64,000 nucleotides of DNA from a virus. How positions within the stretch are numbered: the first letter of the stretch is position 1; each line of letters starts with the position of its first letter. Of this stretch, positions 1 through 64,000 are shown piece after piece. The DNA lies in the IMG/VR virus record IMGVR_UViG_3300042731_006881, positions 1-64,000 of that record; one strand, given 5' to 3'. The position numbers and the translations under genes were made by a program. A model generated the notes under the pieces. It was not told the origin of the DNA. It made no database searches and saw only the letters and a list, made by a program, of their open reading frames with translations.

Positions 1-27
1 CACGATTCCGTCAATCGTCGAGATCAT
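1..27 (-). CDS. Partial gene, first 9 codons only
   Basis: An ATG at 27 overlaps the TGA stop of the upstream minus-strand gene (ATGA arrangement), the commonest junction in this genome, and the frame stays open to the window edge. Only nine residues (MISTIDGIV) are visible, so nothing can be said about function. Its place at the end of a run of structural genes suggests another virion protein. Confidence 0.4.
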
Positions 28-359
28 TCTTCGTCGTCCTCCACCAGTAGGTCATATTCGTTGCCTGCAACGTCCAGCGATTCCTGTTCGCCTTCGACGT
101 CCAGCTCGGCCTCGCTGCCTTCGACCGAGGTTTCATGGTCACTTCCAGACACATTGAGGACGATGGGGAAACCGCTAACGCTCAGCGCCCAGTGCGCACC
201 AGCAAGCTCAAGTAGCCGGTACGTCCCGTCGACTTCGAGTCGATCGTGGACAACTGGTCTGGTCTGCTGATCGACTTCCACGACCAGGCCGGACGTGGCA
301 ATCGCGATGGGTCCGTACCCGTACCCATCTACAGCAATTGCTCTCGGAACAATTGCCAT
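24..359 (-). CDS. Hypothetical acidic structural-region protein
   Basis: A 111-residue protein, strongly acidic at its C-terminus (ends EDDEE). Its short beta-rich sentences are evenly spaced (repeated V-D-V or L-x-V strands with G, D and S turns), as expected of a small beta-sandwich. The ATG overlaps the TAA of the preceding gene (TAATG), so translation is probably coupled. No family recognised. It lies downstream of tail-region structural genes in the same leftward operon, so a minor virion or fibre-associated role is possible but inferred from position only. Confidence 0.6.
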   Translation of the reverse strand: MAIVPRAIAVDGYGYGPIAIATSGLVVEVDQQTRPVVHDRLEVDGTYRLLELAGAHWALSVSGFPIVLNVSGSDHETSVEGSEAELDVEGEQESLDVAGNEYDLLVEDDEE

Positions 360-766
360 TATAGGTCAATCCCTAGAACATCCAGAGCTTCGTTCATCCT
401 GTCAATCCTGTTGTTATGGAAGACTCTCTCTGAATGCGCTATTTCTGCGCAATCGCCTGCTCCCATTCGTGCTGCTGCGAGAACAGTCTGACGTGTTACT
501 GTCTGTGGAACTTGTTCTATCGTATATGAGTCTCTTTGGTCCTCGCACTGCCCTTTGAGTCTAGACGCTTGGCGCATCCACGACATGTCGATTGCTCTAG
601 CAAGTTGAACTATCGCCTTCCTCTCCTCAAATGTCCTTCTCCTAACACCGATCGTCCTGCGCTCTATCATCGACAACGCTTCTGGAGCATGCTCGTTCAG
701 CAATGCTCTAGCCTCTCGATACACTCGCGTAAGGAAGATCCGCGCCTCCGATCTGGTCATGGCCAT
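359..766 (-). CDS. Hypothetical helical protein
   Basis: A 135-residue, mostly alpha-helical, Arg-rich protein. Two in-frame ATGs lie close together (766 and 760). It follows the previous gene without a gap (TAG stop at 767-769) and is coupled to the next by TAATG. There is no signal peptide, membrane segment or motif. Function unknown. It is in the leftward structural operon. Confidence 0.6.
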   Translation of the reverse strand: MAMTRSEARIFLTRVYREARALLNEHAPEALSMIERRTIGVRRRTFEERKAIVQLARAIDMSWMRQASRLKGQCEDQRDSYTIEQVPQTVTRQTVLAAARMGAGDCAEIAHSERVFHNNRIDRMNEALDVLGIDL

Positions 767-1435
767 CTACAGAGCCCTTTCCGCAGTAACCGTGCCATTG
801 TCCTCAGACAGGTTGATCGTGATGTCTCCAGCCGATCTCTCGGTCTGGCTGACATTGAGCGGCGCACCAGAATCAAGTCCGGTGATTCTATGCATCTCAG
901 ACACTAGAGTTTGAAGCTGCGTAATAATGTTTGACTGTTCGGTTGTCAGCCCTTGCCCGACAAGCGATGAGATAGCAGCGTCGATGTTCCCACCAGCAAA
1001 CGGTGTTGAATCCGACAGGATTGCGTTTCTTGACGCGGTTGCGATCGATGACACGTCCGACGGTGTTACGCCGCTGCCAACGGCAACGGTCTGGGTCAGA
1101 TTCGATCGGCTAAGCTGAACCTGAATGCTTCTTCCAGGTCTGCTGCCGAACATGTTGACGCCAGCAACTGATGGGTAGAGATTTCCTGCTACCTGCAAAA
1201 CGTGGTCGGCGTCCTGGGGGATGATCGTCCACCCTTCCTGGAGGAAATAGTAGTCTCCAGCCAGCAGGGATCCTCCGAGTTCGTTCCCACCGAAGGCCTC
1301 GAATGCGTTCGAGAACGAAGCATTCCCCTCTAACACCCAGTCCTTCCACCGCGAATAGAGGTCCTGGGAACCGAACGCCGTTGTTCCTGCTGTGAGCGTG
1401 ATCGTTTTTGCTAGTCCGTCGAAAACGTAGGCCAT
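767..1435 (-). CDS. Virion structural protein, baseplate/fibre-region type
   Basis: A 222-residue protein beginning MAYVFDGL. This start is chosen because a GGAGG Shine-Dalgarno lies six bases upstream, whereas the longer TTG start at 1447 would overlap that site. The N-terminal half is beta-rich, with the kind of sequence (FLQEGWTIIPQ, then LQVAGNLY) typical of phage virion proteins that follow tail fibre genes. The C-terminal part is helical and ends in a short beta segment. Likely a component of the particle surface; the exact role is unknown. Confidence 0.65.
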   Translation of the reverse strand: MAYVFDGLAKTITLTAGTTAFGSQDLYSRWKDWVLEGNASFSNAFEAFGGNELGGSLLAGDYYFLQEGWTIIPQDADHVLQVAGNLYPSVAGVNMFGSRPGRSIQVQLSRSNLTQTVAVGSGVTPSDVSSIATASRNAILSDSTPFAGGNIDAAISSLVGQGLTTEQSNIITQLQTLVSEMHRITGLDSGAPLNVSQTERSAGDITINLSEDNGTVTAERAL

Positions 1436-1447
1436 TCCGGCCTCCAA

Positions 1448-2788
1448 TCACGGGTTCGCATAGACCAGATCCTCGGCGTTTGCCAAAGAAACCTTGTTCT
1501 CCGTGCTCTGCAGAATGCTTCCGGTGGTTCTGTAGTACTTTGCCGTCGTCCCGATTGCTACCACTGTGATTGCTGCGTCGCCGTTCGACGTCCAGTCGTA
1601 TGTGTGAGAAGCGCTTGCGGAGCCGCCAACGTCGTCATCCATCGGGTTCGAACTCGCGTCATCTAGGGGGCTCGCTGCCGTGCCGAACTCGCTCGTTAGG
1701 TATACCCAGTAGTGAGCGTTTGGGTCCGCCTGAAGAGCTGCAGAGAACTCTATCGTAAGCGACGCAGTGTATGGGAACGTTCGCTCTGCGCCGGTATCAT
1801 CTACGAACACAACGTCATTGATGTCCGAAGCTGCGAAGTTGGTGAGGGCAAATCCCTCTCCTGATGCGACTTGTGCCGTGTAGAGAGTGTCGCCGACGAA
1901 CGTGGCGAGCTGTGGAGCTGTCTTTCCGTTGAGCGTGCCTGCACCAGCATCAATGTCCGCGTCCTGGCGCATGAGCCATGCGAGGTACATGTACGCCTGC
2001 TCAATCGTTGCCCCGTTGCAGTCCAGCGTCCAACGGAAATTGTAGGAACCACCAGCCATGGCGATCGACTGAGTGCTGGCGTGTCGCTGGAACACCATTG
2101 ATGCATATGGCGCAACGTCAGCTGTCCCATCGCTGTTTGCATCGATTCCAGTGTCTGCAACGGTCGCCTTGACGTCCGCCGCGGTCGATAGCCCAACGCG
2201 ATAAACGCCTGTGGACAGCGAGCTGATACCGTAGTTGGTGAAAACAGACGCCTGGGAGTATGTGTACTGCTCTTCCCTCGCAAATACGTTGATGTCGGTG
2301 CTCCGACGGTCGAAGTCACCGTGCGTCGCGTCTCCGTAGATTTGCACGGCCTCATTGACGGCGCCATCGTGCGTGAAATCGGTAGGCGTTGAAGCGACAT
2401 GCTCGTAATACGGCTGGTCGCTGGAACCAACCCCACTCGGAGGAACTGAGATGATCCCGCAGTACTCGCGTTTTGTGGTACCACTGGCATCCTTCTCGGC
2501 CCATCCGCATGTTCTCAAAAGCTTCCGGACACTATCGCTGTCTGGCTCCCAGTCGTCCAGGAATACGAACTGCTCCGGTGTGATTGCGTCCATCGGGAAT
2601 GCATACGGGGGGAGCGTAGCGTCCCCAATCCATTCCTCCTTAAGAAACGAGTACAGGCATTGTCCAGTCACACCGTCAGCACTCAGGTTCCCTGCTATGT
2701 TCAGTGCGATTGTTGGCGGGCTTGACGTCTCGTCGATGGTTACCTCGGTGCCCTGGCTGATGCTGTCAGGATCAATCAATAGTGCCAC
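1448..2788 (-). CDS. Large virion structural protein
   Basis: A 446-residue protein rich in Ser, Thr, Gly and Asp, with no signal peptide or membrane segment. The N-terminal 60 residues contain NLSADGVTGQCLYSFLKEEW, a passage of the type found in large structural proteins of tailed phages. The middle region is beta-rich and the C-terminal third looks like an Ig-like or jelly-roll domain. It sits between two other structural-type genes in one leftward transcription unit. Assigned as virion protein on composition and neighbourhood; not assigned to head or tail. Confidence 0.65.
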   Translation of the reverse strand: MALLIDPDSISQGTEVTIDETSSPPTIALNIAGNLSADGVTGQCLYSFLKEEWIGDATLPPYAFPMDAITPEQFVFLDDWEPDSDSVRKLLRTCGWAEKDASGTTKREYCGIISVPPSGVGSSDQPYYEHVASTPTDFTHDGAVNEAVQIYGDATHGDFDRRSTDINVFAREEQYTYSQASVFTNYGISSLSTGVYRVGLSTAADVKATVADTGIDANSDGTADVAPYASMVFQRHASTQSIAMAGGSYNFRWTLDCNGATIEQAYMYLAWLMRQDADIDAGAGTLNGKTAPQLATFVGDTLYTAQVASGEGFALTNFAASDINDVVFVDDTGAERTFPYTASLTIEFSAALQADPNAHYWVYLTSEFGTAASPLDDASSNPMDDDVGGSASASHTYDWTSNGDAAITVVAIGTTAKYYRTTGSILQSTENKVSLANAEDLVYANP

Positions 2789-2791
2789 TTG

Positions 2792-3235
2792 CTACCAGCC
2801 CTTCCTCGACTGAACTCCGTTCAGAATTCGCTTGTAGTCGTCTGCTGTGAACACGACGCCGGCTTCAGCAAGCAGCCTCATTGTCGGATGCGTCTCATGC
2901 GACTTGCCACTCCACTGGCGCCTGGTGCCAAATCCAGCGTCAACGATTCGCTTCAGCCCGTCGCGTGGGTTATCTCGGTTCACTCGGACAACGCGGTCTC
3001 TTCTGACGCCCCAAAGAAACCACTTTTCTGGCCTTGTTGCCATTGTTTTAGCGTCGTCGATTCCAAGGTCCCACTCGACAGTGAACCCATCCCACGAGGT
3101 AAACATTGGCGACGATTCACAATGCGCACGGATCTCATTGACAAGAGAAGGCGTTGCCCATTTTGGCATTTCTTTTCCTAGTGTCCCCGACTGTATTCTG
3201 AAGCAAATGTATCTGATTTGTCTTCTCGGAATCAT
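2792..3235 (-). CDS. Hypothetical protein in structural operon
   Basis: About 147 residues from the ATG at 3235 (MIPRRQ). A longer start at 3277 or 3268 would overlap the upstream gene by over 20 bases, so the short one is preferred, although its ribosome binding site is weak. The protein is basic, with WDLGI and WFLWGVRRDR motifs and no recognised domain. It contains the fragment DAGFGTRRQW; nearly the same words (GFGTTR) occur in the fibre-like proteins at 3246-4508 and 13078-14445, hinting at a shared local motif in this phage's virion proteins. Confidence 0.55.
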   Translation of the reverse strand: MIPRRQIRYICFRIQSGTLGKEMPKWATPSLVNEIRAHCESSPMFTSWDGFTVEWDLGIDDAKTMATRPEKWFLWGVRRDRVVRVNRDNPRDGLKRIVDAGFGTRRQWSGKSHETHPTMRLLAEAGVVFTADDYKRILNGVQSRKGW

Positions 3236-3245
3236 CTCTATGCTA

Positions 3246-4508
3246 CTATGCAGGGTTTGAGTAGACATAATCCTCACTTAGTATGGCTCCAGCAGGAACT
3301 GTTAGCCCTGCAGTTGGTAGAACTTGCTGATAACGCAGGAACTTGTATTCTAGGTTCATCATTGTGATGATCGCGCGTCTTGGGTGTTCTACAAGGTAGA
3401 GGCCGGTCCATGAGTCTCCTGTTGTAGACTCAATTCCGGTGATCTCTGCAGTGCTAGTCCCGCCAATCTGGATGATTGTGAACAGCGCCCCAGTTCCAAC
3501 AAGCTCGTCGTCCGCAGGAGCAACAACGGTTCCGTTGTAGTCCCCGGTTATTGTGACCTCGGTTCCGCTCACCGTGGCAGAGATGTTCGAGATCGCATCC
3601 AGAACCGTTTGTGCTGCTGATGCGATGTCAGAATCATCGTATCCTGTGCTCACATCAACCTCGTGAGCTGTCCCGTCTAGCGAAGGGTTCGCAGACCCGT
3701 CATCAAGGTCGAACCACAGGTTGTGGTCCGAGACGCTCCCATCGTCCTGTACCTGGAATGTAAATCCTACTCCATCCATATCAGCTGGAGTAAGGTCTGC
3801 AAAGTCTACGATCCACCTAGCAGCGTGCGGTACTTCATATACTCGTATCTCACTCCCAGCAGGGATACCGTCGAAGAAGATGTCTCTCTCAACCGCTGCT
3901 GCTCCTGGAGGGAACGCAAACATCACAGTTCTGTTCCACGTTGTGCCTGCGTATTCCCAACCAACAGTTAGCGTCTGTGCTGAGTCGCTTTCTATATAGC
4001 TGACCAGCACGTCTCCTCTCCCCGCTGTTGACCCGAGCGGATCGAGATCTATTTGGTCTCCGTATGAAGTTGCTGCAACGTTGGTCCAGCAAAGCGTCAT
4101 CGCAATCGAGTTCTCGTTAACTACCAGGTCTTGTGTCCACGGTGCTGCCAGATACCCGAACACCGTGGCGAAGGCGTCATGGGGCAGCACGTAGCCCTGT
4201 AGTTCGTAGACAGCGAGGCGATATGTGGACGGGGTAGCGTCAAAGGAACCTGTTAGCTCATAGGTTCCTGCAGCAAGCGGAAGATCGTCGATAACCCAGA
4301 CGTCGATCGACTCCGAGTCGGAGTTGAGCTCTCCAACGTGAGAAAATGTTTTTCCGTTGTATGTCAGACCAGCAAGCGGTCGCGTCGTACCAAACCCGCC
4401 GTCGGCAACCAAAATCGCCACGAACAATCGGTTCGTAGCGTCGCTTGTTGGAACGTTGTGGGTCAGCCCGTTGTTGAGCTGGTTCAGTCGTTCAATGGGT
4501 GCCGTCAT
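3246..4508 (-). CDS. Virion protein with beta-sandwich domains
   Basis: A 420-residue protein rich in Thr, Gly, Asp and aromatic residues. The N-terminal 200 residues form a repeated beta-strand pattern resembling carbohydrate-binding or jelly-roll surface domains. A second domain follows around residues 215-345 (DGSANPSLDGTAHEVDVSTG, then alternating strands). The C-terminal 40 residues are mixed helix and strand. Its start overlaps the next upstream gene by 17 bases. Most likely a particle surface or fibre component; no enzymatic motif was seen. Confidence 0.6.
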   Translation of the reverse strand: MTAPIERLNQLNNGLTHNVPTSDATNRLFVAILVADGGFGTTRPLAGLTYNGKTFSHVGELNSDSESIDVWVIDDLPLAAGTYELTGSFDATPSTYRLAVYELQGYVLPHDAFATVFGYLAAPWTQDLVVNENSIAMTLCWTNVAATSYGDQIDLDPLGSTAGRGDVLVSYIESDSAQTLTVGWEYAGTTWNRTVMFAFPPGAAAVERDIFFDGIPAGSEIRVYEVPHAARWIVDFADLTPADMDGVGFTFQVQDDGSVSDHNLWFDLDDGSANPSLDGTAHEVDVSTGYDDSDIASAAQTVLDAISNISATVSGTEVTITGDYNGTVVAPADDELVGTGALFTIIQIGGTSTAEITGIESTTGDSWTGLYLVEHPRRAIITMMNLEYKFLRYQQVLPTAGLTVPAGAILSEDYVYSNPA

Positions 4509-4920
4509 GTCGTCGTAACGCCAGCGCGTCTAGCTGCTGTTGTTGGCGATCTAAGCGATGGTCTACTTCGCGACGCCGATCCTCGCATCGCTTATCGTCG
4601 AAAACGTGACTCTGCTCGTGCCGCTCGAGACGCCGCTCGAGGGACTGTAGAGCCTGTGTCTGCTCACGCAGAGCAGTGTTGGTCTCGCTCATGTCCGGCT
4701 GAAAGAATCCGGTGAATGCGGCAACAACGGTCCCAAACGCTGTCCCAAGCGCGGTGATGACAGCAGCAACACCTGCTAGAGGGTAGAGCGACTTGGCTCG
4801 GTCCACAGCGAGAGTCGGACGCTGCGACGGTGGGATTACCTCCATCCCATGGCTCGAATCTTCGATCCTCCCAATCTCGACGAACGAGTACCGTCCAGAA
4901 GATGCAGGGGAGTCGTCCAT
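4492..4920 (-). CDS. Membrane protein with coiled-coil tail, holin-like
   Basis: A 142-residue protein from the ATG at 4920, which overlaps the preceding stop as TAATG and has a GGAG site nine bases upstream. One long hydrophobic segment (about residues 48-73, Leu/Ala/Val/Gly-rich, ending in FTGFF) is followed by a charged coiled coil with heptad Leu/Arg/Gln spacing to the C-terminus. The pairing with the coiled-coil gene just upstream resembles XhlA-type haemolysin/holin accessory pairs. However, the endolysin is separated from it by a rightward cassette, so a lysis role is only a suggestion. Confidence 0.55.
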   Translation of the reverse strand: MDDSPASSGRYSFVEIGRIEDSSHGMEVIPPSQRPTLAVDRAKSLYPLAGVAAVITALGTAFGTVVAAFTGFFQPDMSETNTALREQTQALQSLERRLERHEQSHVFDDKRCEDRRREVDHRLDRQQQQLDALALRRHDGTH

Positions 4921-5216
4921 TACCGCTCCACCGGGCAGGCTGAACTCACCACCCCGTTGGCGTTGCACGCGGGGTGCATACACGGAATCCTATCTACGCG
5001 AATCTCGATCTCGCTGACGCGCCCCTCGACGGTGGAGATTCGCTGCAGTTCGACGCGGCCTCCACTCACCAGCTGGGATACATCTGCAGCCAGTAGCCTG
5101 AGCAGCTCCCCATGGTCGCGTTGCGTTCGTTCGATGGCGTCGAGCCTGGCGTCGAGCCTCTCTACTGCCTGCATGACCGGGTCTGGTGGAGGTGCTGGGA
5201 TGGTGTTTTCAGCCAT
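4920..5216 (-). CDS. Small coiled-coil protein
   Basis: A 98-residue protein with a central helix of heptads (MQAVERLDARLDAIERTQRD, then more) and a second helical segment (VEGRVSEIEIRVD). It ends in a short Cys-containing tail (CMHPACNANG). It is the first gene of a leftward unit whose upstream region is shared with the rightward cassette. It may pair with the downstream membrane protein through the coiled coils. No enzymatic domain. Confidence 0.6.
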   Translation of the reverse strand: MAENTIPAPPPDPVMQAVERLDARLDAIERTQRDHGELLRLLAADVSQLVSGGRVELQRISTVEGRVSEIEIRVDRIPCMHPACNANGVVSSACPVER

Positions 5217-5261
5217 GTGTGTACCTGTGCGCTAAAAAAAGAATCGACCGACTGCATTTTT

Positions 5262-5283
5262 AGGTTGCGTTACTACGCAACCT
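5262..5283. promoter_or_regulatory. Perfect 9-bp inverted repeat, probable operator
   Basis: AGGTTGCGT, four bases, then ACGCAACCT: a perfect dyad overlapping the -35 element of the rightward promoter at 5265-5293. The core TTCGCG-type half-sites (TTGCG-N6-CGCAA) recur in the promoter at 6696-6724, and a related palindrome CGCAACGTTGCG lies at the promoter at 39922-39949. This suggests one DNA-binding protein acting at several loci. Confidence 0.5.
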
Positions 5284-5293
5284 GTCGCATAGT
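5265..5293 (+). promoter_or_regulatory. Rightward promoter of cassette A
   Basis: TTGCGT (5265-5270), a 17-base spacer and CATAGT (5288-5293). The whole block from TTGCG to CATAGT is almost identical to the one at 6696-6724, including spacer bases, and both precede a short acidic gene with a strong ribosome binding site. Conservation of both hexamers and of spacing supports a real promoter. Confidence 0.6.
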
Positions 5294-5332
5294 AACTGGT
5301 GTGAGGGCGACGGGAGCCCTCGGGAGGAAGAC

Positions 5333-5506
5333 ATGGACCAATTCGACCGCGACTCCGTTTCCAATGAGGACATCCGACAACTTCAGGCCGAGGCCGAGCG
5401 ACATGGCGACACTGAGCAGGCAGAGCTCTGTTCAGCAGCACTAGACGGCGACTCCGATGCCGCAGAGCGCTGCATTGACGCCATCGAGGCAGCGGCAGTC
5501 GAATAG
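5333..5506 (+). CDS. Small acidic helical protein
   Basis: A 57-residue protein with a GGAGG site seven bases before its ATG. Very acidic; predicted helical, with two Cys. Its DGDSDAAERC passage resembles small phage proteins of unknown role that begin with a helix and end in AGD-x-A-x-x-C. First gene after a promoter; followed within 20 bases by an intrinsic terminator, so it forms its own small transcription unit with read-through to later genes. Too short for standard ORF cut-offs. Confidence 0.75.
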   Translation: MDQFDRDSVSNEDIRQLQAEAERHGDTEQAELCSAALDGDSDAAERCIDAIEAAAVE

Positions 5507-5524
5507 CCGCTTCAAACCCCATCC

Positions 5525-5556
5525 AGCCGGCACCCATTCAGTTGGGGCCGGCTTTT
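5525..5556 (+). terminator. Intrinsic terminator inside rightward cassette A
   Basis: AGCCGGC pairs with GCCGGCT-type sequence (six to seven perfect G/C-rich pairs, one A/G mismatch, then two more) around a loop near ATTCAGTT. It is followed by TTTTC on the plus strand. The next gene starts 42 bases later, so the element would attenuate rather than end the operon. Confidence 0.65.
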
Positions 5557-5597
5557 CGGGTAGCACTACCCAACCCACCCACCGGGGCGAAGTGACA

Positions 5598-5855
5598 ATG
5601 ACTGAAATGAACCTGAACCAGAAAAGAGTAGTCCGTGACCTCGCTGCACACGGCCTCTACGAAGAAGCGCGCATACATGCGCGCGGGGAGACCGTTTTTG
5701 ACTCAGCTTTCGAGCTGCTCGCAGCCCTCAAATACACGCGATGGGGCGGCCCAGCGCATCAGGTTGCGGTGAGAGAGGCGCACTCCCATCTTCGCCTTAT
5801 GGGCGCAGTCCACCCCAACACCCTGATCCGGATCCTGGAAGGAAAACTGTCATGA
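5598..5855 (+). CDS. Hypothetical small helical protein
   Basis: An 85-residue protein from the ATG at 5598; earlier in-frame starts would run through the terminator and are rejected. Mostly alpha-helical with several Ala, Arg and His. The stop overlaps the next start as ATGA. No family recognised. Lies in the rightward cassette that interrupts the leftward structural genes. Confidence 0.65.
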   Translation: MTEMNLNQKRVVRDLAAHGLYEEARIHARGETVFDSAFELLAALKYTRWGGPAHQVAVREAHSHLRLMGAVHPNTLIRILEGKLS

Positions 5856-6418
5856 TTGATTCCACTATACCCGTGACTCCAGCCATTCTCCAGACGCTCG
5901 CCATCGCCGCGTATGACGGCGATGAGGCTGCGCTCGACGCACTCCGATACATTGCTGTGTCAGGTGCCCCTGAAGGATGGCTGGTGAGCAGCCACATGAT
6001 CGTAGCGCGGGATGAGTTCGGGCGGATCTGGCTTCCGACTCGAGACGGAGCGGTGGCCGTTCCGATACCGGCCTCAAGGCTCTCGAGCATGAGCCTGGAC
6101 GGGCTATCGGCTCTAGAAGCCGAGATTGCCGGCGAGCGCGCTCGTCGGGCTGGCACCGGAATAGAAATCCGGAACGGTCGCGACGGCGACGTCGCGGATG
6201 CACCTGACGGCGGGGCTGTCCTGCGTGTCAGGTGGGCTGTCGAAGAGCAGTCCACTGATACCTGGTATCCGTCTTCCGAGGCCGCCGAGGCGGCGCTCAT
6301 CGCGCTCGCCCGTGCTCACGGCCGCGTGCCGTCGCGAAACAGCGATGGACGATTTGCCGTAGACCTGACGTGCAATGGATGTTGCACGTCCAATGCCTGG
6401 GTGGAGTACTGGTCGTGA
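5852..6418 (+). CDS. Hypothetical protein, cassette A
   Basis: A 188-residue protein starting MIDSTIPVTP. Its N-terminal repeat-like segment (AYDGDEAALDALRYIA) resembles the DGD-x-A-x-x-A segment of the 57-residue protein at 5333. A helical middle follows, then a C-terminal small domain with CNGCC cysteines. Linked by ATGA to the gene before and by GTGA to the one after. The 3' end of the coding sequence contains a perfect 9-bp hairpin (6367-6390). Function unknown. Confidence 0.65.
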   Translation: MIDSTIPVTPAILQTLAIAAYDGDEAALDALRYIAVSGAPEGWLVSSHMIVARDEFGRIWLPTRDGAVAVPIPASRLSSMSLDGLSALEAEIAGERARRAGTGIEIRNGRDGDVADAPDGGAVLRVRWAVEEQSTDTWYPSSEAAEAALIALARAHGRVPSRNSDGRFAVDLTCNGCCTSNAWVEYWS

Positions 6419-6660
6419 AGCCACACAGAATTGCCCGTGCATGCATCGTTGCATGGGCAAGACACGACTACGCTCTGTTCCTGGGAATCTTTCCCAGGCT
6501 CATCGATGCCCTTGGTCCGTCGGACACAGCGCGGCTCTTGGCGAGAGAAGAGCCGCACAAAAGACCTGTAATGACGCTCCAGTCGCGCATGCGCGGGCGT
6601 GGCCCGCGAATGGCGATCCGGAATCTGTTGATCCCGGTCCGGCAGTTGCCGCTGCCGTGA
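6415..6660 (+). CDS. Hypothetical basic protein
   Basis: An 81-residue protein from a GTG that overlaps the previous stop (GTGA). Rich in Arg and hydrophobics, with helices (ACIVAWARHDYALFLGIFPR). The start region lies in an imperfect 11-bp hairpin (6431-6460) that could influence translation. No recognised domain. Last gene before the next promoter copy. Confidence 0.5.
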   Translation: MKPHRIARACIVAWARHDYALFLGIFPRLIDALGPSDTARLLAREEPHKRPVMTLQSRMRGRGPRMAIRNLLIPVRQLPLP

Positions 6661-6695
6661 CCAGAAAAAAAACACATGGTGATGACGATTCTCCC

Positions 6696-6724
6696 TTGCG
6701 CAACTACGCAACCTGTTGCATAGT
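6696..6724 (+). promoter_or_regulatory. Rightward promoter of cassette B
   Basis: TTGCGC (6696-6701), 17-base spacer, CATAGT (6719-6724). Near-duplicate of the promoter at 5265-5293: the stretch ACTACGCAACCTGT and the GCATAGT following it are shared. It also contains GCAAC-CT-GTTGC dyad symmetry. A GAGGGAG ribosome binding site and the gene at 6749 follow 25 bases downstream. Confidence 0.6.
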
Positions 6725-6748
6725 TATCTCATCAGCGAGGGAGACACC

Positions 6749-6919
6749 ATGACCATGACACTCACCAACAGCCACAACGACGTAACCATCAGCGCCTGTT
6801 TCTTCGACGAAGACCACACTCGCGTTGAGGACTCAGAGGGACACATCCTCGTGATCACGAACTCCGAGTGGAAGCTTCGACTCGGCTTCCTCCTCGAGAT
6901 TGGGTGGACGGAGGCCTGA
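6749..6919 (+). CDS. Small acidic protein, paralogue of 14646-14816
   Basis: A 56-residue protein. The C-terminal 35 residues align with those of the 56-residue protein at 14646: both have R-V/I then S-x-GH-x-(hydrophobic)-V-x-(T/D)-x-x-W-x-x-R-x-x-x-L then G/E-W. Both are preceded by the same type of promoter and followed by a hairpin terminator, so the two cassettes look like copies of one module. No known family; probably a small regulatory or host-interaction protein, but that is inference. Confidence 0.75.
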   Translation: MTMTLTNSHNDVTISACFFDEDHTRVEDSEGHILVITNSEWKLRLGFLLEIGWTEA

Positions 6920-6938
6920 GGGCCTCTCCTCACCTTCC

Positions 6939-6972
6939 AGCCCGCACCCAGGTAACGCTGGGGCGGGCTTTT
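6939..6972 (+). terminator. Intrinsic terminator inside rightward cassette B
   Basis: AGCCCGC (6939-6945) pairs perfectly with GCGGGCT (6963-6969), extended inside by CCCAG/CTGGG around a GTAACG loop with one bulged A, then TTTT. The next gene starts 16 bases later, behind a GGGAGG site, so read-through must occur for it to be expressed from this promoter. Confidence 0.75.
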
Positions 6973-6987
6973 CTGGTGGGAGGACAA

Positions 6988-7182
6988 ATGACAATCTGCT
7001 CTCAAAATTCAGCTACGGTTCGCTCTCCAGCATCTTCTGCTCAGCCTGAGCCTGCCTCATCAGGTCTTGTTGACTACTCAGACCGCGCGGAAGTTGAGTT
7101 TGGTCTACGCCTCACTCGGGCAACAGACCGAGCAGCTCTGGCTCTGCTCATGATTCAGGCTGGGTTCACATGTCCAGCCTGA
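6988..7182 (+). CDS. Hypothetical small protein
   Basis: A 64-residue protein behind a GGGAGGACAA ribosome binding site. The N-terminal 30 residues are Ser/Pro/Ala-rich and look disordered; the rest is helical (RAEVEFGLRLTRATDRAALA). Its 3' end overlaps the next gene by 13 bases. No family recognised. Confidence 0.55.
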   Translation: MTICSQNSATVRSPASSAQPEPASSGLVDYSDRAEVEFGLRLTRATDRAALALLMIQAGFTCPA

Positions 7183-7430
7183 AGAAAGCTCAGAACCCGG
7201 CGAACTCGTCGTGGACCTGTTCATTGGATCTGGCAGGTGGCGCTGGTGAGTCAATTGAGAAAAAGCTCAGCAAGCTTGCTGAGGTAATATCAAAGCATCG
7301 CCCGTCTTCAAGACAGGTCCGAGATGCATGCCGAGATATCGCACGCCAGTTTGGCGTGCGTGAGAAGGACGTTCGCGCGTTGTTTGACGCTGCGGTTTTC
7401 TTGCATCGTCATCGTCCCAATTCTAGATAA
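7170..7430 (+). CDS. Hypothetical basic helical protein
   Basis: An 86-residue basic protein. Residues 28-80 are helical, with a passage (SRQVRDACRDIARQFGVREKDVRALFD) like a small DNA-binding helix-turn-helix, although no family can be named. It ends three bases from the stop of the convergent endolysin gene with no terminator visible between them. Last gene of the rightward cassette. Confidence 0.55.
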   Translation: MSSLKKAQNPANSSWTCSLDLAGGAGESIEKKLSKLAEVISKHRPSSRQVRDACRDIARQFGVREKDVRALFDAAVFLHRHRPNSR

Positions 7431-7432
7431 GG

Positions 7433-8836
7433 TCAATCGAAGCTTCCATCCTCGGTTTTCTGCCTGATCACCTGGTCGCGATACGCCCAGTGTTCGGCAG
7501 GGTCGAAACGAAGTTGTGTCACCTCAATCTCGGCAGGGTCGATTCGCGTCGGCTCTGGGCACTCGGAACCAATGAGAGGCAGCGGAGACCGAGCTATGCT
7601 CTGATCGACTGGTGCGCTGTAGACTCCAGGAATTGGGGCCACAGTGTGTTGGTGGATCGCCCACTGCATGCCCCCAGCTGTGCGTGGAGAGCCTGCAGGA
7701 ACCCCGTAGTGGGCAGCTGCGAGCGGGTAACGACGAATCCAGTCTGGTTTTCCGAGGAGCGCATAGTCCGACTCGTTGAGGTAGACGATGCAGCCACCGA
7801 AATGCTCGGAGATGAGCCCAGCCAGCTCCTCGGAGTACGCACTCCACGACGGCTCAGCCTGGCGGTACTGACCCGATGCACCGCGCCAGCTCTCGATATC
7901 TAGCCACGGGATTAGGTCTCCATGGTGACCGTAGTCAGCTGCGTCTGCAGCTCCGAGCATGGCCTCGAGTTGCTCCCGTGGCGTTCTCCACGGGATGAAG
8001 AAGTGGTAGCCTCCTGGCACCATCCCAGCGCGTCGTGCGTTACGAATGTGCTCAGCCCCTCTCGAGTCAATGTCCCGCCCGTCGCTGAGCTTCGCGACGA
8101 GCCACCGGTACCCAGCGGAATAGGCTGCAGCGTAGTCGAGTCGGGATGGGCTTTGGAGGTCCGAGACATCAATGCCAGGGATCCATGAGGCGTCTGCGGC
8201 GACTTCTCCGCCCCCCACAATCTCGTACCTCGCCAGCCACGAATCGAGGCTCATCGCCTCCTGGAGCGTCCCCTGTGCACGCTGCCAGGCCAGCTCGGAC
8301 TCGAGAGGCAGCCACGAATCGATTGGCCTGTCCCCCGCCCACAACTTGTTCCCTCGGACGCTCAGCTTTCGCTTGACTACCCGGCATGCGATGTCTGACG
8401 GCTTCTGACCTCGCAGCGGATGCTGGCCGTAGTCAGCGGTGACGAGCACGTTGGAGCATTGCTCAATCACGACACACGTGTGAGTTCGCTTCGGGTTTCC
8501 GACGTCGAGGATGATGGTGTCGCCAGTCTCCAGACGCGAGATCGCACGGGGCGCGACGGCGACGGGGTGCCCCATCGCCGTCCCAACGCGGCCCGTCTCG
8601 CAGAGCCATGCCATCGTGCGTGTTCCGTATTGGTGGCTACCAGACTCGCGTCGGTTGACGCGATTGCGACACCCAGCCAGGAAACGAATCGTGTGGGGTA
8701 GGTCCGCACAAGAGCTATAGCCGTCTGCTAGCCTACATTCGGTGATGGCGCGGACGATTGGATCGTCGATGCGGCGACCCTGGGTCCCGCCGACGAGGTG
8801 GCGGGCAGCTGCGCCCAGCGTTTCTCTGATGGTCAT
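7433..8836 (-). CDS. Endolysin: NlpC/P60-like domain plus GH25 muramidase
   Basis: A 467-residue cell-wall lysis enzyme; the ATG at 8836 overlaps the upstream stop (ATGA). The C-terminal domain from about residue 219 has the GH25 lysozyme signature: IDVSDLQ (Asp223), the KLSDG strand, GGYHFF, and LDIE with the catalytic Glu315. It should cleave the N-acetylmuramic to N-acetylglucosamine bond. The N-terminal 130 residues have Cys43 at the start of a helix (SSCADLPHT) and His119 in a strand (RTHTCVV), the Cys-His layout of NlpC/P60 or CHAP peptidases, although that call is weaker. Two catalytic domains would make it bifunctional. No signal peptide, so it needs a holin; a candidate lies two genes upstream. 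Confidence 0.85.
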   Translation of the reverse strand: MTIRETLGAAARHLVGGTQGRRIDDPIVRAITECRLADGYSSCADLPHTIRFLAGCRNRVNRRESGSHQYGTRTMAWLCETGRVGTAMGHPVAVAPRAISRLETGDTIILDVGNPKRTHTCVVIEQCSNVLVTADYGQHPLRGQKPSDIACRVVKRKLSVRGNKLWAGDRPIDSWLPLESELAWQRAQGTLQEAMSLDSWLARYEIVGGGEVAADASWIPGIDVSDLQSPSRLDYAAAYSAGYRWLVAKLSDGRDIDSRGAEHIRNARRAGMVPGGYHFFIPWRTPREQLEAMLGAADAADYGHHGDLIPWLDIESWRGASGQYRQAEPSWSAYSEELAGLISEHFGGCIVYLNESDYALLGKPDWIRRYPLAAAHYGVPAGSPRTAGGMQWAIHQHTVAPIPGVYSAPVDQSIARSPLPLIGSECPEPTRIDPAEIEVTQLRFDPAEHWAYRDQVIRQKTEDGSFD

Positions 8837-9033
8837 TTCCCGTGCTCCAGTCCCCTTCTGTACCAGTGGGCGTTGATGGGATCGACGGTTCCTCCGCATC
8901 TCATACAGCGGTGTTTCGCGCCAACTGTTTTCGGGTCTGTCGAGACGAACTCGTGCTCCTCACACGAGTCCAGACGCCTTCTGTTTTCACGCACCTCTTC
9001 GATGATGCGTTTGGATTGAGCACGTGTGATCAT
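8833..9033 (-). CDS. Small zinc-ribbon-like protein in lysis cassette
   Basis: A 66-residue protein from the ATG at 9033; longer in-frame starts would overlap the whole upstream gene and are rejected. C-x-x-H followed about 20 residues later by CMRCGG suggests one zinc site. The C-terminal pattern (CGGTVD, then HWYRRGLEHG) is seen in small phage proteins of unknown role next to lysis genes. Coupled to the endolysin by ATGA. Confidence 0.65.
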   Translation of the reverse strand: MITRAQSKRIIEEVRENRRRLDSCEEHEFVSTDPKTVGAKHRCMRCGGTVDPINAHWYRRGLEHGK

Positions 9034-9038
9034 TTGAC

Positions 9039-9239
9039 CTATCCAGACTTTCTGGCTTTTCGGGCCCGAGCATCCGCAACTGCAACAGGAGTCCTCAAGT
9101 CGTGGATTTCTCTCTCGGCTGCAGACAGCCATGAAGGTTTCCACTTGCGCCCCCTGACCCAATCGACGATATCGGAGATCAGGGGACGAGCAATCTGGCG
9201 CACGAGCGGATTTGTGAGTATGGCAGCGAGCCCCCTCAC
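9039..9239 (-). CDS. Small hypothetical protein in lysis cassette
   Basis: A 66-residue basic protein with an amphipathic N-terminal helix (residues 1-28, with ILTNPLVRQIARPLISDIV) and a charged C-terminus. It may associate with membrane, but there is no clear transmembrane span. The start overlaps the stop of the holin/lipoprotein-like gene (ATGA). Function unknown; position suggests a lysis accessory. Confidence 0.55.
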   Translation of the reverse strand: MRGLAAILTNPLVRQIARPLISDIVDWVRGRKWKPSWLSAAEREIHDLRTPVAVADARARKARKSG

Positions 9240-10063
9240 TGAGGGTCTCCAAGCAGCTCTTCCGCTGCATTGAGCGCCGATTGAATCTTGTCTGGGATCT
9301 TCACTCCAGAGGCCTCCAGGAGGCGCACAGAGTCGCTCAGCTTGGTGATGACGCTGCGTAGCTCGTCGAGTACCTCCTCCCCTTCAAGTAGGCGTTCACG
9401 GACCACTACGAGCAACCTGCGGGCCTCGACGAGCACATCTGCGATTCGCTCTGCAGCCGACAACTCCGCCTCTGTTGGCTCGTCGAGCGACTCGATCCAG
9501 TTCGCTGCCACGTTGTCCGAAGCCTCGATTGCTTCGACGGCGAAAGCGTATCCAACCACGGTTGCACGCTCGACGTCAGCCGCGCTATGTGGAGGCTGGC
9601 AGCCAAGTAGCGCAAGGGGCAGCGCAAGGCAGACCAGTCCGATGGAGATCGTCTTCTTCGTGGTGGATCCGATGTTACCGGTACCGTTTCCGAACAGCGC
9701 AATCACGATGTCCTGCGTCAACAGTACTCCGGCCCACGCCGACACGAAGGTCTTCCCTGCGTCAGCCCACGATGCACCAGCAACGAGAGATGCAGCAACC
9801 GTTGTTAGAGCAGCCACAGTCGGGGGGATGACTCGGCGTAGCTTGCTTGGGATCTGTTCCCAAATCTGTGGCTTGAATAGCCTCCATGCGTGGACTCCTA
9901 GCGCAATCGCGATCCCAGTGAACACCGTCCAGTTACCCCATGCTGAGAACAGCGCCTCAACGAGCTCACCAGGTTCCGAGTCGGGGGTCTGTCCAAGCGC
10001 GATCGCCGGCGCACACAACACTGCTAATGCGGCCATAACTGCCGCCAATCTGATTCCAATCAT
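9236..10063 (-). CDS. Holin-like membrane protein with internal lipobox
   Basis: A 275-residue protein from the ATG at 10063, 17 bases after the preceding gene. It starts with a signal-peptide-like segment (about residues 2-24, ending ALGQ). Hydrophobic segments follow near 45-62, 80-98 and 105-125. Residues 136-155 then form a second signal-like stretch ending in a perfect lipobox, LLGC with Cys155. After that comes a helical, acidic, periplasm-type domain to the end. Being just upstream of the endolysin, the first half fits a holin and the second half an outer-membrane spanin-like lipoprotein. A GTG at 9706 with an AGGA site could start the lipoprotein separately. Confidence 0.65.
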   Translation of the reverse strand: MIGIRLAAVMAALAVLCAPAIALGQTPDSEPGELVEALFSAWGNWTVFTGIAIALGVHAWRLFKPQIWEQIPSKLRRVIPPTVAALTTVAASLVAGASWADAGKTFVSAWAGVLLTQDIVIALFGNGTGNIGSTTKKTISIGLVCLALPLALLGCQPPHSAADVERATVVGYAFAVEAIEASDNVAANWIESLDEPTEAELSAAERIADVLVEARRLLVVVRERLLEGEEVLDELRSVITKLSDSVRLLEASGVKIPDKIQSALNAAEELLGDPQ

Positions 10064-10079
10064 TTTACCGTTCCTATCA

Positions 10080-12101
10080 CTATCCGCCGTGCACGACGGC
10101 GCAGTTCCTCGCCATGGCACCGACTCCGTTGAGTCGCGATCGAACGTATGCGGCTTCGGATGGCATCCGCGCAACGATCGACACATTACGCCACTGGTAC
10201 CCCAGCTCTCCTGAATCTATCTCTTCGATTGTTTCTCCGTCATCACCGCACACAACCATCGACAGAGACCCATTTCGTGCCCTTCCTCGTAGCGTAACAG
10301 TAGCGCCTGGAGCCACAGGCACTGGCAGACTATCTGAGCTTGATGATGGTGAAAGCACGTTGTTCCCGCTCACATCAGCGCTAATCCACTCCTCAGAGTA
10401 CACCTGGCGCACCATCTCTACTGCACCGCTACCAACGGTATCTTCTGCTCCTGGCCATCCTGATCCACTGATGGTAGCGCCATAGCTAGAAAGGTCAACG
10501 GTCGGGATCCTGCGTTCGTTTAGTCGCGGATTAAGGTATCCTCCGCTCGCCTCCCATGATGTTGCGGCTTTCAGCGCATCGAAGTCCGAATACGTCGTTC
10601 CGTCAACGTCGAACCGGTCTCCAGATAGACCGAACCCATACGAGTCCGCCTCGTGCCAGTATACGTTCCCGTCACGGTTCTCGTTCGTTGGCGTAGCTCC
10701 AGAGTCTAGTTTGTTCGCAATCGCAGGAGGAGGAGCGACAACAACTATGTTGTTCGCTATCTGGTCTACTCCTGCGATCCCTGTAGTTGCGTCTCGACCC
10801 ATGCGAGCTTGCGACACCACACGAACCGTGTTGTTGTACACCATCCGGCTCCCGATCAACGGATCCCCTGCATGCTCACCAAGCGCGTTGAACCCTACGT
10901 ACCCGCGCGAGTCGCCTCCATCGAATCCACCAAGTGAGTTGCGGCGATAGAACAGGCCAGGTTCCTCAATCCACACAAGATTGTGGTGTATCCACACCCG
11001 CCCGTCTATAGTTGGCGCATCAGGTTGGCCATTTTTCGACACTGACGTTCCTGGCCCCAGGAATATGCAGTGGTTAATCTCAACTCCGACTGAGTTGGTT
11101 CCCAGCTGCACGCAATCGTCCTGGATGCGAGCGAAAACGCATTCGGTGATACTAGCGTCGAACAGACCAGGGTTTGCGTTGACAGCGTCGTGGCATCGAA
11201 CGAAAACGCAACGTTCAACAGTAAGTCCAGATGGACCTAGCGTTCGTATTCCGTGATTTTGTAGCCTAAACCTGGATATGTATGCCTTTACGTCCTGCCA
11301 GGTCACATATGATGGAAGGTAGTAGTTCACATAACACTCTGTTATGGTAGTATTCGGAGCTAGCTCGTACACCTCGAACCCGCCATCCAGGTTCTCCGAG
11401 GACGGGCACAGCACGTTGCAGCGTCTCAGCGTAGTACCTTCAGACCCGTCTCCTATCGGAATTCGTCCCATCTCTACTGTGATTCCATCGAATGTAACGT
11501 CGTTTGCTCCCCATGCGCTTACTACAGGAGGATTTGTCGAGAGCACAATCCTGTCTGGTGAAGACAGGTCAACGTCGTACCATCCCATCTGCTCCGTCGT
11601 GTCGAGTCGCAGATAGATCAATCCTGCTGCTCCGTAGTCTCCAGCCAGGTCGTAGTAAGTCCCCGGACCTATGTACTCCCCTTCTGTATCCAAAGCTGAA
11701 TTGAACGAAGTCCAGTTTTGGTATGGTATAAGCATGTGTCGCTTATGTTCATATTCTACGTATCCGAACGCGCTCACGTCCGTGTCTCCACGATAAGTCG
11801 AGTACGACGCTGTAGACACGTAGATCTTCTTCCCAGCGTCAACTACTGACCATCCCCCAGCTAGCGTTTCCAGCGCTGTCTGCCACGTCGTGAATATGGC
11901 TCCGCCCGTCGGACACCGAATCGTCAAACCGTCCTGTGTGTCCACCGTTACAGCGTTTTCGCGATAGTAACCGTCAGCAAGGATAACCGTGTCCCCCGTC
12001 TCAACCTGCGTGAGAGCGTAGGTTACAGTCATCCACGGATCGCCGCTTGAGCCGTCTCCAGAGTTGTCTGAAGCTAATGGGTCCACGTAGTATGTTGTCA
12101 C
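10080..12101 (-). CDS. Tailspike-like right-handed beta-helix protein
   Basis: A 673-residue protein. The N-terminus (YYVDPLASDNSGDGSSGDPW, then TVTYALTQVETGDTVILADG) is the standard opening of secreted parallel beta-helix (DUF1565/pectate-lyase-like) proteins. A long middle with beta-helix coil repeats and many Asn/Gly turns continues to about residue 480. The last 150 residues look like a carbohydrate-binding jelly-roll domain. Such proteins bind and often degrade host surface polysaccharide. It is in a run of three fibre-type genes before the lysis cassette. No catalytic residues can be assigned by eye. Confidence 0.75.
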   Translation of the reverse strand: MTTYYVDPLASDNSGDGSSGDPWMTVTYALTQVETGDTVILADGYYRENAVTVDTQDGLTIRCPTGGAIFTTWQTALETLAGGWSVVDAGKKIYVSTASYSTYRGDTDVSAFGYVEYEHKRHMLIPYQNWTSFNSALDTEGEYIGPGTYYDLAGDYGAAGLIYLRLDTTEQMGWYDVDLSSPDRIVLSTNPPVVSAWGANDVTFDGITVEMGRIPIGDGSEGTTLRRCNVLCPSSENLDGGFEVYELAPNTTITECYVNYYLPSYVTWQDVKAYISRFRLQNHGIRTLGPSGLTVERCVFVRCHDAVNANPGLFDASITECVFARIQDDCVQLGTNSVGVEINHCIFLGPGTSVSKNGQPDAPTIDGRVWIHHNLVWIEEPGLFYRRNSLGGFDGGDSRGYVGFNALGEHAGDPLIGSRMVYNNTVRVVSQARMGRDATTGIAGVDQIANNIVVVAPPPAIANKLDSGATPTNENRDGNVYWHEADSYGFGLSGDRFDVDGTTYSDFDALKAATSWEASGGYLNPRLNERRIPTVDLSSYGATISGSGWPGAEDTVGSGAVEMVRQVYSEEWISADVSGNNVLSPSSSSDSLPVPVAPGATVTLRGRARNGSLSMVVCGDDGETIEEIDSGELGYQWRNVSIVARMPSEAAYVRSRLNGVGAMARNCAVVHGG

Positions 12102-13081
12102 GGTAGTGTAACACCACCTCTGGCTGCCATGTACTTCGTCAGCAGCAGCTGATCAGATGTGCTTAGTGCAGAAGGCACTACAACTACATCTAGGACATCA
12201 GCACCGCACGCGAGTAGATCGCCTCCGTTGTTGTAAGCGTCGTAGTCACCAACTACATAATACCCTCCGTCTATTACGTATGTGACACCTCCTGCGTCGT
12301 AGATAGACAGGTTTTCTCCGTCTAGTAGCCCATAGTTCAGTGTACCGTCACGTCTCTTAACGTACACGTGAGGATTTCCTGTGTCAGGAGTTTGGCCGGC
12401 TGCGTAACACGTCGTGTCGTTTCGTCCACCGAACCACAGCACTGGAGTGTTGTTGCGACCTAATCCGGATGACGACGTGCCAGCTGCTCCTCCTGATCCA
12501 ATCCCAGCCAGGCCCCTGTAACCGGTATTCGACCCCCACTGAGCTAGCACAGCAATCGTGTGACTAAAGTCTCCAGTGCGAGCGTTTACTGGTCCCAGAA
12601 GCGCCTGTCCACCGTCCGTGAAACGGACAGCCTGATGCCCGTTGATCGTTCCGTCAAGCGTCGGCGCAGTACCAGTTCCTCCCGGCGCGAAATCACCACT
12701 CACAGTTCCGTAGTTAGGCACAGATGACACTGAGCTAGCAGCATCCGCTACCATCCAAATGTCAGGTTTCGTATTGAGCAGCAACGGTGACCAGACTGAT
12801 GAGGCAGCAAATACAACATTGCTTCCTGCAACAAGACGCACCGTCGAAGCGGACGCCACCATTGCATGATTTGGAGTGAACGATGCTGATTGCGAGCTTC
12901 CTGTTCCAACCCCAGTGTCAGCTGTTTCCCCATTGATAGTAAGTTCCCATGATACACCTGAAGCAACTGTAATGTCGATTGTTCCTGACACTCCGTACCA
13001 GTATTGTGTGTCCACAGTATCGAACTGGCACAGCGTTCGTGGTGGGCGTGGAAAGAATCCAAAACCTAGGCCAAATTTCAT
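12098..13081 (-). CDS. Tail fibre protein with LamG-like domain
   Basis: A 327-residue protein. After a short N-terminal segment, residues 30-110 look Ig-like. Residues 115-327 have the layout of a concanavalin A-like/LamG domain: an N-terminal PDIWMVADA strand, then NGHQAVRF, FSHTIAVLAQWGS, and a C-terminal strand followed by LLLTKYMAARGG, a typical LamG-type C-terminal helix. Sugar binding at the particle surface is likely. Coupled on both sides by ATGA overlaps to the other fibre-type genes. Confidence 0.65.
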   Translation of the reverse strand: MKFGLGFGFFPRPPRTLCQFDTVDTQYWYGVSGTIDITVASGVSWELTINGETADTGVGTGSSQSASFTPNHAMVASASTVRLVAGSNVVFAASSVWSPLLLNTKPDIWMVADAASSVSSVPNYGTVSGDFAPGGTGTAPTLDGTINGHQAVRFTDGGQALLGPVNARTGDFSHTIAVLAQWGSNTGYRGLAGIGSGGAAGTSSSGLGRNNTPVLWFGGRNDTTCYAAGQTPDTGNPHVYVKRRDGTLNYGLLDGENLSIYDAGGVTYVIDGGYYVVGDYDAYNNGGDLLACGADVLDVVVVPSALSTSDQLLLTKYMAARGGVTLP

Positions 13082-14445
13082 GACACGTCCTCAGCAATCT
13101 CCCAGTACGAAATCACACGCGCTACTCTGGCCTGCGTTGCATGGTCAACTAGACTGACATAGATCGTGTCTGCAGTATCAGATGCGTCTACCTGATAGTA
13201 GTAACCGCTAGCGTCACCCTCAATACTCGACAGTTGTGCGGTTGCTCCGCTATCATTCACGCCATCCCTAGTGCTGATTCGTATCGACCCTGATGAGCGT
13301 CTGCAGCTGATCTCAATCACGTCACGGAATGAATCAGAACCGTCTGAGTCCTCGACATAAATCACGAAAAATGCAGTATTTGCTTCGTCGTCTTCTACGA
13401 GTCCGCTGAGCACAAGCGTGTTCGCTGCTCCGTCCATTTTAAGCTGAACGTTTCCAGAACCAGTACCTGGAAGAGCGGTGACTTCCCCTCGTACACCCTC
13501 AGTTATTCTTCGGTACGTCACTGTTCCAGCACCGGTGAACGAAGCCCCCCTTTCCATACGACCTGAAACGGTTACGTTTCCAGATATAGAATATGTTCCG
13601 TTCTCGTACACCGTAACAGCCCCAGCCAGGTTTGCCGAGGCTTCCGCCGCCAGGATAGCTGTCCTCCAATCTCCATCGATATCACCCCACCACTGCGGAT
13701 AGACGAACGGCTCACCATAGACGAACACTGCCCCACCCAATGACGAGTCAAAAACATGTACTGAGGAAGGCGCGCTAAGGTGACCGTTCAATGTAACAGA
13801 CACTCCAGAAGCCGGGCGAAGTCTCCCCCCATGCCACACAAAATCAACCGACGTTGCGATCGTAGCCTCAACATCGTGCGTACCCGGAGTGATGTAGATA
13901 GGTAGACCATTCGCTGCTGCGTATGACTCAGCTTCGGCGAACGTTGCGTAGTGATTTGGGTCCACGAAGCGTGTTGTCCCAAAACCAAAGTCCGCGATGT
14001 GTCTTAATGACTTCCTAATCGATCCCCAAATCCCATATACATTATCGAACTGGTCAGTTTCGAAAGGAGCCACATCCTCAATGGGTCCAGCCAGCTGCAG
14101 CACCAGCGACTCATCTCGCGTCTTGTCCAGGTCGATAGCGCTACCAGACAGCCCGTTGTTCACAGTGCAGCGGACCAGGTACTTCCCCCATGGGGCTCCA
14201 GTGAAGTCGACCGACGGCGGGACAAGCCCAGTGCTCGCATTACCTTGCCACCAGATGCGGCCCTGTCCAGCAGTCCAACCGGATGGGGTATCGAACTCAT
14301 CTGGCTGGGAATAGATCTCCCAGGAAATGACCCCAACGCCAATGTAGCTCGACAGGCCAAACTGGACGGAATCACCACTATCTAGCGTGATTGCTCCGCT
14401 CTGAGGGGCGCCACCATTTACGGCTGCTGTTGCGTGGATTGGCAT
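13078..14445 (-). CDS. Tail fibre/spike protein
   Basis: A 455-residue protein. An N-terminal Ig-like domain (residues 1-120) is followed by a segment with IADFGFGTTRF and then a beta-helix-like region. The motif YPQWWGD (about residue 250), followed by DWRTAILAAEASANLAGAV, is the well-known entry to pectate-lyase-like beta-helix domains in phage spikes. The last 130 residues form another beta domain. It begins the leftward block after the rightward lipoprotein cassette, with an AGGAAAG ribosome binding site 12 bases upstream. Confidence 0.7.
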   Translation of the reverse strand: MPIHATAAVNGGAPQSGAITLDSGDSVQFGLSSYIGVGVISWEIYSQPDEFDTPSGWTAGQGRIWWQGNASTGLVPPSVDFTGAPWGKYLVRCTVNNGLSGSAIDLDKTRDESLVLQLAGPIEDVAPFETDQFDNVYGIWGSIRKSLRHIADFGFGTTRFVDPNHYATFAEAESYAAANGLPIYITPGTHDVEATIATSVDFVWHGGRLRPASGVSVTLNGHLSAPSSVHVFDSSLGGAVFVYGEPFVYPQWWGDIDGDWRTAILAAEASANLAGAVTVYENGTYSISGNVTVSGRMERGASFTGAGTVTYRRITEGVRGEVTALPGTGSGNVQLKMDGAANTLVLSGLVEDDEANTAFFVIYVEDSDGSDSFRDVIEISCRRSSGSIRISTRDGVNDSGATAQLSSIEGDASGYYYQVDASDTADTIYVSLVDHATQARVARVISYWEIAEDVS

Positions 14446-14575
14446 GTGGACTTTCCTGAAGGGGACTCACGCAAACCGAGTGGGACTACTACTTTCCGAG
14501 AAGTAGCGTCTTTTGCGTATGTGTGCGTCTCGCGCATATGCACATACTGAAGTGTATGAAACATCAATAATCGCC
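14446..14575. other. Intergenic region with two inverted repeats
   Basis: Divergent intergenic DNA between the fibre gene and the rightward cassette. It holds CTACTT-N6-AAGTAG (14489-14506) and a larger dyad (14517-14547) in which GTATGTG pairs with CACATAC and TGCG with CGCA, with a TATG bulge. Neither is followed by a T-run on either strand, so operator or RNA structure is likelier than terminator. Confidence 0.45.
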
Positions 14576-14604
14576 TTGCATCATCCGTAACAATGGTGCA
14601 TACC
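14576..14604 (+). promoter_or_regulatory. Rightward promoter of lipoprotein cassette
   Basis: TTGCAT (14576-14581), 17-base spacer, CATACC (14599-14604), with TG two bases upstream of the -10. Same -35 start, same spacing and same GCATA core as the promoters at 5265 and 6696. A 41-base leader follows before the ATG of 14646. Confidence 0.5.
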
Positions 14605-14645
14605 TACACCTGTCAGCAGGGACGAGATACAGGAGATAAGGAATC

Positions 14646-14816
14646 ATGACCAAATCAACCGAGACCTTCCGCCGAGACGCCGACAGCATCACCGCCCACT
14701 ACGTGGACGAGGAAACCGTCCGCATTACCAACTCGCTTGGGCATGACTTCTTCGTCGATACCGACGACTGGCTGACACGACGAGCAGCCCTCATCGCCAG
14801 CGGTGAGTGGAAGTGA
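14646..14816 (+). CDS. Small acidic protein, paralogue of 6749-6919
   Basis: A 56-residue protein behind an AGGAGATAAGGA ribosome binding site. Its C-terminal half shares the S-x-GH-x-F-V-x-T-x-x-W-x-x-R-x-x-x-L pattern with the protein at 6749; both are followed directly by a terminator hairpin. Too short for standard ORF cut-offs. Function unknown. First gene of the cassette that ends with the lipoprotein. Confidence 0.75.
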   Translation: MTKSTETFRRDADSITAHYVDEETVRITNSLGHDFFVDTDDWLTRRAALIASGEWK

Positions 14817-14822
14817 GTCAAC

Positions 14823-14843
14823 AGGGCCCCTTCGGGGGCCCTT
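14823..14843 (+). terminator. UUCG-capped terminator-like hairpin
   Basis: AGGGCCCC, loop TTCG, GGGGCCCT: eight perfect pairs capped by a very stable UUCG tetraloop, starting seven bases after the stop codon. The T-tract is poor (TTC), so termination may be partial, which suits the genes that follow 20 bases later. Confidence 0.6.
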
Positions 14844-14863
14844 CAACAATTTGAGGGTACCAA

Positions 14864-15043
14864 ATGGCAGACCACACCACCATGGCCAGAATCACCAGCA
14901 AGCAGGTCGAGAAGGCCGATGCTCTCGCGATCCAACTTCGCGCCAAAAGCTTCGGCGCGAACGTATCTCGCTCTCACGTAATCCGGCTCGCGATTGACGA
15001 GGGTCTGGCGGTTCTGGCGAAGAAGCTTGAGGAGGTCAGGTGA
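14864..15043 (+). CDS. Ribbon-helix-helix-like small protein
   Basis: A 59-residue basic protein. Residues 8-50 read as a ribbon-helix-helix DNA-binding domain: short strand, helix (VEKADALAIQLRAKSFG), then VSRSHVIRLAIDEGLAVL as second helix. GAGG lies eight bases before the ATG at 14864; a second ATG at 14881 is possible. The stop overlaps the lipoprotein start (GTGA). Likely a small repressor of its own cassette, but targets are unknown. Confidence 0.65.
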   Translation: MADHTTMARITSKQVEKADALAIQLRAKSFGANVSRSHVIRLAIDEGLAVLAKKLEEVR

Positions 15044-15750
15044 ACACTATCGCGAGGATACTGGCCATAGGCCTGGCTTTGGTTTTGTTCGGGTGTGGGT
15101 CGGAATCTGCAGACCCGACCCAAGCAGTTGCTGGGGCCGATCAGGGAGGCCGCGCTGGAGAATCTCCGGCCAACGTGGATAGTGGTGCTGGTGGCGTCGG
15201 TGGATCCACCGTATGCCCTGCCGGATCGGAGACATGTCCCTGCTACGGCAACGATACCTGCGATGCTGGGCTCTCCTGCTACTCTGGGGTCTGCGTCTTC
15301 GTCCCGTCGTCGGGGGGAGCTGGCGGCGGAGCCCAGGAAGCTGGCGGGGCCGCTGGGGATGAGCCGGCGGCGATTGCGGGTGGCGCTGGTGGCGCTAAGC
15401 ATCAGGAGTGCGTCCCTGGGTGCATTGGTGACGAGGAATGCTTCAAAGGGGAGTGCGTTGCACCTGAGGTGCCATGCACGTTGGAAACGGCTCAGCACAT
15501 CCTGACCACCCTGCGGTATGAAGTTCGTGGGAACGCATGCCTGAAGGTGGTAAACAACACCAATCTTGATGCGTGCTTCTCCAGCTCGGTTGAGATCCAG
15601 GCATCGTACCGAAACACGTGCGATGTATCAGGATCATTTGTAGCCGTGGATACCCCAGCAGATCCGCAGGTCCCGGCCTGCGAGGAAACTGTGATCCAGT
15701 TACTCGGAGAGCGCGACACCACCACATCAGTGCGTTGGGCGTTCAACTGA
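15040..15750 (+). CDS. Cys-rich lipoprotein with Gly/Ala linkers (possible moron)
   Basis: A 236-residue lipoprotein from a GTG overlapping the preceding stop. Residues 1-19 form a signal peptide ending in lipobox LFGC (Cys19). Gly/Ala-rich linkers flank a small Cys cluster (CPAGSETCPCYGNDTCDAG, then CYSGVCV) and a second one (CVPGCIGDEECFKGECV). A C-terminal beta domain with four Cys follows. This arrangement is characteristic of myxobacterial surface lipoproteins. In a phage it would be displayed on the infected or lysogenic host, for instance for receptor masking or superinfection exclusion (inference). It runs against the flow of the surrounding late genes and overlaps the convergent fibre gene by eight bases. 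Confidence 0.75.
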   Translation: MNTIARILAIGLALVLFGCGSESADPTQAVAGADQGGRAGESPANVDSGAGGVGGSTVCPAGSETCPCYGNDTCDAGLSCYSGVCVFVPSSGGAGGGAQEAGGAAGDEPAAIAGGAGGAKHQECVPGCIGDEECFKGECVAPEVPCTLETAQHILTTLRYEVRGNACLKVVNNTNLDACFSSSVEIQASYRNTCDVSGSFVAVDTPADPQVPACEETVIQLLGERDTTTSVRWAFN

Positions 15751-16573
15751 CTGGGTGATAGTACCCAAACGCAACCCACGGCCCCCCGTCGTTAATACAC
15801 CAGAACATGACGGAGCTGTTCTTCCCTGGGGTTCCAGCTTGGATCTGGTACGTATCAGATCCAGAAACGACATCAATGTAGTACGACGATGATCGAGCTA
15901 TGAACACAACAACCTCGCCTGCTCTACTACCTGTTGAGTCCAGTGTGATGACCCTGTTCGCAGTCTGATATAACGAGTAGACAGTTCCACCCTTGGGGGT
16001 GATCGTCTGGTTCGCGTCCGTTAGCGAATATTTGCTCATGATGAACTGACTGCCAGTCATGAGCTTCAGTACGCCTTCGACCTGCACCTCTCCAGAGTGG
16101 GTCTCGGTACCAGAGTGGGTCTCGGTACCAGAGTGCGTTTCGGTACCAGAGTGCGTTTCGGTACTTGTGAATGATGGAGAGCCAGAGAAAGCAGGGTCAC
16201 CCGTGAACGCCGGGTCCCCGGTAAAACCAGGGTCACCGGTAAATGTCGGGGTACCTTGAATGTCCCCAGACATTCCTGCAGAAAAGCTAAAATGCAGGTC
16301 CCCTCCGGCTATCGTAATCGTAGCGTGGTCCACAGTCAGATCGCCACCAATTGCCACAGTCAACTCTCCGTTGACAACTAGATCTGCGCCGTCCGCGATA
16401 CTAATTCCAGCGCCACCGATAACGATTGCGGACGAAGGATCCCACCTTCCACCAGCATCGCCATTGATGGCTGCAAACTGAGCCGCGTCAAGCGCCTCGA
16501 ACTCGCTTGGCTCAACTGGGATTGGTACCCCCCAGGCGGCAAGGTCGGCTCGGATTCTGCTGTTGTGTGACAT
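15743..16573 (-). CDS. Tail fibre protein with short tandem repeats
   Basis: A 276-residue protein. An N-terminal domain (residues 1-45) is followed by a Gly/Ala/Ile beta-solenoid-like stretch (45-100). Six-residue FTGDPA-type repeats come next (about 108-132), then four six-residue GTETHS units (about 138-161). The C-terminal knob (170-276) has YSLYQTANRVITLDSTGS and a GGPWVAFG ending. A trimeric shaft with a C-terminal head is the usual design. It is the first gene after the baseplate genes and so is likely attached to the baseplate. Confidence 0.75.
   Translation of the reverse strand: MSHNSRIRADLAAWGVPIPVEPSEFEALDAAQFAAINGDAGGRWDPSSAIVIGGAGISIADGADLVVNGELTVAIGGDLTVDHATITIAGGDLHFSFSAGMSGDIQGTPTFTGDPGFTGDPAFTGDPAFSGSPSFTSTETHSGTETHSGTETHSGTETHSGEVQVEGVLKLMTGSQFIMSKYSLTDANQTITPKGGTVYSLYQTANRVITLDSTGSRAGEVVVFIARSSSYYIDVVSGSDTYQIQAGTPGKNSSVMFWCINDGGPWVAFGYYHPVS
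16092..16163 (-). repeat. Four tandem 18-bp units in fibre gene
   Basis: Four copies of CCAGAGTG(G/C)GT(C/T)TCGGTA (plus-strand reading). Units 1 and 2 are identical, and units 3 and 4 are identical to each other, which points to recent stepwise duplication. They encode the GTETHS repeats of the fibre shaft. An adjacent set of 18-base units encodes the FTGDP repeats. Confidence 0.85.
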
Positions 16574-16577
16574 GCTG

Positions 16578-17522
16578 TTACGGTGTTGATGTTGTTGTTT
16601 CGGTTAGCGGCGTTACCCCAGGTATCCCGCTTCCAGGAACGAACGGTCCCAGCGTTCCTGGCGATGCTTCAGCGACGAGCGACCAACGCTCGGTAGATTT
16701 GAGAATCTTCTTCAGCAGCTTCGCTACTGCTCTCCTCCATCTTGCCGAGACCGCTGTATCGGAGTCCACCACGATCAGCAGATGACGCGCTGTAGATGTG
16801 ACACGCGGCCAAGGCTTCGTGCTGATGAGCGCTCCGGCTTCGTGAGGTCTGGCGAAGGTTGCAAACAGCTGCCCGATGGTGTCTGCAGTAACAATCCGCT
16901 CTTCGATCCCGAGCTTTCCTGGATCTATGATGGCCTCCTCTCCGCCAATGATCGGGTCCCCATCGATGAGTGTGAGGCTGAACGGACTCGTGCCTGAACC
17001 AACTGTGGTTGCGAGTCTGTGTGTCTTTCCGATCGAGCCAGCTGGTTTCCAGAGTCCAGGTCCAATGGTATCCCAGTCGGAAGGGCTTGCTACCGCCTCG
17101 CCTTCTCCGAAGTGGCGGATGGCGATCAGTCGGTCCCCAAGCAATGCCTCAAGCGCAGCATTGACAACTGATGCTGAGTTCCCTTGCGCGATTAGCTCTG
17201 CTTCTGCGAGTGCAGCACGCCTCTCCGCCAGTGTCGCCATGGTAGGAGGTGTGATCCAATAGTCCTTCTCGTGGTCAGCGATGAGCTCTGTAGAGGTGGA
17301 CGGTCGCGCCTCTGCGTTCACGTGGTCAATGCTCCGCTGGGCGGCTCCGATCACCATGGATGTGGCGAAAAGCTTCGCTGCCAGTGGTCCATCGAACGAG
17401 TCATCACCCAATACCGCATTCCCACCGAGCCCCTCGCGCAGACCCTCATAGATAGTCTGGGAGATGGGTGGGCGAGAAGAGAAACGAAGAAACCCGAATC
17501 TGGAAAACGCTGAGAAGCGCAT
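16578..17522 (-). CDS. Baseplate/tail protein, gp48-like position
   Basis: A 314-residue protein directly downstream of the baseplate J-like gene and one small gene, the place of Mu gp48 / YmfQ (DUF2313) proteins. The N-terminal 60 residues are Arg/Phe-rich. The centre (YWITPPTMATLAERRAALAE, then ALEALLGD) has the DUF2313-type helix that follows a short WGxxxx-like entry. The C-terminal part is beta-rich and ends in Pro/Thr. Probably links the baseplate wedge to the fibre. The name is based on order more than on sequence. Confidence 0.6.
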   Translation of the reverse strand: MRFSAFSRFGFLRFSSRPPISQTIYEGLREGLGGNAVLGDDSFDGPLAAKLFATSMVIGAAQRSIDHVNAEARPSTSTELIADHEKDYWITPPTMATLAERRAALAEAELIAQGNSASVVNAALEALLGDRLIAIRHFGEGEAVASPSDWDTIGPGLWKPAGSIGKTHRLATTVGSGTSPFSLTLIDGDPIIGGEEAIIDPGKLGIEERIVTADTIGQLFATFARPHEAGALISTKPWPRVTSTARHLLIVVDSDTAVSARWRRAVAKLLKKILKSTERWSLVAEASPGTLGPFVPGSGIPGVTPLTETTTSTP

Positions 17523-18019
17523 CAGTACACCAGGACCGTGACTCGACCGTCTACACCAGACCCTCCGCCATTCGTAACAACACGAATAGTGCGGGTAGCC
17601 TCGTTCAACGTGACACCAACAGAGTCAACGGTTGTCGGGGCATTGTTGAATGCAGCAGGATCTAGCACTGCAGGGGGCAACTTCCCTTCTGGGTACACGA
17701 CACTCGTGTCGCCTGACCCGTTATCCGTGAGCGTCAAGCTGCTCATGGAAACCGTTCTGTTCGCGCAGTAGAAACGCGCGATGTACGGGTCCCCGGAGTT
17801 GAAATCGAGCGTGAAGGCGAGCACAGGAGAGATGCCAGCTACCGCCGCCAGCACCCTGTCTATCTCGTTCTGCTGCTCTGCACACGGAGCGTCATCGTCC
17901 GGAGGATACGCAGTGTCGTTCTCGAACGATTCACCCCCAAGGTCATCGACACTGGGCCGATGAGGGGCAATTCCGCCGTCTTCGTTTCCCTCGAAGCTGA
18001 AGTAGTCAATCGCTACCAT
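17522..18019 (-). CDS. Hypothetical baseplate-region protein
   Basis: A 165-residue protein, acidic at the N-terminus (many Asp, Glu and Pro) and beta-rich afterwards. It sits between the baseplate J-like and gp48-like genes; in Mu these two are adjacent, so this is an insertion relative to Mu. Its ATG lies three bases after the J-like stop. Perhaps a baseplate component or fibre adaptor. No domain recognised. Confidence 0.55.
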   Translation of the reverse strand: MVAIDYFSFEGNEDGGIAPHRPSVDDLGGESFENDTAYPPDDDAPCAEQQNEIDRVLAAVAGISPVLAFTLDFNSGDPYIARFYCANRTVSMSSLTLTDNGSGDTSVVYPEGKLPPAVLDPAAFNNAPTTVDSVGVTLNEATRTIRVVTNGGGSGVDGRVTVLVY

Positions 18020-18021
18020 TT

Positions 18022-19500
18022 CTATGGCCTTGGAAAAGCTGCGAGATCGTCGAGGACCAGCAGGTTTGGCGTGTCCGACACGGTTGCTGAGACCCCCCCT
18101 CCCTCGAGTAGGTCGAGCGACGAGACGACCCCCAATGACTCAAGCGTGAGCTCGAGCTGCTTGGTGATGCTATTTGGATACTTCTTCGGAGACTCTGGGT
18201 ATCGACGACCACGCTGGCCATCGAGGTACCCAGATGGCTGAATCTCTCCTGGGCCAACGGCGTCGAACGCAGCTATCACCGGCGCAACGAATTGCGACAG
18301 TCCATCTGACCACGGCATGACTCTCTGTCCTGTCTGTGGTGCATACGTGGTGTCAGATGAACCGTAGCTAGACTCGCAGGTGACATCCCAAGGTCCAGTT
18401 CCGCTGACGGTGAGTACTGTCTTTCTTCGAAAAGCGCGCCCGCCAGCATCGTAGACTCCGATCACTGTCCCAGTGACTGGTGCTCCGCAGGTGGTGTAGT
18501 CGCCGTTCGATGCCACCAACTGGAATGCAGTAGAGCTTGTGACCGTGCCGACCCGAATGGCCCCGCTCCCTGAAACTGGCGCTTCCACGTGATACTGCGG
18601 CCACGTCGCCTCGTTCGACCACTGCTCATCGGCGGTTTCCCAATCGACTCCAATCACGATGTCGATGGGCTCCTCGACGATGGTGAGGTCGACAGCAATG
18701 TCCGACTTGCTGGCCTTCGAGTAGACGTGGTTGCGGACAGCAGAAACCTGTGCTGCAGTCGGGATCCGAGATCCGTATTTGTTTGGGGCGACGGTGAAGC
18801 ACCATGCGGTAACCGCTGGTCCGTCGGCGCAGGCGTAGATGAATGCCTCCTGGATCTGGACTCCTGGCGTACTTTTGATCCAATCCTGCCAGTGCGGGTT
18901 GTTTCCTGCCGCAGGAGGATTGTCTTTTGCAGCACGAATCTTAGCGATGATCTGCTCACGGCCATCGGCGTCAGCCCCACCATTCAGTCCGCTCCCATCG
19001 GTCTGCTCAGTGACCGTGCATAGCGTAGCGCACCCTGCGCGAGGGGCCTTCCACTGAAGCTTGGTACCTGCATCAAGGTTGGTGGCTGGGCCCGTCGAAC
19101 GCGCAGCAACCGGAACCGATTGCTCGTTCAAGTAGTGAGCGGTTGTTGTGCAGTAGTAGACGAGCTGGGAAGCGATGAGCTCATCTCCAGCGAAGATTGT
19201 GGTGCCCGTAGACGCTGCGGTGATCGTGACGTACCCGGAACTGCCTGTCGCTCCAGACAGTGGGATACTTGCGTCAGAAGCTATCTGACGGAGCTCACCT
19301 TCGTCTTTTCCGTCCAGCGGAATGCCTCGCCCAGCACGTGAGCAGTTTGCGTAGATGGGGACGAGAGCATCAGCCACGAGTACCGCGTCCCGACGAACCG
19401 GTGTCCCCGGACCAGTGAGCGTCGCATTCGACCTATTGCGGTAGTTCCGCTCATAGTCAGCGATGATTTGGTCGCGCGTCTTGACCGTGATTTCAGCCAC
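18022..19500 (-). CDS. Baseplate J-like protein (Mu gp47 family)
   Basis: A 492-residue protein with the family hallmarks. The N-terminal helix has RDQIIADYERNYRNR, then GTPVRRDAVLVADAL. A GYVTITAASTGTTIFAGDEL strand region is followed by GSGLNGGADADGREQIIAKI, the conserved GG-x-D-x-E/G-x-x-x-x-R region, and NNPHWQDWIKSTPGVQ. The protein forms the wedge of contractile-tail baseplates. The C-terminal half beyond residue 300 is longer than in Mu. Overlaps the upstream gp46-like gene by eight bases. Confidence 0.85.
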   Translation of the reverse strand: MAEITVKTRDQIIADYERNYRNRSNATLTGPGTPVRRDAVLVADALVPIYANCSRAGRGIPLDGKDEGELRQIASDASIPLSGATGSSGYVTITAASTGTTIFAGDELIASQLVYYCTTTAHYLNEQSVPVAARSTGPATNLDAGTKLQWKAPRAGCATLCTVTEQTDGSGLNGGADADGREQIIAKIRAAKDNPPAAGNNPHWQDWIKSTPGVQIQEAFIYACADGPAVTAWCFTVAPNKYGSRIPTAAQVSAVRNHVYSKASKSDIAVDLTIVEEPIDIVIGVDWETADEQWSNEATWPQYHVEAPVSGSGAIRVGTVTSSTAFQLVASNGDYTTCGAPVTGTVIGVYDAGGRAFRRKTVLTVSGTGPWDVTCESSYGSSDTTYAPQTGQRVMPWSDGLSQFVAPVIAAFDAVGPGEIQPSGYLDGQRGRRYPESPKKYPNSITKQLELTLESLGVVSSLDLLEGGGVSATVSDTPNLLVLDDLAAFPRP

Positions 19501-19864
19501 TCGTCACCCGATTCGATTTGGATGTGACCAGGTTTTTGTACGACGTTTGAACGCTCAGTCGCCCGAACTCGTTTACCTCGTCTTCAACGCTCTCGATGCT
19601 CACTAGGCCCTTGTCGATGAGGTGTTTGATCGATGCAGCTTGCCGTTCTGCGACATCCCTGTGGCGCACCTCGTCGCTTTCACCCATGTTCACCTCCTGT
19701 AGCGTGTGACCGGTGGTTGGGTCTCCCTTGATCGACCCCTTCGGCCACCCCAAGCAGAGCGTGACGCAGGCGTCGACCTCGTGCTCCTCGACGAGAGCTC
19801 CGTCTTCTCCCTGCTCGAACTCCATCGTGGACAGCAGGAACCGCTCTGCAGCTGGATAGGTCAT
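19493..19864 (-). CDS. Baseplate protein, Mu gp46 (GpW/gp25-like) position
   Basis: A 123-residue protein from the ATG at 19864 (MTYPAAERF), which overlaps the Pro-rich gene's stop by four bases; longer starts would overlap that gene fully. The order and size match gp46, a gp25-type wedge protein. The sequence has ERFLLSTMEFEQGEDG and a helical middle followed by a beta C-terminus. Sequence support for the family is weak; position support is good. Confidence 0.7.
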   Translation of the reverse strand: MTYPAAERFLLSTMEFEQGEDGALVEEHEVDACVTLCLGWPKGSIKGDPTTGHTLQEVNMGESDEVRHRDVAERQAASIKHLIDKGLVSIESVEDEVNEFGRLSVQTSYKNLVTSKSNRVTSG

Positions 19865-20202
19865 CGGTCTAGCGGGCAGGTGAAGCCAGGAATTGTAGGT
19901 GGTGCAGGGAACTCTGGGAGAGGCAGCGATGGAGGAGCGAACCCAATCGGAGGCATAGGCGATATCCCTGGTAGCGAACCCCGTGCAGAAGGACTCGGAA
20001 TCGCTGGTGGTGACGGCACTGATGCAGATGGGAGCGATGGAGACGGGAAAGCGATCGGCGGTGGTGAAGGAACCCCAGGTAGCGATCCACTGCGCAACGA
20101 AGGAACCGGTGGTGTTGGCACCGTTGGTAGTGCCGGCGCTGGCAACGCTGGCGGTACAGCGAACCCGAACAGCAGCACTGGGAATGCGCACTTGCTCGCC
20201 AT
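19861..20202 (-). CDS. Proline-rich protein next to the spike gene
   Basis: About 113 residues, about a third of them Pro, in patterned clusters such as LPAPALPTVPTPPVPS and SPPPIAFPSPSLPSA. Start uncertain: ATG at 20202 or GTG at 20211, one base after the spike gene's stop. The first 15 residues are hydrophobic with one Cys. Inserted between the gp45-like spike and gp46-like genes, where many phages encode a spike tip. No PAAR motif or His/Cys metal cluster is visible, so an extended polyproline rod is the better description. Confidence 0.65.
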   Translation of the reverse strand: MASKCAFPVLLFGFAVPPALPAPALPTVPTPPVPSLRSGSLPGVPSPPPIAFPSPSLPSASVPSPPAIPSPSARGSLPGISPMPPIGFAPPSLPLPEFPAPPTIPGFTCPLDR

Positions 20203-20212
20203 AGCTGCCACT

Positions 20213-20989
20213 CTACAGAGTCTTCAGCATGGTGGACTTTCCTGCCGTCACTGCTGCTAGCAGGGCTGCCGTTGCGGATTTTAGTGCTATCAACACCGCA
20301 GTACCCCCATCCAGGAAAACAGGTTGCGCTGCCTGCACGGCGGCGTTGTATGCGGTCAGCGCCGCGACCAGCGGCGGATGAAGTGGCACCTCGACACCAC
20401 CAGCACCACCTACATCGAGCCCACTCGTTGCCTTCAATGGGCCGCTCAGTGACACCTTGCCATCTGCCAGGCTGATGAATGCTGTACCTGTTGCGTCAGC
20501 GACGGTGACTGCCCCATCATACATGACGATCGTCATGCCCTCTGAGTGGATGAGCTGGAGCACTGGTTTGCCGTTTCCGTCTACCCCAGCTTCGATCTTG
20601 TGAGCAGCGGTTGCGTTCCCTGCTTCGTCCCACTCGACGGGGATGTAGTCGATCACTCCACCCGTCTCGCCGTCAATTTCTCTCCAGGTGAGGGCGCGAC
20701 CGACTGCGCCACCATACTGCGCACTTCCGCCCTGTGTGAGTCGTGGAAGCCATGCGTTGGAGCGAGGGTCGTGAGCCAGCCAACAGAAGTCTTCGTGCCC
20801 GTCAGACCCCTTCAGCGCATAGCACCCGACCCCATCCTCTCCAGGGTCGCATGGGCGAGCTATGAACCCGTATTGGTGCTCGTGCGGCATCTGCGCCGAT
20901 GACCCGTCTCCCTGCGGGTCCGTCTGGATACCGAGGAACCCTCCCTCACCCCACTCGGATAGGGTGACTGTCTCGAGCCAAAACCTCAT
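20213..20989 (-). CDS. Baseplate spike protein (Mu gp45-like)
   Basis: A 258-residue protein. The N-terminal OB-like domain has surface-type turns. From about residue 130 a run of short strands with Asp/Gly/Ala turns (MYDGAVTVADATGTAFISLADGK) reads like the triple-stranded beta-helix of puncturing spikes. The C-terminus (VPLHPPLVAALTAYNAA) is the helical end seen in gp45-family proteins. Located exactly between the gp44-like hub and the wedge genes. ATGA overlap with the hub gene. Confidence 0.75.
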   Translation of the reverse strand: MRFWLETVTLSEWGEGGFLGIQTDPQGDGSSAQMPHEHQYGFIARPCDPGEDGVGCYALKGSDGHEDFCWLAHDPRSNAWLPRLTQGGSAQYGGAVGRALTWREIDGETGGVIDYIPVEWDEAGNATAAHKIEAGVDGNGKPVLQLIHSEGMTIVMYDGAVTVADATGTAFISLADGKVSLSGPLKATSGLDVGGAGGVEVPLHPPLVAALTAYNAAVQAAQPVFLDGGTAVLIALKSATAALLAAVTAGKSTMLKTL

Positions 20990-22344
20990 GACGCCACCTC
21001 CCCAAACACCAAATCCTCAGGCCAATACAGGGTCAGTCGAGACGTGGTACCACCATTATCGTCCATCAGGAATTCGACGTCTCCAAGGTAGAAGTCCCCG
21101 TCAATTCCAAGCTTATCATCGTGCACATTCACGACGGTGTTCACCCACAGAGGGTACCTGTACCCAGGGTCAAGCAGAGATGGGAGCGAGTGTCCAGAAA
21201 CTGTATATTGTAGCGTTCTTGCAGAACGTCTCGCATCCGCCGCATGCCGACGTGCCAGAAAGTCTGCAGCATCCTTCGTCTTTACCGTTTGATCTTCGTA
21301 GACGATTTGCTTGGTGATACCTAGCGCGTCCAACTCTTCGTCTACGTAGACCCCAATGATTCTCTGCCGCCCTTCCTTGCCGCCTCCTCTCCTGCCGTAG
21401 ACAAGCGTGTGCGAGTATCGCTGCACACAATCGTCGCGGAGTCCTCCAGACAGAATGTTGTTCTCTTCAGGAGACCCGTTCAGCTTTCGCTGCAAGCGAA
21501 ACGCTGGCTCCTGTTCCGCGTTCGGTTGACCAAGCAGGAAATGACCAGATGGCATGCACCAAAGAAAGAGCCCTACCTTCTTGTACTGCTCTTTCAGCCA
21601 TGCGTATCGCTGCTGTCCTACGCGAGCTCTCAGCACATTGAGCTGCTGCGACGGCTGCCCACCGGTTACGGTTTCTACCTGCACAGCCTGCGCGTCTGGG
21701 GTCGATACGGGGGAGCTAGGGACGCTGATCTTGGTCAACTGCATCGACGCGCCAACCTCCGCCGGCGTCCATTTGTAGGCATAGTCGAGATGCTCAACCG
21801 TTGTTACGCCCATCCGGACCTTCGTTGGTGATCTGCGTTTTCCGCCTCCCGAGTTCGTGACAGCCTTCTTTCTCCCTGTCTCTCCAGTGTAAAGCCACGG
21901 CGACGAGTCCGTGTGCTCGTACCCAACCGCCTTCAACTGCTTTACGGTCAGATCGAAGAACGTGGCCTCGGTAACAGAGTCGTCCTGGACGAAGTACGAG
22001 TCGAACAGGGCTGCCATGTTGTCTCGACCGCGCATCTCGATAACTGTCTCGCTGGTCTCCGGAATGTCCACTGCATCCAGCGTACCGACCTGCAGAGGCA
22101 CGTCGAGCGCGAACCGCTCAGCGCTCATGTCCCATCGCTTTATGCGTAGCTCGAACGGGTCTCCCTTCTTGTGCTTCGAACGAATCTCGGCGGCCGTCGT
22201 GTTGTCTCCCAACCGAAGACTGAACGCTGACGGCTGCTGGAACACCGACAGTTTGATCGAGTACTGCTTGCACCGCCTCGTGATGTCGGAACCTGTCAGG
22301 TGAATGACAACCTCGTCATCCAGCCATCCGCGATCTACAGTCAT
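20986..22344 (-). CDS. Tail hub protein (Mu gp44 / gpD-like)
   Basis: A 452-residue protein. The N-terminal domain (VIHLTGSDITRRCKQYSIKL, then FSLRLGD) is the beta-barrel that starts gp27/gp44-type hubs. The middle carries MRGRDNMAALFDSYF, matching the conserved G-R-x-x-A/D-L-x-D segment. The C-terminal region is again barrel-like. A trimer should form the baseplate hub on which the spike sits. ATGA overlaps on both sides. Confidence 0.85.
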   Translation of the reverse strand: MTVDRGWLDDEVVIHLTGSDITRRCKQYSIKLSVFQQPSAFSLRLGDNTTAAEIRSKHKKGDPFELRIKRWDMSAERFALDVPLQVGTLDAVDIPETSETVIEMRGRDNMAALFDSYFVQDDSVTEATFFDLTVKQLKAVGYEHTDSSPWLYTGETGRKKAVTNSGGGKRRSPTKVRMGVTTVEHLDYAYKWTPAEVGASMQLTKISVPSSPVSTPDAQAVQVETVTGGQPSQQLNVLRARVGQQRYAWLKEQYKKVGLFLWCMPSGHFLLGQPNAEQEPAFRLQRKLNGSPEENNILSGGLRDDCVQRYSHTLVYGRRGGGKEGRQRIIGVYVDEELDALGITKQIVYEDQTVKTKDAADFLARRHAADARRSARTLQYTVSGHSLPSLLDPGYRYPLWVNTVVNVHDDKLGIDGDFYLGDVEFLMDDNGGTTSRLTLYWPEDLVFGEVAS

Positions 22345-23246
22345 GCAGCCTCAGCGGTGAAGTATCTGATGCTTGTTCCAGCTTCTACCGCGTATGGATC
22401 GGTGATAGCGTTCAGCTTCATCACGTCGATTGCGTGCGCAGTGTCATTGAAGATGGCAAGCGAGATCTCCGATGCACTCATGATCCTTGGGGTTGTGTAC
22501 GTGGAGAACTGGTTCAGAACCCCCACCTCTTCTCCAAGATCCTTTACGGCTCCCCACAGGTTTCGAAGCGCTTCTAGAAGCTCCCACGACTCCGGGTTCT
22601 TCAGGTCATCCAGGCTGCTGTCAATCTCCTCGAACAGGTATTGTAGTCCCTCGATCTTCGCCGCCAGGAACCCAGCCCACATCTGCGTTTGGTCCCTGTA
22701 TGCTAGCAGGTTGTTTACCGCTTCATGCAGCTGCTCAAGCAGGTTCGGTTTTGGCGTTGGGCTCAGCGCAACGACGTCTCCAAGGTACTGAGTGATGGCA
22801 GCAGGAGGGGCAACCTTTAGCGTATTCTCCACGAGCGACGCTGAATCGTTGTCCTCCAGCATCGTGACGGATGAAGCCTCACCACTCAGTAACTTGACAT
22901 CCAAGTCTCTCTCCCACTCGGTCGCTACAGCGCGGATCTCTCCGATGTTTGGTAGGTACACAGGCGTCGTAACCTGACCCTCGAAGACATCATGCATCAA
23001 CACCTTCAGGTTTGTGATCAGGTTTCTTCCTTGGTAGTAGCCTGACCTTGCTATCTCCTCGTCAATCGCTAGGTCGATACGAATCGTGTACAGCTTCCTC
23101 CCGAGTTTCTCCACCAGACCCCCTGGAACCTTCGGGTACTCGTGAACGTGATGACGGATGCCACCTCGCACACTGATGCGTCTGTACGGGAGCGTAACGC
23201 GGTTGATTGCAAGCCGCTTCAGTGTTCTTAGGTATGAGTCCGTCAT
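22341..23246 (-). CDS. Tail/DNA circularisation protein (Mu gp43-like)
   Basis: A 301-residue protein with the gp43 family N-terminus: RVTLPYRRISVRGGIRHHVH, then EYPKVPGGLVEKLGRK, where such proteins have R-G-x-R-x-x-x-H-E-Y-P. After residue 150 it is helical. In Mu and relatives this gene lies between tape measure and hub and is annotated as DNA circularisation N-terminus, though it is a tail component. Coupled by ATGA to both neighbours. Confidence 0.8.
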   Translation of the reverse strand: MTDSYLRTLKRLAINRVTLPYRRISVRGGIRHHVHEYPKVPGGLVEKLGRKLYTIRIDLAIDEEIARSGYYQGRNLITNLKVLMHDVFEGQVTTPVYLPNIGEIRAVATEWERDLDVKLLSGEASSVTMLEDNDSASLVENTLKVAPPAAITQYLGDVVALSPTPKPNLLEQLHEAVNNLLAYRDQTQMWAGFLAAKIEGLQYLFEEIDSSLDDLKNPESWELLEALRNLWGAVKDLGEEVGVLNQFSTYTTPRIMSASEISLAIFNDTAHAIDVMKLNAITDPYAVEAGTSIRYFTAEAA

Positions 23247-25570
23247 GGCTCACGACCGGAAGGGTCCACGGTTGGAGAATCGCCTCGACCTGCAGAGATC
23301 TCACTCGCGTTCGTTACCGTAACGTTCAAGTTCCCGGACCTGAGTGTCGCCTCCATCTTCTGTAGCTCAGCACGCAACTCGTCTAGCTTGCTAGCATCTG
23401 CTGTCCGTTCTGCTAGTTGCGCGTCAGACAGTCCGCCAGACATCCCAAACCATCCCTTGATTGCCTTCCAGTCTCCAGCAAACGTCCCCTTCTCCTCGGC
23501 GCTTGCGATACGCTCTCTGTACTGGATCGTTGCTTCCCGTAGATCCCTAACCGCTTCTGGCGTTGTTTCTCTCTGCTCGCGCATCTGTCTCGCCACTCTT
23601 TGTCTGGCGATGTCTGCGTTGACGCTACTGATGACCGAACGAGATCTACCCTCGCCCATATCCTTTGTAGCTCTGTCAATTATTAGTCGTCCGGTTGCGT
23701 ACAGCGTTACAGCTGCTGCGGTGATCACCAACCCAGCAGAAAGAGTTCCTAACGCTCCAGCGCCAGGAGCCGCTCCTCCGGAAGCAGTAGCTCCGACACC
23801 AAACGACTTCTTGATTGCTGCATCGATAACCGAGCGAAACGATGACTCAGCAAAAGCCCTTGCCGTGGAAACTCCGATTGCAGCAACAATAGCCTGACCT
23901 GGATTTGATGCTGCCAACTCGACGATGCTCCCCAACGCATCAGCAGCACGCAGAGCAGACGGTGCGAGTTTCTCTGCAGCTGGAATCAGCTTGTCCGCCA
24001 TCGAAGCCACAACTCTTTCGAGCTGCTGGTTGAACCGCATCGCCTTTGCCTCGGTACCACCAAGAACGCTTTCTAGATCTTCTCCGATCTGCTCTTTGCT
24101 GACCTCACCAGCGGTATCGCGGAACGTAGATCGAAGAGCAGCGACCCCTCTCTTCCCGCCGCCAGCTTCGGTGAAGATCTCGAGGAACCTCGTAATTCCA
24201 AGGTTCGCGCGGATGTTTGGCATGATTGCCTGGAGCTGTTGGAGCTGGTTCATCTCCACAGTTCCCTTGCCTCGAACCTTTACGCTTCTCTTCTCCTCAG
24301 TGGCAGAGAGAAGGTCGACAATGATGTCCTCGAACGACCTAAGCTTGTTCTTCTCGGTGCTGGAGAAGACATCGACTCCAGCGATGTCCTTGAAGTTGGT
24401 AGCCTTCGACTTCAACGCCAGTGCAGCGTTCATTGTGAACGTAGCTGCCGTTGCTGGGTTCTTCGCAGCACCTCCCTCCGCCAACTGCGCGGTGCCCATC
24501 AGAGCGACTAGGTTGCGACCGACGTCTCCTTCGAACTGGCTGGCGATACCGGATAGCTTGGGAAGCTCTTTCGCCATTTCAGAGACAGGAATCGAGTACT
24601 TCTTCGCCTCGTACACGGCTGTACGCATCAGCGATCCGATCGCTTCGCGCTTCTTCAGCTCGTCGCCAGCGTACTCTGCTTGACCCTCGAACATGGCTTC
24701 GGCCTTTCCTGCCATGTACATGATGTCTCGATAGCTAACCCCTTGAGAGCGCGCTAGCATCGCCATCTCTCTGGAGATGTCTCTGGCTCCGGCAAGGTTC
24801 CCTCGCAGGTCTACGAATGCGTTCTGCCCTTCGAGGATGGCGTCTGTGGTCATCGCCATGTCCTCCCCAAGCGACCTTGCCTCTTCTCTCAGCACCGAGG
24901 GGTCTTTTTGTTTTCCAGCTTCTCCTACCGCACCCTTTATGTACCCTTTTACAGACAGGGCTCGTGCAGCCTTGTCCGACTCAACTACGCGGCTCATGAG
25001 GCCGCTCAGATTCGTCTCTACTCCAGCCCCACGCAGGAAGTCGTTTGCCCCCCGCCGCGCCACCGATGCGAGAGGCATATTCGGCATCATGAATCGGGTG
25101 GCTCGATGGGATGTTCGAGTCGCCAAACGGTCGATTTCTCTCCTCGACTCACGCTCGGCCTTAGCTTTGTTTCTCGCTTCTTGCTTTGCTCGCCTCTCTC
25201 GCTCTCGACTCGCCTTCCGTTCCTCTCGAGCCACCTCAGACAGCAACCGCTTGTGCTCTCGAGCCCGCTCGCGGGCGATTCTACGAATCTCCGCTAGCTG
25301 CGTCTGCGACGAGTCCTTGGCGGATTTCTCCTCAGCCTTTGCAGCCTTCTTGGCTTCCTGCTCACGAACCCGGGCAGCCTTCTTTGCTGCTCGCTCCTGC
25401 GCGTCTCCCGCCATCCTCGCGGCGCTGACTGCAGTAGAGTTGGATGAGGTAGCACTGCTTCGCTCAGCTGCCTTTGCAGCCCGAGCAGCCCGTCTCTCAT
25501 ACGCTGTGAATGTCTGCTCGACGGACGCATCGAGCCCAGCGCCGAGCATAATGCGAACTGGGGCAGCCAT
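23243..25570 (-). CDS. Tape measure protein
   Basis: A 775-residue protein. It opens with IMLGAGLDASVEQTFTAYE, then about 100 residues of Lys/Arg/Glu/Ala coiled coil. A mixed helical centre and hydrophobic segments near residues 600-640 (GLVITAAAVTLYATGR) follow. Length fixes tail length: at roughly 0.15 nm per residue about 115 nm would be expected. It follows the two chaperone-like genes as in other tailed phages. Confidence 0.85.
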   Translation of the reverse strand: MAAPVRIMLGAGLDASVEQTFTAYERRAARAAKAAERSSATSSNSTAVSAARMAGDAQERAAKKAARVREQEAKKAAKAEEKSAKDSSQTQLAEIRRIARERAREHKRLLSEVAREERKASRERERRAKQEARNKAKAERESRREIDRLATRTSHRATRFMMPNMPLASVARRGANDFLRGAGVETNLSGLMSRVVESDKAARALSVKGYIKGAVGEAGKQKDPSVLREEARSLGEDMAMTTDAILEGQNAFVDLRGNLAGARDISREMAMLARSQGVSYRDIMYMAGKAEAMFEGQAEYAGDELKKREAIGSLMRTAVYEAKKYSIPVSEMAKELPKLSGIASQFEGDVGRNLVALMGTAQLAEGGAAKNPATAATFTMNAALALKSKATNFKDIAGVDVFSSTEKNKLRSFEDIIVDLLSATEEKRSVKVRGKGTVEMNQLQQLQAIMPNIRANLGITRFLEIFTEAGGGKRGVAALRSTFRDTAGEVSKEQIGEDLESVLGGTEAKAMRFNQQLERVVASMADKLIPAAEKLAPSALRAADALGSIVELAASNPGQAIVAAIGVSTARAFAESSFRSVIDAAIKKSFGVGATASGGAAPGAGALGTLSAGLVITAAAVTLYATGRLIIDRATKDMGEGRSRSVISSVNADIARQRVARQMREQRETTPEAVRDLREATIQYRERIASAEEKGTFAGDWKAIKGWFGMSGGLSDAQLAERTADASKLDELRAELQKMEATLRSGNLNVTVTNASEISAGRGDSPTVDPSGREP

Positions 25571-25573
25571 GGG

Positions 25574-26101
25574 TCACTCGGTTGCGACTTCGTAAGCACG
25601 GTAGATGAGCCTACGAACCTTCGCAGCCTTCTCCGGCTCGAGCTCGTCGAGCTCATCGAGCTCTTCCAGCAACTCGTCGATCTCTTCGTTCGTCACCACC
25701 GGAGTGGCAGGAGACAGAGCCGTGAGTTTGGACGAGTACTCGTTGAACAGTCTGTGAATTGCAGGAACAATCAGCGCCTCGGTGATTGTCTGCTGGGGGA
25801 ATGGAAGCTCCTTAGGCCACTGAGTCGTGTTATTCGCGTCACAAATCGCGTTTCCGATCACTGCAGCAGCAAACGCTGCATTGTACTCGTCAATCCAGAG
25901 CTGTTCGTCGCTCGAGTTGCTACAGCGATCCTGCATGATCCGTGACGCATCAACCCTTGCTACGCTCTCGTCGTTCGGTGACAGCGCCTTCAGGCCAATC
26001 ACCACCGGCGACTTCGGTCTCTTCTCCCACGTGTCGCTGAACTCCTCAGGGGACACCGTGACAGACATTGCTGGAGCTCTACGTACCTGCGACGCCTTCA
26101 T
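25574..26101 (-). CDS. Tail assembly chaperone-like protein 2
   Basis: A 175-residue helical protein just upstream of the tape measure gene. It starts MKASQVRR and overlaps the upstream chaperone gene by 23 bases in a different frame; the upstream protein also starts MKAS-x-VRR. The C-terminal third is very acidic (ELLEELDELDELEPEK). In most tailed phages these two are joined by a ribosomal frameshift; here an independent start is visible and no slippery heptamer is seen. Confidence 0.65.
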   Translation of the reverse strand: MKASQVRRAPAMSVTVSPEEFSDTWEKRPKSPVVIGLKALSPNDESVARVDASRIMQDRCSNSSDEQLWIDEYNAAFAAAVIGNAICDANNTTQWPKELPFPQQTITEALIVPAIHRLFNEYSSKLTALSPATPVVTNEEIDELLEELDELDELEPEKAAKVRRLIYRAYEVATE

Positions 26102-26726
26102 TTGTCGTTGTCTCGTTGTTCGTGGCGGTCGTAGAACTCGCTACGGCATCGGATCCACCAGAGAATCTGTCCTGCAGTAAGGTCAACAGCAGCCTGACCG
26201 TAGTAATGGTAAAGCTCGCTGCTATACCTGGCCGCAAAGAGAAGTATCTCTCCAGAGCTAAAGGGCCTGCCATCTCCTCCAGGAGCTGCTTGAACTCGTC
26301 AGTGTCGGCGTTTCCGACCCTGTGCGTTACCTTCTGCAGTTCGTCCTGGTAGGCGACATGACGGCGAGCGAGCGCCAACACCCCGTCCGCCATGAGTTCT
26401 CCCATCTCTTCGATCTGCTGCAGACCTCCATCGAAAAATGGCTCAGGTCGCTTCGGGTCGCTGTCTGCGTCGACAACCCCGATCAAGCAGCGGAAGAGAG
26501 ACTTTGCGAACTCGTAGACCTCGTCTCCTTCTTGAGGCTCATGCTCAGGATTCCCAGCCTCAGCAGCCTTCTTCTTTGCGTAGGCGCGCGCTCTTGCAAA
26601 GACTTCTGACTCTTGTCCTGGACGAAGGGGGGCAAGGCCTACCTCGACCCTGCCCCCATCACCAACAAGCTCCAGTTCGACCCTCTTGAACTGGGCGTCC
26701 CCTCTGCGCACATCGCTCGCCTTCAT
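26079..26726 (-). CDS. Tail assembly chaperone-like protein 1
   Basis: A 215-residue protein starting MKASDVRR, with a GAGGT site about seven bases upstream. Residues 12-80 form a small beta-then-helix domain. The C-terminal part has a Thr/Asn/Glu tail. Position (tube, chaperone 1, chaperone 2, tape measure) supports the role of binding unassembled tape measure. Its N-terminal eight residues are shared with the next gene, pointing to duplication of a start region. Confidence 0.65.
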   Translation of the reverse strand: MKASDVRRGDAQFKRVELELVGDGGRVEVGLAPLRPGQESEVFARARAYAKKKAAEAGNPEHEPQEGDEVYEFAKSLFRCLIGVVDADSDPKRPEPFFDGGLQQIEEMGELMADGVLALARRHVAYQDELQKVTHRVGNADTDEFKQLLEEMAGPLALERYFSLRPGIAASFTITTVRLLLTLLQDRFSGGSDAVASSTTATNNETTTNEGVAGT

Positions 26727-26737
26727 TGTCTACCTCA

Positions 26738-26765
26738 TTGAAAAGTCGCGCATGGGCGCTATAAT
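26738..26765 (+). promoter_or_regulatory. Near-consensus promoter for tRNA-like RNA
   Basis: TTGAAA (26738-26743), 16-base spacer, TATAAT (26760-26765): five of six and six of six matches to the sigma-70 consensus. The predicted start at about 26772 is exactly the first base of the acceptor-like stem of the RNA element. It is on the plus strand, opposite to the surrounding late genes, and is the best promoter match in the window. Confidence 0.7.
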
Positions 26766-26771
26766 GGGACG

Positions 26772-26850
26772 GCTCTACACATGGAAAACCGCTAGGGGCA
26801 TCGCGGAGTACTCCCGTTCCTACGGCCCGGTTCGATTCCGGGGTAGAGCC
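26772..26850 (+). ncRNA. tRNA-like RNA 1 with own promoter
   Basis: Acceptor-like stem GCTCTAC (26772-26778) pairs perfectly with GTAGAGC (26843-26849), extended by G26771-C26850. It abuts a canonical T arm: CCCGG (26826-26830), loop TTCGATT, CCGGG (26838-26842). Total length near 79 matches a tRNA. The 47 bases between do not fold into normal D and anticodon arms: the best stem there is CCGC/GCGG (26789-26792 with 26803-26806) around a 10-base loop. No CCA is encoded; CTAG follows. Antisense to the late leftward transcript. Likely recognised by tRNA-processing enzymes; not a decoding tRNA as far as can be seen. Confidence 0.6.
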
Positions 26851-26880
26851 CTAGATCAACCAGTGCGATCAAAGCGGTAA

Positions 26881-27027
26881 TCACCACAACATGTCTAGTA
26901 CCGTGACGACAATAACGGTGACGATTACGATGACGCCAAACCAGCCAACGTAATCATCACCGTCACCAACATCTACTCCACCACCAGTGTCACACGGGCC
27001 ACGCTGGTCCACCGCGCTATCCGACAT
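26881..27027 (-). CDS. Small single-span membrane protein
   Basis: A 48-residue protein from the ATG at 27027, overlapping the tube gene's end by 11 bases. Asp/Gly-rich N-terminus, then one strong membrane span (WFGVIVIVTVIVVTVLDMLW). Expected topology is N-out or N-in single span. Function unknown. It lies immediately after the tail tube gene and before the intergenic stretch with the tRNA-like RNA. Confidence 0.5.
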   Translation of the reverse strand: MSDSAVDQRGPCDTGGGVDVGDGDDYVGWFGVIVIVTVIVVTVLDMLW

Positions 27028-27385
27028 CCTCAAATTCTGGGCCCTCGAACTCCCAGTTACCGTCGCTCTTCCCGGATGAATTATCCCAGTCTCCTCCGTA
27101 CTTGGTGCACACCATCTCAGACTGCTTGAGAACTCCACACCACGGCCCCAGCGTGATCTTCACGGTATCACCGGCCTTGATTGACGAGACCGGGATGCGT
27201 GACACTGGAGCCAAAGAAGTGATGCTCAGGGTTCCTGTGTTTACCCCTTTGCTTCGTCCTGCGAACCCGTTCTCGATGATCTGGTTTTCTCCGCCATCGG
27301 TGACCGTGAAGTTCCCAGTCTTTGTCTCCCCGAGACGCCTGCCGTCCTTGTATACGGTTATCCCTCGCACTGTGTATCTAGGCAT
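27017..27385 (-). CDS. Tail tube protein
   Basis: A 122-residue protein, mainly beta, directly downstream of the sheath gene as in Mu-like phages. GENQIIENGFAGRSKGVNTGTLSI matches the outline of contractile-tail tube proteins of Mu gpM type (a beta-barrel with a long loop). The last 25 residues are acidic and flexible. Assigned by order, size and fold outline. Confidence 0.7.
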   Translation of the reverse strand: MPRYTVRGITVYKDGRRLGETKTGNFTVTDGGENQIIENGFAGRSKGVNTGTLSITSLAPVSRIPVSSIKAGDTVKITLGPWCGVLKQSEMVCTKYGGDWDNSSGKSDGNWEFEGPEFEDVG

Positions 27386-27402
27386 TTTATAGCCCTTTCA
27401 GC

Positions 27403-29259
27403 TCAGCCAGCAATCTGACGCACAGACTGAGCCATCTGATGTTGGTGCTTGCGGACCACGCACGGGACAACCGTGTTGATGCGGTCCGTATCGTCGTCGT
27501 ACTCGCTCACAGGAGGGTTAGCGTCAACGGACTTTAGGTATCCGATCTTTTCGACATCCTTCAGGTCTGCGAGTACCAGTGCGTTCCAGACTCGAGGGGT
27601 ACCAACCCCTTCGATCTGCGGCTGACCATCTGGCAAGTCTGGGCCTACACCCGGGTTCTCCTCCAGGTATGACTGCGCAAGTGTCCCCATCCTCACACGA
27701 ACGTACTGTGGGACGGTTACGTCAGCCGTATCCAGGCATCGGTAGTCAGGGTCTGAACCGTTCAAGCAGTGCGAGCAGATGGATCGAACAATGCGAGTGT
27801 CCCCGTTGAAGTCGTTGACCGGTGACACGCCTGCATTCAACAGAGCCTTTAGCTCAGCGTGGTTCCATCGGTCAGTTGCATGAGCCGGGACATCTGTCCA
27901 CAACTGCGCCCCAGCATCATTGAACTCGCCATCGTATCTGGTCCACGGGTCGTTGCTTTCTGCCGCAGCCCGTTGAGCAGCTACCTTTGCAGCAATTTGC
28001 GCAGGATGCTTGCGACTGTTTCTCTGCGCGTACACAGCACACAGGTATGCGTTCAGAGTGGTCTGAGCCAGGCTAGTAACCTCTGTCAACGTTCCTGTGT
28101 GACCTAAAACAACCTGTTCCTTGTGGTTGATGAGCGGTGCTGACTCACTGTCAGCATGCGCCTCCCAACGTGCCGCGTTGGTAGCGTCGTTCTGCGCTGA
28201 CCCGATTCTAGCGTACTCCTCCGCCTCCATCAGGTCGATGATGTTGCTCACGTCATCGGTCCCGACTCCGCCGTAGAATCTCGTCCACCCGCTCGCCGTC
28301 TGCTCTGCTTGCGAGTAGACACCAAAAAGGAACTCACCAGAGGTGTTGACCTGTGCTTCGATATCGATCTGAGTGATCGTGTCGAAGTACTGGTCGCCAA
28401 CTAGAACCTCACCTCCATCTGCACCAGTGATAGTCAGCACATCGGTAACGGGTGAACCGTCGAACGTACCAGTGAACGTGATAGTTGACCCTGCTACATA
28501 GGAACCTACGCTCGCAGACAATGTTGCTGTAGCAAATCGTGGCGGGTCAATCGTCGCTACACCACCAGAGGCAAGAGCCCCGTTGATGTCCGCTCCGCTG
28601 TAGCTAGCTGAGCTTGAACTGGTAGCAATAGCGACCTTCACTCCGTCGTTGTCCTGCGTCGGTCCGAGCGTGATCACGCAACCGGTCGGAGCTTTGCTCA
28701 TGTCCAGCTTTGCCAGCCAACTGTTCCCACGCTCACCTGGAGAAGCAACTGTCAGCGTGACGTCGTACTCAGTAGCACCACCAACTGATGCTACACAGAA
28801 CCCGTGAGCCTTTCCATTTACCGCGTTGGCTAGGTTTGTCGCTGTCTGCTGTGCGCTTGTAGTGTCGATCGAGAACTCGACAGTGTTGTCTCCGAAGTGC
28901 AGTTTCGCGGACCCGACCCCAGTACCCAGTGACTCGAAGTTCACGACCAGCGTTGCCTGCACACCTCCATCTGGTGACGCAGGGGGAGCAAAGAAGATGC
29001 TAGCTCCAGTCCCCGCCGCTGCGAGGTACTGCTGCATGAGCTCGCTACGTGCACCAGCAAGCGCAGCGGCCTCTGTTTCTCCGAAGACTTCGACTACATC
29101 TAGGTCCGGAGTCATCGACCCATCGCTCGTCATGTTACCGGTTAGCACGACCGAACTAGGCAAAGTCGCCACCCTGCGGCCCTGCCCGAACTTGTTCTCG
29201 GAGTAGTTACCGGGAACCTTGTCGTCACCGGTCAATCCGGAAAGGGAAAACAGCGTCAT
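27403..29259 (-). CDS. Tail sheath protein (Mu gpL-like)
   Basis: A 618-residue protein. The N-terminus has VPGNYSENKFGQGRR, the P-G-x-Y-x-E-x-x-x-G-x-G segment of Mu-type sheaths. A long insertion domain with SGADINGALASGG and beta-rich stretches follows, then the conserved C-terminal region with RMGTLAQSYLEENPG and a strand/helix ending. This is the contractile sheath and is the strongest evidence for a myovirus particle. At 618 residues it is longer than Mu gpL (about 495), consistent with added surface domains. Confidence 0.85.
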   Translation of the reverse strand: MTLFSLSGLTGDDKVPGNYSENKFGQGRRVATLPSSVVLTGNMTSDGSMTPDLDVVEVFGETEAAALAGARSELMQQYLAAAGTGASIFFAPPASPDGGVQATLVVNFESLGTGVGSAKLHFGDNTVEFSIDTTSAQQTATNLANAVNGKAHGFCVASVGGATEYDVTLTVASPGERGNSWLAKLDMSKAPTGCVITLGPTQDNDGVKVAIATSSSSASYSGADINGALASGGVATIDPPRFATATLSASVGSYVAGSTITFTGTFDGSPVTDVLTITGADGGEVLVGDQYFDTITQIDIEAQVNTSGEFLFGVYSQAEQTASGWTRFYGGVGTDDVSNIIDLMEAEEYARIGSAQNDATNAARWEAHADSESAPLINHKEQVVLGHTGTLTEVTSLAQTTLNAYLCAVYAQRNSRKHPAQIAAKVAAQRAAAESNDPWTRYDGEFNDAGAQLWTDVPAHATDRWNHAELKALLNAGVSPVNDFNGDTRIVRSICSHCLNGSDPDYRCLDTADVTVPQYVRVRMGTLAQSYLEENPGVGPDLPDGQPQIEGVGTPRVWNALVLADLKDVEKIGYLKSVDANPPVSEYDDDTDRINTVVPCVVRKHQHQMAQSVRQIAG

Positions 29260-29778
29260 CTATTCGGTCTCCAGTTCGTTGATGAGGTCTGGTACCACGA
29301 CAGTGGTCACTGCGACCGTGTTTGCAGCGGATGTGACCTCTTTCGTAGGCGGGTCGATCCAGTCAACCACTTGGTCTGTTTTTGCTAGCTTCCTAGCAAC
29401 GATGCGCGCGTCATCCACGCTGACCAGTGCCTTCCCGCACGCTTGCGCAGTGGCTGCATCAGCTGCAAGCAGCGCGCCCTCCCTGATACGATCACGATAG
29501 AATCGGGTATCTGGTATCTGGAACGGGGTGCGCTTGAATTGCCACGTCACATCCCAGCGCTTGCTTGGGTCTGATGCGTCACCGTTCTCCGCCCCTTCCC
29601 GCAGCAGTGCAGGGGAACGGTTGAGCTGTGCCCCGACGTGTCCTCGCACCTCGGCGCTACTCGCCTTTCCGGGGTCGTAGTACCTCGGGTCTCGAGGGTC
29701 AATGGGGCATGCGCAACATGGGCGCCCAAGATGGTCGACGGTACGGTATGGATTCGTCGCAACGACGAGCATTTTCAT
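29260..29778 (-). CDS. Hypothetical neck/tail completion-region protein
   Basis: A 172-residue protein with an N-terminal Cys pair (CCACPIDP) and R-Y-Y-D-P-G. A DUF2635-like small protein often lies before the Mu sheath, but this one is larger. The middle helix and C-terminal TTVVVPDLINELETE are not recognised. It abuts the sheath gene. Probably a minor tail or neck component. Confidence 0.55.
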   Translation of the reverse strand: MKMLVVATNPYRTVDHLGRPCCACPIDPRDPRYYDPGKASSAEVRGHVGAQLNRSPALLREGAENGDASDPSKRWDVTWQFKRTPFQIPDTRFYRDRIREGALLAADAATAQACGKALVSVDDARIVARKLAKTDQVVDWIDPPTKEVTSAANTVAVTTVVVPDLINELETE

Positions 29779-29808
29779 GATGTGTCTCTCCCGCCTAATG
29801 CGGCGTTC

Positions 29809-30528
29809 TTAGTCGTTGGAAACCACATCCGTCTGCACGAATGCGGGTGACGTGTTACCGTTCTGGTTGGTGGTCAAACCTATGGATGAACCAATGCTGG
29901 TTGGTGTGCCTGGTCTGAAGTACTCGACGACAGCGAACTCAAAGTAGGCAGCTTGGTACTCAGCTCGACCGTGTTGCAGGTCGATTGGGATTTCTGCCTG
30001 CCGAGCCACTGTCATCCTCATCTGGTCGAACCCGCACCGGTCCAGGATGTTGCTCCCCCAACGTGGAGCAGCTACATCCGTGTCGTCGTAGTCAACCCAA
30101 GCCGGGTCCCTCCACTCTGGCTCGCCTTCAAGTGCGCCATGAAGCGCAGCAGTCAGTCCAGACAGCACTCCGGACCTGCGAGCCAAGTCGAACTGGGTGC
30201 AGGGAGGTAAAACCAACAGGAGTACGATGTTTCTCTCGCGACCAAACAGTGCATCAGCAAACCGCTTTGGAGCCCCTTCGTCGCTGTAGCAGAACAGCGC
30301 TGGAAGCCCTGAGTCAGCACCGAAATCTGCACGCTCAGGGCGGTGGCTGACGACACGACGGACGATTGGCTCCCCTGGAGCAACATACGCCCACGCAGTA
30401 CCGCACTTCGCCTCGATTATGTTCTTCGCCCACCGCAGCAATGTGTCGATAGACGTGTCGCTCAGCGCGTGAGAGGGGGATGCTGGAGCCTCTACTGGAA
30501 GTAGAACTGCTCCGTAGCTGTCGGACAC
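29809..30528 (-). CDS. Tail terminator-like protein (Mu gp37 position)
   Basis: A 239-residue protein. N-terminal helix (TSIDTLLRWAKNIIEAK), then a beta domain containing ERNIVLLLVLPPCTQFDLARR, a helix (GVLSGLTAALHGALE), and ending with a beta strand (AAYFEFAVVEYF) and a flexible tail. This layout is that of tail terminator or completion proteins. It is placed between gpG-like connector and sheath genes. Confidence 0.6.
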   Translation of the reverse strand: MSDSYGAVLLPVEAPASPSHALSDTSIDTLLRWAKNIIEAKCGTAWAYVAPGEPIVRRVVSHRPERADFGADSGLPALFCYSDEGAPKRFADALFGRERNIVLLLVLPPCTQFDLARRSGVLSGLTAALHGALEGEPEWRDPAWVDYDDTDVAAPRWGSNILDRCGFDQMRMTVARQAEIPIDLQHGRAEYQAAYFEFAVVEYFRPGTPTSIGSSIGLTTNQNGNTSPAFVQTDVVSND

Positions 30529-30530
30529 GA

Positions 30531-31061
30531 TTACCTCCAGATTGCAGCGATTCGCTTTTCAACCAGCTTCGCTGATTCGATCATCGTGTAGTAGCCCTTG
30601 CGGGCTGCCAGCGACATGAACCAGGTTGGTTTGGTGCCGGGGTGATTGACGCGAGGGAACGAGACCAACCGACCCATCTTTGCCCAGTAGAAGACGAGGC
30701 GACCAGTCACTTTCTTCTTGCGTGACCGAGACTGCCCCTGTTCCATTGGTCCAACGAATCCGCGAGCTGCCTTTGCTACGATAGGGTGAGGACTCGTTCC
30801 CCACTCGACGTGTGCCGCGTATGGGGCCGTTGCCTGGATGATGGCGTCCCAAATCCTGCGAACGCGCCTGCTTGCTGGCTGAAATCCTAACGACCCTCGA
30901 AGTCGTCCACTGCGATCTCGGAACTTCGTTGTAGCCTTCGCGTGCTCCAGCGCCGCCTTTGCTCCAGCGTTGGCTGCATCCTCTGCTGCGTACTCCATCT
31001 CATTGATGGTCCGCTCCTTGAGGCGATGGTAATCCTCTAGGTCAAGGCGACATCGAATCAT
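30531..31061 (-). CDS. Head-tail/tail completion protein (gpG, HK97-gp10-like)
   Basis: A 176-residue basic protein. N-terminal helix (EMEYAAEDAANAGAKAALEHAK), then the family pattern FRDRSGRLRGSLGF followed by APYAAHVEWGTSPHPI; the A-x-Y-A-x-x-V-E-x-G-T segment is diagnostic of HK97 gp10-like and Mu gpG-like morphogenesis proteins. It joins head to tail. Confidence 0.8.
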   Translation of the reverse strand: MIRCRLDLEDYHRLKERTINEMEYAAEDAANAGAKAALEHAKATTKFRDRSGRLRGSLGFQPASRRVRRIWDAIIQATAPYAAHVEWGTSPHPIVAKAARGFVGPMEQGQSRSRKKKVTGRLVFYWAKMGRLVSFPRVNHPGTKPTWFMSLAARKGYYTMIESAKLVEKRIAAIWR

Positions 31062-31529
31062 TCAAAACATCCCGAATCCGCCACGGTAGAACGATGTTGT
31101 GGAGTCGTCCTCAACATCTGGGATCACATCACCGCCAACGTTGCTCGGTTCGTTTGGAGCCCCTTCAGTGTCGACCTTGGTGAAGCTCTTCCTCAGCATT
31201 GAAAGGTCTGAGTTCACTGCCTTCATCATCTCAACCCAGTCGTGCCCAGGGCACGCGGCAGGGTGACGCTTGACGGCCATGTACTCGCACACATCAAGGG
31301 TGAGCCGAACTACCTCATGAGCTTCCCCACTGTCTATCGCTGACTGCACTTCTTCCAGCGAAGTGATGCCTCTCAGATACCCAGCAACCTTGCTGGTTGC
31401 GTCAAGACGTAGCTGAGTCAATGGGGACGTGTCGGCGAAGCCGTCACCGTCGTCGTCATAGAGCCTGTCAACCCCAATAGACGACAGACGGCTTCGTACC
31501 TGAGCTTCGGTTACGAACTCCCACGCCAT
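31062..31529 (-). CDS. Head-tail connector protein (Mu gp36, DUF1320-like)
   Basis: A 155-residue protein whose start fits DUF1320 (helix, LYDDDGDGFADTSPLTQLRLDATSKVAGYL). A second helical block follows (VRLTLDVCEYMAVKRHPAAC), then the acidic or flexible tail. In Mu the gene follows the capsid genes. Abuts the gpG-like gene. Forms the adaptor ring below the portal. Confidence 0.8.
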   Translation of the reverse strand: MAWEFVTEAQVRSRLSSIGVDRLYDDDGDGFADTSPLTQLRLDATSKVAGYLRGITSLEEVQSAIDSGEAHEVVRLTLDVCEYMAVKRHPAACPGHDWVEMMKAVNSDLSMLRKSFTKVDTEGAPNEPSNVGGDVIPDVEDDSTTSFYRGGFGMF

Positions 31530-31564
31530 GACATCACTCAGTCAGCAACTCGAAACGCGCAGGT

Positions 31565-32086
31565 CTACTCCAGCTCCTCGACCAATGCAGCTAGCCTGCG
31601 AGCGTCGTTTTCCGTTAGTGTGATGACGGATCCAGGTCGCCGCACGCGGCGATCTATGATCACGGCTCCTGGACCAACGACACGGTACTTTCCGGCTCTG
31701 CGCTTCTGGTAGTGGTCTGGTGGTAGCACCTGTTTTCCTAGACCAAGCTTTACCCTCTCACCGTACTCGCGAGCCTCTTCGTCCGTCAGCTCAAGTACGG
31801 TTCCAGGGCGGAGCAGGTCCGTGTTGCGCATGGTCATCTCCTTGCCATCTGCCGCAATCTTGGTGGAGATTACGGTGCGCATGATAGCCATAACAACGTG
31901 GTAGGTGCGAGTCTCGACCGCTTCATTCGTCTCGACCTCGTCATTCTGAGGCTTTGTTGAACTCGCTGATCCGTGTTCTCTTGAATCGAAGAGATCGGAA
32001 GGTTTTTGAACCTCTGAAGATTGCCCAGATGAATCCTCAGAAACGGAGGGGGATCGATGCCCCCCTCTATTCTGATTCCTGGACAT
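31565..32086 (-). CDS. Hypothetical protein with duplicated motif (Mu gp35 position)
   Basis: A 173-residue protein. The first 60 residues are polar and disordered. Two related segments follow: LRPGTVLELTDEEAREYGE near residue 92 and RRPGSVITLTENDARRLAAL near 150 (RPG-S/T-V-x-x-LT-x-x-x-AR). Such R-P-G-x-x-x-x-L motifs occur in small capsid-region proteins of Mu-like phages. It follows the major capsid gene by one base. Role in capsid assembly is inferred. Confidence 0.6.
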   Translation of the reverse strand: MSRNQNRGGHRSPSVSEDSSGQSSEVQKPSDLFDSREHGSASSTKPQNDEVETNEAVETRTYHVVMAIMRTVISTKIAADGKEMTMRNTDLLRPGTVLELTDEEAREYGERVKLGLGKQVLPPDHYQKRRAGKYRVVGPGAVIIDRRVRRPGSVITLTENDARRLAALVEELE

Positions 32087-33223
32087 TTATCCGATAACTC
32101 CGGTTAGTAGGTAGCCGCACGATGACGAGATGACCTTCGATGAATCAGAGAAAGCCACCTTCGTGATGTACTCTCCCCAGCCACCAACGTTTGGCTCAAA
32201 GTGCTCGAGCTCCATCATCGGCTCCTCAAGCGTGATGCCAAAACAGGCGATCTTCTCCTGCACAACGCGAGGGACCTTTACGACACCGAACACGCTAGGC
32301 CAGAGATTCGTCCACGATTGCGTAGCCCCTTCGTTTGCGGTCTGCTCTCGAGCCTTGCCGACCAACAGATCGTCAACCTCGAAGTACTCCGCGAGCATTT
32401 GCCGACTCAGGGTCTCTCTACCCGTGTATTTGAACTGTTCTCGAATCGTCGGGTGACGCTTCAGAACGTTGAAGACGCGCTCGTTGCAGAAAGCAACCGT
32501 GTCCGTCTCCGCGATGCCAGAGAACAGCTCAGCCTTTGCGGCGTCAACAGATCCAGCAGGATCTCCACCAAGGTCAGTATTCCACTGGTCAGCAGCAGAG
32601 ATTGCTGCTGTGTTCGACCCGAAACTGGCCGAGCTTCCTGCGATTGCAACGATGCGTTTCTCCTGATTGAGCCTGAGTCCGTTGACTACCAGAGGAAGTC
32701 TTGACGCCAATGCCAACACTGGAGCATCCATCGCTGCTCGAGATCTCGCATCAACCGATCCCTGCAACGCATGAGGATGCATCGTAGCGGTTTGCTTGAC
32801 GAACCCTGCGTTGATGTTGTTCACCGACCCACCAGTACCAATGGTGTCGTCTGGAGCCTCGAACATCGTTTCCTTGTCGAGCTCCCACCAGGTCGCAGCA
32901 TCGGTGCCAAAGCTGACTGGGAAGGAAGGCATCAATCGCAGACCAATGTACTCATCATTGGTGTACGCAACGCTCATGTTTTGGAGCACTGACGTGGTCT
33001 GGACTGAACCAGGGGTAAGGTTCAGCGAAACCAAGTCATTGATTCCGATCTTCCCCTGCCACATCTCGTATTGAGCGCGCAACCTCTGGTTGGCTGCTTC
33101 GATTTCGCTCTTGTGCTTGTCCGGGGTGTTCCGGAGAAACTCGAGCGTCGCTGCGTGGAGCTTCTCCCATCGCAGACCGTTTTTGCTTCGGGCCACGAAG
33201 TCGCGGCTGTGTTCGATCGTCAT
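32087..33223 (-). CDS. Major capsid protein
   Basis: A 378-residue protein from the ATG at 33223 with AAGGGG six bases upstream; the longer start at 33304 would overlap the decoration gene. N-terminal helix (LHAATLEFLRNTPDKH), a P-domain-like middle, KRHPTIREQFKYTGR, and a C-terminal AFSDSSKVISSSCGYLLTGVI strand typical of HK97-fold capsids of Mu gpT type. Follows the decoration protein gene and precedes connectors. Confidence 0.85.
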   Translation of the reverse strand: MTIEHSRDFVARSKNGLRWEKLHAATLEFLRNTPDKHKSEIEAANQRLRAQYEMWQGKIGINDLVSLNLTPGSVQTTSVLQNMSVAYTNDEYIGLRLMPSFPVSFGTDAATWWELDKETMFEAPDDTIGTGGSVNNINAGFVKQTATMHPHALQGSVDARSRAAMDAPVLALASRLPLVVNGLRLNQEKRIVAIAGSSASFGSNTAAISAADQWNTDLGGDPAGSVDAAKAELFSGIAETDTVAFCNERVFNVLKRHPTIREQFKYTGRETLSRQMLAEYFEVDDLLVGKAREQTANEGATQSWTNLWPSVFGVVKVPRVVQEKIACFGITLEEPMMELEHFEPNVGGWGEYITKVAFSDSSKVISSSCGYLLTGVIG

Positions 33224-33257
33224 ATCATTCCCCTTCAGGATGGTCAGAATGGTTGGG

Positions 33258-33707
33258 TTATGCCGCTGCTCCGCCGGCGCATCCTGCTGCAAGGTTGCAG
33301 CCAACTAGTTGCCCAGCCCCCGTTGCGCTTTCGGTCATCTGCCCGACGATGTGGCTCGCTACAGCTCCGCCGTGCGTGACGTTGACAACACCTCCGCTGC
33401 CAGGAGCGCATAGAGACCCCTTGGTGAGCCCAGCAGCAGTTGCTCTCACCGGAATCACAACTGGAGACCCGCGTAGCACCACGGTCACTCTCTCCCCTGC
33501 AGTTGCCGTCCAGGGCCGAGTGTCGCTCGGAGCAAGGTCTTCGTTGGAGTATGCAACTCCGTAGTAGACATCGTCGTCGCTGTCGCACTCGACGATGTCT
33601 CCGCTCGACAGCATTACTGGCATGCCCTGCCGAACAGTGTTTCCTGTCGCCACACTTAGCACCTCAGTGATGGCATTCTGAAGGTTCTTTCTCGTAGCCT
33701 TCGACAT
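33258..33707 (-). CDS. Capsid decoration/stabilising protein (DUF2190-like)
   Basis: A 149-residue beta-rich protein with the small-barrel pattern of DUF2190 proteins: VRQGMPVMLSSGDIVECDSD, then YYGVAYSNED, V-R-G-x-P-V-V-I-P-V, and the closing GQMTESATGAGQLVGC. These sit on capsid surfaces of many Mu-like and HK97-like phages. Gene order protease, decoration, capsid agrees. Confidence 0.75.
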   Translation of the reverse strand: MSKATRKNLQNAITEVLSVATGNTVRQGMPVMLSSGDIVECDSDDDVYYGVAYSNEDLAPSDTRPWTATAGERVTVVLRGSPVVIPVRATAAGLTKGSLCAPGSGGVVNVTHGGAVASHIVGQMTESATGAGQLVGCNLAAGCAGGAAA

Positions 33708-33732
33708 GTTTCACCTGTCTAAAAGACTGCGC

Positions 33733-34221
33733 CTAGACGCATGCTTTCTGGTTTAGGTAGTCGCAAGCGCTCTCGCTGGAGTCCGTGGTTTCCGACACGA
33801 CCTCTCTGGATAGCTCGTTGGTTTCGTTCGCGATGAGCTGCTTGCTCGTCGCAAGGTCGGCACGCCGCGCCATGCGTTCTGCAAATGGCACCTTGCCGAG
33901 TCGTCGTCGGTCCTCGCGCAGGTCATCCAGCTCACCAGCGTGGCACTTCTTACCGACGTATGACTGGATCTCGCTCTCGATCGCGTCGCTTTCGTACTCG
34001 TCTCGTTCTGTTCGAACCCTCACAAGCTCCTCGTTGGCGACAGCCAGGTCTCTGGCTGCAGCTGCAACGTCTGCGGACAGCTGCTCTACCTTTTCGTTCA
34101 GCTCTCCAACCTGCTTCTCGTGCGACTGCGCCAGCTCCAGAGCAGCCTTCTCGTTCGAGCGAGATGCATCTAGAAGCTTCTCCAGCTCCGCGAGCTTCGC
34201 TCTCAGCTCATTTTCTTGCAT
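33733..34221 (-). CDS. Probable nested scaffold protein, in-frame start
   Basis: The ATG at 34221 (codon 238 of the protease gene) is preceded by AGGAG with a six-base gap, one of the best ribosome binding sites in the region. It begins MQENELRAKLAELEKLL, exactly at the coiled coil. The product (162 residues) would be the scaffold alone, as with Mu gpI/gpZ and lambda C/Nu3. Seen in sequence: the site and start; inferred: expression. Confidence 0.6.
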   Translation of the reverse strand: MQENELRAKLAELEKLLDASRSNEKAALELAQSHEKQVGELNEKVEQLSADVAAAARDLAVANEELVRVRTERDEYESDAIESEIQSYVGKKCHAGELDDLREDRRRLGKVPFAERMARRADLATSKQLIANETNELSREVVSETTDSSESACDYLNQKACV

Positions 34222-34932
34222 GCTTTTCTCCTGGCCACTCGCGGCCGGTTGAGGTTCGTTGTTACCGCTGCGCTTGGCGCACTCAGCCACACGTTGAGCA
34301 AGGTACGCTCTGCGCTCTTCTCTGCTGCCTAGCGAGTTCGAAACAGCATTCGCGTTTGCCCCAATTGGGCATACGGAAAACTCGAACAATTCGTTGTCCG
34401 ACAACACGTACCGCTCCACATCGTCGTGGGTCTCCACCTTCACGGTGTGTGGATAGAATCCGACGGACCCAGCGCGCAGGAATTGCGATCTTACTAGCTG
34501 CCAAACAGCCTCAATTCGCTCCCCATCGCTCCCCATCTTCGCAATGACTTCCTCGGGGATGAACTGGACTGTCCCTGCTAGGTAGTATCCGTCTGTCTTG
34601 TTCCCCTTACGTTTCAGCGTATCAGGAAGAATCCTTCCTACAGGGAATGTCTCTCCTTGTGTGAGTCCACTTCCTCCGAACCATCCAGCTCCTGATTGTC
34701 GGTTGTGGGAGTACAAGACTACTGGGTTCTTCTTGAACCGCTCAAGCCTCCATGTCTGCTCGACGATCTCGTCGTAAGAGTCAACGGTGTCGTCGCTCAG
34801 AACGTATTCGACAGTTCGCTTCTCTTCGTCAATCGACAGCAATCGCGCTCCAGCCCACGCGAGTCTGCGACTCACGGCCTGGGAATCGCTCTCTGGTTGC
34901 TGAAGAAGCTCAGCACCGTTTCTAACGGTCAT
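33733..34932 (-). CDS. Prohead protease with C-terminal scaffold domain
   Basis: A 399-residue protein. Residues 1-200 form an HK97-type (U35) serine protease: conserved YSHNRQ (His76), TFPVGRI, and LRAGSVGFYP (Ser156), then ELFEFSVCPIGANANA. Residues 220-330 are Gln/Glu/Lys coiled coil like a scaffolding delta domain. The protein should cut itself and the capsid scaffold. An internal ATG with a strong site would produce the scaffold alone (separate entry). Confidence 0.85.
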   Translation of the reverse strand: MTVRNGAELLQQPESDSQAVSRRLAWAGARLLSIDEEKRTVEYVLSDDTVDSYDEIVEQTWRLERFKKNPVVLYSHNRQSGAGWFGGSGLTQGETFPVGRILPDTLKRKGNKTDGYYLAGTVQFIPEEVIAKMGSDGERIEAVWQLVRSQFLRAGSVGFYPHTVKVETHDDVERYVLSDNELFEFSVCPIGANANAVSNSLGSREERRAYLAQRVAECAKRSGNNEPQPAASGQEKSMQENELRAKLAELEKLLDASRSNEKAALELAQSHEKQVGELNEKVEQLSADVAAAARDLAVANEELVRVRTERDEYESDAIESEIQSYVGKKCHAGELDDLREDRRRLGKVPFAERMARRADLATSKQLIANETNELSREVVSETTDSSESACDYLNQKACV

Positions 34933-34989
34933 CTGGTCACCAAACCCCGCGCTTGGCGGTCCTCGTAGTGTTCAGTTAGGTAGCGACGA

Positions 34990-36300
34990 TCACGCAGCTT
35001 TTTTGGCGGCTTCGCCTTCTTCTCGGCTACCGCAACACGGTTCGTCGTCGCTTGGTTTTCGGATTCCGATCTTTTCACGAACCCAGTCCTCTGGAATGTC
35101 CAGCTTGTCAGCCAGCTTTGACACTATTTCTGCGACATCAATTCGCTCAAGGTCAGCCTCGGTCTTGAACCTGAACGTTCCCCTTCGCGCTGTCGGCCAA
35201 TTGAAACCGTAGATATGCGCTACGATGTCTCGGTTCACGCTAGCCTCAACACCAGTTACGTCGAAGTCGCGAACGTCGAGACGAATGTTGTTCTGCACCT
35301 CTCCAAGGGAACGTGCCCCTCGACTCCCGGCTTCTGTGGTGAGTGTCTGCCCTACTGTGGCCTTACTCATCTCCTGACCGAAGAACTCGGACATCTCACG
35401 GTGCACGCTCTGTAGACCTGCTCCAGACATCTTCGGCCAGAACACGTCCAGGTCAATCGAGTCTGGCTTCACCGCTGCGCCTGTAGATGACAGTGCCCGC
35501 AACGCTCCCCTCGCAAACTCGCGGTCCTTTCCGTCAGAGCTTTTGGTATATGATGCGATTCGCCACGGCTTCCATCCCATCTCTGCGAGAAGCAGCCAGT
35601 CACGAACTCCCCAGTTACGAAAGAGGGCCAGCCACAGCAGAACTCTAGCAAGCCCCTCACGAACCCTTACGTCTCCATTTACCCGAGGAAGGTAGTGGAT
35701 GAAGTTCCCAGCCGGGTACTCCTCCAACAGGTCCACGCCACTGTTCTCTGGTTCCTGACCGAACTCAACGAACACTAATCTGGAATCACTGCGACGGAAC
35801 CCGAAGCGGCGAGAACTGATTCTGTTGAACGCGACTGGTACCTCCATCCCAGCGAGTTCCCCAAACCGCTCGAATCCCCAGATGTTCTCTGCCCACGCTC
35901 CGGTTGGAAACAGTGTTCCCTCACCGACCAGGTGAGCCAACAGCACGACGAAGTCGTCGCACTGCTCGATAGCTCGCTGCGTGAGTAGGGCCTGTTTCTT
36001 TTCCTCCGTGGTTGCCTCAGGTGGTGGATCGATTCCCCACGGTAGACCAGCGAGGGCTATCTCGCGGGTCCCCAACACCGCCTGGAAATGCCCGTCCTTC
36101 TGGCGGCACTCGTGAACTAGGTCAACCAGCTTTGCCGGGCGGCCCATGTCCGCATCGTAGATGATATTGGAGACTTCACCAGGTGTTAGGTTACCTCCGA
36201 TGCGGCTGAACTGCCTCCACAGTGCAACCTCAGAGACGATCGTATCGACGACACCTCGAGCAGCCCCAAGCGCATTCTGGAAGAATTCTATCAAGCTCAT
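34990..36300 (-). CDS. Portal protein (Mu gp29, DUF935)
   Basis: A 436-residue protein from the ATG at 36300 (MSLIEFF). The family features are LTPGEVSNIIYDADMG near the N-terminus, DGHFQAVLGTREIALAGLPW, and the PTGAWAENIWGFERFG loop. RLVFVEFGQE, YPAGNFIHYLPRV and the stem segment VLLWLALFRNWGVRDWLLLAEMGWKP follow. The C-terminal tail is acidic and then Ala/Lys-rich. DUF935 portal of Mu-like phages. It lies between terminase-proximal genes and the protease. Confidence 0.85.
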   Translation of the reverse strand: MSLIEFFQNALGAARGVVDTIVSEVALWRQFSRIGGNLTPGEVSNIIYDADMGRPAKLVDLVHECRQKDGHFQAVLGTREIALAGLPWGIDPPPEATTEEKKQALLTQRAIEQCDDFVVLLAHLVGEGTLFPTGAWAENIWGFERFGELAGMEVPVAFNRISSRRFGFRRSDSRLVFVEFGQEPENSGVDLLEEYPAGNFIHYLPRVNGDVRVREGLARVLLWLALFRNWGVRDWLLLAEMGWKPWRIASYTKSSDGKDREFARGALRALSSTGAAVKPDSIDLDVFWPKMSGAGLQSVHREMSEFFGQEMSKATVGQTLTTEAGSRGARSLGEVQNNIRLDVRDFDVTGVEASVNRDIVAHIYGFNWPTARRGTFRFKTEADLERIDVAEIVSKLADKLDIPEDWVREKIGIRKPSDDEPCCGSREEGEAAKKAA

Positions 36301-36314
36301 GCGCGTCGCACTCG

Positions 36315-36914
36315 CTACTCGTATAGCACAACACCAACGTCGGTAGTGTCTGCGTAAACGCGACTCACCGTGACAGGCTCGTGCTGATGAGAAGACACTG
36401 CCAGGTTGTCGGTGAAATCTCCAGGATAGCCGACCTTTACGGTCCCTGACCCAACAGGCTTCATCAGCAGCTTGTTGTCCGTACCATGTCTCCTGCGGCA
36501 AGCAACCCCAGAGAAACCAAACTGAAAAGCCCCCGAGGCTCCGTCCTGCGCAGGAACGGAGATTCCTGTCACTGTATCTAGCGGTGACGAAGCAACAATG
36601 GTCTGATCTCCTCCAGCATTTGTTAGCTTGGTCTCCACCGTGACGGGAATGCCGTCACGAGTTCCGTTCCAGACGATCGGGTCTGTAGTGTTGTAGGTTG
36701 ACGCTGACGCAGATGTCGTGACAGACGGGTACCGAGGGAGCCCCATCTTGGACTCAGTCACGGGACCTGGGTTCGCCAAAGCACCGTTCAGGTCGGCTTC
36801 TTCGTAAACGACAGCCGTCTCCGACGTCGCAACCGAAGTCTTGAACGCATCCGTGTCCGCCAGCGATCCCGCTGTCGCGAACGTATGCGTTCGATGCGCA
36901 ATCCCTTCTCTCAC
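36315..36914 (-). CDS. Hypothetical virion protein
   Basis: A 199-residue beta-rich protein rich in Thr, Val and Ser. The terminal VYADTTDVGVVLYE and the middle ETKLTNAGGDQTIV, then SGAFQFGFSGVACR, resemble segments in the phage's sheath insertion (GDTxxx, FLFGVYSQ), suggesting a shared Ig-like surface domain. No named family. Sits between terL-proximal and portal genes. Confidence 0.55.
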   Translation of the reverse strand: MREGIAHRTHTFATAGSLADTDAFKTSVATSETAVVYEEADLNGALANPGPVTESKMGLPRYPSVTTSASASTYNTTDPIVWNGTRDGIPVTVETKLTNAGGDQTIVASSPLDTVTGISVPAQDGASGAFQFGFSGVACRRRHGTDNKLLMKPVGSGTVKVGYPGDFTDNLAVSSHQHEPVTVSRVYADTTDVGVVLYE

Positions 36915-36929
36915 TGGCTACCTCGGTAC

Positions 36930-37352
36930 CTAGGACACCACGACGAAAACGACGTTGATGGTCCAGTTTCCTGCAGTTAGGCTAGCAAGCGCCGTGGCGG
37001 CGAATGTAGCAACAAGCTGCTGCTCGCTGAAGAACCCCACGGGGCACGCTCCAGCTGTACCGCTTCTTGCCCCAACCGTCATAGCGTCCAGATCAGTACT
37101 GGCAACGATCGCATCATCGTCTGTACCACCGATCTTGATGGTCAGGTCGCTCTGGCCAGCTCCCTGCTCGTTGCACACGATTTGATGCCCGAGAACCCAA
37201 GCATTTTCCGGAAGTGCGGCGCCAACGTTTACCTCAGCACTCGTCCCAGTGAGGTTTGCCTCGTCCACAGTTACAGTCCTCACCTGAATCGCGCCGGCCA
37301 AGTTTCTAGCGACCTGATCACCGAACGCAGGAACGTGTCCAAACCCAATCAT
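36930..37352 (-). CDS. Hypothetical virion protein
   Basis: A 140-residue beta-rich protein. N-terminal IGFGHVPAFGDQVARNLAG, then alternating strands; Gly and Ala frequent, few charges. Likely small particle surface protein; could be a head fibre or decoration. Upstream of it is a 91-base gap to the terL stop, with no gene or terminator visible. Confidence 0.5.
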   Translation of the reverse strand: MIGFGHVPAFGDQVARNLAGAIQVRTVTVDEANLTGTSAEVNVGAALPENAWVLGHQIVCNEQGAGQSDLTIKIGGTDDDAIVASTDLDAMTVGARSGTAGACPVGFFSEQQLVATFAATALASLTAGNWTINVVFVVVS

Positions 37353-37443
37353 TTATCACCTCACTGGTGTCTAGTTAGGCAGACCATTGGGGATGGCTGG
37401 TCTGCGAGTGGCCATTGGCAGGATAGCCGAAAGAGAACAGACT

Positions 37444-39006
37444 TCAGAACCCGCAGGACTCGCCGCCCCAACGGGAAAGTTGCATCGACGGGTCATTGAG
37501 CATCTCTTCGTTTGCTTCCTCAGCAAACGTCGTGTCAACAACGCTACCGTTCCAGATCGCAAGCGCCAAAGCGTCGTAGTAGTCGGTGGAGCGTCCCAGG
37601 CGTTTCTTGATGTCCGCCTTCTTCTCTACCTTGCGTGCACCGTTTGTGTGGAGTGAGTACTTTGGTGCAACGAGGTCAGATTCGAGCTTGGGGCAACTCG
37701 GGAATGCGCCTCCTTCTACGATCCAATTCCTCACCGAGTAGTGAAGCTCAGTGCGAAGGTTGTAGTATTCCTCCGGCTCAGTGCTCGACTCGCTTGCGTT
37801 TACCGGTACTACAGTGACGTTGTCGTCATCCTCGTAGTTCTGTCTGAGTAGGTCGTATGGGCCCGATCCGTGACCTCCGGTCGTGTCCAGCTTGATGCGA
37901 ACTCGCTCGCCAGGTTTCCTCATGTCGGATACCGTGCGAATAACCAGGCCCGTTACCTCGGTGTTGTCGAAGCCGTTGACCGCAACTGGAATGTACGCAA
38001 CCGTTCCACGAACTGGCTGCACCACGGTGTCGTCGTCGCCAAAACGCGCCACGTCGACACCAATGTCAAGAACCATTCCTGGCTCAATCTCTCCGTTCTC
38101 GACATCCTCCCACCGGGAAAGTGCAAGCTCGACGAGCGCGACACCGATCACCGAGTCGGCAGCCTGCGCCGGGAAGTTACCGTCTACGCGAACATCGTAG
38201 ATGGGATTGCCGGGGCCTCCGTACTTTTCCCGCATCTCCTCGACCCACTCCGGGGTCGCGAGTCCGGTGATCCGCCTGCCTCCTGGTTGGCAGTTTGGGG
38301 AATCCGCGCTCGAGATGTGGATTAGCGCGCCATCATCGTAGAGGTGACGCTGCGTCGTGAACGCTTCGTATAGCTCTCCAGACGTTTGCGTCGGGTTGCC
38401 CATCATGACCAGCCTGGCCCCGCCAGCGCGGTTTCCGTGGATGGCCTGGAAGATATCCTCGGGTACTCCAGAGGCTTCATCCACGATGTAGAGCACCTCC
38501 GCGCCAGAGATGCCAGAGAAGTTGTCGGGGTCTTTCGTCGAAAATCCGAAGATCTCTCGACCGTCGTCGAACTGGATTCCAGTTCCAGGGTCCTTCGGGA
38601 CCTCTGGCATGTGGTATCCGCGGGCTACCGCTAATTTTCGTAGCCTTCGCAGTTCCCGCCACAACACCTTTCGGATCTGACGGTCCGTTGGAGCAGTGAG
38701 TACAACACGAGCATCTTGCCGGGTGCAGGCAAACCACCATGCCAGCGCCGATACAACGAAGCTCTTGCCAACCTTGTGACCAGACCGGCACGCCACAAGC
38801 ATCGATACAACGACCGCCAGTGCAATCGCTGCCTGCCTGTCCCATGGCTCGCACCCGAAGACGTCGCAGACGAACCCAACCGGATCGTCGCGGTACTTGC
38901 TTAAGTCGCTAGGTGTTGGCTGGTGGCGTTTCGCCTTCCCCAGTCTCTTCTTCCTCTCCGTCGCCTTTCTCTTCCAGCGCATCGAGGAGCTTGAGGAACC
39001 ACTCAT
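37444..39006 (-). CDS. terL: Terminase large subunit
   Basis: A 520-residue DNA-packaging ATPase/nuclease. Walker A is CRSGHKVGKS (residues 73-82); Walker B with catalytic Glu is VLYIVDEAS, followed by the coupling segment ARLVMMGNPTQ. The C-terminal RNase H-like nuclease has DIGVDVARFGDDDT, and the last acidic site is in YYDALALAIW. Start uncertain: ATG at 39006 or 38982, both overlapping the small-subunit gene. The Lys-rich first 30 residues may be real. The packaging strategy cannot be read from the sequence alone. Confidence 0.9.
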   Translation of the reverse strand: MSGSSSSSMRWKRKATERKKRLGKAKRHQPTPSDLSKYRDDPVGFVCDVFGCEPWDRQAAIALAVVVSMLVACRSGHKVGKSFVVSALAWWFACTRQDARVVLTAPTDRQIRKVLWRELRRLRKLAVARGYHMPEVPKDPGTGIQFDDGREIFGFSTKDPDNFSGISGAEVLYIVDEASGVPEDIFQAIHGNRAGGARLVMMGNPTQTSGELYEAFTTQRHLYDDGALIHISSADSPNCQPGGRRITGLATPEWVEEMREKYGGPGNPIYDVRVDGNFPAQAADSVIGVALVELALSRWEDVENGEIEPGMVLDIGVDVARFGDDDTVVQPVRGTVAYIPVAVNGFDNTEVTGLVIRTVSDMRKPGERVRIKLDTTGGHGSGPYDLLRQNYEDDDNVTVVPVNASESSTEPEEYYNLRTELHYSVRNWIVEGGAFPSCPKLESDLVAPKYSLHTNGARKVEKKADIKKRLGRSTDYYDALALAIWNGSVVDTTFAEEANEEMLNDPSMQLSRWGGESCGF

Positions 39007-39421
39007 CAGGCAGCACTCGCTGTGCCGTGTCTAGCATCACGTCGAGCTCTCTTTCAATCTCGACACTCACGCGCTGCGAAAACTGCTTCGGGTAGGCTCG
39101 ACTCAAAACCTCCAGAGCAGCCTTTGCAGGACCGAACGAAACACCCCTGTCGTCTCCACTGAGAACCTTGCGAAGAAGACTCACCTTTGCGTCTGCACGT
39201 GCGCGGGTTACGGCCGTGAAAAACTCTCGGTGCACTCCATTTTGTTCATTCCGACCCCGAATCATCCATTTCCTGAATGTCGAGTCGTCGATGCCGCAAA
39301 CCTGTGCCGCATCCTCAATGTAGTGCCCTTCGCGAATGAGTCGCAGAAGCTTAGTCTTCGTACTGGCTGTGAGCTTAGTTGGCCTTCCAAACGGCTTGTT
39401 GTTGGCCTTCCTGGTAGCCAT
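38909..39421 (-). CDS. terS: Terminase small subunit
   Basis: A 170-residue protein. N-terminal helix-turn-helix (GRPTKLTASTKTKLLRLIREG, then AAQVCGIDDSTFRKWMIRG), a central oligomerisation helix, and an acidic Glu-rich C-terminus. This is the standard layout of small terminases that bind the packaging site. First gene of the late leftward morphogenesis block, overlapping terL by 98 bases if the long terL start is used. Confidence 0.8.
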   Translation of the reverse strand: MATRKANNKPFGRPTKLTASTKTKLLRLIREGHYIEDAAQVCGIDDSTFRKWMIRGRNEQNGVHREFFTAVTRARADAKVSLLRKVLSGDDRGVSFGPAKAALEVLSRAYPKQFSQRVSVEIERELDVMLDTAQRVLPDEWFLKLLDALEEKGDGEEEETGEGETPPANT

Positions 39422-39443
39422 TTTCTTCTCTCTGTTGTTTCAG

Positions 39444-39449
39444 ATTGTA
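39444..39449 (-). promoter_or_regulatory. Candidate late promoter -10 box for terminase genes
   Basis: TACAAT on the minus strand (five of six to the -10 consensus), 23 bases before the terS ATG. No recognisable -35 is present at 16-18 bases, as in activator-dependent late promoters such as those of Mu. Upstream, the same strand has an ACGGTTC/GAACCGT dyad (39508-39531) that could be an activator site or the end of the previous unit. Confidence 0.35.
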
Positions 39450-39526
39450 TCCCCCTCAGTTTCTCTATCCCCTAGTCTTCCACCAGTGGGTGGCTGACAC
39501 GGTTCGATCCAACCTGAACCGTCCTG

Positions 39527-39907
39527 CTAAAGACTACGTCCTGGGGTGGTCGGCTCGGTCGGTTGTTGGCCAAGCGGCCTGCATACTGTACGCCTTAGTT
39601 TAATGTGTGAATTCCGCAACATGACTAGCTTTGCGTCGATATCTTCTACTCGGTCTCGTATTTCATAAATCGCCTTTGCTAACTCTCCATGATGGCGCAT
39701 GTAGGAAGCGAATGCGTCCACCGAAACGTACCAGTGCCCTCGCTGTCCCCAGCGTTTCATCACTTCGATTCCAGAGTCGTCGTGGATGGCTCGAATGTGG
39801 CGTTTCAGGGTGCGTGTGGAGTGCCCCGATATCTTCGCCGCCACGCTCATCAGCAGCCACCGCCCCTGGATTCGGTTCAGGTCATCGACCAGGTTACTCA
39901 CTGCCAA
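39527..39907 (-). CDS. Helix-turn-helix DNA-binding protein
   Basis: A 126-residue protein. LLMSVAAKISGHSTRTLKRHIRA is a helix-turn-helix of the MerR/excisionase-like kind, followed by WYVSVDAFASYMRHH, a typical beta-wing or second helix. The C-terminus is a coiled helix then a basic tail. The start is a TTG at 39907 with AGGA six bases upstream; a GTG two codons on is possible. It has its own strong promoter and lies between early and late genes, so a late-gene activator is a reasonable guess. Confidence 0.7.
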   Translation of the reverse strand: MAVSNLVDDLNRIQGRWLLMSVAAKISGHSTRTLKRHIRAIHDDSGIEVMKRWGQRGHWYVSVDAFASYMRHHGELAKAIYEIRDRVEDIDAKLVMLRNSHIKLRRTVCRPLGQQPTEPTTPGRSL

Positions 39908-39921
39908 CCACCATCCTACAG

Positions 39922-39949
39922 ATCATAGTTTTGTTCTTTCATTTCGCAA
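39922..39949 (-). promoter_or_regulatory. Leftward promoter of the HTH gene
   Basis: Minus strand: TTGCGA (39944-39949), 16-base spacer, TATGAT (39922-39927), four and five of six to consensus. The predicted start is about eight bases before the TTG start codon, so the leader is minimal. Confidence 0.6.
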
Positions 39950-39956
39950 CGTTGCG
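39945..39956. promoter_or_regulatory. Palindromic operator at -35
   Basis: CGCAACGTTGCG is a perfect 12-base palindrome overlapping the -35 hexamer. Its half-site CGCAAC equals those in the dyads of the rightward promoters at 5262 and 6696. One regulator may therefore control this gene and the rightward cassettes together. Confidence 0.5.
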
Positions 39957-40005
39957 CTAGTTTTGCGGCAGGGTTCAGATCGCCGTCTTTGTGCTTGAAG
40001 AAGCA

Positions 40006-40767
40006 CTATTCGCTCAGCCATGCCTCAGCTACCACACGGCGAGCGTATGCGAAGGCCCGGTGAGCCTGCTTGGTTGCCTGCTCCGCGCGATTTCGTAGCG
40101 GACCAAGCGCAGCGTCGTCACCCATCTGTGCGAGGTTCAGGACTACCTCAAACTGGTCCTGGTGTGGTTTCTTCCTCTTCCCTGCCAGAATTGCCAATGC
40201 ATCCTTGAACGCAGCAACCACCGAGTCGTCGTGCGCCAGCAGCATCGCTACCCCAGACACCTCGCCAAACATGGCCTCCACCCCCTGAGGGAAGGTCATC
40301 CACGGGTGACGGACCAGCTCTGTCGCTTCGTCGACGTCAGAATTTGTTCTAAGCCGTCGTGTTGTTGTGTACTTCGGAACACGGACGACCGTCCCCATTG
40401 CTCTCTCTGGTAGTCGCAGACAGTATCGTGCAATGAGTACGCGGTGGGGGTGGAGTCCTCGACTCTGCCACCACCTAGGGCACCCGTGCCCGCTCGGAGT
40501 ATCTGGGGATGAACCGTGTGGAACCAGAGGAAGAACGCTTTCCCATACCATCCTGAGGCGGCTATGGCGCGCGCACTGCCTCCGGTTGATTGCAGGAGCT
40601 GCTCGCGGGACGTCACTTGGAACCCCTTTAGCACACCCGCTCATGATCGCAGCTATCTGACCTCCAAGGTTCGACTGCGCTCCAAGCGCCGAATCGGCTT
40701 CTGTAAGAAACCATTCGATGTCCGCAGAGTAGAGGTCAGAACGAAAAGTTGCTCTAGATACTGCCAT
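40006..40767 (-). CDS. Hypothetical protein
   Basis: A 253-residue protein from the ATG at 40767 (MAVSRATFRS); it overlaps the upstream gene by 14 bases. Helical N-terminus, basic middle with several Arg and His, and a C-terminal helical half (EVVLNLAQMGDDAALGPLRNR). No recognised domain. A perfect GTGCTT-CTTC-AAGCAC hairpin follows its stop codon directly, without T-run, perhaps marking the end of this transcription unit. Position at the early/late junction is where Q-like or C-like regulators are found, but no similarity is evident. Confidence 0.6.
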   Translation of the reverse strand: MAVSRATFRSDLYSADIEWFLTEADSALGAQSNLGGQIAAIMSGCAKGVPSDVPRAAPAINRRQCARHSRLRMVWESVLPLVPHGSSPDTPSGHGCPRWWQSRGLHPHRVLIARYCLRLPERAMGTVVRVPKYTTTRRLRTNSDVDEATELVRHPWMTFPQGVEAMFGEVSGVAMLLAHDDSVVAAFKDALAILAGKRKKPHQDQFEVVLNLAQMGDDAALGPLRNRAEQATKQAHRAFAYARRVVAEAWLSE

Positions 40768-41026
40768 CCGATACCAGCTTCCCACTCCTAACACCTCCAG
40801 CCGTCTCTTCGAGCTTCCTAGCCCATTCATCCAGGCACTCTGGAGGCGGCTCCCACGTATCAGATGAGGCGTATTCAATCCGCTTGAGCCACGCGAGCAG
40901 ATCAAGCTTTTGCTGCTCACGGAGCCCCATGAACCACGTGAGCGAAGGGCACGTGATGCCTCCAATCCGTGTGATGAGCAGCTTCATCCGTTTGCTGCAT
41001 TCGGCTTCAATGCACAGCGATCCCAT
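40754..41026 (-). CDS. Small hypothetical protein
   Basis: A 90-residue protein starting MGSLCIEAECSKRMK. The same opening words (LCIEAEC) occur in the DUF1643 protein at 41451, so the two genes share a 5' coding segment, probably by duplication. The rest is helical with WFMGLREQQKLDLLAWLKR. Function unknown. Confidence 0.6.
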   Translation of the reverse strand: MGSLCIEAECSKRMKLLITRIGGITCPSLTWFMGLREQQKLDLLAWLKRIEYASSDTWEPPPECLDEWARKLEETAGGVRSGKLVSDGSI

Positions 41027-41173
41027 CTATTCCTCCATTCCTGCTCGCTCTCTCCGAGCGGTTTCCAGCATCTTGCTAACGTCAGCGAACAGTGCCTCGT
41101 AAAGCGAGACAACTTCTGCCATATCGAACGCCTTCTTGAGCCCATCGCTGCTGATTCTCTCCATCGCGGTCAT
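41027..41173 (-). CDS. Small helical protein
   Basis: A 48-residue protein (starts MTAMERISSDG, ends RRERAGMEE) whose ATG overlaps the upstream stop (ATGA) and whose TAG abuts the next ATG. The ending RERAGMEE carries a GGAGGAATAG sequence that serves as ribosome binding site for the next gene. Too short for the usual cut-off. No known family. Confidence 0.6.
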   Translation of the reverse strand: MTAMERISSDGLKKAFDMAEVVSLYEALFADVSKMLETARRERAGMEE

Positions 41174-41454
41174 GCAGGAACCCACTTTCCTTCACGCACA
41201 AATCCGTGAAGCTTGCATCGTGTACAGAGCAGCGACGGGCTCAGTGTTATCGGTTCTAGTGACTGGACATTCCAGCCGTTGCTCCAGGTTGGCTGCAGTG
41301 GAATCGCATCCTCACGAAGACATCCTAGGCAGGAGTGCTCGTATTCTAGCGCATCAATCTCTCCATCGAAATAGCGGACCCTTGCGCGAACTCCATGGCC
41401 AAGGTCCTGCCACTCTCCGAGAGAGAATCGCTCATCCATGTTGCTCAGAGTCAT
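41170..41454 (-). CDS. DUF6527-like zinc protein
   Basis: A 94-residue protein with the DUF6527 pattern: CLGCLREDAIPLQPTW near residue 43, then EPITLSPSLL and a second Cys pair LCTRCKLHGFVREGKWV at the end. Family members are small zinc-binding proteins common in phages, sometimes mislabelled ammonia monooxygenase, with no known activity. Coupled by ATGA on both sides. Confidence 0.75.
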   Translation of the reverse strand: MTLSNMDERFSLGEWQDLGHGVRARVRYFDGEIDALEYEHSCLGCLREDAIPLQPTWSNGWNVQSLEPITLSPSLLCTRCKLHGFVREGKWVPA

Positions 41455-41936
41455 GGCATCTCGAACGGTTTCAGGTCTCCGCGCAGATACAGCGGGTGCG
41501 CTGGTGACCGGTCTCTGTTTAGTTTCAGCGCATTCTGCGCCTTGCCAATACTCCGTACCAACTCTAGCACGTACTCTCCACGCTCGTTGTCTGGTCCTAT
41601 GGCACGAGGATCTGGTGGTACAAGCTTCGGGTTGGTCTCACGCCACGCTCGAACGTTGGCGACCCAGCACCACCCATAACCCCATCCACCAGCGTATCCA
41701 ACTGCTCTGGTAACCGTTGGGTCCATAGCCTCCGGTGTCGCCGTCGATGGATTCGCGAGGATGAAGAGGCATACACGGTCGTTCACGCAACACGTTGGGT
41801 ACCGCAGCAGGTAACGGAACCGACGCCCGCGGCAGAACGGATCACCACACTGCTCGTGCTCCTCACACTCAGAGAACTCAGCCGATGGGACTGCATCTTT
41901 GCATTCGGCTTCAATGCACAGTGTTTCGTAGTTCAT
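41451..41936 (-). CDS. DUF1643 family protein
   Basis: A 161-residue protein with the family core FILANPSTATPEAMDPTVTRAVGYA, then W-C-W-V-A-N-V-R-A-W-R-x-T-N-P-x-L. An N-terminal extension of about 40 residues has several Cys (CEEHEQCGDPFC), possibly a metal site. DUF1643 proteins are frequent in phages; the function is unknown. Its first residues repeat those of the gene at 40754. Confidence 0.85.
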   Translation of the reverse strand: MNYETLCIEAECKDAVPSAEFSECEEHEQCGDPFCRGRRFRYLLRYPTCCVNDRVCLFILANPSTATPEAMDPTVTRAVGYAGGWGYGWCWVANVRAWRETNPKLVPPDPRAIGPDNERGEYVLELVRSIGKAQNALKLNRDRSPAHPLYLRGDLKPFEMP

Positions 41937-42268
41937 CTATTCCTCCATTCCTGCTCGCTATCCAAACCTCCATGCTTGCTCGCCCACTTCCGCACGCATT
42001 GCTGCCAGCGCGCGTCGAGGTGTTCCTGATATAGCTTCTGCTCACGCTCGATCCGCTCTGACTCCTGTTCTGCGATGCGGCGCTCGATTTCTCCCTCCCT
42101 CGCTGCCACCTCTGCCTTGAGTTCGTCGATGCTGAAGCTGGAGATGGGGTTCAGTGTCGGGAAGTCACCATGTAGAGACAGCCGCACGATAGGAAGCGGG
42201 TCGATGAACTTCGCTGCGGCCGCGTACTGCATCGCGGTCAGCAGTGCGTTGGTAGCGCTATCGGCCAC
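41933..42268 (-). CDS. Hypothetical coiled-coil protein
   Basis: A 111-residue protein. The start chosen is the GTG at 42268, which has GGAGG six bases upstream and overlaps the DUF5131 gene by 11 bases; the ATG at 42232 is an alternative. The C-terminal half is a charged helix (EGEIERRIAEQESERIEREQ). Function unknown. ATGA with the next gene. Confidence 0.6.
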   Translation of the reverse strand: MADSATNALLTAMQYAAAAKFIDPLPIVRLSLHGDFPTLNPISSFSIDELKAEVAAREGEIERRIAEQESERIEREQKLYQEHLDARWQQCVRKWASKHGGLDSEQEWRNR

Positions 42269-43136
42269 TACACACCTCCGGCCATTCACGAGGCCACGGT
42301 CCACCAGGCCAATGCTGCGGATCCCCCCCCTTTCGGTCATGCTGGTTGGCAATCTGCTTGGTGAAGAACGGGACTTTTGCTTTGTGGCATTGATCGCGTA
42401 GCGACTCAGCCCAACTAAGATCCATTTGTCTAGCTCCAGGGCCAGACTCTGAACCTGCGATCACCCAGTCGAGCGTGTGGTCCGCGTCACGGCATGGTCT
42501 ACCCATGTCCGTGTTGCGGCCCGTCAGGGAGTCAAGTTGATAGAATGGTCCGCCGGGGTGGGCGCGTTCGGCGTCGATGTGCTCGAGATCTATTGGGCCC
42601 AAAAATGGCTCTGCGCTCACGAACCTCACTGCAGCAGGAGTCTGCAGCAGCATCGGGATGCGCTTGTCTGCGGTGGCCTGGTTCTCGACGGATACGCCGA
42701 TCCATACGTTTGGAATGTGCCAACGCGGTGGGTACAGAAAAAGCTCATTCCACCTAGAGAACCACTCCAACATCCGCTGAGCCCTCTTCGTCAGCACCTG
42801 AAACGTGTGCTGAGGACAGGCAGCCATCACGCCGAACACTGTCGCAATTTGCTCATCGGACAGCATCCCGTGGAACAGGTCGCTCATGCTTGCCACGAAC
42901 ACCATGCGAGGCTTGCGCCACCGCAGCGGTGCGTCGAGCATCTCCGGAACGAAGCGTACCTCGCCAGTCCATATCGGACCACGCTTGCTGAGCATAGTCA
43001 GCCCCTCGTATGGCAGACACGATCCGCTGAAACGGTGCGCCATTCGCATCGCGTAGCAGTTTCGGCACCCTTCCGAGACGCGGGAGCATCCTCGCACCGG
43101 ATTCCACGTTTCGGTCGTCCACTCGATTTTGCTCAT
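42258..43136 (-). CDS. DUF5131 (phage Gp37/Gp68-like) protein
   Basis: A 292-residue protein with the family opening IEWTTETWNPVRGCSRVSEGC, then NCYA (Cys17, Cys24, Cys27). PRMVFVASMSDLFH and NVWIGVSVENQATADKRIP follow, then FVSAEPFLGPI and DWVIAGSESGPGARQMD, and PFFTKQ near the end. The Cys cluster and barrel-like strands suggest a radical-SAM-like fold, but no activity is established. Widespread in phages of diverse hosts. Confidence 0.9.
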   Translation of the reverse strand: MSKIEWTTETWNPVRGCSRVSEGCRNCYAMRMAHRFSGSCLPYEGLTMLSKRGPIWTGEVRFVPEMLDAPLRWRKPRMVFVASMSDLFHGMLSDEQIATVFGVMAACPQHTFQVLTKRAQRMLEWFSRWNELFLYPPRWHIPNVWIGVSVENQATADKRIPMLLQTPAAVRFVSAEPFLGPIDLEHIDAERAHPGGPFYQLDSLTGRNTDMGRPCRDADHTLDWVIAGSESGPGARQMDLSWAESLRDQCHKAKVPFFTKQIANQHDRKGGDPQHWPGGPWPREWPEVCSGR

Positions 43137-43636
43137 GCTTGCTCCAGCTTTCTTACCCGATCACGAAGCGATCTGATGTCTTTCTGTATGCGCTTGCTTC
43201 GGTCTAGCTCTCTTGACACATCCTCGCGAGCCTTCTCCAACAAGTACTTTGTTAGAGAACTTTTCGTGGTGAACACCAGACTGGCGTCGTGCAAACAAAC
43301 ACGGTCGTGCGAAACGAGTTCAACCACTTCACCGCCTCCGAACGGGTACCGGTCACTGTGGCTTCGGGGTCTCCTGCTTCCTTTGATCATCAGCCGCTCC
43401 GTGAACTCTGGCTCGTCATCGTAGCGATTCTGCGGAACGACAAACACCTTCTGTGTCGAATGCCACTGAGCCACGCAAGCGGCAGGGTCAGTGTAGACGC
43501 GCGCTGACGGGATTACATCAGCCCGATTGCTAGACTTCTTCGCCATCAGGAATGCTACACGCCCTACAATCGCACCCCATCGCTCCTTTGGCGCGTTCTT
43601 GCGCTTGTCCCATATGTACAGCTTTTGTAGTTTCAC
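43133..43636 (-). CDS. Hypothetical protein
   Basis: A 167-residue basic protein from a GTG with GAGG about eight bases upstream. N-terminal KLQKLYIWDKRKN, central beta-rich part and a C-terminal coiled-coil helix (KRIQKDIRSLRDRVRKLEQ). The RLRxRVAxLE-type ending recurs in the proteins at 43721 and 58246. Unknown function. Confidence 0.6.
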   Translation of the reverse strand: MKLQKLYIWDKRKNAPKERWGAIVGRVAFLMAKKSSNRADVIPSARVYTDPAACVAQWHSTQKVFVVPQNRYDDEPEFTERLMIKGSRRPRSHSDRYPFGGGEVVELVSHDRVCLHDASLVFTTKSSLTKYLLEKAREDVSRELDRSKRIQKDIRSLRDRVRKLEQA

Positions 43637-43721
43637 AGTCTTTCCTCAATGTGGTGTTGTCTTCACCAGTGGTCGCTCTGGATGCATACCAGTCACTGCT
43701 GTCCAATAGCGAGTAGGCCAT
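43530..43721 (-). CDS. Possible small overlapping gene
   Basis: A 63-residue open frame whose ATG overlaps the upstream stop (TGATG) and has GAGGGGG six bases before it, a strong site. It overlaps the next gene by 107 bases in another frame. Composition is plain, without motif. It could be a real short gene or a leader whose translation opens the next gene's site. Confidence 0.35.
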   Translation of the reverse strand: MAYSLLDSSDWYASRATTGEDNTTLRKDCETTKAVHMGQAQERAKGAMGCDCRACSIPDGEEV

Positions 43722-44218
43722 CAGAACCCCCTCGCTATTAACATCCTCGCTATCTTCAGCTCATTCTCGAGCTCAGCAATTCGCTCACGAAGTCGCTTGC
43801 ATGCAGCTCTCGCCCCACACCTGATCCTCCTCGCGTGAACGGTGGTACCGGAGAGGCTTGGTGCCAGCGGATACACGTCGCACACGTCGGTTGCGTTTGG
43901 GACTTCGATCTTGATCGAACACCACTTATCCCGGTGAACTCCGCCTGATTCGATGCTGTCAGCAATCTGTCTGGCAGCATCGGCAGAATCGTATTTTCCG
44001 ATCTTGCGCCAGTCTCTCTCCAGCCGGCGCCACCAGTACGCATAGACGTCTCTCTCAATCGCGTCAGCTGCGTTCCTGAGAGCTTGGGCCACTGGATCTA
44101 GCGAGTCAGCTGTCCCCAACAACGCGCGCGATCCAATCGATCCGTCTGGACGCACGCACATCCTGATGAGCTCTGGGACGGCCTCCAACGAGTTGGCGAT
44201 TTCGCGTAGTCGGTTCAT
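43721..44218 (-). CDS. Hypothetical helical protein
   Basis: A 165-residue protein from the ATG at 44218 (MNRLREIAN), overlapping the upstream gene by four bases. Helical, with two Cys near the end, then KRLRERIAELENELKIARML, a coiled coil resembling the C-terminus of the protein at 58246. Unknown function. Confidence 0.6.
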   Translation of the reverse strand: MNRLREIANSLEAVPELIRMCVRPDGSIGSRALLGTADSLDPVAQALRNAADAIERDVYAYWWRRLERDWRKIGKYDSADAARQIADSIESGGVHRDKWCSIKIEVPNATDVCDVYPLAPSLSGTTVHARRIRCGARAACKRLRERIAELENELKIARMLIARGF

Positions 44219-44382
44219 CTCAGCGACCATTTCGACACATCCAGCAGGTTCATGCTGCCCTCTTCAGTTGCTCCTGGCACCAGAGCACCACTGAGCCGGG
44301 AGGGTCGGTCTTTACGCTCTCCAGCAACGATCTGGTGACCCATCACCTCAACGATTGCCCAGACGGAGAATTCCTCGCTCAT
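44215..44382 (-). CDS. Small phage protein of the FSVWAIVEVMGHQ type
   Basis: A 55-residue protein. Its N-terminus (MSEEFSVWAIVEVMGHQIVAG) matches a group of small phage proteins seen next to replication genes, in which WAIVELMGHxxxAG is almost invariant. Here the C-terminal half differs. ATGA overlaps on both sides support it as a real gene despite its size. Function unknown. Confidence 0.75.
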   Translation of the reverse strand: MSEEFSVWAIVEVMGHQIVAGERKDRPSRLSGALVPGATEEGSMNLLDVSKWSLR

Positions 44383-44723
44383 TGGTAGCCACTCCCGTCG
44401 TCCACGATGACGCGCTCATGACCATGGTGTATTGGTGGTGGATCTGGCCGATGCATCGGTATCCCTGCCTCGGTCAACAGTTGCTCGATCGCGTCGGCTG
44501 CTCCGAGCTCTAGCGAGTTGTCCGTCTTCATGCATGCGCGGTCCAGGAAGAGCGCTCTTGCTACTCGGAGGGACTCTGCCCAGCCCTTCCATGGGCTCAA
44601 GTTCCGAAAATGGTGTACAACTAACCTTTGTGCACCATCGCGACAAGAAGCTCGAGCGACAGCAATTTCAACCTCGTAGACTATCATATCTACGACGGCT
44701 TCTATTCCTCTACTCATCTTCAT
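44379..44723 (-). CDS. Hypothetical protein
   Basis: A 114-residue protein from the ATG at 44723, which overlaps the DnaB stop (TGATG); an ATG two codons later is possible. N-terminal helix (GIEAVVDMIVYEVEIAVAR), Cys near residues 28 and 65, then Pro/His stretch RPDPPPIHHGHE. No family recognised. Confidence 0.55.
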   Translation of the reverse strand: MKMSRGIEAVVDMIVYEVEIAVARASCRDGAQRLVVHHFRNLSPWKGWAESLRVARALFLDRACMKTDNSLELGAADAIEQLLTEAGIPMHRPDPPPIHHGHERVIVDDGSGYQ

Positions 44724-47185
44724 CAATCCAAACTCCTATCAAATCCCCAGTCGTCAACGTCACCCGGGCGCGGCCTGGCGTAGGACGGCTCCTCATCGAT
44801 TTCCTCCAGGTTGTCGAAGCGCGTGTATGCCGACGTGAACCTAGTCCGCACAGTCCCTGTTGGACCATTTCGCTGCTTCGCGATGATGACCTCCGCAACG
44901 CCCATGTCAACGCTATCCATGTTGTAGTATTCATCACGGTAGATGAATATGATAGTGTCGGCGTCCTGCTCAATTGCCCCTGACTCGCGCAAATCGCTCA
45001 GCTGAGGGCGCTTGTCATGTCGAGACTCCACCGAGCGATTCAATTGTGATAGCGCTAGTACAGGAACTTCGAGCTCTTTAGCCAACTGCTTGAGCCCGCG
45101 CGACAACTCGCTGACCTCCTGCTCCCTGCTATGCGCATTCCGCCTTCCGCGCATGAGTTGCAGATAGTCGATCGCGATGAGACCGAGGCGCTTCCCTTTG
45201 TGTCTGAGCTCCGCCTGATACCGGCGCGATTTCGCCCGCACTTCTCCGAGCGATATTGCAGGAGTGTCGTCCACCCGAAGCAGCATGTGCTGGAATGCTC
45301 TAGACTTGTCGGTGATGCGACTCCAATCGTCGGAGTTGAGAGATCCGCTCCTGAGTCGCGACACATCAACCCGCGCTTCCGCAGCAAGGAGACGCAACGC
45401 CAATTGCTCAGTCGGCATCTCGAGCGAGAAGAATGCCGCAGCCAAATCGCTCTGCTCCCAATTTCCAGGGGTTACCTCGCGCGCCCCAGTCATGTTCGCA
45501 GCCACGTTGAGGACGTAGCTCGTATTGTGGGTAACAATGAACCCCTCGGTAACGAACATCCCATCCTCGTTGCTTACCTTGATGCAAGTGCAACTGCTCC
45601 GACCGGTTGGTATCACCCTTGCGATATATCGCTCGCGAAGTCGAAGTTCCCCACCAACCCACTTCTTCAAATTCTTGTCGCTGCTCACGGGCATGATATC
45701 CCCACCGGGGAACGAAAGGTTGATCCTCCAGTACTGTCTCGCGCTGCATAGTTCCCCGTTCTTCCGATACGATCCTTGGTGCTCTGCTGATTTCGCTCTA
45801 CCACCGAGCGACCTAACCAGGAACTCAACGTCATCGCGCAGCTTCTCCGATGTAGTGCAGTATTCAATTCCCTTCCCGTGCGGGTCGCAGACATAACCGT
45901 CTGAATCGCACAAGCCGTTGAGAAGAAGTTGCCGATGCTCCCAGCACCCTAGCAGGTACGCCTCTGGAATGAACTTCTCGTGCGACCTACAACATAGCAG
46001 ACCCAACGCCATCAGGTACCGTTTGATCCCCAACAGTGAAACTCCACCACATCCATCGTTGAACCTGCTAGAACCACCTTCCCAACGCTGTTCGACGCAG
46101 AAGACAACGTCTTTCTCTGGGTTGTGTATTCGCTGCCCACTACCATCCCCGAGCCATACACCAAGCACGTATGGGTCAATCGGAATCTCGGATGGTTCCC
46201 GTTCAGACCACCGCATCTTCGCAGCAAACTGGATGCTATGATTCAATCCTCCATCTGAACGATGAAGTGTTCTGGCAATATCCGCCGTGGTACGCACTGC
46301 TCCACACAAACCAGCGCGCCTATCAGATCGTGTACGAGTCACCCACAGGTGCTCGCCGCACACCTCTACCGAGCAACCGTCTGATGTTTCAACAGAAAAC
46401 GTCTCCTTCGTTCCTTGTGGAAATACACCCTGCACAATAGTTGGTAACCCGTCGGCTCCCATCACCAGATCGCCAACTCGCAGCGACTCTACGCGCTTCC
46501 ATCCACCCGGCGTCAGTACTCGCTGTCCATCCTTCAGGGCCTTCCCCATCCCGGGCCTCCCAGCCACGATGAAGAGCTCTCCAGGGTGCATCCCCGTCGT
46601 GAGTCTGTCCACATCGTCAAAACCAGTTCTAGCTCCGGTCACTCCGCTCGCGCCCGACCTCGATGCGGTTGCCACCGACTCGAGAGCTTCTCCCACCGCT
46701 TCGCCGATATCGACCATTGATCGCGCCGATCCGGCCTGGGCGATCGCCGAGAGTTTCTGCTCCGTTGCGTCGATGTATTCCTGTGGGTCCCCACAATCTC
46801 CGTGGGCCTCCGCCGCTGCCCTCTGGCACACGCTAATGAAGCGCCGCAGACGCGCCTTGTCGCGTACCGTCTCGGCGTGCTGGACTACGTTCGATATCGC
46901 CGGTGTCGCATGGGTGACACGCACGAGGTACTCGGTGCCTCCGACCCGATCGAGCTGGCCAGCGTCCTTCAGCCGCCCGCGGATCGAAACCAGGTCAACC
47001 GCGGATCCGTCGGAGCTGACACCGATGACTGCCTGAAACAGGATCCGGTGAGCGTCCGAGTAGAAATCAGCTGGCTCAACCAGTCCGTCCACGAGGTCTA
47101 GCGATGGGTCCGGGTGCAGGATGCAGGCGCTCAGCACAGCCACCTCGGCCTCAATGTCGTGCGGGGGTAACGAACCGTCGCTCAC
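44723..47185 (-). CDS. dnaB: Replicative DNA helicase DnaB, intein-containing precursor
   Basis: An 820-residue precursor; the mature helicase is about 481 residues. Extein N-part: primase-binding domain (HDIEAEVAVLSACI, then DFYSDAHRILFQA) and RTGFDDVDRLTTGMHPGELFIVAGRPGMGK (Walker A, residues 209-215). An intein occupies 216-554. The C-part resumes TSYVLN, with SLEMPTEQLALRLLA, LIAIDYLQLM (Walker B) and the arginine-finger region FIYRDEYY. The protein unwinds DNA at the phage fork and is loaded by the product of the next upstream gene. Without splicing the Walker A loop is broken, so activity needs the intein to act. Confidence 0.95.
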   Translation of the reverse strand: MSDGSLPPHDIEAEVAVLSACILHPDPSLDLVDGLVEPADFYSDAHRILFQAVIGVSSDGSAVDLVSIRGRLKDAGQLDRVGGTEYLVRVTHATPAISNVVQHAETVRDKARLRRFISVCQRAAAEAHGDCGDPQEYIDATEQKLSAIAQAGSARSMVDIGEAVGEALESVATASRSGASGVTGARTGFDDVDRLTTGMHPGELFIVAGRPGMGKALKDGQRVLTPGGWKRVESLRVGDLVMGADGLPTIVQGVFPQGTKETFSVETSDGCSVEVCGEHLWVTRTRSDRRAGLCGAVRTTADIARTLHRSDGGLNHSIQFAAKMRWSEREPSEIPIDPYVLGVWLGDGSGQRIHNPEKDVVFCVEQRWEGGSSRFNDGCGGVSLLGIKRYLMALGLLCCRSHEKFIPEAYLLGCWEHRQLLLNGLCDSDGYVCDPHGKGIEYCTTSEKLRDDVEFLVRSLGGRAKSAEHQGSYRKNGELCSARQYWRINLSFPGGDIMPVSSDKNLKKWVGGELRLRERYIARVIPTGRSSCTCIKVSNEDGMFVTEGFIVTHNTSYVLNVAANMTGAREVTPGNWEQSDLAAAFFSLEMPTEQLALRLLAAEARVDVSRLRSGSLNSDDWSRITDKSRAFQHMLLRVDDTPAISLGEVRAKSRRYQAELRHKGKRLGLIAIDYLQLMRGRRNAHSREQEVSELSRGLKQLAKELEVPVLALSQLNRSVESRHDKRPQLSDLRESGAIEQDADTIIFIYRDEYYNMDSVDMGVAEVIIAKQRNGPTGTVRTRFTSAYTRFDNLEEIDEEPSYARPRPGDVDDWGFDRSLD
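45524..46540 (-). mobile_element. Intein with LAGLIDADG endonuclease in DnaB Walker A
   Basis: 339 residues (216-554 of the precursor). First residue Ala, not Cys or Ser (ALKDGQRVLTPGGW). The class-3 markers are present: Trp281 in block B (GEHLWVT), Cys534 at F:4 (CIKV) and Thr552 before His553-Asn554. The C-extein starts with Thr. LAGLIDADG-type motifs LGVWLGDGSG (residues 341-350) and LLNGLCDSDGYV (421-432) keep both acidic residues, so homing activity is possible. In class 3, Cys F:4 attacks the N-terminal splice junction. Confidence 0.9.
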
Positions 47186-47574
47186 TTCTCGAGCACCTTC
47201 ACCAAATCCGAAACCTCTGGCCGCTTGCTCGCTGATTGGTCAACGCCGGCCCGTGACAGGGCCTGTCGCGCGTTTTCGGTGGCTAAGCGCGTCTGCTCCT
47301 GCACCCATTCCTCGTGGCGCTTAGAGGCCGCCTCAGCGGCCCTGCGTCGCATTCCAGCAAGGGCGGACTTTCTTATCTCACCGAGCGTTGGAGCGAACTG
47401 GCGGTGCTCATCCTGAGCGAGTGCATCCACCGCCGCCACCATGGCCTCCGGGTCCAGGTCGCTGAGGAGCCTCCCCCACTCAGCCAGTGACTCGCGCGTC
47501 TGCTTCGCGGCCCAGCTCGGAAATGCTGCAAGCATGACCGAGTAGGCCCGGCGCAGGTGCGGATTGGAGCTCAT
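47182..47574 (-). CDS. Helicase loader (G40P-loader-like)
   Basis: A 130-residue helical protein directly upstream of dnaB and downstream of the O-like initiator, the place of loaders. Residues 10-75 match the outline of the phage G40P loader/inhibitor family: AFPSWAAKQTRESLAEWGRLL, then DLDPEAMVAAVDALAQDE and FAPTLGEIRKSA. The C-terminal part is a charged helix. It should bring DnaB to the initiator complex. ATGA overlap with the initiator. Confidence 0.75.
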   Translation of the reverse strand: MSSNPHLRRAYSVMLAAFPSWAAKQTRESLAEWGRLLSDLDPEAMVAAVDALAQDEHRQFAPTLGEIRKSALAGMRRRAAEAASKRHEEWVQEQTRLATENARQALSRAGVDQSASKRPEVSDLVKVLEK

Positions 47575-48557
47575 CCGAAAACGTCCTCGGGGCGGGGGGC
47601 GCGCGACCTCTCGGCTCCGTTCGCTCGTTGCTCGTCAGATATCACCCACGCCTCTGCAGTGTCCTGCCACCTATCCGAATGCGTGCCCTTCCCGCGATGG
47701 TGCGATCGGAATTTTCGCTCGTGTTGCTCTGGGTCAATGCCGATTTCTCGAAGGCGACGCACCTGGTCCTGCGTCCACCCCTTCCACCGACCTACCCTCC
47801 CATACTGGGATGGGTCAGAACCAAACAGCAGCTCGTCCGCAGGGCTCGGATGAGGTTGCTCGCGAGCGCGGAGTCGTGACCTGTCAGGTGGATCCGGATC
47901 TTCAGGATCAGGATCAGGATCAGGATCAGGATCAGGATCAGGAGATCGGGGGTCGGTGGACCCCATGCCAACCCCTTCACAAGGGGCTTCTAGAACTCCC
48001 TTACTAAGGGGCTGTTCATTGGCTACAAACCCCTTCACAAGGGGCTTCGAAGGGGCTTGCCAAGGGGCTTGCCAAGGGGCTTGCCAAGGGGCTTCGAAGT
48101 ACACATGTGACCCCTTCTTTGGTGGCTTCGAAGTACCATCCCAATCTCGCGTGAGGTTAAACCTCTCGTCGTACATCTCAACGAACCGGCGCGTGAACTG
48201 GTGATCACCAAAGTTCTGAAGAGAACGGATCACCTGTATCCGCTTGTTGTCGCCCACCTTCATCGATTCCCCAATCTGAGTTCTAGCTCCAGACGGGAGA
48301 AACATCAGCTCCTCGCCTTCGTCGATGAGCGCAAAGTCTTCGGCGATCAAAACGTCTAGCGCCTCCCTTACGCGATCCTCTTTCCACCCGAGCTCATGCA
48401 TGATGATCGGGACGGATAGGTGAAACAGACCGGTCATTGTCGTGTGCGGACCCGTCATTAGGTAGCAAGCCAGCGCCTGAGCCAGTGGATTTCCTCGAAG
48501 ACGCTTTCCGGTCCCTCGAGTCCAAAACACAGGAGCAACCTGAGCGTGGTGCCTCAC
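47571..48557 (-). CDS. O-like replication initiator with internal repeats
   Basis: A 328-residue protein from a GTG at 48557 overlapping the repressor stop (GTGA); ATG at 48581 is the alternative. N-terminal winged-helix part: APVFWTRGTGKRLRGNPLAQ, then GLFHLSVPIIMHELGWKEDR (a pattern shared with phage initiators). The middle has three PWQA units and a (DP)n run, so it is low-complexity. The C-terminal domain, W-T-x-D-Q-V-R-R-L-R, then HHRGKGTHSDRWQDTAEAWV, resembles loader-contacting ends. It carries the candidate origin inside its coding sequence, as lambda O does. Confidence 0.8.
   Translation of the reverse strand: MRHHAQVAPVFWTRGTGKRLRGNPLAQALACYLMTGPHTTMTGLFHLSVPIIMHELGWKEDRVREALDVLIAEDFALIDEGEELMFLPSGARTQIGESMKVGDNKRIQVIRSLQNFGDHQFTRRFVEMYDERFNLTRDWDGTSKPPKKGSHVYFEAPWQAPWQAPWQAPSKPLVKGFVANEQPLSKGVLEAPCEGVGMGSTDPRSPDPDPDPDPDPDPEDPDPPDRSRLRAREQPHPSPADELLFGSDPSQYGRVGRWKGWTQDQVRRLREIGIDPEQHERKFRSHHRGKGTHSDRWQDTAEAWVISDEQRANGAERSRAPRPEDVFG
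47903..47944. repeat. CAGGAT hexanucleotide repeat
   Basis: Almost seven tandem copies of CAGGAT (plus-strand reading) encode the Asp-Pro run of the O-like protein. Such repeats expand and contract readily and are easy to melt relative to neighbours only in part; they border the iteron-like array 28 bases away. Confidence 0.85.
47972..48096. repeat. Iteron-like array, candidate replication origin
   Basis: Two perfect copies of CCCCTTCACAAGGGG (47972-47986 and 48030-48044) and a variant CCCTTACTAAGGG (47998-48010), each a palindrome. Then come three tandem 12-base units AAGGGGCTTGCC (48050-48085) and a fourth partial unit. All sit in the coding sequence of the O-like initiator. Lambdoid phages keep their origin iterons in the same relative place, so this is the best origin candidate in the window. 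Confidence 0.65.
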
Positions 48558-48775
48558 TCTTCGGTTCCTCGCGGGTCGCATACACCGAACACAAGCGCCG
48601 CCGGTGGAACCCCGAGTGATGAAGCCAGCTTCGTCCAGGTCTCGATCGTGCCATTCCTCTGACCGAGTTCGAGTTGAGATAGATAGGCGACGGTGAGCCC
48701 AGTATCGCTGGCAATGTCAGCCAGCGTCCTTCCTGCGCTCTTCCTTGCGGCCCTTAGCCTGTCTTGAGCTGTCAT
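48554..48775 (-). CDS. XRE-family repressor, small
   Basis: A 73-residue protein, nearly all helix-turn-helix. The five-helix XRE layout is RLRAARKSAGRTLADIASDTGL, then VAYLSQLELGQRNGTIETWTKLASSLGV. No oligomerisation or cleavage domain. Its start codon lies inside a perfect 14-base palindrome, and its promoter is fitted so that transcription would begin at the ATG itself. It precedes the replication genes and probably controls them and itself. Confidence 0.85.
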   Translation of the reverse strand: MTAQDRLRAARKSAGRTLADIASDTGLTVAYLSQLELGQRNGTIETWTKLASSLGVPPAALVFGVCDPRGTEE

Positions 48776-48804
48776 TCAGCTGAATGTAGACATTCAGCTG
48801 ACAG
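48773..48804. promoter_or_regulatory. Double operator over repressor start
   Basis: CATTCAGCTGAATG (48773-48786) is a perfect palindrome that includes the repressor start codon. A second copy of the half-site, CATTCAGCTGACAG (48791-48804), follows after four bases. Both overlap the -10 box and spacer of the promoter at 48783-48811. The 18-base centre spacing places the two sites on about the same face of the helix. Confidence 0.65.
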
Positions 48805-48811
48805 TTTTCAA
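48783..48811 (-). promoter_or_regulatory. Leftward repressor promoter, leaderless geometry
   Basis: Minus strand: TTGAAA (48806-48811), 17-base spacer, TACATT (48783-48788). Only seven bases separate the -10 box from the ATG, so the start site coincides with the start codon and the mRNA has no leader, as for lambda cI from PRM. There is also no Shine-Dalgarno. Confidence 0.65.
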
Positions 48812-48830
48812 GCGATCAGTTGATTAGATG

Positions 48831-49004
48831 TCACGCTGGTACCTGCGCTTGTCCAGAGCACTCCCCCCGCTCCTCCTCCAACAGGTCAAGTTGTGCCAGC
48901 CACTCACGGGGGGTCATGCCGAATTTTCTCGCCAGCACGCTCACCGCAGCCACGTTAGCCCAGTCCATTTCATCGTCCATGCATCTCATTTTCACTGCTC
49001 TCAT
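48831..49004 (-). CDS. Small hypothetical protein
   Basis: About 57 residues from the ATG at 49004, one base after the upstream stop; starts at 49019 or 49016 are also possible. Helical (DWANVAAVSVLARKFGMTPREWLAQLDLLEEE), acidic and plain. It lies just upstream of the repressor promoter. Unknown function. Confidence 0.5.
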   Translation of the reverse strand: MRAVKMRCMDDEMDWANVAAVSVLARKFGMTPREWLAQLDLLEEERGECSGQAQVPA

Positions 49005-49005
49005 T

Positions 49006-49356
49006 TTACCCAACATCATCCATTCGGACGCTGTGTTCGAGCAGCACGCGCCCCTCTGGAGTGAGCTCGTAGACGGCTTGAGCACCACACTTCACGAGCT
49101 GACTGACTAGCCCGCAGGCGATGAGGGACGACAGCTCCTCTTGGGTAAGGTAACGCGACTGTGGATGCCGTTTGCCGAGGTCTTCCTTCGCGTCAAGAAT
49201 CGACGCCTGCCTCTCGTTCTCCAGCGCCGCTTGGATCGCCGCTTCCCTGTCCCACCGGTACGCTCCAATTCCGTCCGCGGTCTCGGCGTACCAGACGCAA
49301 TCTTCCATTTCGACCTTTTCGATCCGTCTATCGTTGTGCGATTGTCTGTCCATCAT
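49006..49356 (-). CDS. Hypothetical protein with winged-helix-like C-terminus
   Basis: A 116-residue protein. Residues 68-112 (RYLTQEELSSLIACGLVSQLVKCGAQAVYELTPEGRVLLE) look like a winged-helix segment, with the ELTPEGRxLLE ending frequent in such domains. The N-terminus contains VWYAETADGIGAYRWDREAAI. Starts at MMDR or MEDC are possible. Regulator role not shown. Confidence 0.55.
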   Translation of the reverse strand: MMDRQSHNDRRIEKVEMEDCVWYAETADGIGAYRWDREAAIQAALENERQASILDAKEDLGKRHPQSRYLTQEELSSLIACGLVSQLVKCGAQAVYELTPEGRVLLEHSVRMDDVG

Positions 49357-49359
49357 GCC

Positions 49360-49428
49360 TCACTCGCATATCCCGAACATAAGCGAAGCTGGAGGCACTC
49401 CAAGATCCGACGCCAGCTTTCTCAGCGA
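49360..49428 (-). pseudogene. Remnant of a second XRE repressor gene
   Basis: Reads SLRKLASDLGVPPASLMFGICE then stop, nearly the same as the C-terminus of the XRE repressor at 48554 (KLASSLGVPPAALVFGVC). An in-frame stop precedes it and the helix-turn-helix part is missing. It follows the methyltransferase stop by about 12 bases. Points to a duplicated repressor locus of which only the 3' end survives here. Confidence 0.7.
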
Positions 49429-49440
49429 TCAAATCGCGTC

Positions 49441-51060
49441 TCAAAACAGCTTCCCCTGCCTAGGCGACTTCTCTGGTTCCGCTCGCAATGACTCACGCGG
49501 CACGTAGCTGCCGCCATCTTCGTGGGTGAGGCGAGCTCGCGCGATCGACACGAACGGCTCTTCGTCGGTGTCGTTGAGCTCGCACCCAATCCAACGGCAC
49601 CCTTCGCGCATCGCCGCGATCCCCTCAGACCCGCCGCCGGCGAATGGGTTGAAGACGACCTGGCCAGGTCGAGCCACGAGTCGCGTCAGCCATCGGATGA
49701 CGTCAACGCTCTTTGATGTTGGGTGTACGTTTCGCGCACCACCAGCGCCGGCGCGGGCGCTCTTCAGCCCTACCTGCTCGTCTTTCCGCGCCGTTGCCTC
49801 GGCCGCGCTTCTGGTTCTGAAATGCTTCAGGCCAGCGTCCTTCTCGGCGCGACCGGGCTTCGCATGGTAGAGAAATTCCGGCTCGTCTGACGCGAACTGG
49901 GGAAAGTAGCGTGCACGGTCGCCAAGCGCCTTCGCTGGGCACCCGTCGACGCACTCCCAAACCTCAATATCCTCGGTAGCCTGGTCCCGTCGCTGTCCAG
50001 GCCTGAAGGCGAACGAGGTTGAACCATCGCCCTGGTAGGACTTATCTCCGCTCACTTCGTTCTCTCGCCCGTTGGTGTGTCTCACCTTCGAAACGCTGGA
50101 GCCGGTGAACGAAGACGGCTGCGTGTCGCGGTTCGGCGTGTCCCAGGCTGGATTTGCCGCAACGGATCGAGTTCCTACGAGTCGGCATCCAGGGGCGTGT
50201 TGGATGAGCACGTTGGGGGGCCATCGTCCTGATGTTACCTCGCTCGCTCCAGAGAGATCGCTGGCATTTTTCCAGCTATTTTCCATCTCGCCACCGCGCG
50301 CCCGAATCGCCTCGACCCCGGATCGGTGCTGCTCGAAGTCATCTTTGGACGCATGCTCAATGCGACAGGCGTCGATGTTGAGCGTACCCGTTCCGTGCGC
50401 CAGCGCATTCTCGGCGTAGGTACCCTCGAGCGGCTTACGGCAGACGAAGATCGGTTCATGCGATGGGCGCAACCCAGAGCCCTGCCCAGACCACCGCATA
50501 GACTCCTCAGTGGACGGGCATAGGTGGTCGCCAGGCTTCCGTGCCTTAGGCAGCGTGCTGGCGCAGTGCCGTCCTGGCAGCGTGCATTGGTGCATCGCTA
50601 CCATCCGCTCCATGTTTACAGACTTCGGCATCCCTTGGCCGTATAGCCACTGGATCGTGTCCAGTAGCTCGAATCCGGCTAGGCGCAGCGAGATGCCCAT
50701 CAGATCCTCTGTTCGCGTACCGGAGAACGTGAGTAGGTATCCGCCTGGCTTGAGAATTCTGAGGCACTCGCTCCACACCTCGGGACCCGGGACGAAGCGG
50801 TCCCATGTGCGGCCCATGAAGCCGCGCTTGCGCTTCAAGTACGCCTGTCCAGCAAGCCAGCACTCGAGCGCCTCGGTCACGTCTTTCGTCGTGATTTTGC
50901 TGAGCCCATATGGAGCGTCGGTCACGATCGCGTCGACGCAGCTGTCGGACATGCTCCGCATCGTGTCGATGCAGTCTCCGTGGACTACACACCACCGCGC
51001 TTCGCCAGAGAGGACGTCATCTGGGGTTGAATCAGCCACGCCGATCCCAAGGCCTCTCAC
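49441..51060 (-). CDS. DNA methyltransferase, amino-group type
   Basis: A 539-residue protein. Motif IV TDAPYG (residues 48-52) near the N-terminus and motif I FNPFAGGGSEG (about residue 470) near the C-terminus give the beta order of amino-methyltransferases. AEKDAGLKHF and R-N-x-H-P-T-x-K-P/S-V are further phage MTase features (HPTSKSVDVIRWL). The long middle holds the target-recognition region. The start may be GTG 51060 or GTG 51039. Modifies adenine N6 or cytosine N4; no cognate endonuclease nearby, so probably anti-restriction. Confidence 0.9.
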   Translation of the reverse strand: MRGLGIGVADSTPDDVLSGEARWCVVHGDCIDTMRSMSDSCVDAIVTDAPYGLSKITTKDVTEALECWLAGQAYLKRKRGFMGRTWDRFVPGPEVWSECLRILKPGGYLLTFSGTRTEDLMGISLRLAGFELLDTIQWLYGQGMPKSVNMERMVAMHQCTLPGRHCASTLPKARKPGDHLCPSTEESMRWSGQGSGLRPSHEPIFVCRKPLEGTYAENALAHGTGTLNIDACRIEHASKDDFEQHRSGVEAIRARGGEMENSWKNASDLSGASEVTSGRWPPNVLIQHAPGCRLVGTRSVAANPAWDTPNRDTQPSSFTGSSVSKVRHTNGRENEVSGDKSYQGDGSTSFAFRPGQRRDQATEDIEVWECVDGCPAKALGDRARYFPQFASDEPEFLYHAKPGRAEKDAGLKHFRTRSAAEATARKDEQVGLKSARAGAGGARNVHPTSKSVDVIRWLTRLVARPGQVVFNPFAGGGSEGIAAMREGCRWIGCELNDTDEEPFVSIARARLTHEDGGSYVPRESLRAEPEKSPRQGKLF

Positions 51061-51496
51061 CAGAGATGTTGCTTCGCAGGAACGCTAGGTCGTAATCGTC
51101 GTTCACAACGTCAATGCACCACCTAGCTAGTTCCTCAAGCGTTGAGAATACCGGAGACAGTGGTGTCCCAGGACCAGTTATCATCTCCTCATACAATTGG
51201 TATGATGTTGCCTGGTCAGTAGACCATCTAGGCATGTACCACTCAGGATCAGGCTTTTGAGTCCACCCGTCAAAAGATACTCCAGACGCTTTGTCTTCCA
51301 TCATGGCGTCAAAAAGATATCTTCCATACCGATCTGCGTAGGATCCTGGGATCTCGGTTTCCCATGTCCTTCTTGCTAGTTCATGAGCCTTGCTGTCACG
51401 CGCAAACTTCCACCCGTCGAACAAGGGTATGAAATCCCCTTGCTCGTTGACTGGGTGCTTCCAGTCAGACGTCACTCGTCGTACCTCGCAGCCCAT
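51032..51496 (-). CDS. Hypothetical phage protein (VRRVTSDWKHP type)
   Basis: A 154-residue protein opening GCEVRRVTSDWKHPVNEQGDFIPLFDG. This start, with an R-x-V-x-x-x-W-x-H-P-x-x-x-x-G-x-x-x-P-L core, is found in many phage proteins of unknown role near methyltransferases. TPLSPVFSTLEELARWCIDV is another conserved-looking part. No activity known. Abuts the gene upstream. Confidence 0.7.
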   Translation of the reverse strand: MGCEVRRVTSDWKHPVNEQGDFIPLFDGWKFARDSKAHELARRTWETEIPGSYADRYGRYLFDAMMEDKASGVSFDGWTQKPDPEWYMPRWSTDQATSYQLYEEMITGPGTPLSPVFSTLEELARWCIDVVNDDYDLAFLRSNISGERPWDRRG

Positions 51497-52615
51497 CTAC
51501 TCAGCCGCCTCCCCACCCAACATCTCCAGCAGCCGCGCGTTCCTGGCTTCCAAGCTACGCATCTGTTCGTACAGGGTTCGACGCTGCTCTCGTATGCAGT
51601 CTATCTTTCCGCAGTTCTCTTCACGCTCAGCCTCAATACGCTTCCTGAGGACCGCGGCGCGCTGCTCAAGAATTTCGAATTCCTCGTCGATGCTTGGCGT
51701 CGATTGGTCAATGGCAACCGTGCAGGTTGCTGTACCTGAGCACCCGCTACCATCACGCCCCAGCAGATCGTCATCCCCTGGCTTCAGTGCAGCCTCCAGC
51801 GCGTCCAGAGTGCGCTCCCATGCCGACGTCTCGCTCCTGGCAGGCGGCCCGGCAGGGACCAACAGCGGCAGCTCTCCGCCTCCAATCGTCACTGGAGTGA
51901 GCTCTATTTCGTCGGATTGCGGTACTGGAGCCCAGTCGTAGCACGCAGGTGATTCTGGGGTTAGGTCGTCTCCATAGATTTGGCAAACGGAGCACTCCTC
52001 TCCGTCCCAGGCTGCGCAACTTCCGCATGTGCGACGATTGATGCCTTCGGCGCCGTCTACCTTCGCTACTAGTCTCTCATACGCCGCATCTGGGTCGATT
52101 CCCTCGGAATCGAGAATACCACGAGCTTCCTCGTCTGACATTGGCTGGTTGTCGTCTCCGTCGTTCTCTCCGAATGGGCAATCTCCTGCTGTGTCAGCAT
52201 CATCAACGGATTCGGTGTTAGCGTCTGTTTTCTCTTCCTTCTCCTTCGCAACGCACGCAACGAACTCATAAAACTCCGATACGGTCTCAACTCCGTATTG
52301 GATCGACTGGTCAGTGGCGGCGGTTGCGGACGCCATCTCGACGACATGAGTAGGAACCGGAAGTGATGGAACACTATCAGTGTCTTGGCTTTCGTTGTCC
52401 TCCAGTAATCTCGTTCGCTCATGGTTGGTCAACCGCCACTTATATCGGTGGTTCTGCACCGTCCTCCCCTGCCTCATGAGCTCGAGGAGCTCGTCTCCGA
52501 CCCGGAGCGCGCTGGTCGGATCCGGCATGCCGAGATGCGCGGCGATGTCATCCGCCATCATGGGCACGCCGCTGGTGTGCAGGGTGGTGATGATTCGTTG
52601 CTTTAGGTCAGTCAT
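51497..52615 (-). CDS. Winged-helix and zinc-motif regulatory-type protein
   Basis: A 372-residue protein. N-terminal winged helix (LKQRIITTLHTSGVPMMADDIAAHLGM, then LLELMRQGRTVQNHRYKWRLT). An acidic linker follows, then a Cys cluster at about 195-225 (CGSCAAWDGEECSVCQIYG, then PACYDW) that could bind zinc. The C-terminal coiled coil (EILEQRAAVLRKRIEAEREE, then RTLYEQMRSLEARNARL) suggests dimerisation. Unknown role; could bind DNA. Confidence 0.6.
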   Translation of the reverse strand: MTDLKQRIITTLHTSGVPMMADDIAAHLGMPDPTSALRVGDELLELMRQGRTVQNHRYKWRLTNHERTRLLEDNESQDTDSVPSLPVPTHVVEMASATAATDQSIQYGVETVSEFYEFVACVAKEKEEKTDANTESVDDADTAGDCPFGENDGDDNQPMSDEEARGILDSEGIDPDAAYERLVAKVDGAEGINRRTCGSCAAWDGEECSVCQIYGDDLTPESPACYDWAPVPQSDEIELTPVTIGGGELPLLVPAGPPARSETSAWERTLDALEAALKPGDDDLLGRDGSGCSGTATCTVAIDQSTPSIDEEFEILEQRAAVLRKRIEAEREENCGKIDCIREQRRTLYEQMRSLEARNARLLEMLGGEAAE

Positions 52616-52639
52616 CGCACTTCGACTCCTTCTTGATGT

Positions 52640-52864
52640 TCATTCGGTTGGCTCCCAATGAGCACAGAAGTGTTCATTGGGCACGTATACGTTTCCGAGT
52701 TTCCCGCAGTAGCCGAAGGCGTCCGACGCCTCCACAGTCCCGCAGTGTTTGCACGTGTGGCACGTCGTTTCGTCCAGCACCGCCAGCGCCAGCCGCACAC
52801 CTTCACCGGTGCCGCCTGGGTGCCTGCGGACGAGCGCCTCGAGCTTGTCGCGGATGGCGCTCAC
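52640..52864 (-). CDS. Small zinc-binding protein
   Basis: A 74-residue protein with CHTCKHCG, a central FGYCGKLG and a terminal HFCAHWEP: four or more Cys spaced as in small zinc ribbons. N-terminal helix precedes it. Similar proteins are common in phage early regions. ATGA with the upstream gene. Confidence 0.65.
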   Translation of the reverse strand: MSAIRDKLEALVRRHPGGTGEGVRLALAVLDETTCHTCKHCGTVEASDAFGYCGKLGNVYVPNEHFCAHWEPTE

Positions 52865-53271
52865 CCCGGCACCCCTTCCAGCTCCTCGAGGATGCGGCGT
52901 GCGGCGATGCGCAGTGCTGAAGCTGCTGCGAGGTTCCGTCTTCCTGAGTCCGCATCCTCTCTCAGCTCGTTCACCAGAGCATTCATCCTGTCGCGCCAGT
53001 AGACGCCGTTCTCGCGGTCGTGTCTGGCGATGACGTGACGAACGTCCTGCAGACTGAAACTGTCGTCCAAAAGCTCGAGCCTTTCGTCGTCAATCCAGCA
53101 CTCTTGTCCGGCAGAATCTACCGCGTTTCCACGGCGATTTGTCCACGGACTCCATCGCGACCCATCTGCCAGCGGCGGCAAACCGCCGTCGCTTGGATCC
53201 GATTTCTTCTCGCCAGACCACGCAGCACGCGACCCGTTCCACATTCCAATCATCGTCTCACCTCCGCTCAT
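52861..53271 (-). CDS. Hypothetical protein
   Basis: A 136-residue protein. N-terminal half with W, G and S repeats (GSRWSPWTNRRGN), C-terminal helix (VNELREDADSGRRNLAAASALRIAARRILEEL). Starts at 53271 or at an ATG six codons later. No family recognised. Preceded by a 108-base gap that holds the hairpin at 53347. Confidence 0.55.
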   Translation of the reverse strand: MSGGETMIGMWNGSRAAWSGEKKSDPSDGGLPPLADGSRWSPWTNRRGNAVDSAGQECWIDDERLELLDDSFSLQDVRHVIARHDRENGVYWRDRMNALVNELREDADSGRRNLAAASALRIAARRILEELEGVPG

Positions 53272-53346
53272 GACACTCCTTCACCTGTCGCACTGGTTTT
53301 ATGTTGAATGCGTCCGCTCCGAGTTGGCGCTCGGGTTGGACATGCC

Positions 53347-53372
53347 CCAGTCGGCGTTTAAGCGCCGACTGG
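53347..53372. other. Perfect 10-bp hairpin in intergenic gap
   Basis: CCAGTCGGCG, six-base loop, CGCCGACTGG, seven bases after the VRR-NUC stop. There is no T-tract on either strand. It could stabilise the mRNA 3' end, terminate with Rho, or be a protein site. Another short dyad (CCGAG/CTCGG) follows on the minus strand. Confidence 0.6.
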
Positions 53373-53379
53373 AGCTGAT

Positions 53380-53691
53380 TTATCGTCTCCACTTCACTAC
53401 GGCGTCGATTGCCTCTCTCACGCTCTGCACCTGCACCAGCCTCACTCCTCGCTCAAGAGCTCTGGTGCGCCACTGCTCTTGAGCTTTCTTCGTCTCTGGG
53501 TTGCTTTGGTATCGCCCCGGACGTTTGACTTCGATCCACCCTGGTGGGTCAACCACGCAGATATCTGGAGTTCCACGTGGCGCTAGTCGCACTCTTCCGA
53601 CGCGACCTCCTGAGTTGACTCGAAACGCCCAGACCCCAATTCTGCCTAGAGCATCTAGGATTTCGGATTGGACGTCAGCTTCTCCGGTCAC
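53380..53691 (-). CDS. VRR-NUC nuclease
   Basis: A 103-residue VRR-NUC domain, full length for phage versions: N-terminal helix with Glu10 (EADVQSEILDALGRIG), FRVNSGG, then GTPDICVV (Asp43), WIEVKRPG (Glu54, Lys56), then QEQWRTRALERGVRLVQVQS. The PD-(D/E)XK site is complete. Proteins of this kind act on branched DNA or during recombination. ATGA overlap with DUF2303. Confidence 0.9.
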   Translation of the reverse strand: MTGEADVQSEILDALGRIGVWAFRVNSGGRVGRVRLAPRGTPDICVVDPPGWIEVKRPGRYQSNPETKKAQEQWRTRALERGVRLVQVQSVREAIDAVVKWRR

Positions 53692-54617
53692 GATACCAGC
53701 AAAAATGCCTCTGGCCTCTCTGGGGACGGTTCCGGAGAGCCAAACAAAACCGGAAGACCGGCAACCTCACGAACTCGCCCAGCCACAAGGTCAGTGAATT
53801 GCCGCAGAACGATGTCCATACGGAATGGCTGAAGATTCCATTTCACTCCACCATTTCCAACCCGATAGTTGAGTCGCGCTGGAACTAGCACCAGGTCACC
53901 TCCGTCGACCACCGGGATTTCGAGCATCGCTGCCCGAGGGACCCTGAGCTTCCCGCCGCTCGCATCGCGGTGCTCGACCTCGAACGTGAGCGCTCTCTCG
54001 CCGGATTGGAGGTTCTCCTTGTTCACGACCCTCCTACCTTCGACAACTTCGAGCCCTCGCGATAGCTCAATCAGTCGCGTCGGGCTGGAGAAGGGGTCTC
54101 CACCCATTCGCGATGCGAATCGGCCTGCAACGCTGTCTGGGTCGAGCTTTGCTGCCAAGGCATCAACGAAGTCGATGTTGCGCTCCTCAAGGAGGATGGC
54201 GAACTCCTCTTGAGAGTGCCATGTCTCACCAATATCCGACCAGAATCTCCACTCTTCAGAGAGAGGGAATCGGTAGTTCGCCCGGTGTGCGCACCACTGC
54301 GGGTCGCTTCCTGGTAGGTGGTAGTCATATACCGCAACGAGAGCAGGTCCATCATCGAGGAATATGACCGAGCTCTCCCTCTTGTTGCGATCAACATGCT
54401 CCAGAAACGACTCAATGCGCGTGAACGCAGCGGTGCCAGTGACACGCTCCGGGAATTCCAGGAACTGGTCAATTAGTGGCTTGAGCGAGACAATTTTCTG
54501 ACCACCATCCGCGTCTCGCAGGGTTGCCGCTTTTGGCAGTTCTTCGAAAACAGTAACGTCTGTGATACTGCTGGCGACGTCGTAGAAAGCTTTGACAGCT
54601 GCTTGGTCGATATTCAT
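53688..54617 (-). CDS. DUF2303 (YfdQ-like) protein
   Basis: A 309-residue protein from the ATG at 54617, two bases after the next gene's stop. Matches DUF2303: KIVSLKPLIDQFLEFPERVTGTAAFTRIESFLEHVDR, then ALVAVYDYH, WCAHRANYRFPLSEEWRFW, and LRVPRAAMLEIPVVDGG, then VPARLNYRV. Widely found beside recombination and single-strand-annealing genes of phages; activity unknown. Confidence 0.85.
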   Translation of the reverse strand: MNIDQAAVKAFYDVASSITDVTVFEELPKAATLRDADGGQKIVSLKPLIDQFLEFPERVTGTAAFTRIESFLEHVDRNKRESSVIFLDDGPALVAVYDYHLPGSDPQWCAHRANYRFPLSEEWRFWSDIGETWHSQEEFAILLEERNIDFVDALAAKLDPDSVAGRFASRMGGDPFSSPTRLIELSRGLEVVEGRRVVNKENLQSGERALTFEVEHRDASGGKLRVPRAAMLEIPVVDGGDLVLVPARLNYRVGNGGVKWNLQPFRMDIVLRQFTDLVAGRVREVAGLPVLFGSPEPSPERPEAFLLVS

Positions 54618-54619
54618 TC

Positions 54620-54982
54620 TCAATTCTTCTCCATGGTGAATAGCGGGCTTTTGCCCCGCTCGAAGTCTAGGTCCTGTTGCCGGCTCGGTCGAGCTGGCTG
54701 CATTTCTCCGTCGTCCGTCACGTAGATGACGGTCCTGGAGGTTTTGGCCTTCGGTGGGGTAGCGCTGAGCGTGTAGCCAACGTCTACAGCTCCATTCTCG
54801 TCGCTCTTGTATGAGATTTTGAGCGTGATAACACCATCCGCCTTGCCCTGCCTGCGAGCGAGGGTCACAACCTTGCACAGTAGCTCCCGCTGCAGTTCTG
54901 TTGCTTCGTTGTCGAGGTCTCCCTCTGCAAGATCAGCAACGTGATCAGAAAACAGTCTCTCTTTTTCTTCTTCAGACATCAT
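54620..54982 (-). CDS. Hypothetical protein beside DUF2303
   Basis: A 120-residue protein. Starts at the ATG 54982, with GGAG six bases upstream; ATGs on either side are possible. Helix, then beta segment VITLKISYKSDENGAVDVGYTLS, then TVIYVTDDGEMQPARPSRQQDL. The beta core resembles small proteins that often accompany DUF2303 genes. Function unknown. Confidence 0.65.
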   Translation of the reverse strand: MMSEEEKERLFSDHVADLAEGDLDNEATELQRELLCKVVTLARRQGKADGVITLKISYKSDENGAVDVGYTLSATPPKAKTSRTVIYVTDDGEMQPARPSRQQDLDFERGKSPLFTMEKN

Positions 54983-55724
54983 ACTCATCTCCATTCGCCA
55001 CGGATGACGACAGCTTCCACCGATTCGAATCGCGAAGCCCTGCGCGGAGTTCTCCACCCGCATCAACGATCCGAGAATCAGCCAACACAATGGCATCGTC
55101 CGACAGGTCGCACCCGAGAAACGATCGCTCGGTTCTCACCGCCGCCACCCCAACGGATCCCGAGCCCATGAACGGGTCCACGACGAGTTCGCCGGGTTCT
55201 GAGCTTTGCTGAATTAGCACACCGCTAACCTCTGGCGGCTTCTCCGTTGGGTATCCACCTCGCACATGCTTGCAGGTGATGATGTCAGTGACACTGAGAC
55301 TGTTTAGCCGCCTCTTCCCCTTCTCGAAGAATAGGATGAACTCATATCGACATCGGTAATGATACCCCATTCCCATGTTTACTTTGTCCCACACGAGCGG
55401 TTTCCAGAACCGGAACCCAGCCGCTTCTGCCAGCGGCTTCGCGACGAACATCGTCTCCTGGTCGCAGAAAAGGTAAAAGTGAGTGTTCTTCTTGAGCACC
55501 CGATACACCTCTCGAAAGAGCTCTGGAAAACGCTGATTCGGGAATATCTGGAACCAGTCGTTGCTGCTCGCCTTGCTGTGCTTGAGCCGTGTCGTGGTTC
55601 CCACCTTCCGGTGCTTTTCGAGTGACTCGTAAGCAGGATCGGTCACGACGAGGTCGACCGTCTCGTCCCCGAGTCCTCGGAGCCACTCAACGCAATCGAG
55701 TTTGGAGATGTGGTAATCAGCCAT
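54972..55724 (-). CDS. DNA methyltransferase, DPAY type
   Basis: A 250-residue protein from the ATG at 55724, overlapping the upstream small gene (ATGGCTGA). Motif IV DPAY (residues 29-32) in TDPAYESLEKHR, then FYLFCDQETMF, KPLVWDK, and motif I VVDPFMGSGSVGVAA near 185. Order IV to I marks the beta group (N6-adenine or N4-cytosine). Probably protects phage DNA from restriction. Second of four methyltransferases in the window. Confidence 0.9.
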   Translation of the reverse strand: MADYHISKLDCVEWLRGLGDETVDLVVTDPAYESLEKHRKVGTTTRLKHSKASSNDWFQIFPNQRFPELFREVYRVLKKNTHFYLFCDQETMFVAKPLAEAAGFRFWKPLVWDKVNMGMGYHYRCRYEFILFFEKGKRRLNSLSVTDIITCKHVRGGYPTEKPPEVSGVLIQQSSEPGELVVDPFMGSGSVGVAAVRTERSFLGCDLSDDAIVLADSRIVDAGGELRAGLRDSNRWKLSSSVANGDEYDV

Positions 55725-55818
55725 CGATCCCCCATGCGCGGAACGCTGCGAGTGCTGACGCAACAACGATCAGCAGCATCCATCCCTCAGTTGCGGTGGG
55801 ACGCTCGCTGGCGCCCAT
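55717..55818 (-). CDS. Very small membrane protein
   Basis: A 33-residue protein (starts MGASERPTATEG) with a GGGAGG site five bases before its ATG. Residues 12-30 are one membrane span with Trp at each end (WMLLIVVASALAAFRAWG). The start overlaps the stop of the 25-residue gene (TGATG) and the end overlaps the methyltransferase start. Far below normal cut-offs but well supported by signals. Confidence 0.6.
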   Translation of the reverse strand: MGASERPTATEGWMLLIVVASALAAFRAWGIDG

Positions 55819-55895
55819 CAGAACCTCCCACTGCTTGCCTTGTGGCATGCGTACCCGAGGAGGGAACGCGCTTCCTTGTGGATTCCTTCAGCCAT
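55818..55895 (-). CDS. Very small basic peptide gene
   Basis: A 25-residue peptide (starts MAEGIHKEAR) with GGAGG six bases before its ATG. It overlaps the end of the previous gene and the start of the next by one base. It may act as a translational coupler or as a real peptide. A longer in-frame start at 56087 lies inside the neighbouring gene and is not favoured. Confidence 0.5.
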   Translation of the reverse strand: MAEGIHKEARSLLGYACHKASSGRF

Positions 55896-56592
55896 TCTCT
55901 TCCTCCATTGAAGTTCTCCTGAACTCAGACCAGCACCGGCCAACAACCCCTGAGCCAGGGAACAGATCGTCGAGATCATCACCGGGAGACGCTCCCAGCA
56001 GATTGAACACCCAAAAGCAGAATCGAATCGGCTTTCGTCCGATGAGATTTGAGTCTCCACCGCGAGCCGCTGCAGCCACCAGCGCATCCGGGGGGCCGTT
56101 GATCAAGCGTCGCGCCGGCTTCACGAGCACGTACTCGTGAATGTTTGCAGGTCCACGAGCTTTTGGACGGAAATGAGTCTTCACCCAGGGCGCGACGATG
56201 AGTTCATCGTCTCCTGGAGTCGGCGACAGACCGTCGCCACCTGGGATGAGAGACAGAATGTATCTCAATGACCTCCGCGACGTCGACAGCGCCCAGCCGT
56301 CGAACGTCTCGAGCTGCTCTAGGAGACGCATGTGGTCCACCTCCCCGGCGAACGTCGGCTGGTCTCGGTAGTAGTGCGCCAGGCCGGGGAATGGCGGGTC
56401 CGCATATGCAAGTCGCTTCGTGGTGTCGTCCGAGTACTCTCGAGACGCCAGCTGCCGAGCTCGCCAAGCGGTCTGTCTACAGCGTTTCGAGCACCATTTT
56501 AGCTGCGTCACCTCGAGGTGTCTGCGACACCAGAGACAGCGCCTGTCGCTGTCTACTCGAGTAGACAGCGACACCTTGGAACGCCCCTTCAT
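55888..56592 (-). CDS. DNA methyltransferase-like protein with zinc motif
   Basis: A 234-residue protein. N-terminal zinc knuckle CLWCRRH, then WCSKRCRQTAW (residues 19-44). Motif IV is DPPF (65-68), and the C-terminal motif-I-like segment is DLFPGSGVVGRCW near 212. HEYVLVKPARR and KPIRFCFWVFNLL also occur in such proteins. Likely an adenine or cytosine amino-methyltransferase of phage type. ATGA with the cytosine methyltransferase upstream. Confidence 0.8.
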   Translation of the reverse strand: MKGRSKVSLSTRVDSDRRCLWCRRHLEVTQLKWCSKRCRQTAWRARQLASREYSDDTTKRLAYADPPFPGLAHYYRDQPTFAGEVDHMRLLEQLETFDGWALSTSRRSLRYILSLIPGGDGLSPTPGDDELIVAPWVKTHFRPKARGPANIHEYVLVKPARRLINGPPDALVAAAARGGDSNLIGRKPIRFCFWVFNLLGASPGDDLDDLFPGSGVVGRCWSEFRRTSMEEENG

Positions 56593-57893
56593 GCCGCAAC
56601 CATCGCTTTCTCGCCAAAATTCGCTCTAACCAACGATTCAGCCACCTCAGGACACACGCTATTTCCAATGAGACGAATCTGGTTCGTCTTCGTTCGCGCC
56701 AAGCTCAAATCGTATCCTGAAGCGAATCGCCCGAACTGAGCCGCCAGGAGCTCGTGCGGCTGGAGCATTCGGAGGCCGACGTCGATGATCTGGTAGTCCA
56801 CGCCAGCAACCGTCACGATACCGAAACGATTCCGCGCGGTGATGGTGAGTTGCTTCCCCCCATAGTTCGCGAGAAACGCGCGGACCTCAGCCACGTGCAC
56901 ACCTCCAGCGGAGATGGTTGGAAGAGGAGCATTGATGGGGGCGCTTCCTGGCTGGCTTGGGTGGGTCCCTCGGAACTTGGCGAGGCAGACTGCGGCCAGG
57001 CTGTTGTGGTCCCACGCGGTTACTGTCGGCAGTGGGGAGCGCGCGTCGCTCCCCACGACGGGCCGTGACCCACCGTAGAAGCGCGAGATAAACGCGCTAA
57101 CGATGGCGCGCTTCTGGCCTGGGTAGACATCCTGCCCGCGAGTGTTGCGAACGATGAACGGCTCTGCAGCGTCGAACATGTATCTTTGAATCCCATGGGC
57201 GATCCGCCAAAGCGTCTTCTCCGCCAGTGGTCGCTTGCGCTCGAAGATGCTCGGGCATGGCATGGACCAGTCAACGCACTCCGCCGCCGTTCTGAGTGGG
57301 GCAAGCCCTGGACCGTGCGTGGGGGCTGGCCACTCGATCGCCTGACCATCATGACGAGCCACGATGAACAGCCGACGACGCTTCGTCGGCGCCCCATACT
57401 CCGAAGCGTCAAGCACGCGCCAGTCCACCGCGTAGCCGAGCTTCCTCAGATCGCGCACCCACCGGATGAAGGTCTGCCCCCTACGGTCCTTGCTCGGTCG
57501 CCCGTCGGGCCCGAGTGGCCCCCAGTCCTCGAACTCTGGAACGTTCTCGACACAAATCACCCGGGGTCTGGTCTCCCGCGCCCAGCAGACTACTACCCAC
57601 GCCAGCGACCGAATCCCCTTCGAGCGTGGCTTGCCACCCTTTGCTCGAGAATGGTGGGTGCAGTCAGGTGATGCCCAAAGGAGCTCAACTGGAGCTCCAC
57701 CAGTGGCATCTCGTGGTCTGACATCCCAGATATTCGCTTCTAGGTGACACGTGCTGGGGTGGTTGTGTCGGTGGACTGCGAGAGCCACTGGGTCGTGGTT
57801 GATGGCGATGTTAACAGGACGGCGGAGAGCTGCCTCGATCCCGACCGAAGCGCCCCCACCGCCGGCGAATAGGTCAACGACAATGCCGCTCAC
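56589..57893 (-). CDS. C5-cytosine DNA methyltransferase
   Basis: A 434-residue protein; start chosen is GTG 57893, which overlaps the upstream stop (GTGA) and has AGGA six bases before it. Motif I VVDLFAGGGGASVG, motif IV SPDCTHHSRAKGG (Pro-Asp-Cys in place of Pro-Cys, usual in phage versions), motif VI ENVPEF, and motifs IX-X near the C-terminus (LIGNSVCPEVAESLV). Gives 5-methylcytosine. Third enzyme type of the phage's modification set. Confidence 0.9.
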   Translation of the reverse strand: MSGIVVDLFAGGGGASVGIEAALRRPVNIAINHDPVALAVHRHNHPSTCHLEANIWDVRPRDATGGAPVELLWASPDCTHHSRAKGGKPRSKGIRSLAWVVVCWARETRPRVICVENVPEFEDWGPLGPDGRPSKDRRGQTFIRWVRDLRKLGYAVDWRVLDASEYGAPTKRRRLFIVARHDGQAIEWPAPTHGPGLAPLRTAAECVDWSMPCPSIFERKRPLAEKTLWRIAHGIQRYMFDAAEPFIVRNTRGQDVYPGQKRAIVSAFISRFYGGSRPVVGSDARSPLPTVTAWDHNSLAAVCLAKFRGTHPSQPGSAPINAPLPTISAGGVHVAEVRAFLANYGGKQLTITARNRFGIVTVAGVDYQIIDVGLRMLQPHELLAAQFGRFASGYDLSLARTKTNQIRLIGNSVCPEVAESLVRANFGEKAMVAA

Positions 57894-58243
57894 TGAATAT
57901 CCTGTGCTAATCGACGACGAGCTCGATTGCGAGCCGAACTCGAGAATGGGAGGACTTTCAAGACCCGCGCTGACTCCACCTCGAAGGAGAGACCATCGAC
58001 TAGGCAGTCCGGATCGGACGTAATTTCTCCACACGGCTCAACTAGATAGATTTGTCCGTTCGGCCACGCGCTTGCGAACATGCGAGCGGCAACCATGGAG
58101 GTTGTTACGTAGACTCGATCTCGGCGTGAGATTCCTTCCGCCTGCTCGCATATGTCTGCGCAGCTCGTCGCACCTGTAACGCTCGGAGGTAGCAACATGT
58201 CTCCTTGTTTCCTCCCAGCAGCTCCACCATGGTAGTAGTCCAT
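57890..58243 (-). CDS. ADP-ribosyltransferase-like (Arr-type) protein
   Basis: A 117-residue protein. YYHGGAAGRKQGDMLLPP at the start, DRVYVTTSMVAARMFA in the middle and QIYLVEPCGEITSDPDC late follow the Arr/ART pattern: His5, Tyr45 and an acidic residue (Glu69 or Asp77). The last part (SFEVESARVLKVLPFS) is also typical. If active, it would transfer ADP-ribose from NAD to an unknown host target; the catalytic acid is not certain. Placed between modification genes. Confidence 0.6.
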   Translation of the reverse strand: MDYYHGGAAGRKQGDMLLPPSVTGATSCADICEQAEGISRRDRVYVTTSMVAARMFASAWPNGQIYLVEPCGEITSDPDCLVDGLSFEVESARVLKVLPFSSSARNRARRRLAQDIQ

Positions 58244-58245
58244 CG

Positions 58246-58641
58246 CTATCTCAATCTCCGGTTGGCTTCATGCAGCTCACTCTCTAGCTCAGCGATGCGA
58301 TCACGAAGTCTCTTTAGTTTACGGTTGCGTTTGCGTTTGCGGACAGCGATCTTTTCCATCGCTTCCCTCTCTACCTTCTTGAACACGATGATGGCCTTGT
58401 GGAGCCTTTCCGCGTCGTCGTGCTGACCCAGAGTGCGCAGAAACCACTCGTTTGCTTCCAGTGTCTTGATGTCGAGCGGGTTGCATGGCTGCCTAGATAC
58501 GTACTGCCAGAGTAGTGCCCCCCACGGGTTCTGCTGGTCCCACTTGTAGCAACCGTACACTGCTGGACCTGACAGCCACACCCAGGATCCAGGGTTCGGT
58601 TTGCGTGCGGATATCTTGATCCAATCTTCGTCGAAGATCAC
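58246..58641 (-). CDS. Hypothetical protein with coiled-coil end
   Basis: A 131-residue protein from GTG 58641, overlapping the upstream stop (GTGA). IFDEDWIKISARKPNPGSWVWLSGP, then a Trp-rich middle, and a basic coiled coil RDRIAELESELHEANRRLR at the end, resembling those of the genes at 43133 and 43721. Unknown function. Confidence 0.55.
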   Translation of the reverse strand: MIFDEDWIKISARKPNPGSWVWLSGPAVYGCYKWDQQNPWGALLWQYVSRQPCNPLDIKTLEANEWFLRTLGQHDDAERLHKAIIVFKKVEREAMEKIAVRKRKRNRKLKRLRDRIAELESELHEANRRLR

Positions 58642-59063
58642 AGGATAATAACTCTCTGATAGGCGCCATTCATCAGCTTGACGCGGGGGACGTACCCTGC
58701 TCGCTCGTAAGCTACGCACACTTCCTCTGCGTATTCTCTCGCCAGGAACGTGGGTTTGTCATTGTCGTTGAGCAAAGTTGCGGAGTGCGTGCATCCGCGT
58801 GATTTGTAGAATGTCATCACGATCCACCCCTGCGTGGACACCACAATTTCAGGAATGTGAACCACCGCAATCGAACCCGCGCTCTCATCATCGCGATTGT
58901 GAAAACAGCGGTTGAATCCTCCAAATTCAGCGATGTCGCGAAGCTCTAGCAGCGTCTCGCAGGCGTAGTTGTCATCGCGAAAGCGACCGTCAACACCCCA
59001 AGCGCAACGACGGTCGTTCACCAACGGAGCGTGCATGCATCGCAGGCACGGTCCGCGCATCAT
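58638..59063 (-). CDS. Hypothetical Cys-containing protein
   Basis: A 141-residue protein. The N-terminal Cys pair CLRC, then CAWG and CETLLELRDIA, and a further CFHNR could form a zinc site. The C-terminal half is beta-rich (ESAGSIAVVHIPEIVVSTQGWIVMTFYK). ATG overlaps the upstream stop. Unknown function. Confidence 0.55.
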   Translation of the reverse strand: MMRGPCLRCMHAPLVNDRRCAWGVDGRFRDDNYACETLLELRDIAEFGGFNRCFHNRDDESAGSIAVVHIPEIVVSTQGWIVMTFYKSRGCTHSATLLNDNDKPTFLAREYAEEVCVAYERAGYVPRVKLMNGAYQRVIIL

Positions 59064-59719
59064 GACGAAACCTCAAACTCCACTCGCCACACCCATGGAT
59101 TGGATGCCCACATCAGTGAATGGCGGTCGTCATAGATGGTATCCCACGTCACCACGAATGACAGGACGTGGGGGTCTGATCCGTTCGTGCGGTGTAGCTC
59201 GTCTCCGAATATCCGCTGGTCTTTGCCGATCATATCGAGAGGTGTAACTCCCTCTCGTTGCGCGTCATCATCGGTGATGTCCTGGAGGTGCTCGACACGA
59301 ACATCAGTCACACGCAGCGTGATTCTAGACGCCCATCGCGGCATGTGGATGGATGGTCTCCACGTGATGTGCGGTGGCGGGTCGTTGGCGTTTGCGATCG
59401 GCCCATGTACGTGCTGACGGTTTGACGGAACGAACGCCATATCTGCTGCAAATAGCGTCCCCCAGCACCCGTGCGAGAAAGCGCTAGCCCACTTCTCTCG
59501 TACCCATAGACGATCGCCTGTCTTGCCACATGGCGACCAGTCCAGCAGCTTTTCGCTCGACACATCGTTCCACCGCATGCGCCGATCGCGGAAAGTCCAA
59601 TCGTAGCCCCTGGTAGTGCTCGGCCCGAACTCGCGCAGTTTGACCGGGCGGCGCGTGACGGTCTTCCTCCCGTCGAGGATTGCACGAACCAGTGGTCCAG
59701 AGAAGAGGATTGGCTTCAT
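59060..59719 (-). CDS. ASCH/PUA-like phage protein
   Basis: A 219-residue protein from the ATG at 59719. Opening KPILFSGPLVRAILDGRKTVTRRPVK is the hallmark of phage ASCH-like proteins (M-K-P-I-L-F-x-G-x-M-V-x-A-I-L-x-G-x-K-T-x-T-R-R). GDRLWVREKWA and MPRWASRITLRVTDVRVEHLQDITDDDAQREG follow as expected. The ASCH fold is related to PUA and thought to bind RNA; in this phage it lies with modification genes. Confidence 0.85.
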   Translation of the reverse strand: MKPILFSGPLVRAILDGRKTVTRRPVKLREFGPSTTRGYDWTFRDRRMRWNDVSSEKLLDWSPCGKTGDRLWVREKWASAFSHGCWGTLFAADMAFVPSNRQHVHGPIANANDPPPHITWRPSIHMPRWASRITLRVTDVRVEHLQDITDDDAQREGVTPLDMIGKDQRIFGDELHRTNGSDPHVLSFVVTWDTIYDDRHSLMWASNPWVWRVEFEVSS

Positions 59720-59733
59720 GAGAAAACTCCGTG

Positions 59734-60021
59734 TCACTGCGCACCTACAGGTGGCTCCAAAACCAACAGTCTGCGTCGGTGGATCTTGCACTGCCTATCG
59801 ATCTCCTCGCCGTACCAGCAGAGCCACTCGCCACAACGCCACATTTTTCCTGAGTAGACACCTGATGGGCATGACCACTCGTAGTTGGCTAGTCCGGAAA
59901 ACTCCTCCCTGGTGATGATGGCGATACGGTCAGTGATGACAATGTCCTCGCTACTGGGTTGGGTCCAGTGGCGAGCAAGCGGGCTCGTCATGGGCGGGAT
60001 GCGGTTGGTGACGGAGATCAT
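59734..60021 (-). CDS. Hypothetical protein
   Basis: A 95-residue protein with several Cys and Trp (YEWSCPSGVYSGKMWRCGEWLCWYGEE) and a C-terminal basic segment. Its start overlaps the stop of the XRE gene. Second gene of the leftward early unit. No family recognised. Confidence 0.55.
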   Translation of the reverse strand: MISVTNRIPPMTSPLARHWTQPSSEDIVITDRIAIITREEFSGLANYEWSCPSGVYSGKMWRCGEWLCWYGEEIDRQCKIHRRRLLVLEPPVGAQ

Positions 60022-60272
60022 CAGAAACCCCTATTCACCTCGCTGAAAACCTCCGTGAACTCATCCGGTGTCAGCCACGATGACTGTGGCACCCTCCCCT
60101 GACTCCACCGCTCGATGCGAACCCTGTTCACGTATTCGGGCCGAGCTTGACCACAAACCCAAGCCAGGAGGCTTGGTGCGCTCACTCCAATCTCCCTGGA
60201 GACTTGGGCTTTATTCCCGCCACGAGACTCTATTTCCCGCAGCAGCATGGTGCGTGCCGGTACGTCGTGCAT
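60021..60272 (-). CDS. XRE/Cro-like regulator of the divergent control region
   Basis: An 83-residue protein. LLREIESRGGNKAQVSREIGVSAPSLLAWVCGQ is a helix-turn-helix of the Cro/YdaS kind, followed by a short tail with WLTPDEFTEVF. The start is unsure: ATG at 60272 lacks a ribosome binding site; ATG at 60248 is an alternative. It is the first gene of the leftward early operon and faces the rightward early promoter across 88 bases. Confidence 0.7.
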   Translation of the reverse strand: MHDVPARTMLLREIESRGGNKAQVSREIGVSAPSLLAWVCGQARPEYVNRVRIERWSQGRVPQSSWLTPDEFTEVFSEVNRGF

Positions 60273-60324
60273 TTTAGGAGGAGCTAACGCCGCCAGATTA
60301 TTTTGTCAACAACAGGCTTTTTCC

Positions 60325-60353
60325 TTGCGCCATGGATTAGCCGTGGCTAACAT
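60325..60353 (+). promoter_or_regulatory. Rightward early promoter
   Basis: TTGCGC (60325-60330), 17-base spacer, TAACAT (60348-60353). The -35 is the same as in the rightward cassette promoters. The start would fall at about 60360-60361, at the GTG of the first gene, so the transcript may be leaderless. No better candidate is seen between the divergent genes. Confidence 0.5.
60337..60350. promoter_or_regulatory. Operator dyad in early control region
   Basis: TTAGCC-GT-GGCTAA is a perfect 6+2+6 dyad lying between the -35 and -10 of the rightward promoter, a classic repressor position. The divergent XRE protein is the likely ligand. Confidence 0.5.
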
Positions 60354-60360
60354 GTGTCCT

Positions 60361-60582
60361 GTGACGGGGACGATACTGACAAGCGCCACATCCGAAGTTG
60401 CAGGCACACACCTGCAACGAGTTCGCAAATCAGTTCGCTCATTTGAGCGCACTCGGGAGCGTAAGTGGCTTGAGATTGCGAAAGCAGAACTAGCCATTCT
60501 ACATCAGATGGCGGCGCGTTCCCCCCAGCTCTACGGGGACGTATTCGGAGAGGCTAGGCGCCTAGTTGAGGAGTGGTCGTGA
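60361..60582 (+). CDS. Small basic early protein
   Basis: A 73-residue basic helical protein from GTG 60361 (ATG 60352 would lie inside the -10 box). Helices are rich in Arg, Lys and Glu. ends EARRLVEEWS. The stop overlaps the next start (GTGA). First gene of the rightward early operon. Unknown role. Confidence 0.55.
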   Translation: MTGTILTSATSEVAGTHLQRVRKSVRSFERTRERKWLEIAKAELAILHQMAARSPQLYGDVFGEARRLVEEWS

Positions 60583-60584
60583 GC

Positions 60585-61139
60585 ATGTCTGCTGTCCTCG
60601 ACCAGGCAGACGCCATCTGCCAGGAAAAGCGGGACCTGGCTGAATGGCGCTCGGCTACGATCCACCATGCGTTTGGGTGGATCCACTGCGAGGGTGGGTA
60701 CGAGGCAATCGAGTATCGCCACCAGCCGGACAACACAACCGTGTCCCGATCGTTGGGGCGACTCATCTACAAGGATCGCGAGCATGGAGTATGCATGCAC
60801 TGCGGTCGAGAATTCGAGCTGTACCACACGCCCGGTTCGGCCTGGAGCTTCGGCGAGTACGTCCCTGAGGGACCGTGCTGCTGCTCGCCGGAGTGCGAGC
60901 TGGAGATCGATATCGAGTGCGGGATCACCTGCACTAGTTGTGGAGTGGAGCGAGCCACACGCAAGGATTCGGACGGGAACGCAGAGTGCACCGTTTGTGC
61001 TTCGCGTGCCCTTCGTGCCTGCGTAGAGGCAGAGCTCCGACACCTGCGGGACCTATCCGCAGGATACCGGGACACCATCCCGGCACCTATCCCGGTTGAC
61101 GGCTGTCTGGATACGCCGGCCGCCGACCGGAGCATTTAG
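60585..61139 (+). CDS. Zinc-binding early protein
   Basis: A 184-residue protein, from ATG 60585 or the overlapping GTG 60579. Helical N-terminus, then CMHCG, CCCSPEC, CGITCTSCG and CTVCASRAL: eight or more Cys in ribbon-type pairs (residues about 70-148). Possibly two zinc sites. Nucleic-acid or protein binding is likely but nothing specific is known. A CCGC/GCGG hairpin follows its stop. Confidence 0.6.
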   Translation: MSAVLDQADAICQEKRDLAEWRSATIHHAFGWIHCEGGYEAIEYRHQPDNTTVSRSLGRLIYKDREHGVCMHCGREFELYHTPGSAWSFGEYVPEGPCCCSPECELEIDIECGITCTSCGVERATRKDSDGNAECTVCASRALRACVEAELRHLRDLSAGYRDTIPAPIPVDGCLDTPAADRSI

Positions 61140-61165
61140 CCGCAAACAAGCGGCGGGAGGAACAA

Positions 61166-61522
61166 ATGAAAAATTGCATCGCCCAGGAAGTTGTGTTTCT
61201 AACCCGTGGCCACGTGGTAGCGAAGCTGCCGCCGGCTAAGAATCCTGCCATGGCCGTGGCCAAGCCATCAACCACCGACTTCGACTCCGTGATGGGAGTC
61301 CCCATTGAGGTGTCGGACCGCGCTCCAACCGAGCGCATTGACAATCTACCAGATGAAGGGGATATCCTAGTGGCTCTCGCAGTCGTGTCGGCGATGCGAG
61401 AGCTTGGAACTCGACACCATGGGAGAGTGTTCTCGCCGAAGCCTCTAGTCTTCGATGAGAACAGAAAACCAATCGGCACGCCTGGCCTCATCAGGCATCG
61501 AGACGTCGAAGAGACTGACTGA
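61166..61522 (+). CDS. Hypothetical protein, rearranged relative of 61698
   Basis: A 118-residue protein behind GGGAGG. It shares three segments with the 74-residue protein at 61698: the start (M-K/R-N-C), VVSAMREL, and KP-I/L-GTPGLIRHR. In the other gene the last two occur in the opposite order. Its coding sequence contains a perfect 9-bp hairpin (GCTCTCGCA/TGCGAGAGC). Unknown function. Confidence 0.6.
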   Translation: MKNCIAQEVVFLTRGHVVAKLPPAKNPAMAVAKPSTTDFDSVMGVPIEVSDRAPTERIDNLPDEGDILVALAVVSAMRELGTRHHGRVFSPKPLVFDENRKPIGTPGLIRHRDVEETD

Positions 61523-61562
61523 AACGAAGCGGCGCAGTACCCGTCCCCTCGAACTGTGTCGC

Positions 61563-61592
61563 GACCCGTCTACAGGCCATCTGTAGCGGGTC
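61563..61592 (+). ncRNA. Hairpin directly before tRNA-like RNA 2
   Basis: GACCCG, bulged T, CTACAG, loop GCCAT, CTGTAG, CGGGTC: twelve perfect pairs around a five-base loop. Four bases (AAAT) separate it from the acceptor-like stem at 61597. It lies in the noncoding gap between two early genes, so is likely part of the same structured RNA. Confidence 0.6.
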
Positions 61593-61596
61593 AAAT

Positions 61597-61654
61597 GCCT
61601 TATCTCTGGGAGCAGGATTGGTCCTACCTGGTCGGTTCGATTCCGACGTAAGGC
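61597..61654 (+). ncRNA. tRNA-like RNA 2, miniature
   Basis: Acceptor-like GCCTTAT (61597-61603) pairs with GTAAGGC (61648-61654; last pair T-G). The T arm GTCGG, TTCGATT, CCGAC (61631-61647) follows directly on the 3' side with no gap, as in tRNA. Only 27 bases lie between, enough for two tiny hairpins (CTC-TGG-GAG, then AGGA-TTGG-TCCT) but not for D plus anticodon arms. Total 58 bases. CTAG follows, as in element 1. Not a decoding tRNA. Confidence 0.65.
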
Positions 61655-61667
61655 CTAGGAGGTGTTG

Positions 61668-61679
61668 GTGAATGCCTAG
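61668..61679 (+). other. Minigene-like start, two codons, stop
   Basis: AGGAGG, five bases, then GTG AAT GCC TAG: a strong ribosome binding site with a three-codon frame, 14 bases after tRNA-like RNA 2. The 16 bases AGGAGGTGTTGGTGAA are repeated exactly at the start of the gene at 61963, so it may be a duplicated gene start. Resembles lambda bar minigenes in form. Confidence 0.4.
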
Positions 61680-61697
61680 CGCATACCCCGAAAACCA

Positions 61698-61922
61698 ATG
61701 AGGAATTGTACGTTGCAGACCCTCCACGAGTGGATGGTTTTAACCCACAAACCGCTCGGTACGCCTGGCCTCATCAGGCATCGGTCCGTCGCAGCGAGCT
61801 CGCTGCGACGGACCGCGGTCGAGTGTATCGACCACCTACAGCCCTTGGAAGAGCGGCTCGCAGCCATCGTTGCGCCAGCAGTCGTGTCGGCGATGCGAGA
61901 GCTACGCCGTGCTCACAGGTGA
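61698..61922 (+). CDS. Hypothetical protein, rearranged relative of 61166
   Basis: A 74-residue protein (starts MRNCTLQ). KPLGTPGLIRHR comes before ECIDHLQPLEERLAAIVAPAVVSAMREL, the reverse of the order in the gene at 61166. The shared parts are also similar at DNA level (for example ACGCCTGGCCTCATCAGGCATCG is in both). Weak ribosome binding site. Perhaps a decayed copy; perhaps functional. Confidence 0.5.
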   Translation: MRNCTLQTLHEWMVLTHKPLGTPGLIRHRSVAASSLRRTAVECIDHLQPLEERLAAIVAPAVVSAMRELRRAHR

Positions 61923-61962
61923 CGGCCTGCTTCGACGCGATTGCCACGCACAGGAGGTGTTG

Positions 61963-62163
61963 GTGAAGCTGATTGTAGAAACAACAGAAGACGAGTACGG
62001 TACAGCGTGGTTCACCGCAACGGTGAACGGAAAGAGCTGGATAAGCGTTGACCTGAACTTCGCGCTGAGTGTTCCTGACCTAATGCGAGAAGCATACGAG
62101 GCTGGGAAGCGCGGAGAGCCGTTTGATATCGAGAAACGAAATGACCCAGAAAGGGTCGATTAG
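61963..62163 (+). CDS. Small early protein
   Basis: A 66-residue protein from GTG 61963 with AGGAGG five bases upstream. Beta strands then helix: KLIVETTEDEYGTAWFTATVNGKSW, then LMREAYEAGKRGEPFD. Looks like a small HicB-like or dsRBD-like alpha/beta fold, but no family can be named. tRNA-like RNA 3 starts three bases after its stop. Confidence 0.65.
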   Translation: MKLIVETTEDEYGTAWFTATVNGKSWISVDLNFALSVPDLMREAYEAGKRGEPFDIEKRNDPERVD

Positions 62164-62166
62164 AAT

Positions 62167-62218
62167 TCCTAACAGCTGGTAGCTGATGGTCCGTTGCGGT
62201 TCGATTCCGCGGTTAGGA
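62167..62218 (+). ncRNA. tRNA-like RNA 3, miniature
   Basis: Acceptor-like TCCTAAC (62167-62173) pairs perfectly with GTTAGGA (62212-62218). T arm TGCGG, TTCGATT, CCGCG (62195-62211; closing pair T-G) joins it directly. The 21 bases between hold a short stem AGCT-GGT-AGCT whose TGGTAG recalls the D loop. Total 52 bases, the smallest of the three. No room for an anticodon arm. Confidence 0.65.
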
Positions 62219-62283
62219 TCAGGGCGAGAGCAGCCGAACCGCGGGACAGCCCTTGGCGCCAACGAGGGACCCTCAACGACAGC

Positions 62284-62325
62284 GGTGGACATCCGGGAAA
62301 GACCGGTGGACAGCCGGGAAAGACC
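62284..62325 (+). repeat. Two tandem 21-bp repeats
   Basis: GGTGGACA(T/G)CCGGGAAAGACC twice in a row, 20 of 21 bases alike. Each can form a small CCGG-GAAAGA-CCGG hairpin. It is in the noncoding stretch between tRNA-like RNA 3 and the large hairpins. Confidence 0.75.
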
Positions 62326-62334
62326 GGCATTCAA

Positions 62335-62422
62335 GCTAACGCAATCTGGCTGGCTGACAACGCCACATGTCAATCACTCTCCATAACAACACTGCGTTGT
62401 CAGCCATCTAGAGTGCGTTAGC
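62335..62422 (+). ncRNA. Large two-stem hairpin in noncoding region
   Basis: Outer stem GCTAACGCA (62335-62343) with TGCGTTAGC (62414-62422), nine pairs; a symmetric 7x7 internal loop; inner stem TGGCTGACAACGC (62351-62363) with GCGTTGTCAGCCA (62394-62406), thirteen perfect pairs; 30-base apical loop. No T-run follows. An AGGAGG without a start codon comes eight bases later. Far stronger than chance pairing. Confidence 0.7.
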
Positions 62423-62446
62423 ACCTAATAGGAGGAAGCAAAATAT

Positions 62447-62528
62447 CTACAGCTCTCTAGCGGGCTGACGTCGTGGTTTCGTCCCCCTCCCAACCCCATC
62501 ACGACGTCGGTCCACTAGAGCGCTGTAG
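62447..62528 (+). ncRNA. Long hairpin with CCTCC-containing loop
   Basis: CTACAG (62447-62452) pairs with CTGTAG (62523-62528), CTCTAG (62455-62460) with CTAGAG (62515-62520), then a G/C and G-T helix, then GACGTCGTG (62467-62475) with CACGACGTC (62500-62508): nearly 28 pairs with two interruptions. The apical loop is C-rich (CCCCCTCCC, then AACCCC) and includes CCTCC, the anti-Shine-Dalgarno sequence. It ends 14 bases before the exonuclease ATG, so may control its translation. Confidence 0.7.
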
Positions 62529-62542
62529 CCTGAAAGGATCTG

Positions 62543-63058
62543 ATGATAGTAGCTTTCGACGTGGAGACAAATGGTCTCTTTGGGCAGCCGTTCGCAGTCG
62601 GCGGCGTTGTCTTGGACGAACGAGGGGATACTTTCAGCATATTCAGGTCGCGCTGCCCGATTGTCGGGAACGTTGACCAATGGGTTGGCGCTAACGTTAT
62701 CCCAAAGCTCGAAATGCATGTTTCAGCCACTTCATTGTCCGAAATGCAGGACGCATTTTGGGAGTGGTGGCTGGAGTATAGAAATGATGCAGACGGACGT
62801 ATAGTTGTGGACGTAGGATACCCTGTTGAGACCGGGTTCCTAAGGGCATGTCAGGAAGCGGACCCATCGCGCGAGTGGGAGGGACCGTATCCTCTAATCG
62901 ATCTTGCTGGAGTACTTTTGGCGAGCGGAATAGACCCTCAAATACAGAGGGTACAGCTCATGGAGCGTCTGGATCTGCAGGGTCGATCCTTCAACCAGCA
63001 CAACCCCGTTGATGATGCTATGATAGCAGCGCTTGCCGTATGGAGACTGACGCCATGA
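62543..63058 (+). CDS. DnaQ-like 3'-5' exonuclease
   Basis: A 171-residue DEDDh-type exonuclease: motif I FDVETNGLFG (Asp6, Glu8), probable motif II VVDVGYPVETGF (Asp90), and motif III HNPVDDAMIAAL (His153 with Asp158). A C-terminal WRLTP follows. Related to the proofreading subunit fold; stand-alone phage versions trim DNA or RNA. It follows the hairpin with the CCTCC loop and has a GGATCTG-type weak ribosome site. Confidence 0.85.
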   Translation: MIVAFDVETNGLFGQPFAVGGVVLDERGDTFSIFRSRCPIVGNVDQWVGANVIPKLEMHVSATSLSEMQDAFWEWWLEYRNDADGRIVVDVGYPVETGFLRACQEADPSREWEGPYPLIDLAGVLLASGIDPQIQRVQLMERLDLQGRSFNQHNPVDDAMIAALAVWRLTP

Positions 63059-63504
63059 GCAGCGGAGATGCGCATTTTCCAGGAATTCGCGACGCGATGC
63101 GGGATCTACAGCAGGCGCGAGAAGACTGCCATCGCACCATGGCACGCAGCAGCAAGTCCAGCTCGTCGATCCAAGCGCAGCGGGAACATCTGGCATCTCG
63201 GCTCAGTGATGAACTGAGTTCGATGGACCTCGGAAGCCTAGTCACTCGTGACCGTGTAGTGCGGCACGTTCAGAGTCTGGAGAGAGCTCTAGAGGTAGAA
63301 GAGGCTCGCTCCAGAGGTCTCGAAAGCGACGTTGCTTTCCGCGACCAAGCAATCGCAGATCTGCGTCAACAGATCGCGAATCTCGAGATGCGTGTTGACG
63401 CTGAGCGCCGCACATCGGAGGGGCTACTGGAGTCCCTCAACCGAGACGGAGTGCGGCAGGCGCACTCTGAGGCGATCCGTCGAGATCTGGAGGAGAGGGG
63501 ATAG
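63055..63504 (+). CDS. Coiled-coil early protein
   Basis: A 149-residue protein from ATG 63055 (ATGA overlap with the exonuclease). Mostly coiled coil: residues 70-115 (SLERALEVEEARSRGLESDV, then QAIADLRQQIANLEMRVDAE). Ser-rich near 33-42. Likely dimeric scaffold or SMC-like accessory; no catalytic motif. Possibly works with the exonuclease. Confidence 0.6.
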   Translation: MSSGDAHFPGIRDAMRDLQQAREDCHRTMARSSKSSSSIQAQREHLASRLSDELSSMDLGSLVTRDRVVRHVQSLERALEVEEARSRGLESDVAFRDQAIADLRQQIANLEMRVDAERRTSEGLLESLNRDGVRQAHSEAIRRDLEERG

Positions 63505-64000
63505 GTGACTAGCGATACTCCTTCCATGACGTGCCGGTACTGCCAGTCTCCACTCGTGCGTGGTGGACCTCAGCAGCGTCTGTGCGGAGACCTGATTGAG
63601 TACTGCAAATGCAGCAACCCTGCATGTCTAGGGACCACTCCGCTGGTCGTTGAGGCATGTCAGCACGCACGTGTGGCAAGGGTGTCAATCGACCGTCTGG
63701 GAGACATGGCCGTTGACGTTCGCAAGTACAGCTATCGCGTCATCTGGTCGCAGGATGACGAGGAGCACGTGGGGCTGTGCTCGGAGTTCCCGAGCCTGAG
63801 TCACCTAGCTCCAGACCAACTCGAAGCGTTGCAGGGCATTCACGACCTCGTGGAGTCCGTCTGCGCTGACATGGAGGCAGCAGGCGATCCGCTTCCGGAG
63901 CCGCTGGCGATGAAGGCTACTTTCGATCTCCACAATGGCTCGAGCAGCAGTAGGTCAGTCGTGCGTGTCAGATGCGTGGAATGCGGACGTATCTGGACAG
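63505..64000 (+). CDS. Zinc-finger plus HicB-like protein, 3' end missing
   Basis: At least 165 residues, cut by the window edge; GTG 63505 directly after the previous stop, with ATG 63526 as alternative. The N-terminal part (TCRYCQSPL, then YCKCSNPACLG) looks like an Ogr/Delta zinc finger. Residues 75-125 (YSYRVIWSQDDEEHVGLCSEFPSLSHLA, then EALQGIHDLVESV) fit a HicB antitoxin-like domain. A further CVECGRIW comes near the visible end. No HicA partner is seen in the window. Confidence 0.6.
   Translation, partial: MTSDTPSMTCRYCQSPLVRGGPQQRLCGDLIEYCKCSNPACLGTTPLVVEACQHARVARVSIDRLGDMAVDVRKYSYRVIWSQDDEEHVGLCSEFPSLSHLAPDQLEALQGIHDLVESVCADMEAAGDPLPEPLAMKATFDLHNGSSSSRSVVRVRCVECGRIWT

Follow-up and report, generated by a model that had tools for sequence, protein, structure and literature searches.

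Miniature tRNA-like elements without an anticodon arm between early genes of an unclassified phage: candidate processing sites belonging to a wider viral class

Two short elements lying between early genes of an unclassified phage, here termed E2 and E3, join a 7-bp acceptor stem directly to a T arm and dispense with the anticodon arm. Sequence comparisons support their assignment to a class of miniature tRNA-like elements present in many viruses, with a common design of 41 to 61 nt made up of an acceptor, a short D-like loop with GG, and a T arm, again with no anticodon arm. We consider it moderately probable that E2 and E3 are tRNA-mimic processing sites, which punctuate phage transcripts or release small RNAs. 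The window referred to throughout is the whole 64,000-nucleotide stretch that was analyzed, and the two elements are laid out in it as follows, with their limits taken from direct reading and a script:

61597–61654, + strand: E2, a 58-nt miniature tRNA-like element
61597–61603 and 61648–61654, + strand: acceptor strands of E2
61604–61612, + strand: D-like hairpin of E2, CTC-TGG-GAG
61631–61647, + strand: T arm of E2, loop TTCGATT
62167–62218, + strand: E3, a 52-nt miniature tRNA-like element
62167–62173 and 62212–62218, + strand: acceptor strands of E3
62174–62184, + strand: D-like hairpin of E3, AGCT-GGT-AGCT
62195–62211, + strand: T arm of E3, loop TTCGATT

Written out in full, E2 reads GCCTTAT CTCTGGGAGCAGGATTGGTCCTACCTG GTCGG TTCGATT CCGAC GTAAGGC and E3 reads TCCTAAC AGCTGGTAGCTGATGGTCCGT TGCGG TTCGATT CCGCG GTTAGGA. 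The acceptor of E2 (GCCTTAT/GTAAGGC) forms six Watson-Crick pairs and one G-U pair, and that of E3 (TCCTAAC/GTTAGGA) forms seven Watson-Crick pairs. A third element, E1, shares with them a T stem of 5 bp, the outermost pair of which is U-G in E3, and all 12 acceptor and T-stem pairs are intact (G-U counted) in E1, E2, and E3 despite their differing sequences. This 7-bp acceptor stacked on a 5-bp T arm with a TTCRANN loop is one of the features of a functional tRNA. Both E2 and E3 carry GG in the loop of the D-like hairpin and a U at position −1 of the acceptor. An anticodon arm with a 7-nt loop is absent from the gap between acceptor and T arm (27 nt in E2 and 21 nt in E3), and no CCA is encoded 3' of E1, E2, or E3. 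An earlier note on this DNA had placed the three elements at these positions, with acceptor-to-T-arm distances of 47, 27, and 21 nt, and both script and reading return exactly these values; the identical loop TTCGATT and the abutment of T arm and acceptor that it described are seen in all three elements, and its view that pairing rather than sequence is conserved is borne out by three different acceptors, each of which forms all seven pairs.

The elements are real and not a product of chance. A scan of both strands of the whole 89,747-base contig for the T-arm motif, defined as a 5-bp stem closed by G-C around TTC(A/G)ANN, returns exactly three such T arms, each abutting a 7-bp acceptor helix (E1 to E3), whereas 300 dinucleotide shuffles of the contig yield on average 0.56 T arms and 0.01 complete elements, and never more than 1 of the latter. 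ARAGORN reports no gene at any of the three positions, Rfam at its gathering threshold yields no match, including to tRNA, and the Rfam covariance models for GOLLD, Y RNA, and tmRNA do not match the elements either. The closest neighbor in the Rfam tRNA clan is tRNA-Sec, at 18–20 bits versus a cut-off of 47. A canonical tRNA or a known Rfam family was rejected on the basis of the ARAGORN result and these Rfam scores. In nearest-neighbor folding, the acceptor of E2 has a mean pair probability of 0.98 and its T stem just 0.07, with the best tRNA-like fold lying 1.7 kcal/mol above the minimum; the corresponding fold of E3 lies 0.6 kcal/mol above the minimum. As modeled by such programs, which do not represent the contact between D loop and T loop, thermodynamic folding gives partial support to a tRNA-like fold, is partly contrary to it, and is not decisive.

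The surroundings of E2 and E3 contain the following features:

61166–61522, + strand: ORF of 118 aa upstream of E2, with no family
61563–61592, + strand: strong stem-loop, GACCCG-CUACAG.../CUGUAG-CGGGUC, with its end 4 nt upstream of E2
61657–61662, + strand: ribosome-binding site AGGAGG, 2 nt past the 3' end of E2, leading to the next small ORFs
61698–61922, + strand: ORF of 74 aa downstream of E2, holding a duplicated segment of the upstream ORF
61870–62163, + strand: ORF of 97 aa, with a weak match to phrog_26564 (unknown function)
62143–62157, + strand (listed on the − strand by the scan): small stem-loop at the ORF end, 9 nt upstream of E3: GACCC-AGAAA-GGGTC

Both elements are located between + strand ORFs, in an intergenic and co-directional setting, and E3 begins 3 nt past the stop codon of the 97-aa ORF. 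The region 61560–61660, which includes the strong stem-loop and E2, has a folding z of −3.1, with none of 200 shuffles equally stable. The AGGAGG that follows E2 is part of a 16-nt repeat, AGGAGGTGTTGGTGAA, a second copy of which at 61952 is not preceded by a miniature element. More generally, positions 61370–61967 of the window are occupied by a small gene with duplicated segments and repeats of 49, 35, and 16 nt. A perfect palindrome of 17+17 nt (CGGTCCGTCGCAGCGAG/CTCGCTGCGACGGACCG), without a T run, lies at 61782–61815 of the window, between E2 and E3.

Related elements were sought in IMG/VR by pattern, with the D loop required to lie unusually near the T loop (TGGTAG followed at 5–24 nt by GGTTCGATTCC). 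Among the matches listed, many have a 7-bp acceptor and no anticodon arm, and T arms outside tRNAs that have an acceptor at 10–34 nt number 23, again among the matches listed, versus 3 when, as a control, the 3' acceptor strand is read 8 bases further on. A second sample, drawn by the T-arm 17-mer alone, holds 117 T arms, with 65 ordinary tRNAs and, in addition, miniature elements. The elements fall into two size classes: those of 54–61 nt retain a normal tRNA D arm (TAGCTCAATGGTAGAGC) and are missing the anticodon arm, and those of 41–49 nt have a shrunken D loop. Four of the 54–61-nt elements score as tRNA in Rfam, at 38–52 bits; the origin from tRNAs by loss of the anticodon arm that the earlier note had suggested can thus be seen in the 54–61-nt elements of other viruses, which keep the D arm. 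The D loop of the E3 type, GGTAGCTGAT, combined with a T arm was rejected as a family signature, with four matches in IMG/VR, at least two of which are ordinary-looking tRNAs. A separate tRNA-like oddity occurs on the − strand of locus L247 (3200–3400), where two T arms are nested in one 8-bp acceptor-like helix (GAATAAGT...ACTTATTC).

Two covariance models, from which all sequences of this phage had been left out, were used to search the complete contig: R1, from nine elements of 54–61 nt, and R2, from eight elements of 45 nt. E3 is the best match of the contig for both (R1, E=3e-4; R2, E=6e-4), and E2 is the second-best place (R1, E=0.012; R2, E=0.009), with the R2 alignment of E2 matching its 3' part to a different 5' partner. 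These searches, with their further copies in other viruses, argue for the placement of E2 and E3 in the miniature class. Acceptor pairing was partly a selection criterion for the R1 and R2 training sets, and acceptor covariation in them is therefore not independent evidence; for this reason, we judged acceptor pairing on copies found by their T loop alone. At least six of the seven acceptor pairs form in 13 of 13 such copies in one virus (G001) and in 4 of 4 in another (G002). Among these copies, the acceptors differ (CACATA/TATGTG, CCATAG/CTATGG, and AGATAG/CTATCT), and the two strands of the D stem change together (GCT/AGC, GTC/GAC, and GTT/AAC).

E1, which the earlier note had grouped with E2 and E3 as a family of three, is located elsewhere in the window, next to a promoter:

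26738–26765, + strand: sigma70-type promoter TTGAAA-16-TATAAT, 11/12 consensus (1 found versus 0.2 expected from shuffles)
26772–26849, + strand: E1, a 78-nt tRNA-like element with a 7-bp acceptor, a T arm, and a long internal arm

The acceptor of E1 (GCTCTAC/GTAGAGC) forms seven Watson-Crick pairs, and the predicted +1 of the promoter, at ~26772, coincides with its first base. R1 and R2 match the T arm of E1 alone (E=0.11). With its 78 nt and its long extra arm, E1 is not miniature and is loosely related to E2 and E3, so that the proposed family is supported for the two elements recovered by the covariance models and weakened for E1. Because E1 runs antisense to the tail-gene operon, which encodes structural genes, and has a promoter of its own, it is not a punctuation element.

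Judged by sequence, the class extends across many viruses and mobile elements related to them. The 31.7-kb genome of G001, which on account of its XPD-like helicase and ERCC4 nuclease genes is probably that of an archaeal virus, contains 13 T-arm motifs, every one on the same strand; almost every copy sits between a stop codon and the next ATG, with a small leader hairpin after it. G002 has three to four copies, most of them followed by a similar leader hairpin and a gene. A 180-kb record (G005) contains 11 copies of both size classes, most with a 3' flank starting with ATAGGAGG or similar, and its gene content as read from translations (sortase-, TnpB-, IscB-, and ParA-like) resembles that of Lactobacillus plasmids. 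At 60447–74614 of this contig (L057), the eleven elements, several of which have a conserved 3' flank, surround TnpB-/IscB-like genes with HEARO/omega RNA; the unit of miniature element plus flank has the look of a repeated, possibly mobile, sequence. Phages of S. pyogenes, S. dysgalactiae, S. agalactiae, S. equi, and other streptococci carry two to four different elements of 39–49 nt in the non-coding gap that separates the ArpU-type late regulator from the terminase genes; 84 phage records have parts of this gap in common. In Streptococcus phage Javan636, this gap (L256, 45–515) contains a GOLLD RNA and a tRNA, the latter read by ARAGORN with a stop anticodon (tta). The late leader of Tuc2009 has no element of the miniature design. 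Of 37 miniature elements in IMG/VR loci, 76% are intergenic and 49% run in the same direction as both neighbors; for random positions, the figures are 26% and 8%. The sheath, the terminase, and the protein encoded at 62543–63058 of the phage under study have no related locus in IMG/VR; against INPHARED, 24 kb of its DNA and the sheath return nothing, and the terminase returns only proteins that are <60% identical.

The features retained in the elements bear on what they may do. U occupies position −1 in 20 of 31 distinct elements, some of them from partly related genomes (background 0.29, p = 5.5e-5), and the D-like segment contains GG in 29 of the 31 versus ~15 expected, in a set drawn mostly from loci that were not selected by D loop (L005 and L057 were first found via the D-loop pattern). 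RNase P and RNase Z read the elbow, which the T loop forms with two guanosines of the D loop, and measure from it to their cut (PMC11693755). The human mascRNA and menRNA, in which the D loop is reduced and the anticodon arm non-standard, are processed by the two enzymes in this manner (PMC11693755). Bacterial RNase P also cuts phage M3 RNA, C4 RNA, T4 gene 32 mRNA, and other mRNAs (PMC11143913).

Transcript cutting appears the most likely role for E2 and E3, because the features they keep are those that RNase P and RNase Z read and because they are placed as gene separators. We infer that both are transcribed and cleaved and that gene expression is affected as a result. They would imitate the half of tRNA that is read by end-processing enzymes, presenting a 12-bp stack of acceptor and T arm from which the anticodon arm has been deleted, with the GG of the D-like loop docking on the T loop to form a tRNA elbow. 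Transcribed within the early polycistronic transcript, they could be cut by host RNase P 5' of the acceptor, after U−1 (61596/61597 and 62166/62167), with RNase Z or exonucleases trimming 3' of the acceptor. The message would then be split into separate mRNAs, such that the piece upstream of E2 ends in the 61563–61592 stem-loop and the piece downstream starts at the ribosome-binding site, and a small tRNA-like RNA would be released, as a by-product or with a second function. For the class as a whole, we put forward tentatively, as a serious possibility, that viruses of bacteria and archaea share anticodon-less mini tRNAs of 41–61 nt, often in multiple copies per genome, which recruit host RNase P and RNase Z to sever viral polycistronic RNA between genes.

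Alternatively, the released small RNA could be the purpose in itself, a decoy acting in trans that would titrate, for example, tRNA-targeting nucleases or tRNA-modifying enzymes while offering no anticodon to cut. This idea draws on the streptococcal phages, in which a single non-coding gap ahead of the late genes contains two to four different elements, and on Javan636, which has a GOLLD RNA and a tRNA in the same gap; GOLLD and ROOL are themselves phage RNAs located near tRNAs, some with tRNAs in the linker (PMC12286853). The separate promoter of E1 points in the same direction. The copies in G001 and those at E2 and E3, however, lie at gene boundaries in the coding direction, which an RNA acting in trans would not need, and acceptor and T-stem sequences vary freely. 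We therefore regard a decoy as an unlikely explanation overall, one that accounts for E1 and for the arrays of streptococcal phages and G005 better than for E2 and E3. Of the two roles raised in the earlier note, RNase P punctuation is the better one; nuclease escape or enzyme titration fits the placement in operon gaps less well and is possible for the streptococcal non-coding arrays. Against punctuation, many of the streptococcal and G005 copies are found in non-coding stretches, a setting no less fitting for a released small RNA.

The tRNA-like fold might also serve uncleaved within the mRNA, as a cis-acting element for stability, translation, or antitermination. Ribosome-binding sites do adjoin the elements, both at E2 and in the 3' flanks of G005, and copies are present in the leader of late operons. 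Such a role would leave unexplained why the T-loop sequence is conserved, why acceptor and T arm abut exactly, and why the GG and U−1 are present, and we consider it improbable. A still lower probability attaches to the view that the elements are decaying tRNA genes or tRNA fragments devoid of function: their derivation from tRNA is plain, some phages have true tRNAs, and tRNA fragments are common in prokaryotic genomes (PMC9897764), but all 12 acceptor and T pairs are intact in E1 to E3 though the sequences differ, and the elements of other viruses form multi-copy, intergenic, co-directional arrays with compensatory changes. Finally, att sites copied from the 3' ends of host tRNA genes, a possibility raised in the earlier note, are very improbable and were rejected for E2 and E3 as regards GTDB hosts: a T arm with a 3' acceptor strand is the usual att core, and some IMG/VR T-arm matches without a 5' acceptor may be such sites, but the 24-base 3' halves of E2 and of E3 occur in 0 of 84,980 GTDB species genomes, all three elements possess the 5' acceptor strand, and three unrelated cores in one phage would be unexpected.

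The proposed processing sites resemble several known systems in part. In mitochondrial polycistronic transcripts, tRNAs lie between genes, and cuts by RNase P and RNase Z release the single mRNAs. The viral elements are likewise tRNA-shaped units between genes; the mitochondrial units, however, are full functional tRNAs, whereas the viral ones lack the anticodon arm and are unable to decode. Bacterial YrlA Y RNA and the tRNA-like domain of tmRNA mimic acceptor and T arm without an anticodon arm. These domains are parts of larger RNAs, unlike the elements described here, which match neither the tmRNA nor the Y RNA models of Rfam.

mascRNA (from MALAT1) and menRNA (from MEN-beta) are similar in having ~60 nt, an acceptor and a T arm, and a reduced D loop with two guanosines (PMC11693755). 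They also lack a conserved anticodon loop, and their processing parts a long RNA from a small tRNA-like RNA (PMC11693755). They differ in belonging to eukaryotic nuclear lncRNAs, in keeping a stem equivalent to that of the anticodon, and in being confined to two loci with no counterpart to the multi-copy viral arrays. The M3 RNA of phi80, the C4 RNA of P1/P7, and the T4 gene 32 RNA are, as the miniature elements putatively are, non-tRNA phage substrates of host RNase P (PMC11143913). M3 RNA, the one of these that was compared (a homolog of lambda oop, 60 nt in NC_021190), has neither a T arm nor a 7-bp acceptor and was rejected as a prototype on its sequence; no element of the miniature design is present in phi80. 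GOLLD and ROOL are comparable as phage non-coding RNA regions near tRNAs, the GOLLD-bearing gap of Javan636 being the gap that holds miniature elements in other streptococcal phages, but GOLLD extends over hundreds of nucleotides and forms nanocages, and the miniature elements have no GOLLD match.

Mimicry of tRNA and RNase P processing of non-tRNA RNAs are already known. We found no earlier description of such viral elements in the open-licence literature that was searched or in Rfam, and the GOLLD/ROOL literature mentions tRNAs in GOLLD linkers and not miniature elements (PMC12286853); there is a reasonable chance that the viral class, taken as a whole, is new. Multi-copy viral tRNA mimics without anticodons would appear to be both undescribed and widespread, most of them escaping ARAGORN and Rfam, and they would account as well for unannotated gaps in many phage genomes. 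If the elements are cut, viruses of bacteria, and probably of archaea, would be using the cell's most conserved RNA-processing machinery as operon scissors, in a viral parallel to the tRNA punctuation of mitochondria that relies on non-coding tRNA mimics.

Several other features of this phage were recorded in passing. Outside the window, contig positions 86569–89300 (L003, 14569–17300) contain a gene for a 652-aa effector similar to Cas12u1/Cas12f (PADLOC E = 2e-76), with ten degenerate direct repeats of ~40 nt, spaced 53–77 nt apart, on its 3' side, which resemble a CRISPR array carried by the phage. Also outside the window, at contig positions 74050–77015 (L002, 15050–18015), are type IV CRISPR-like genes for Csf1, Csf2 (Cas7), and Csf3 (Cas5), with PADLOC E values of 2e-10, 6e-42, and 2e-19, respectively, and a PAPS-reductase/CysH-like gene nearby. 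Type IV genes and a Cas12 on one phage are an unusual pairing. Within the window, an ORF of 820 aa on the − strand (44723–47185) encodes a DnaB-like helicase which, judged by its translation, seems to include an intein.
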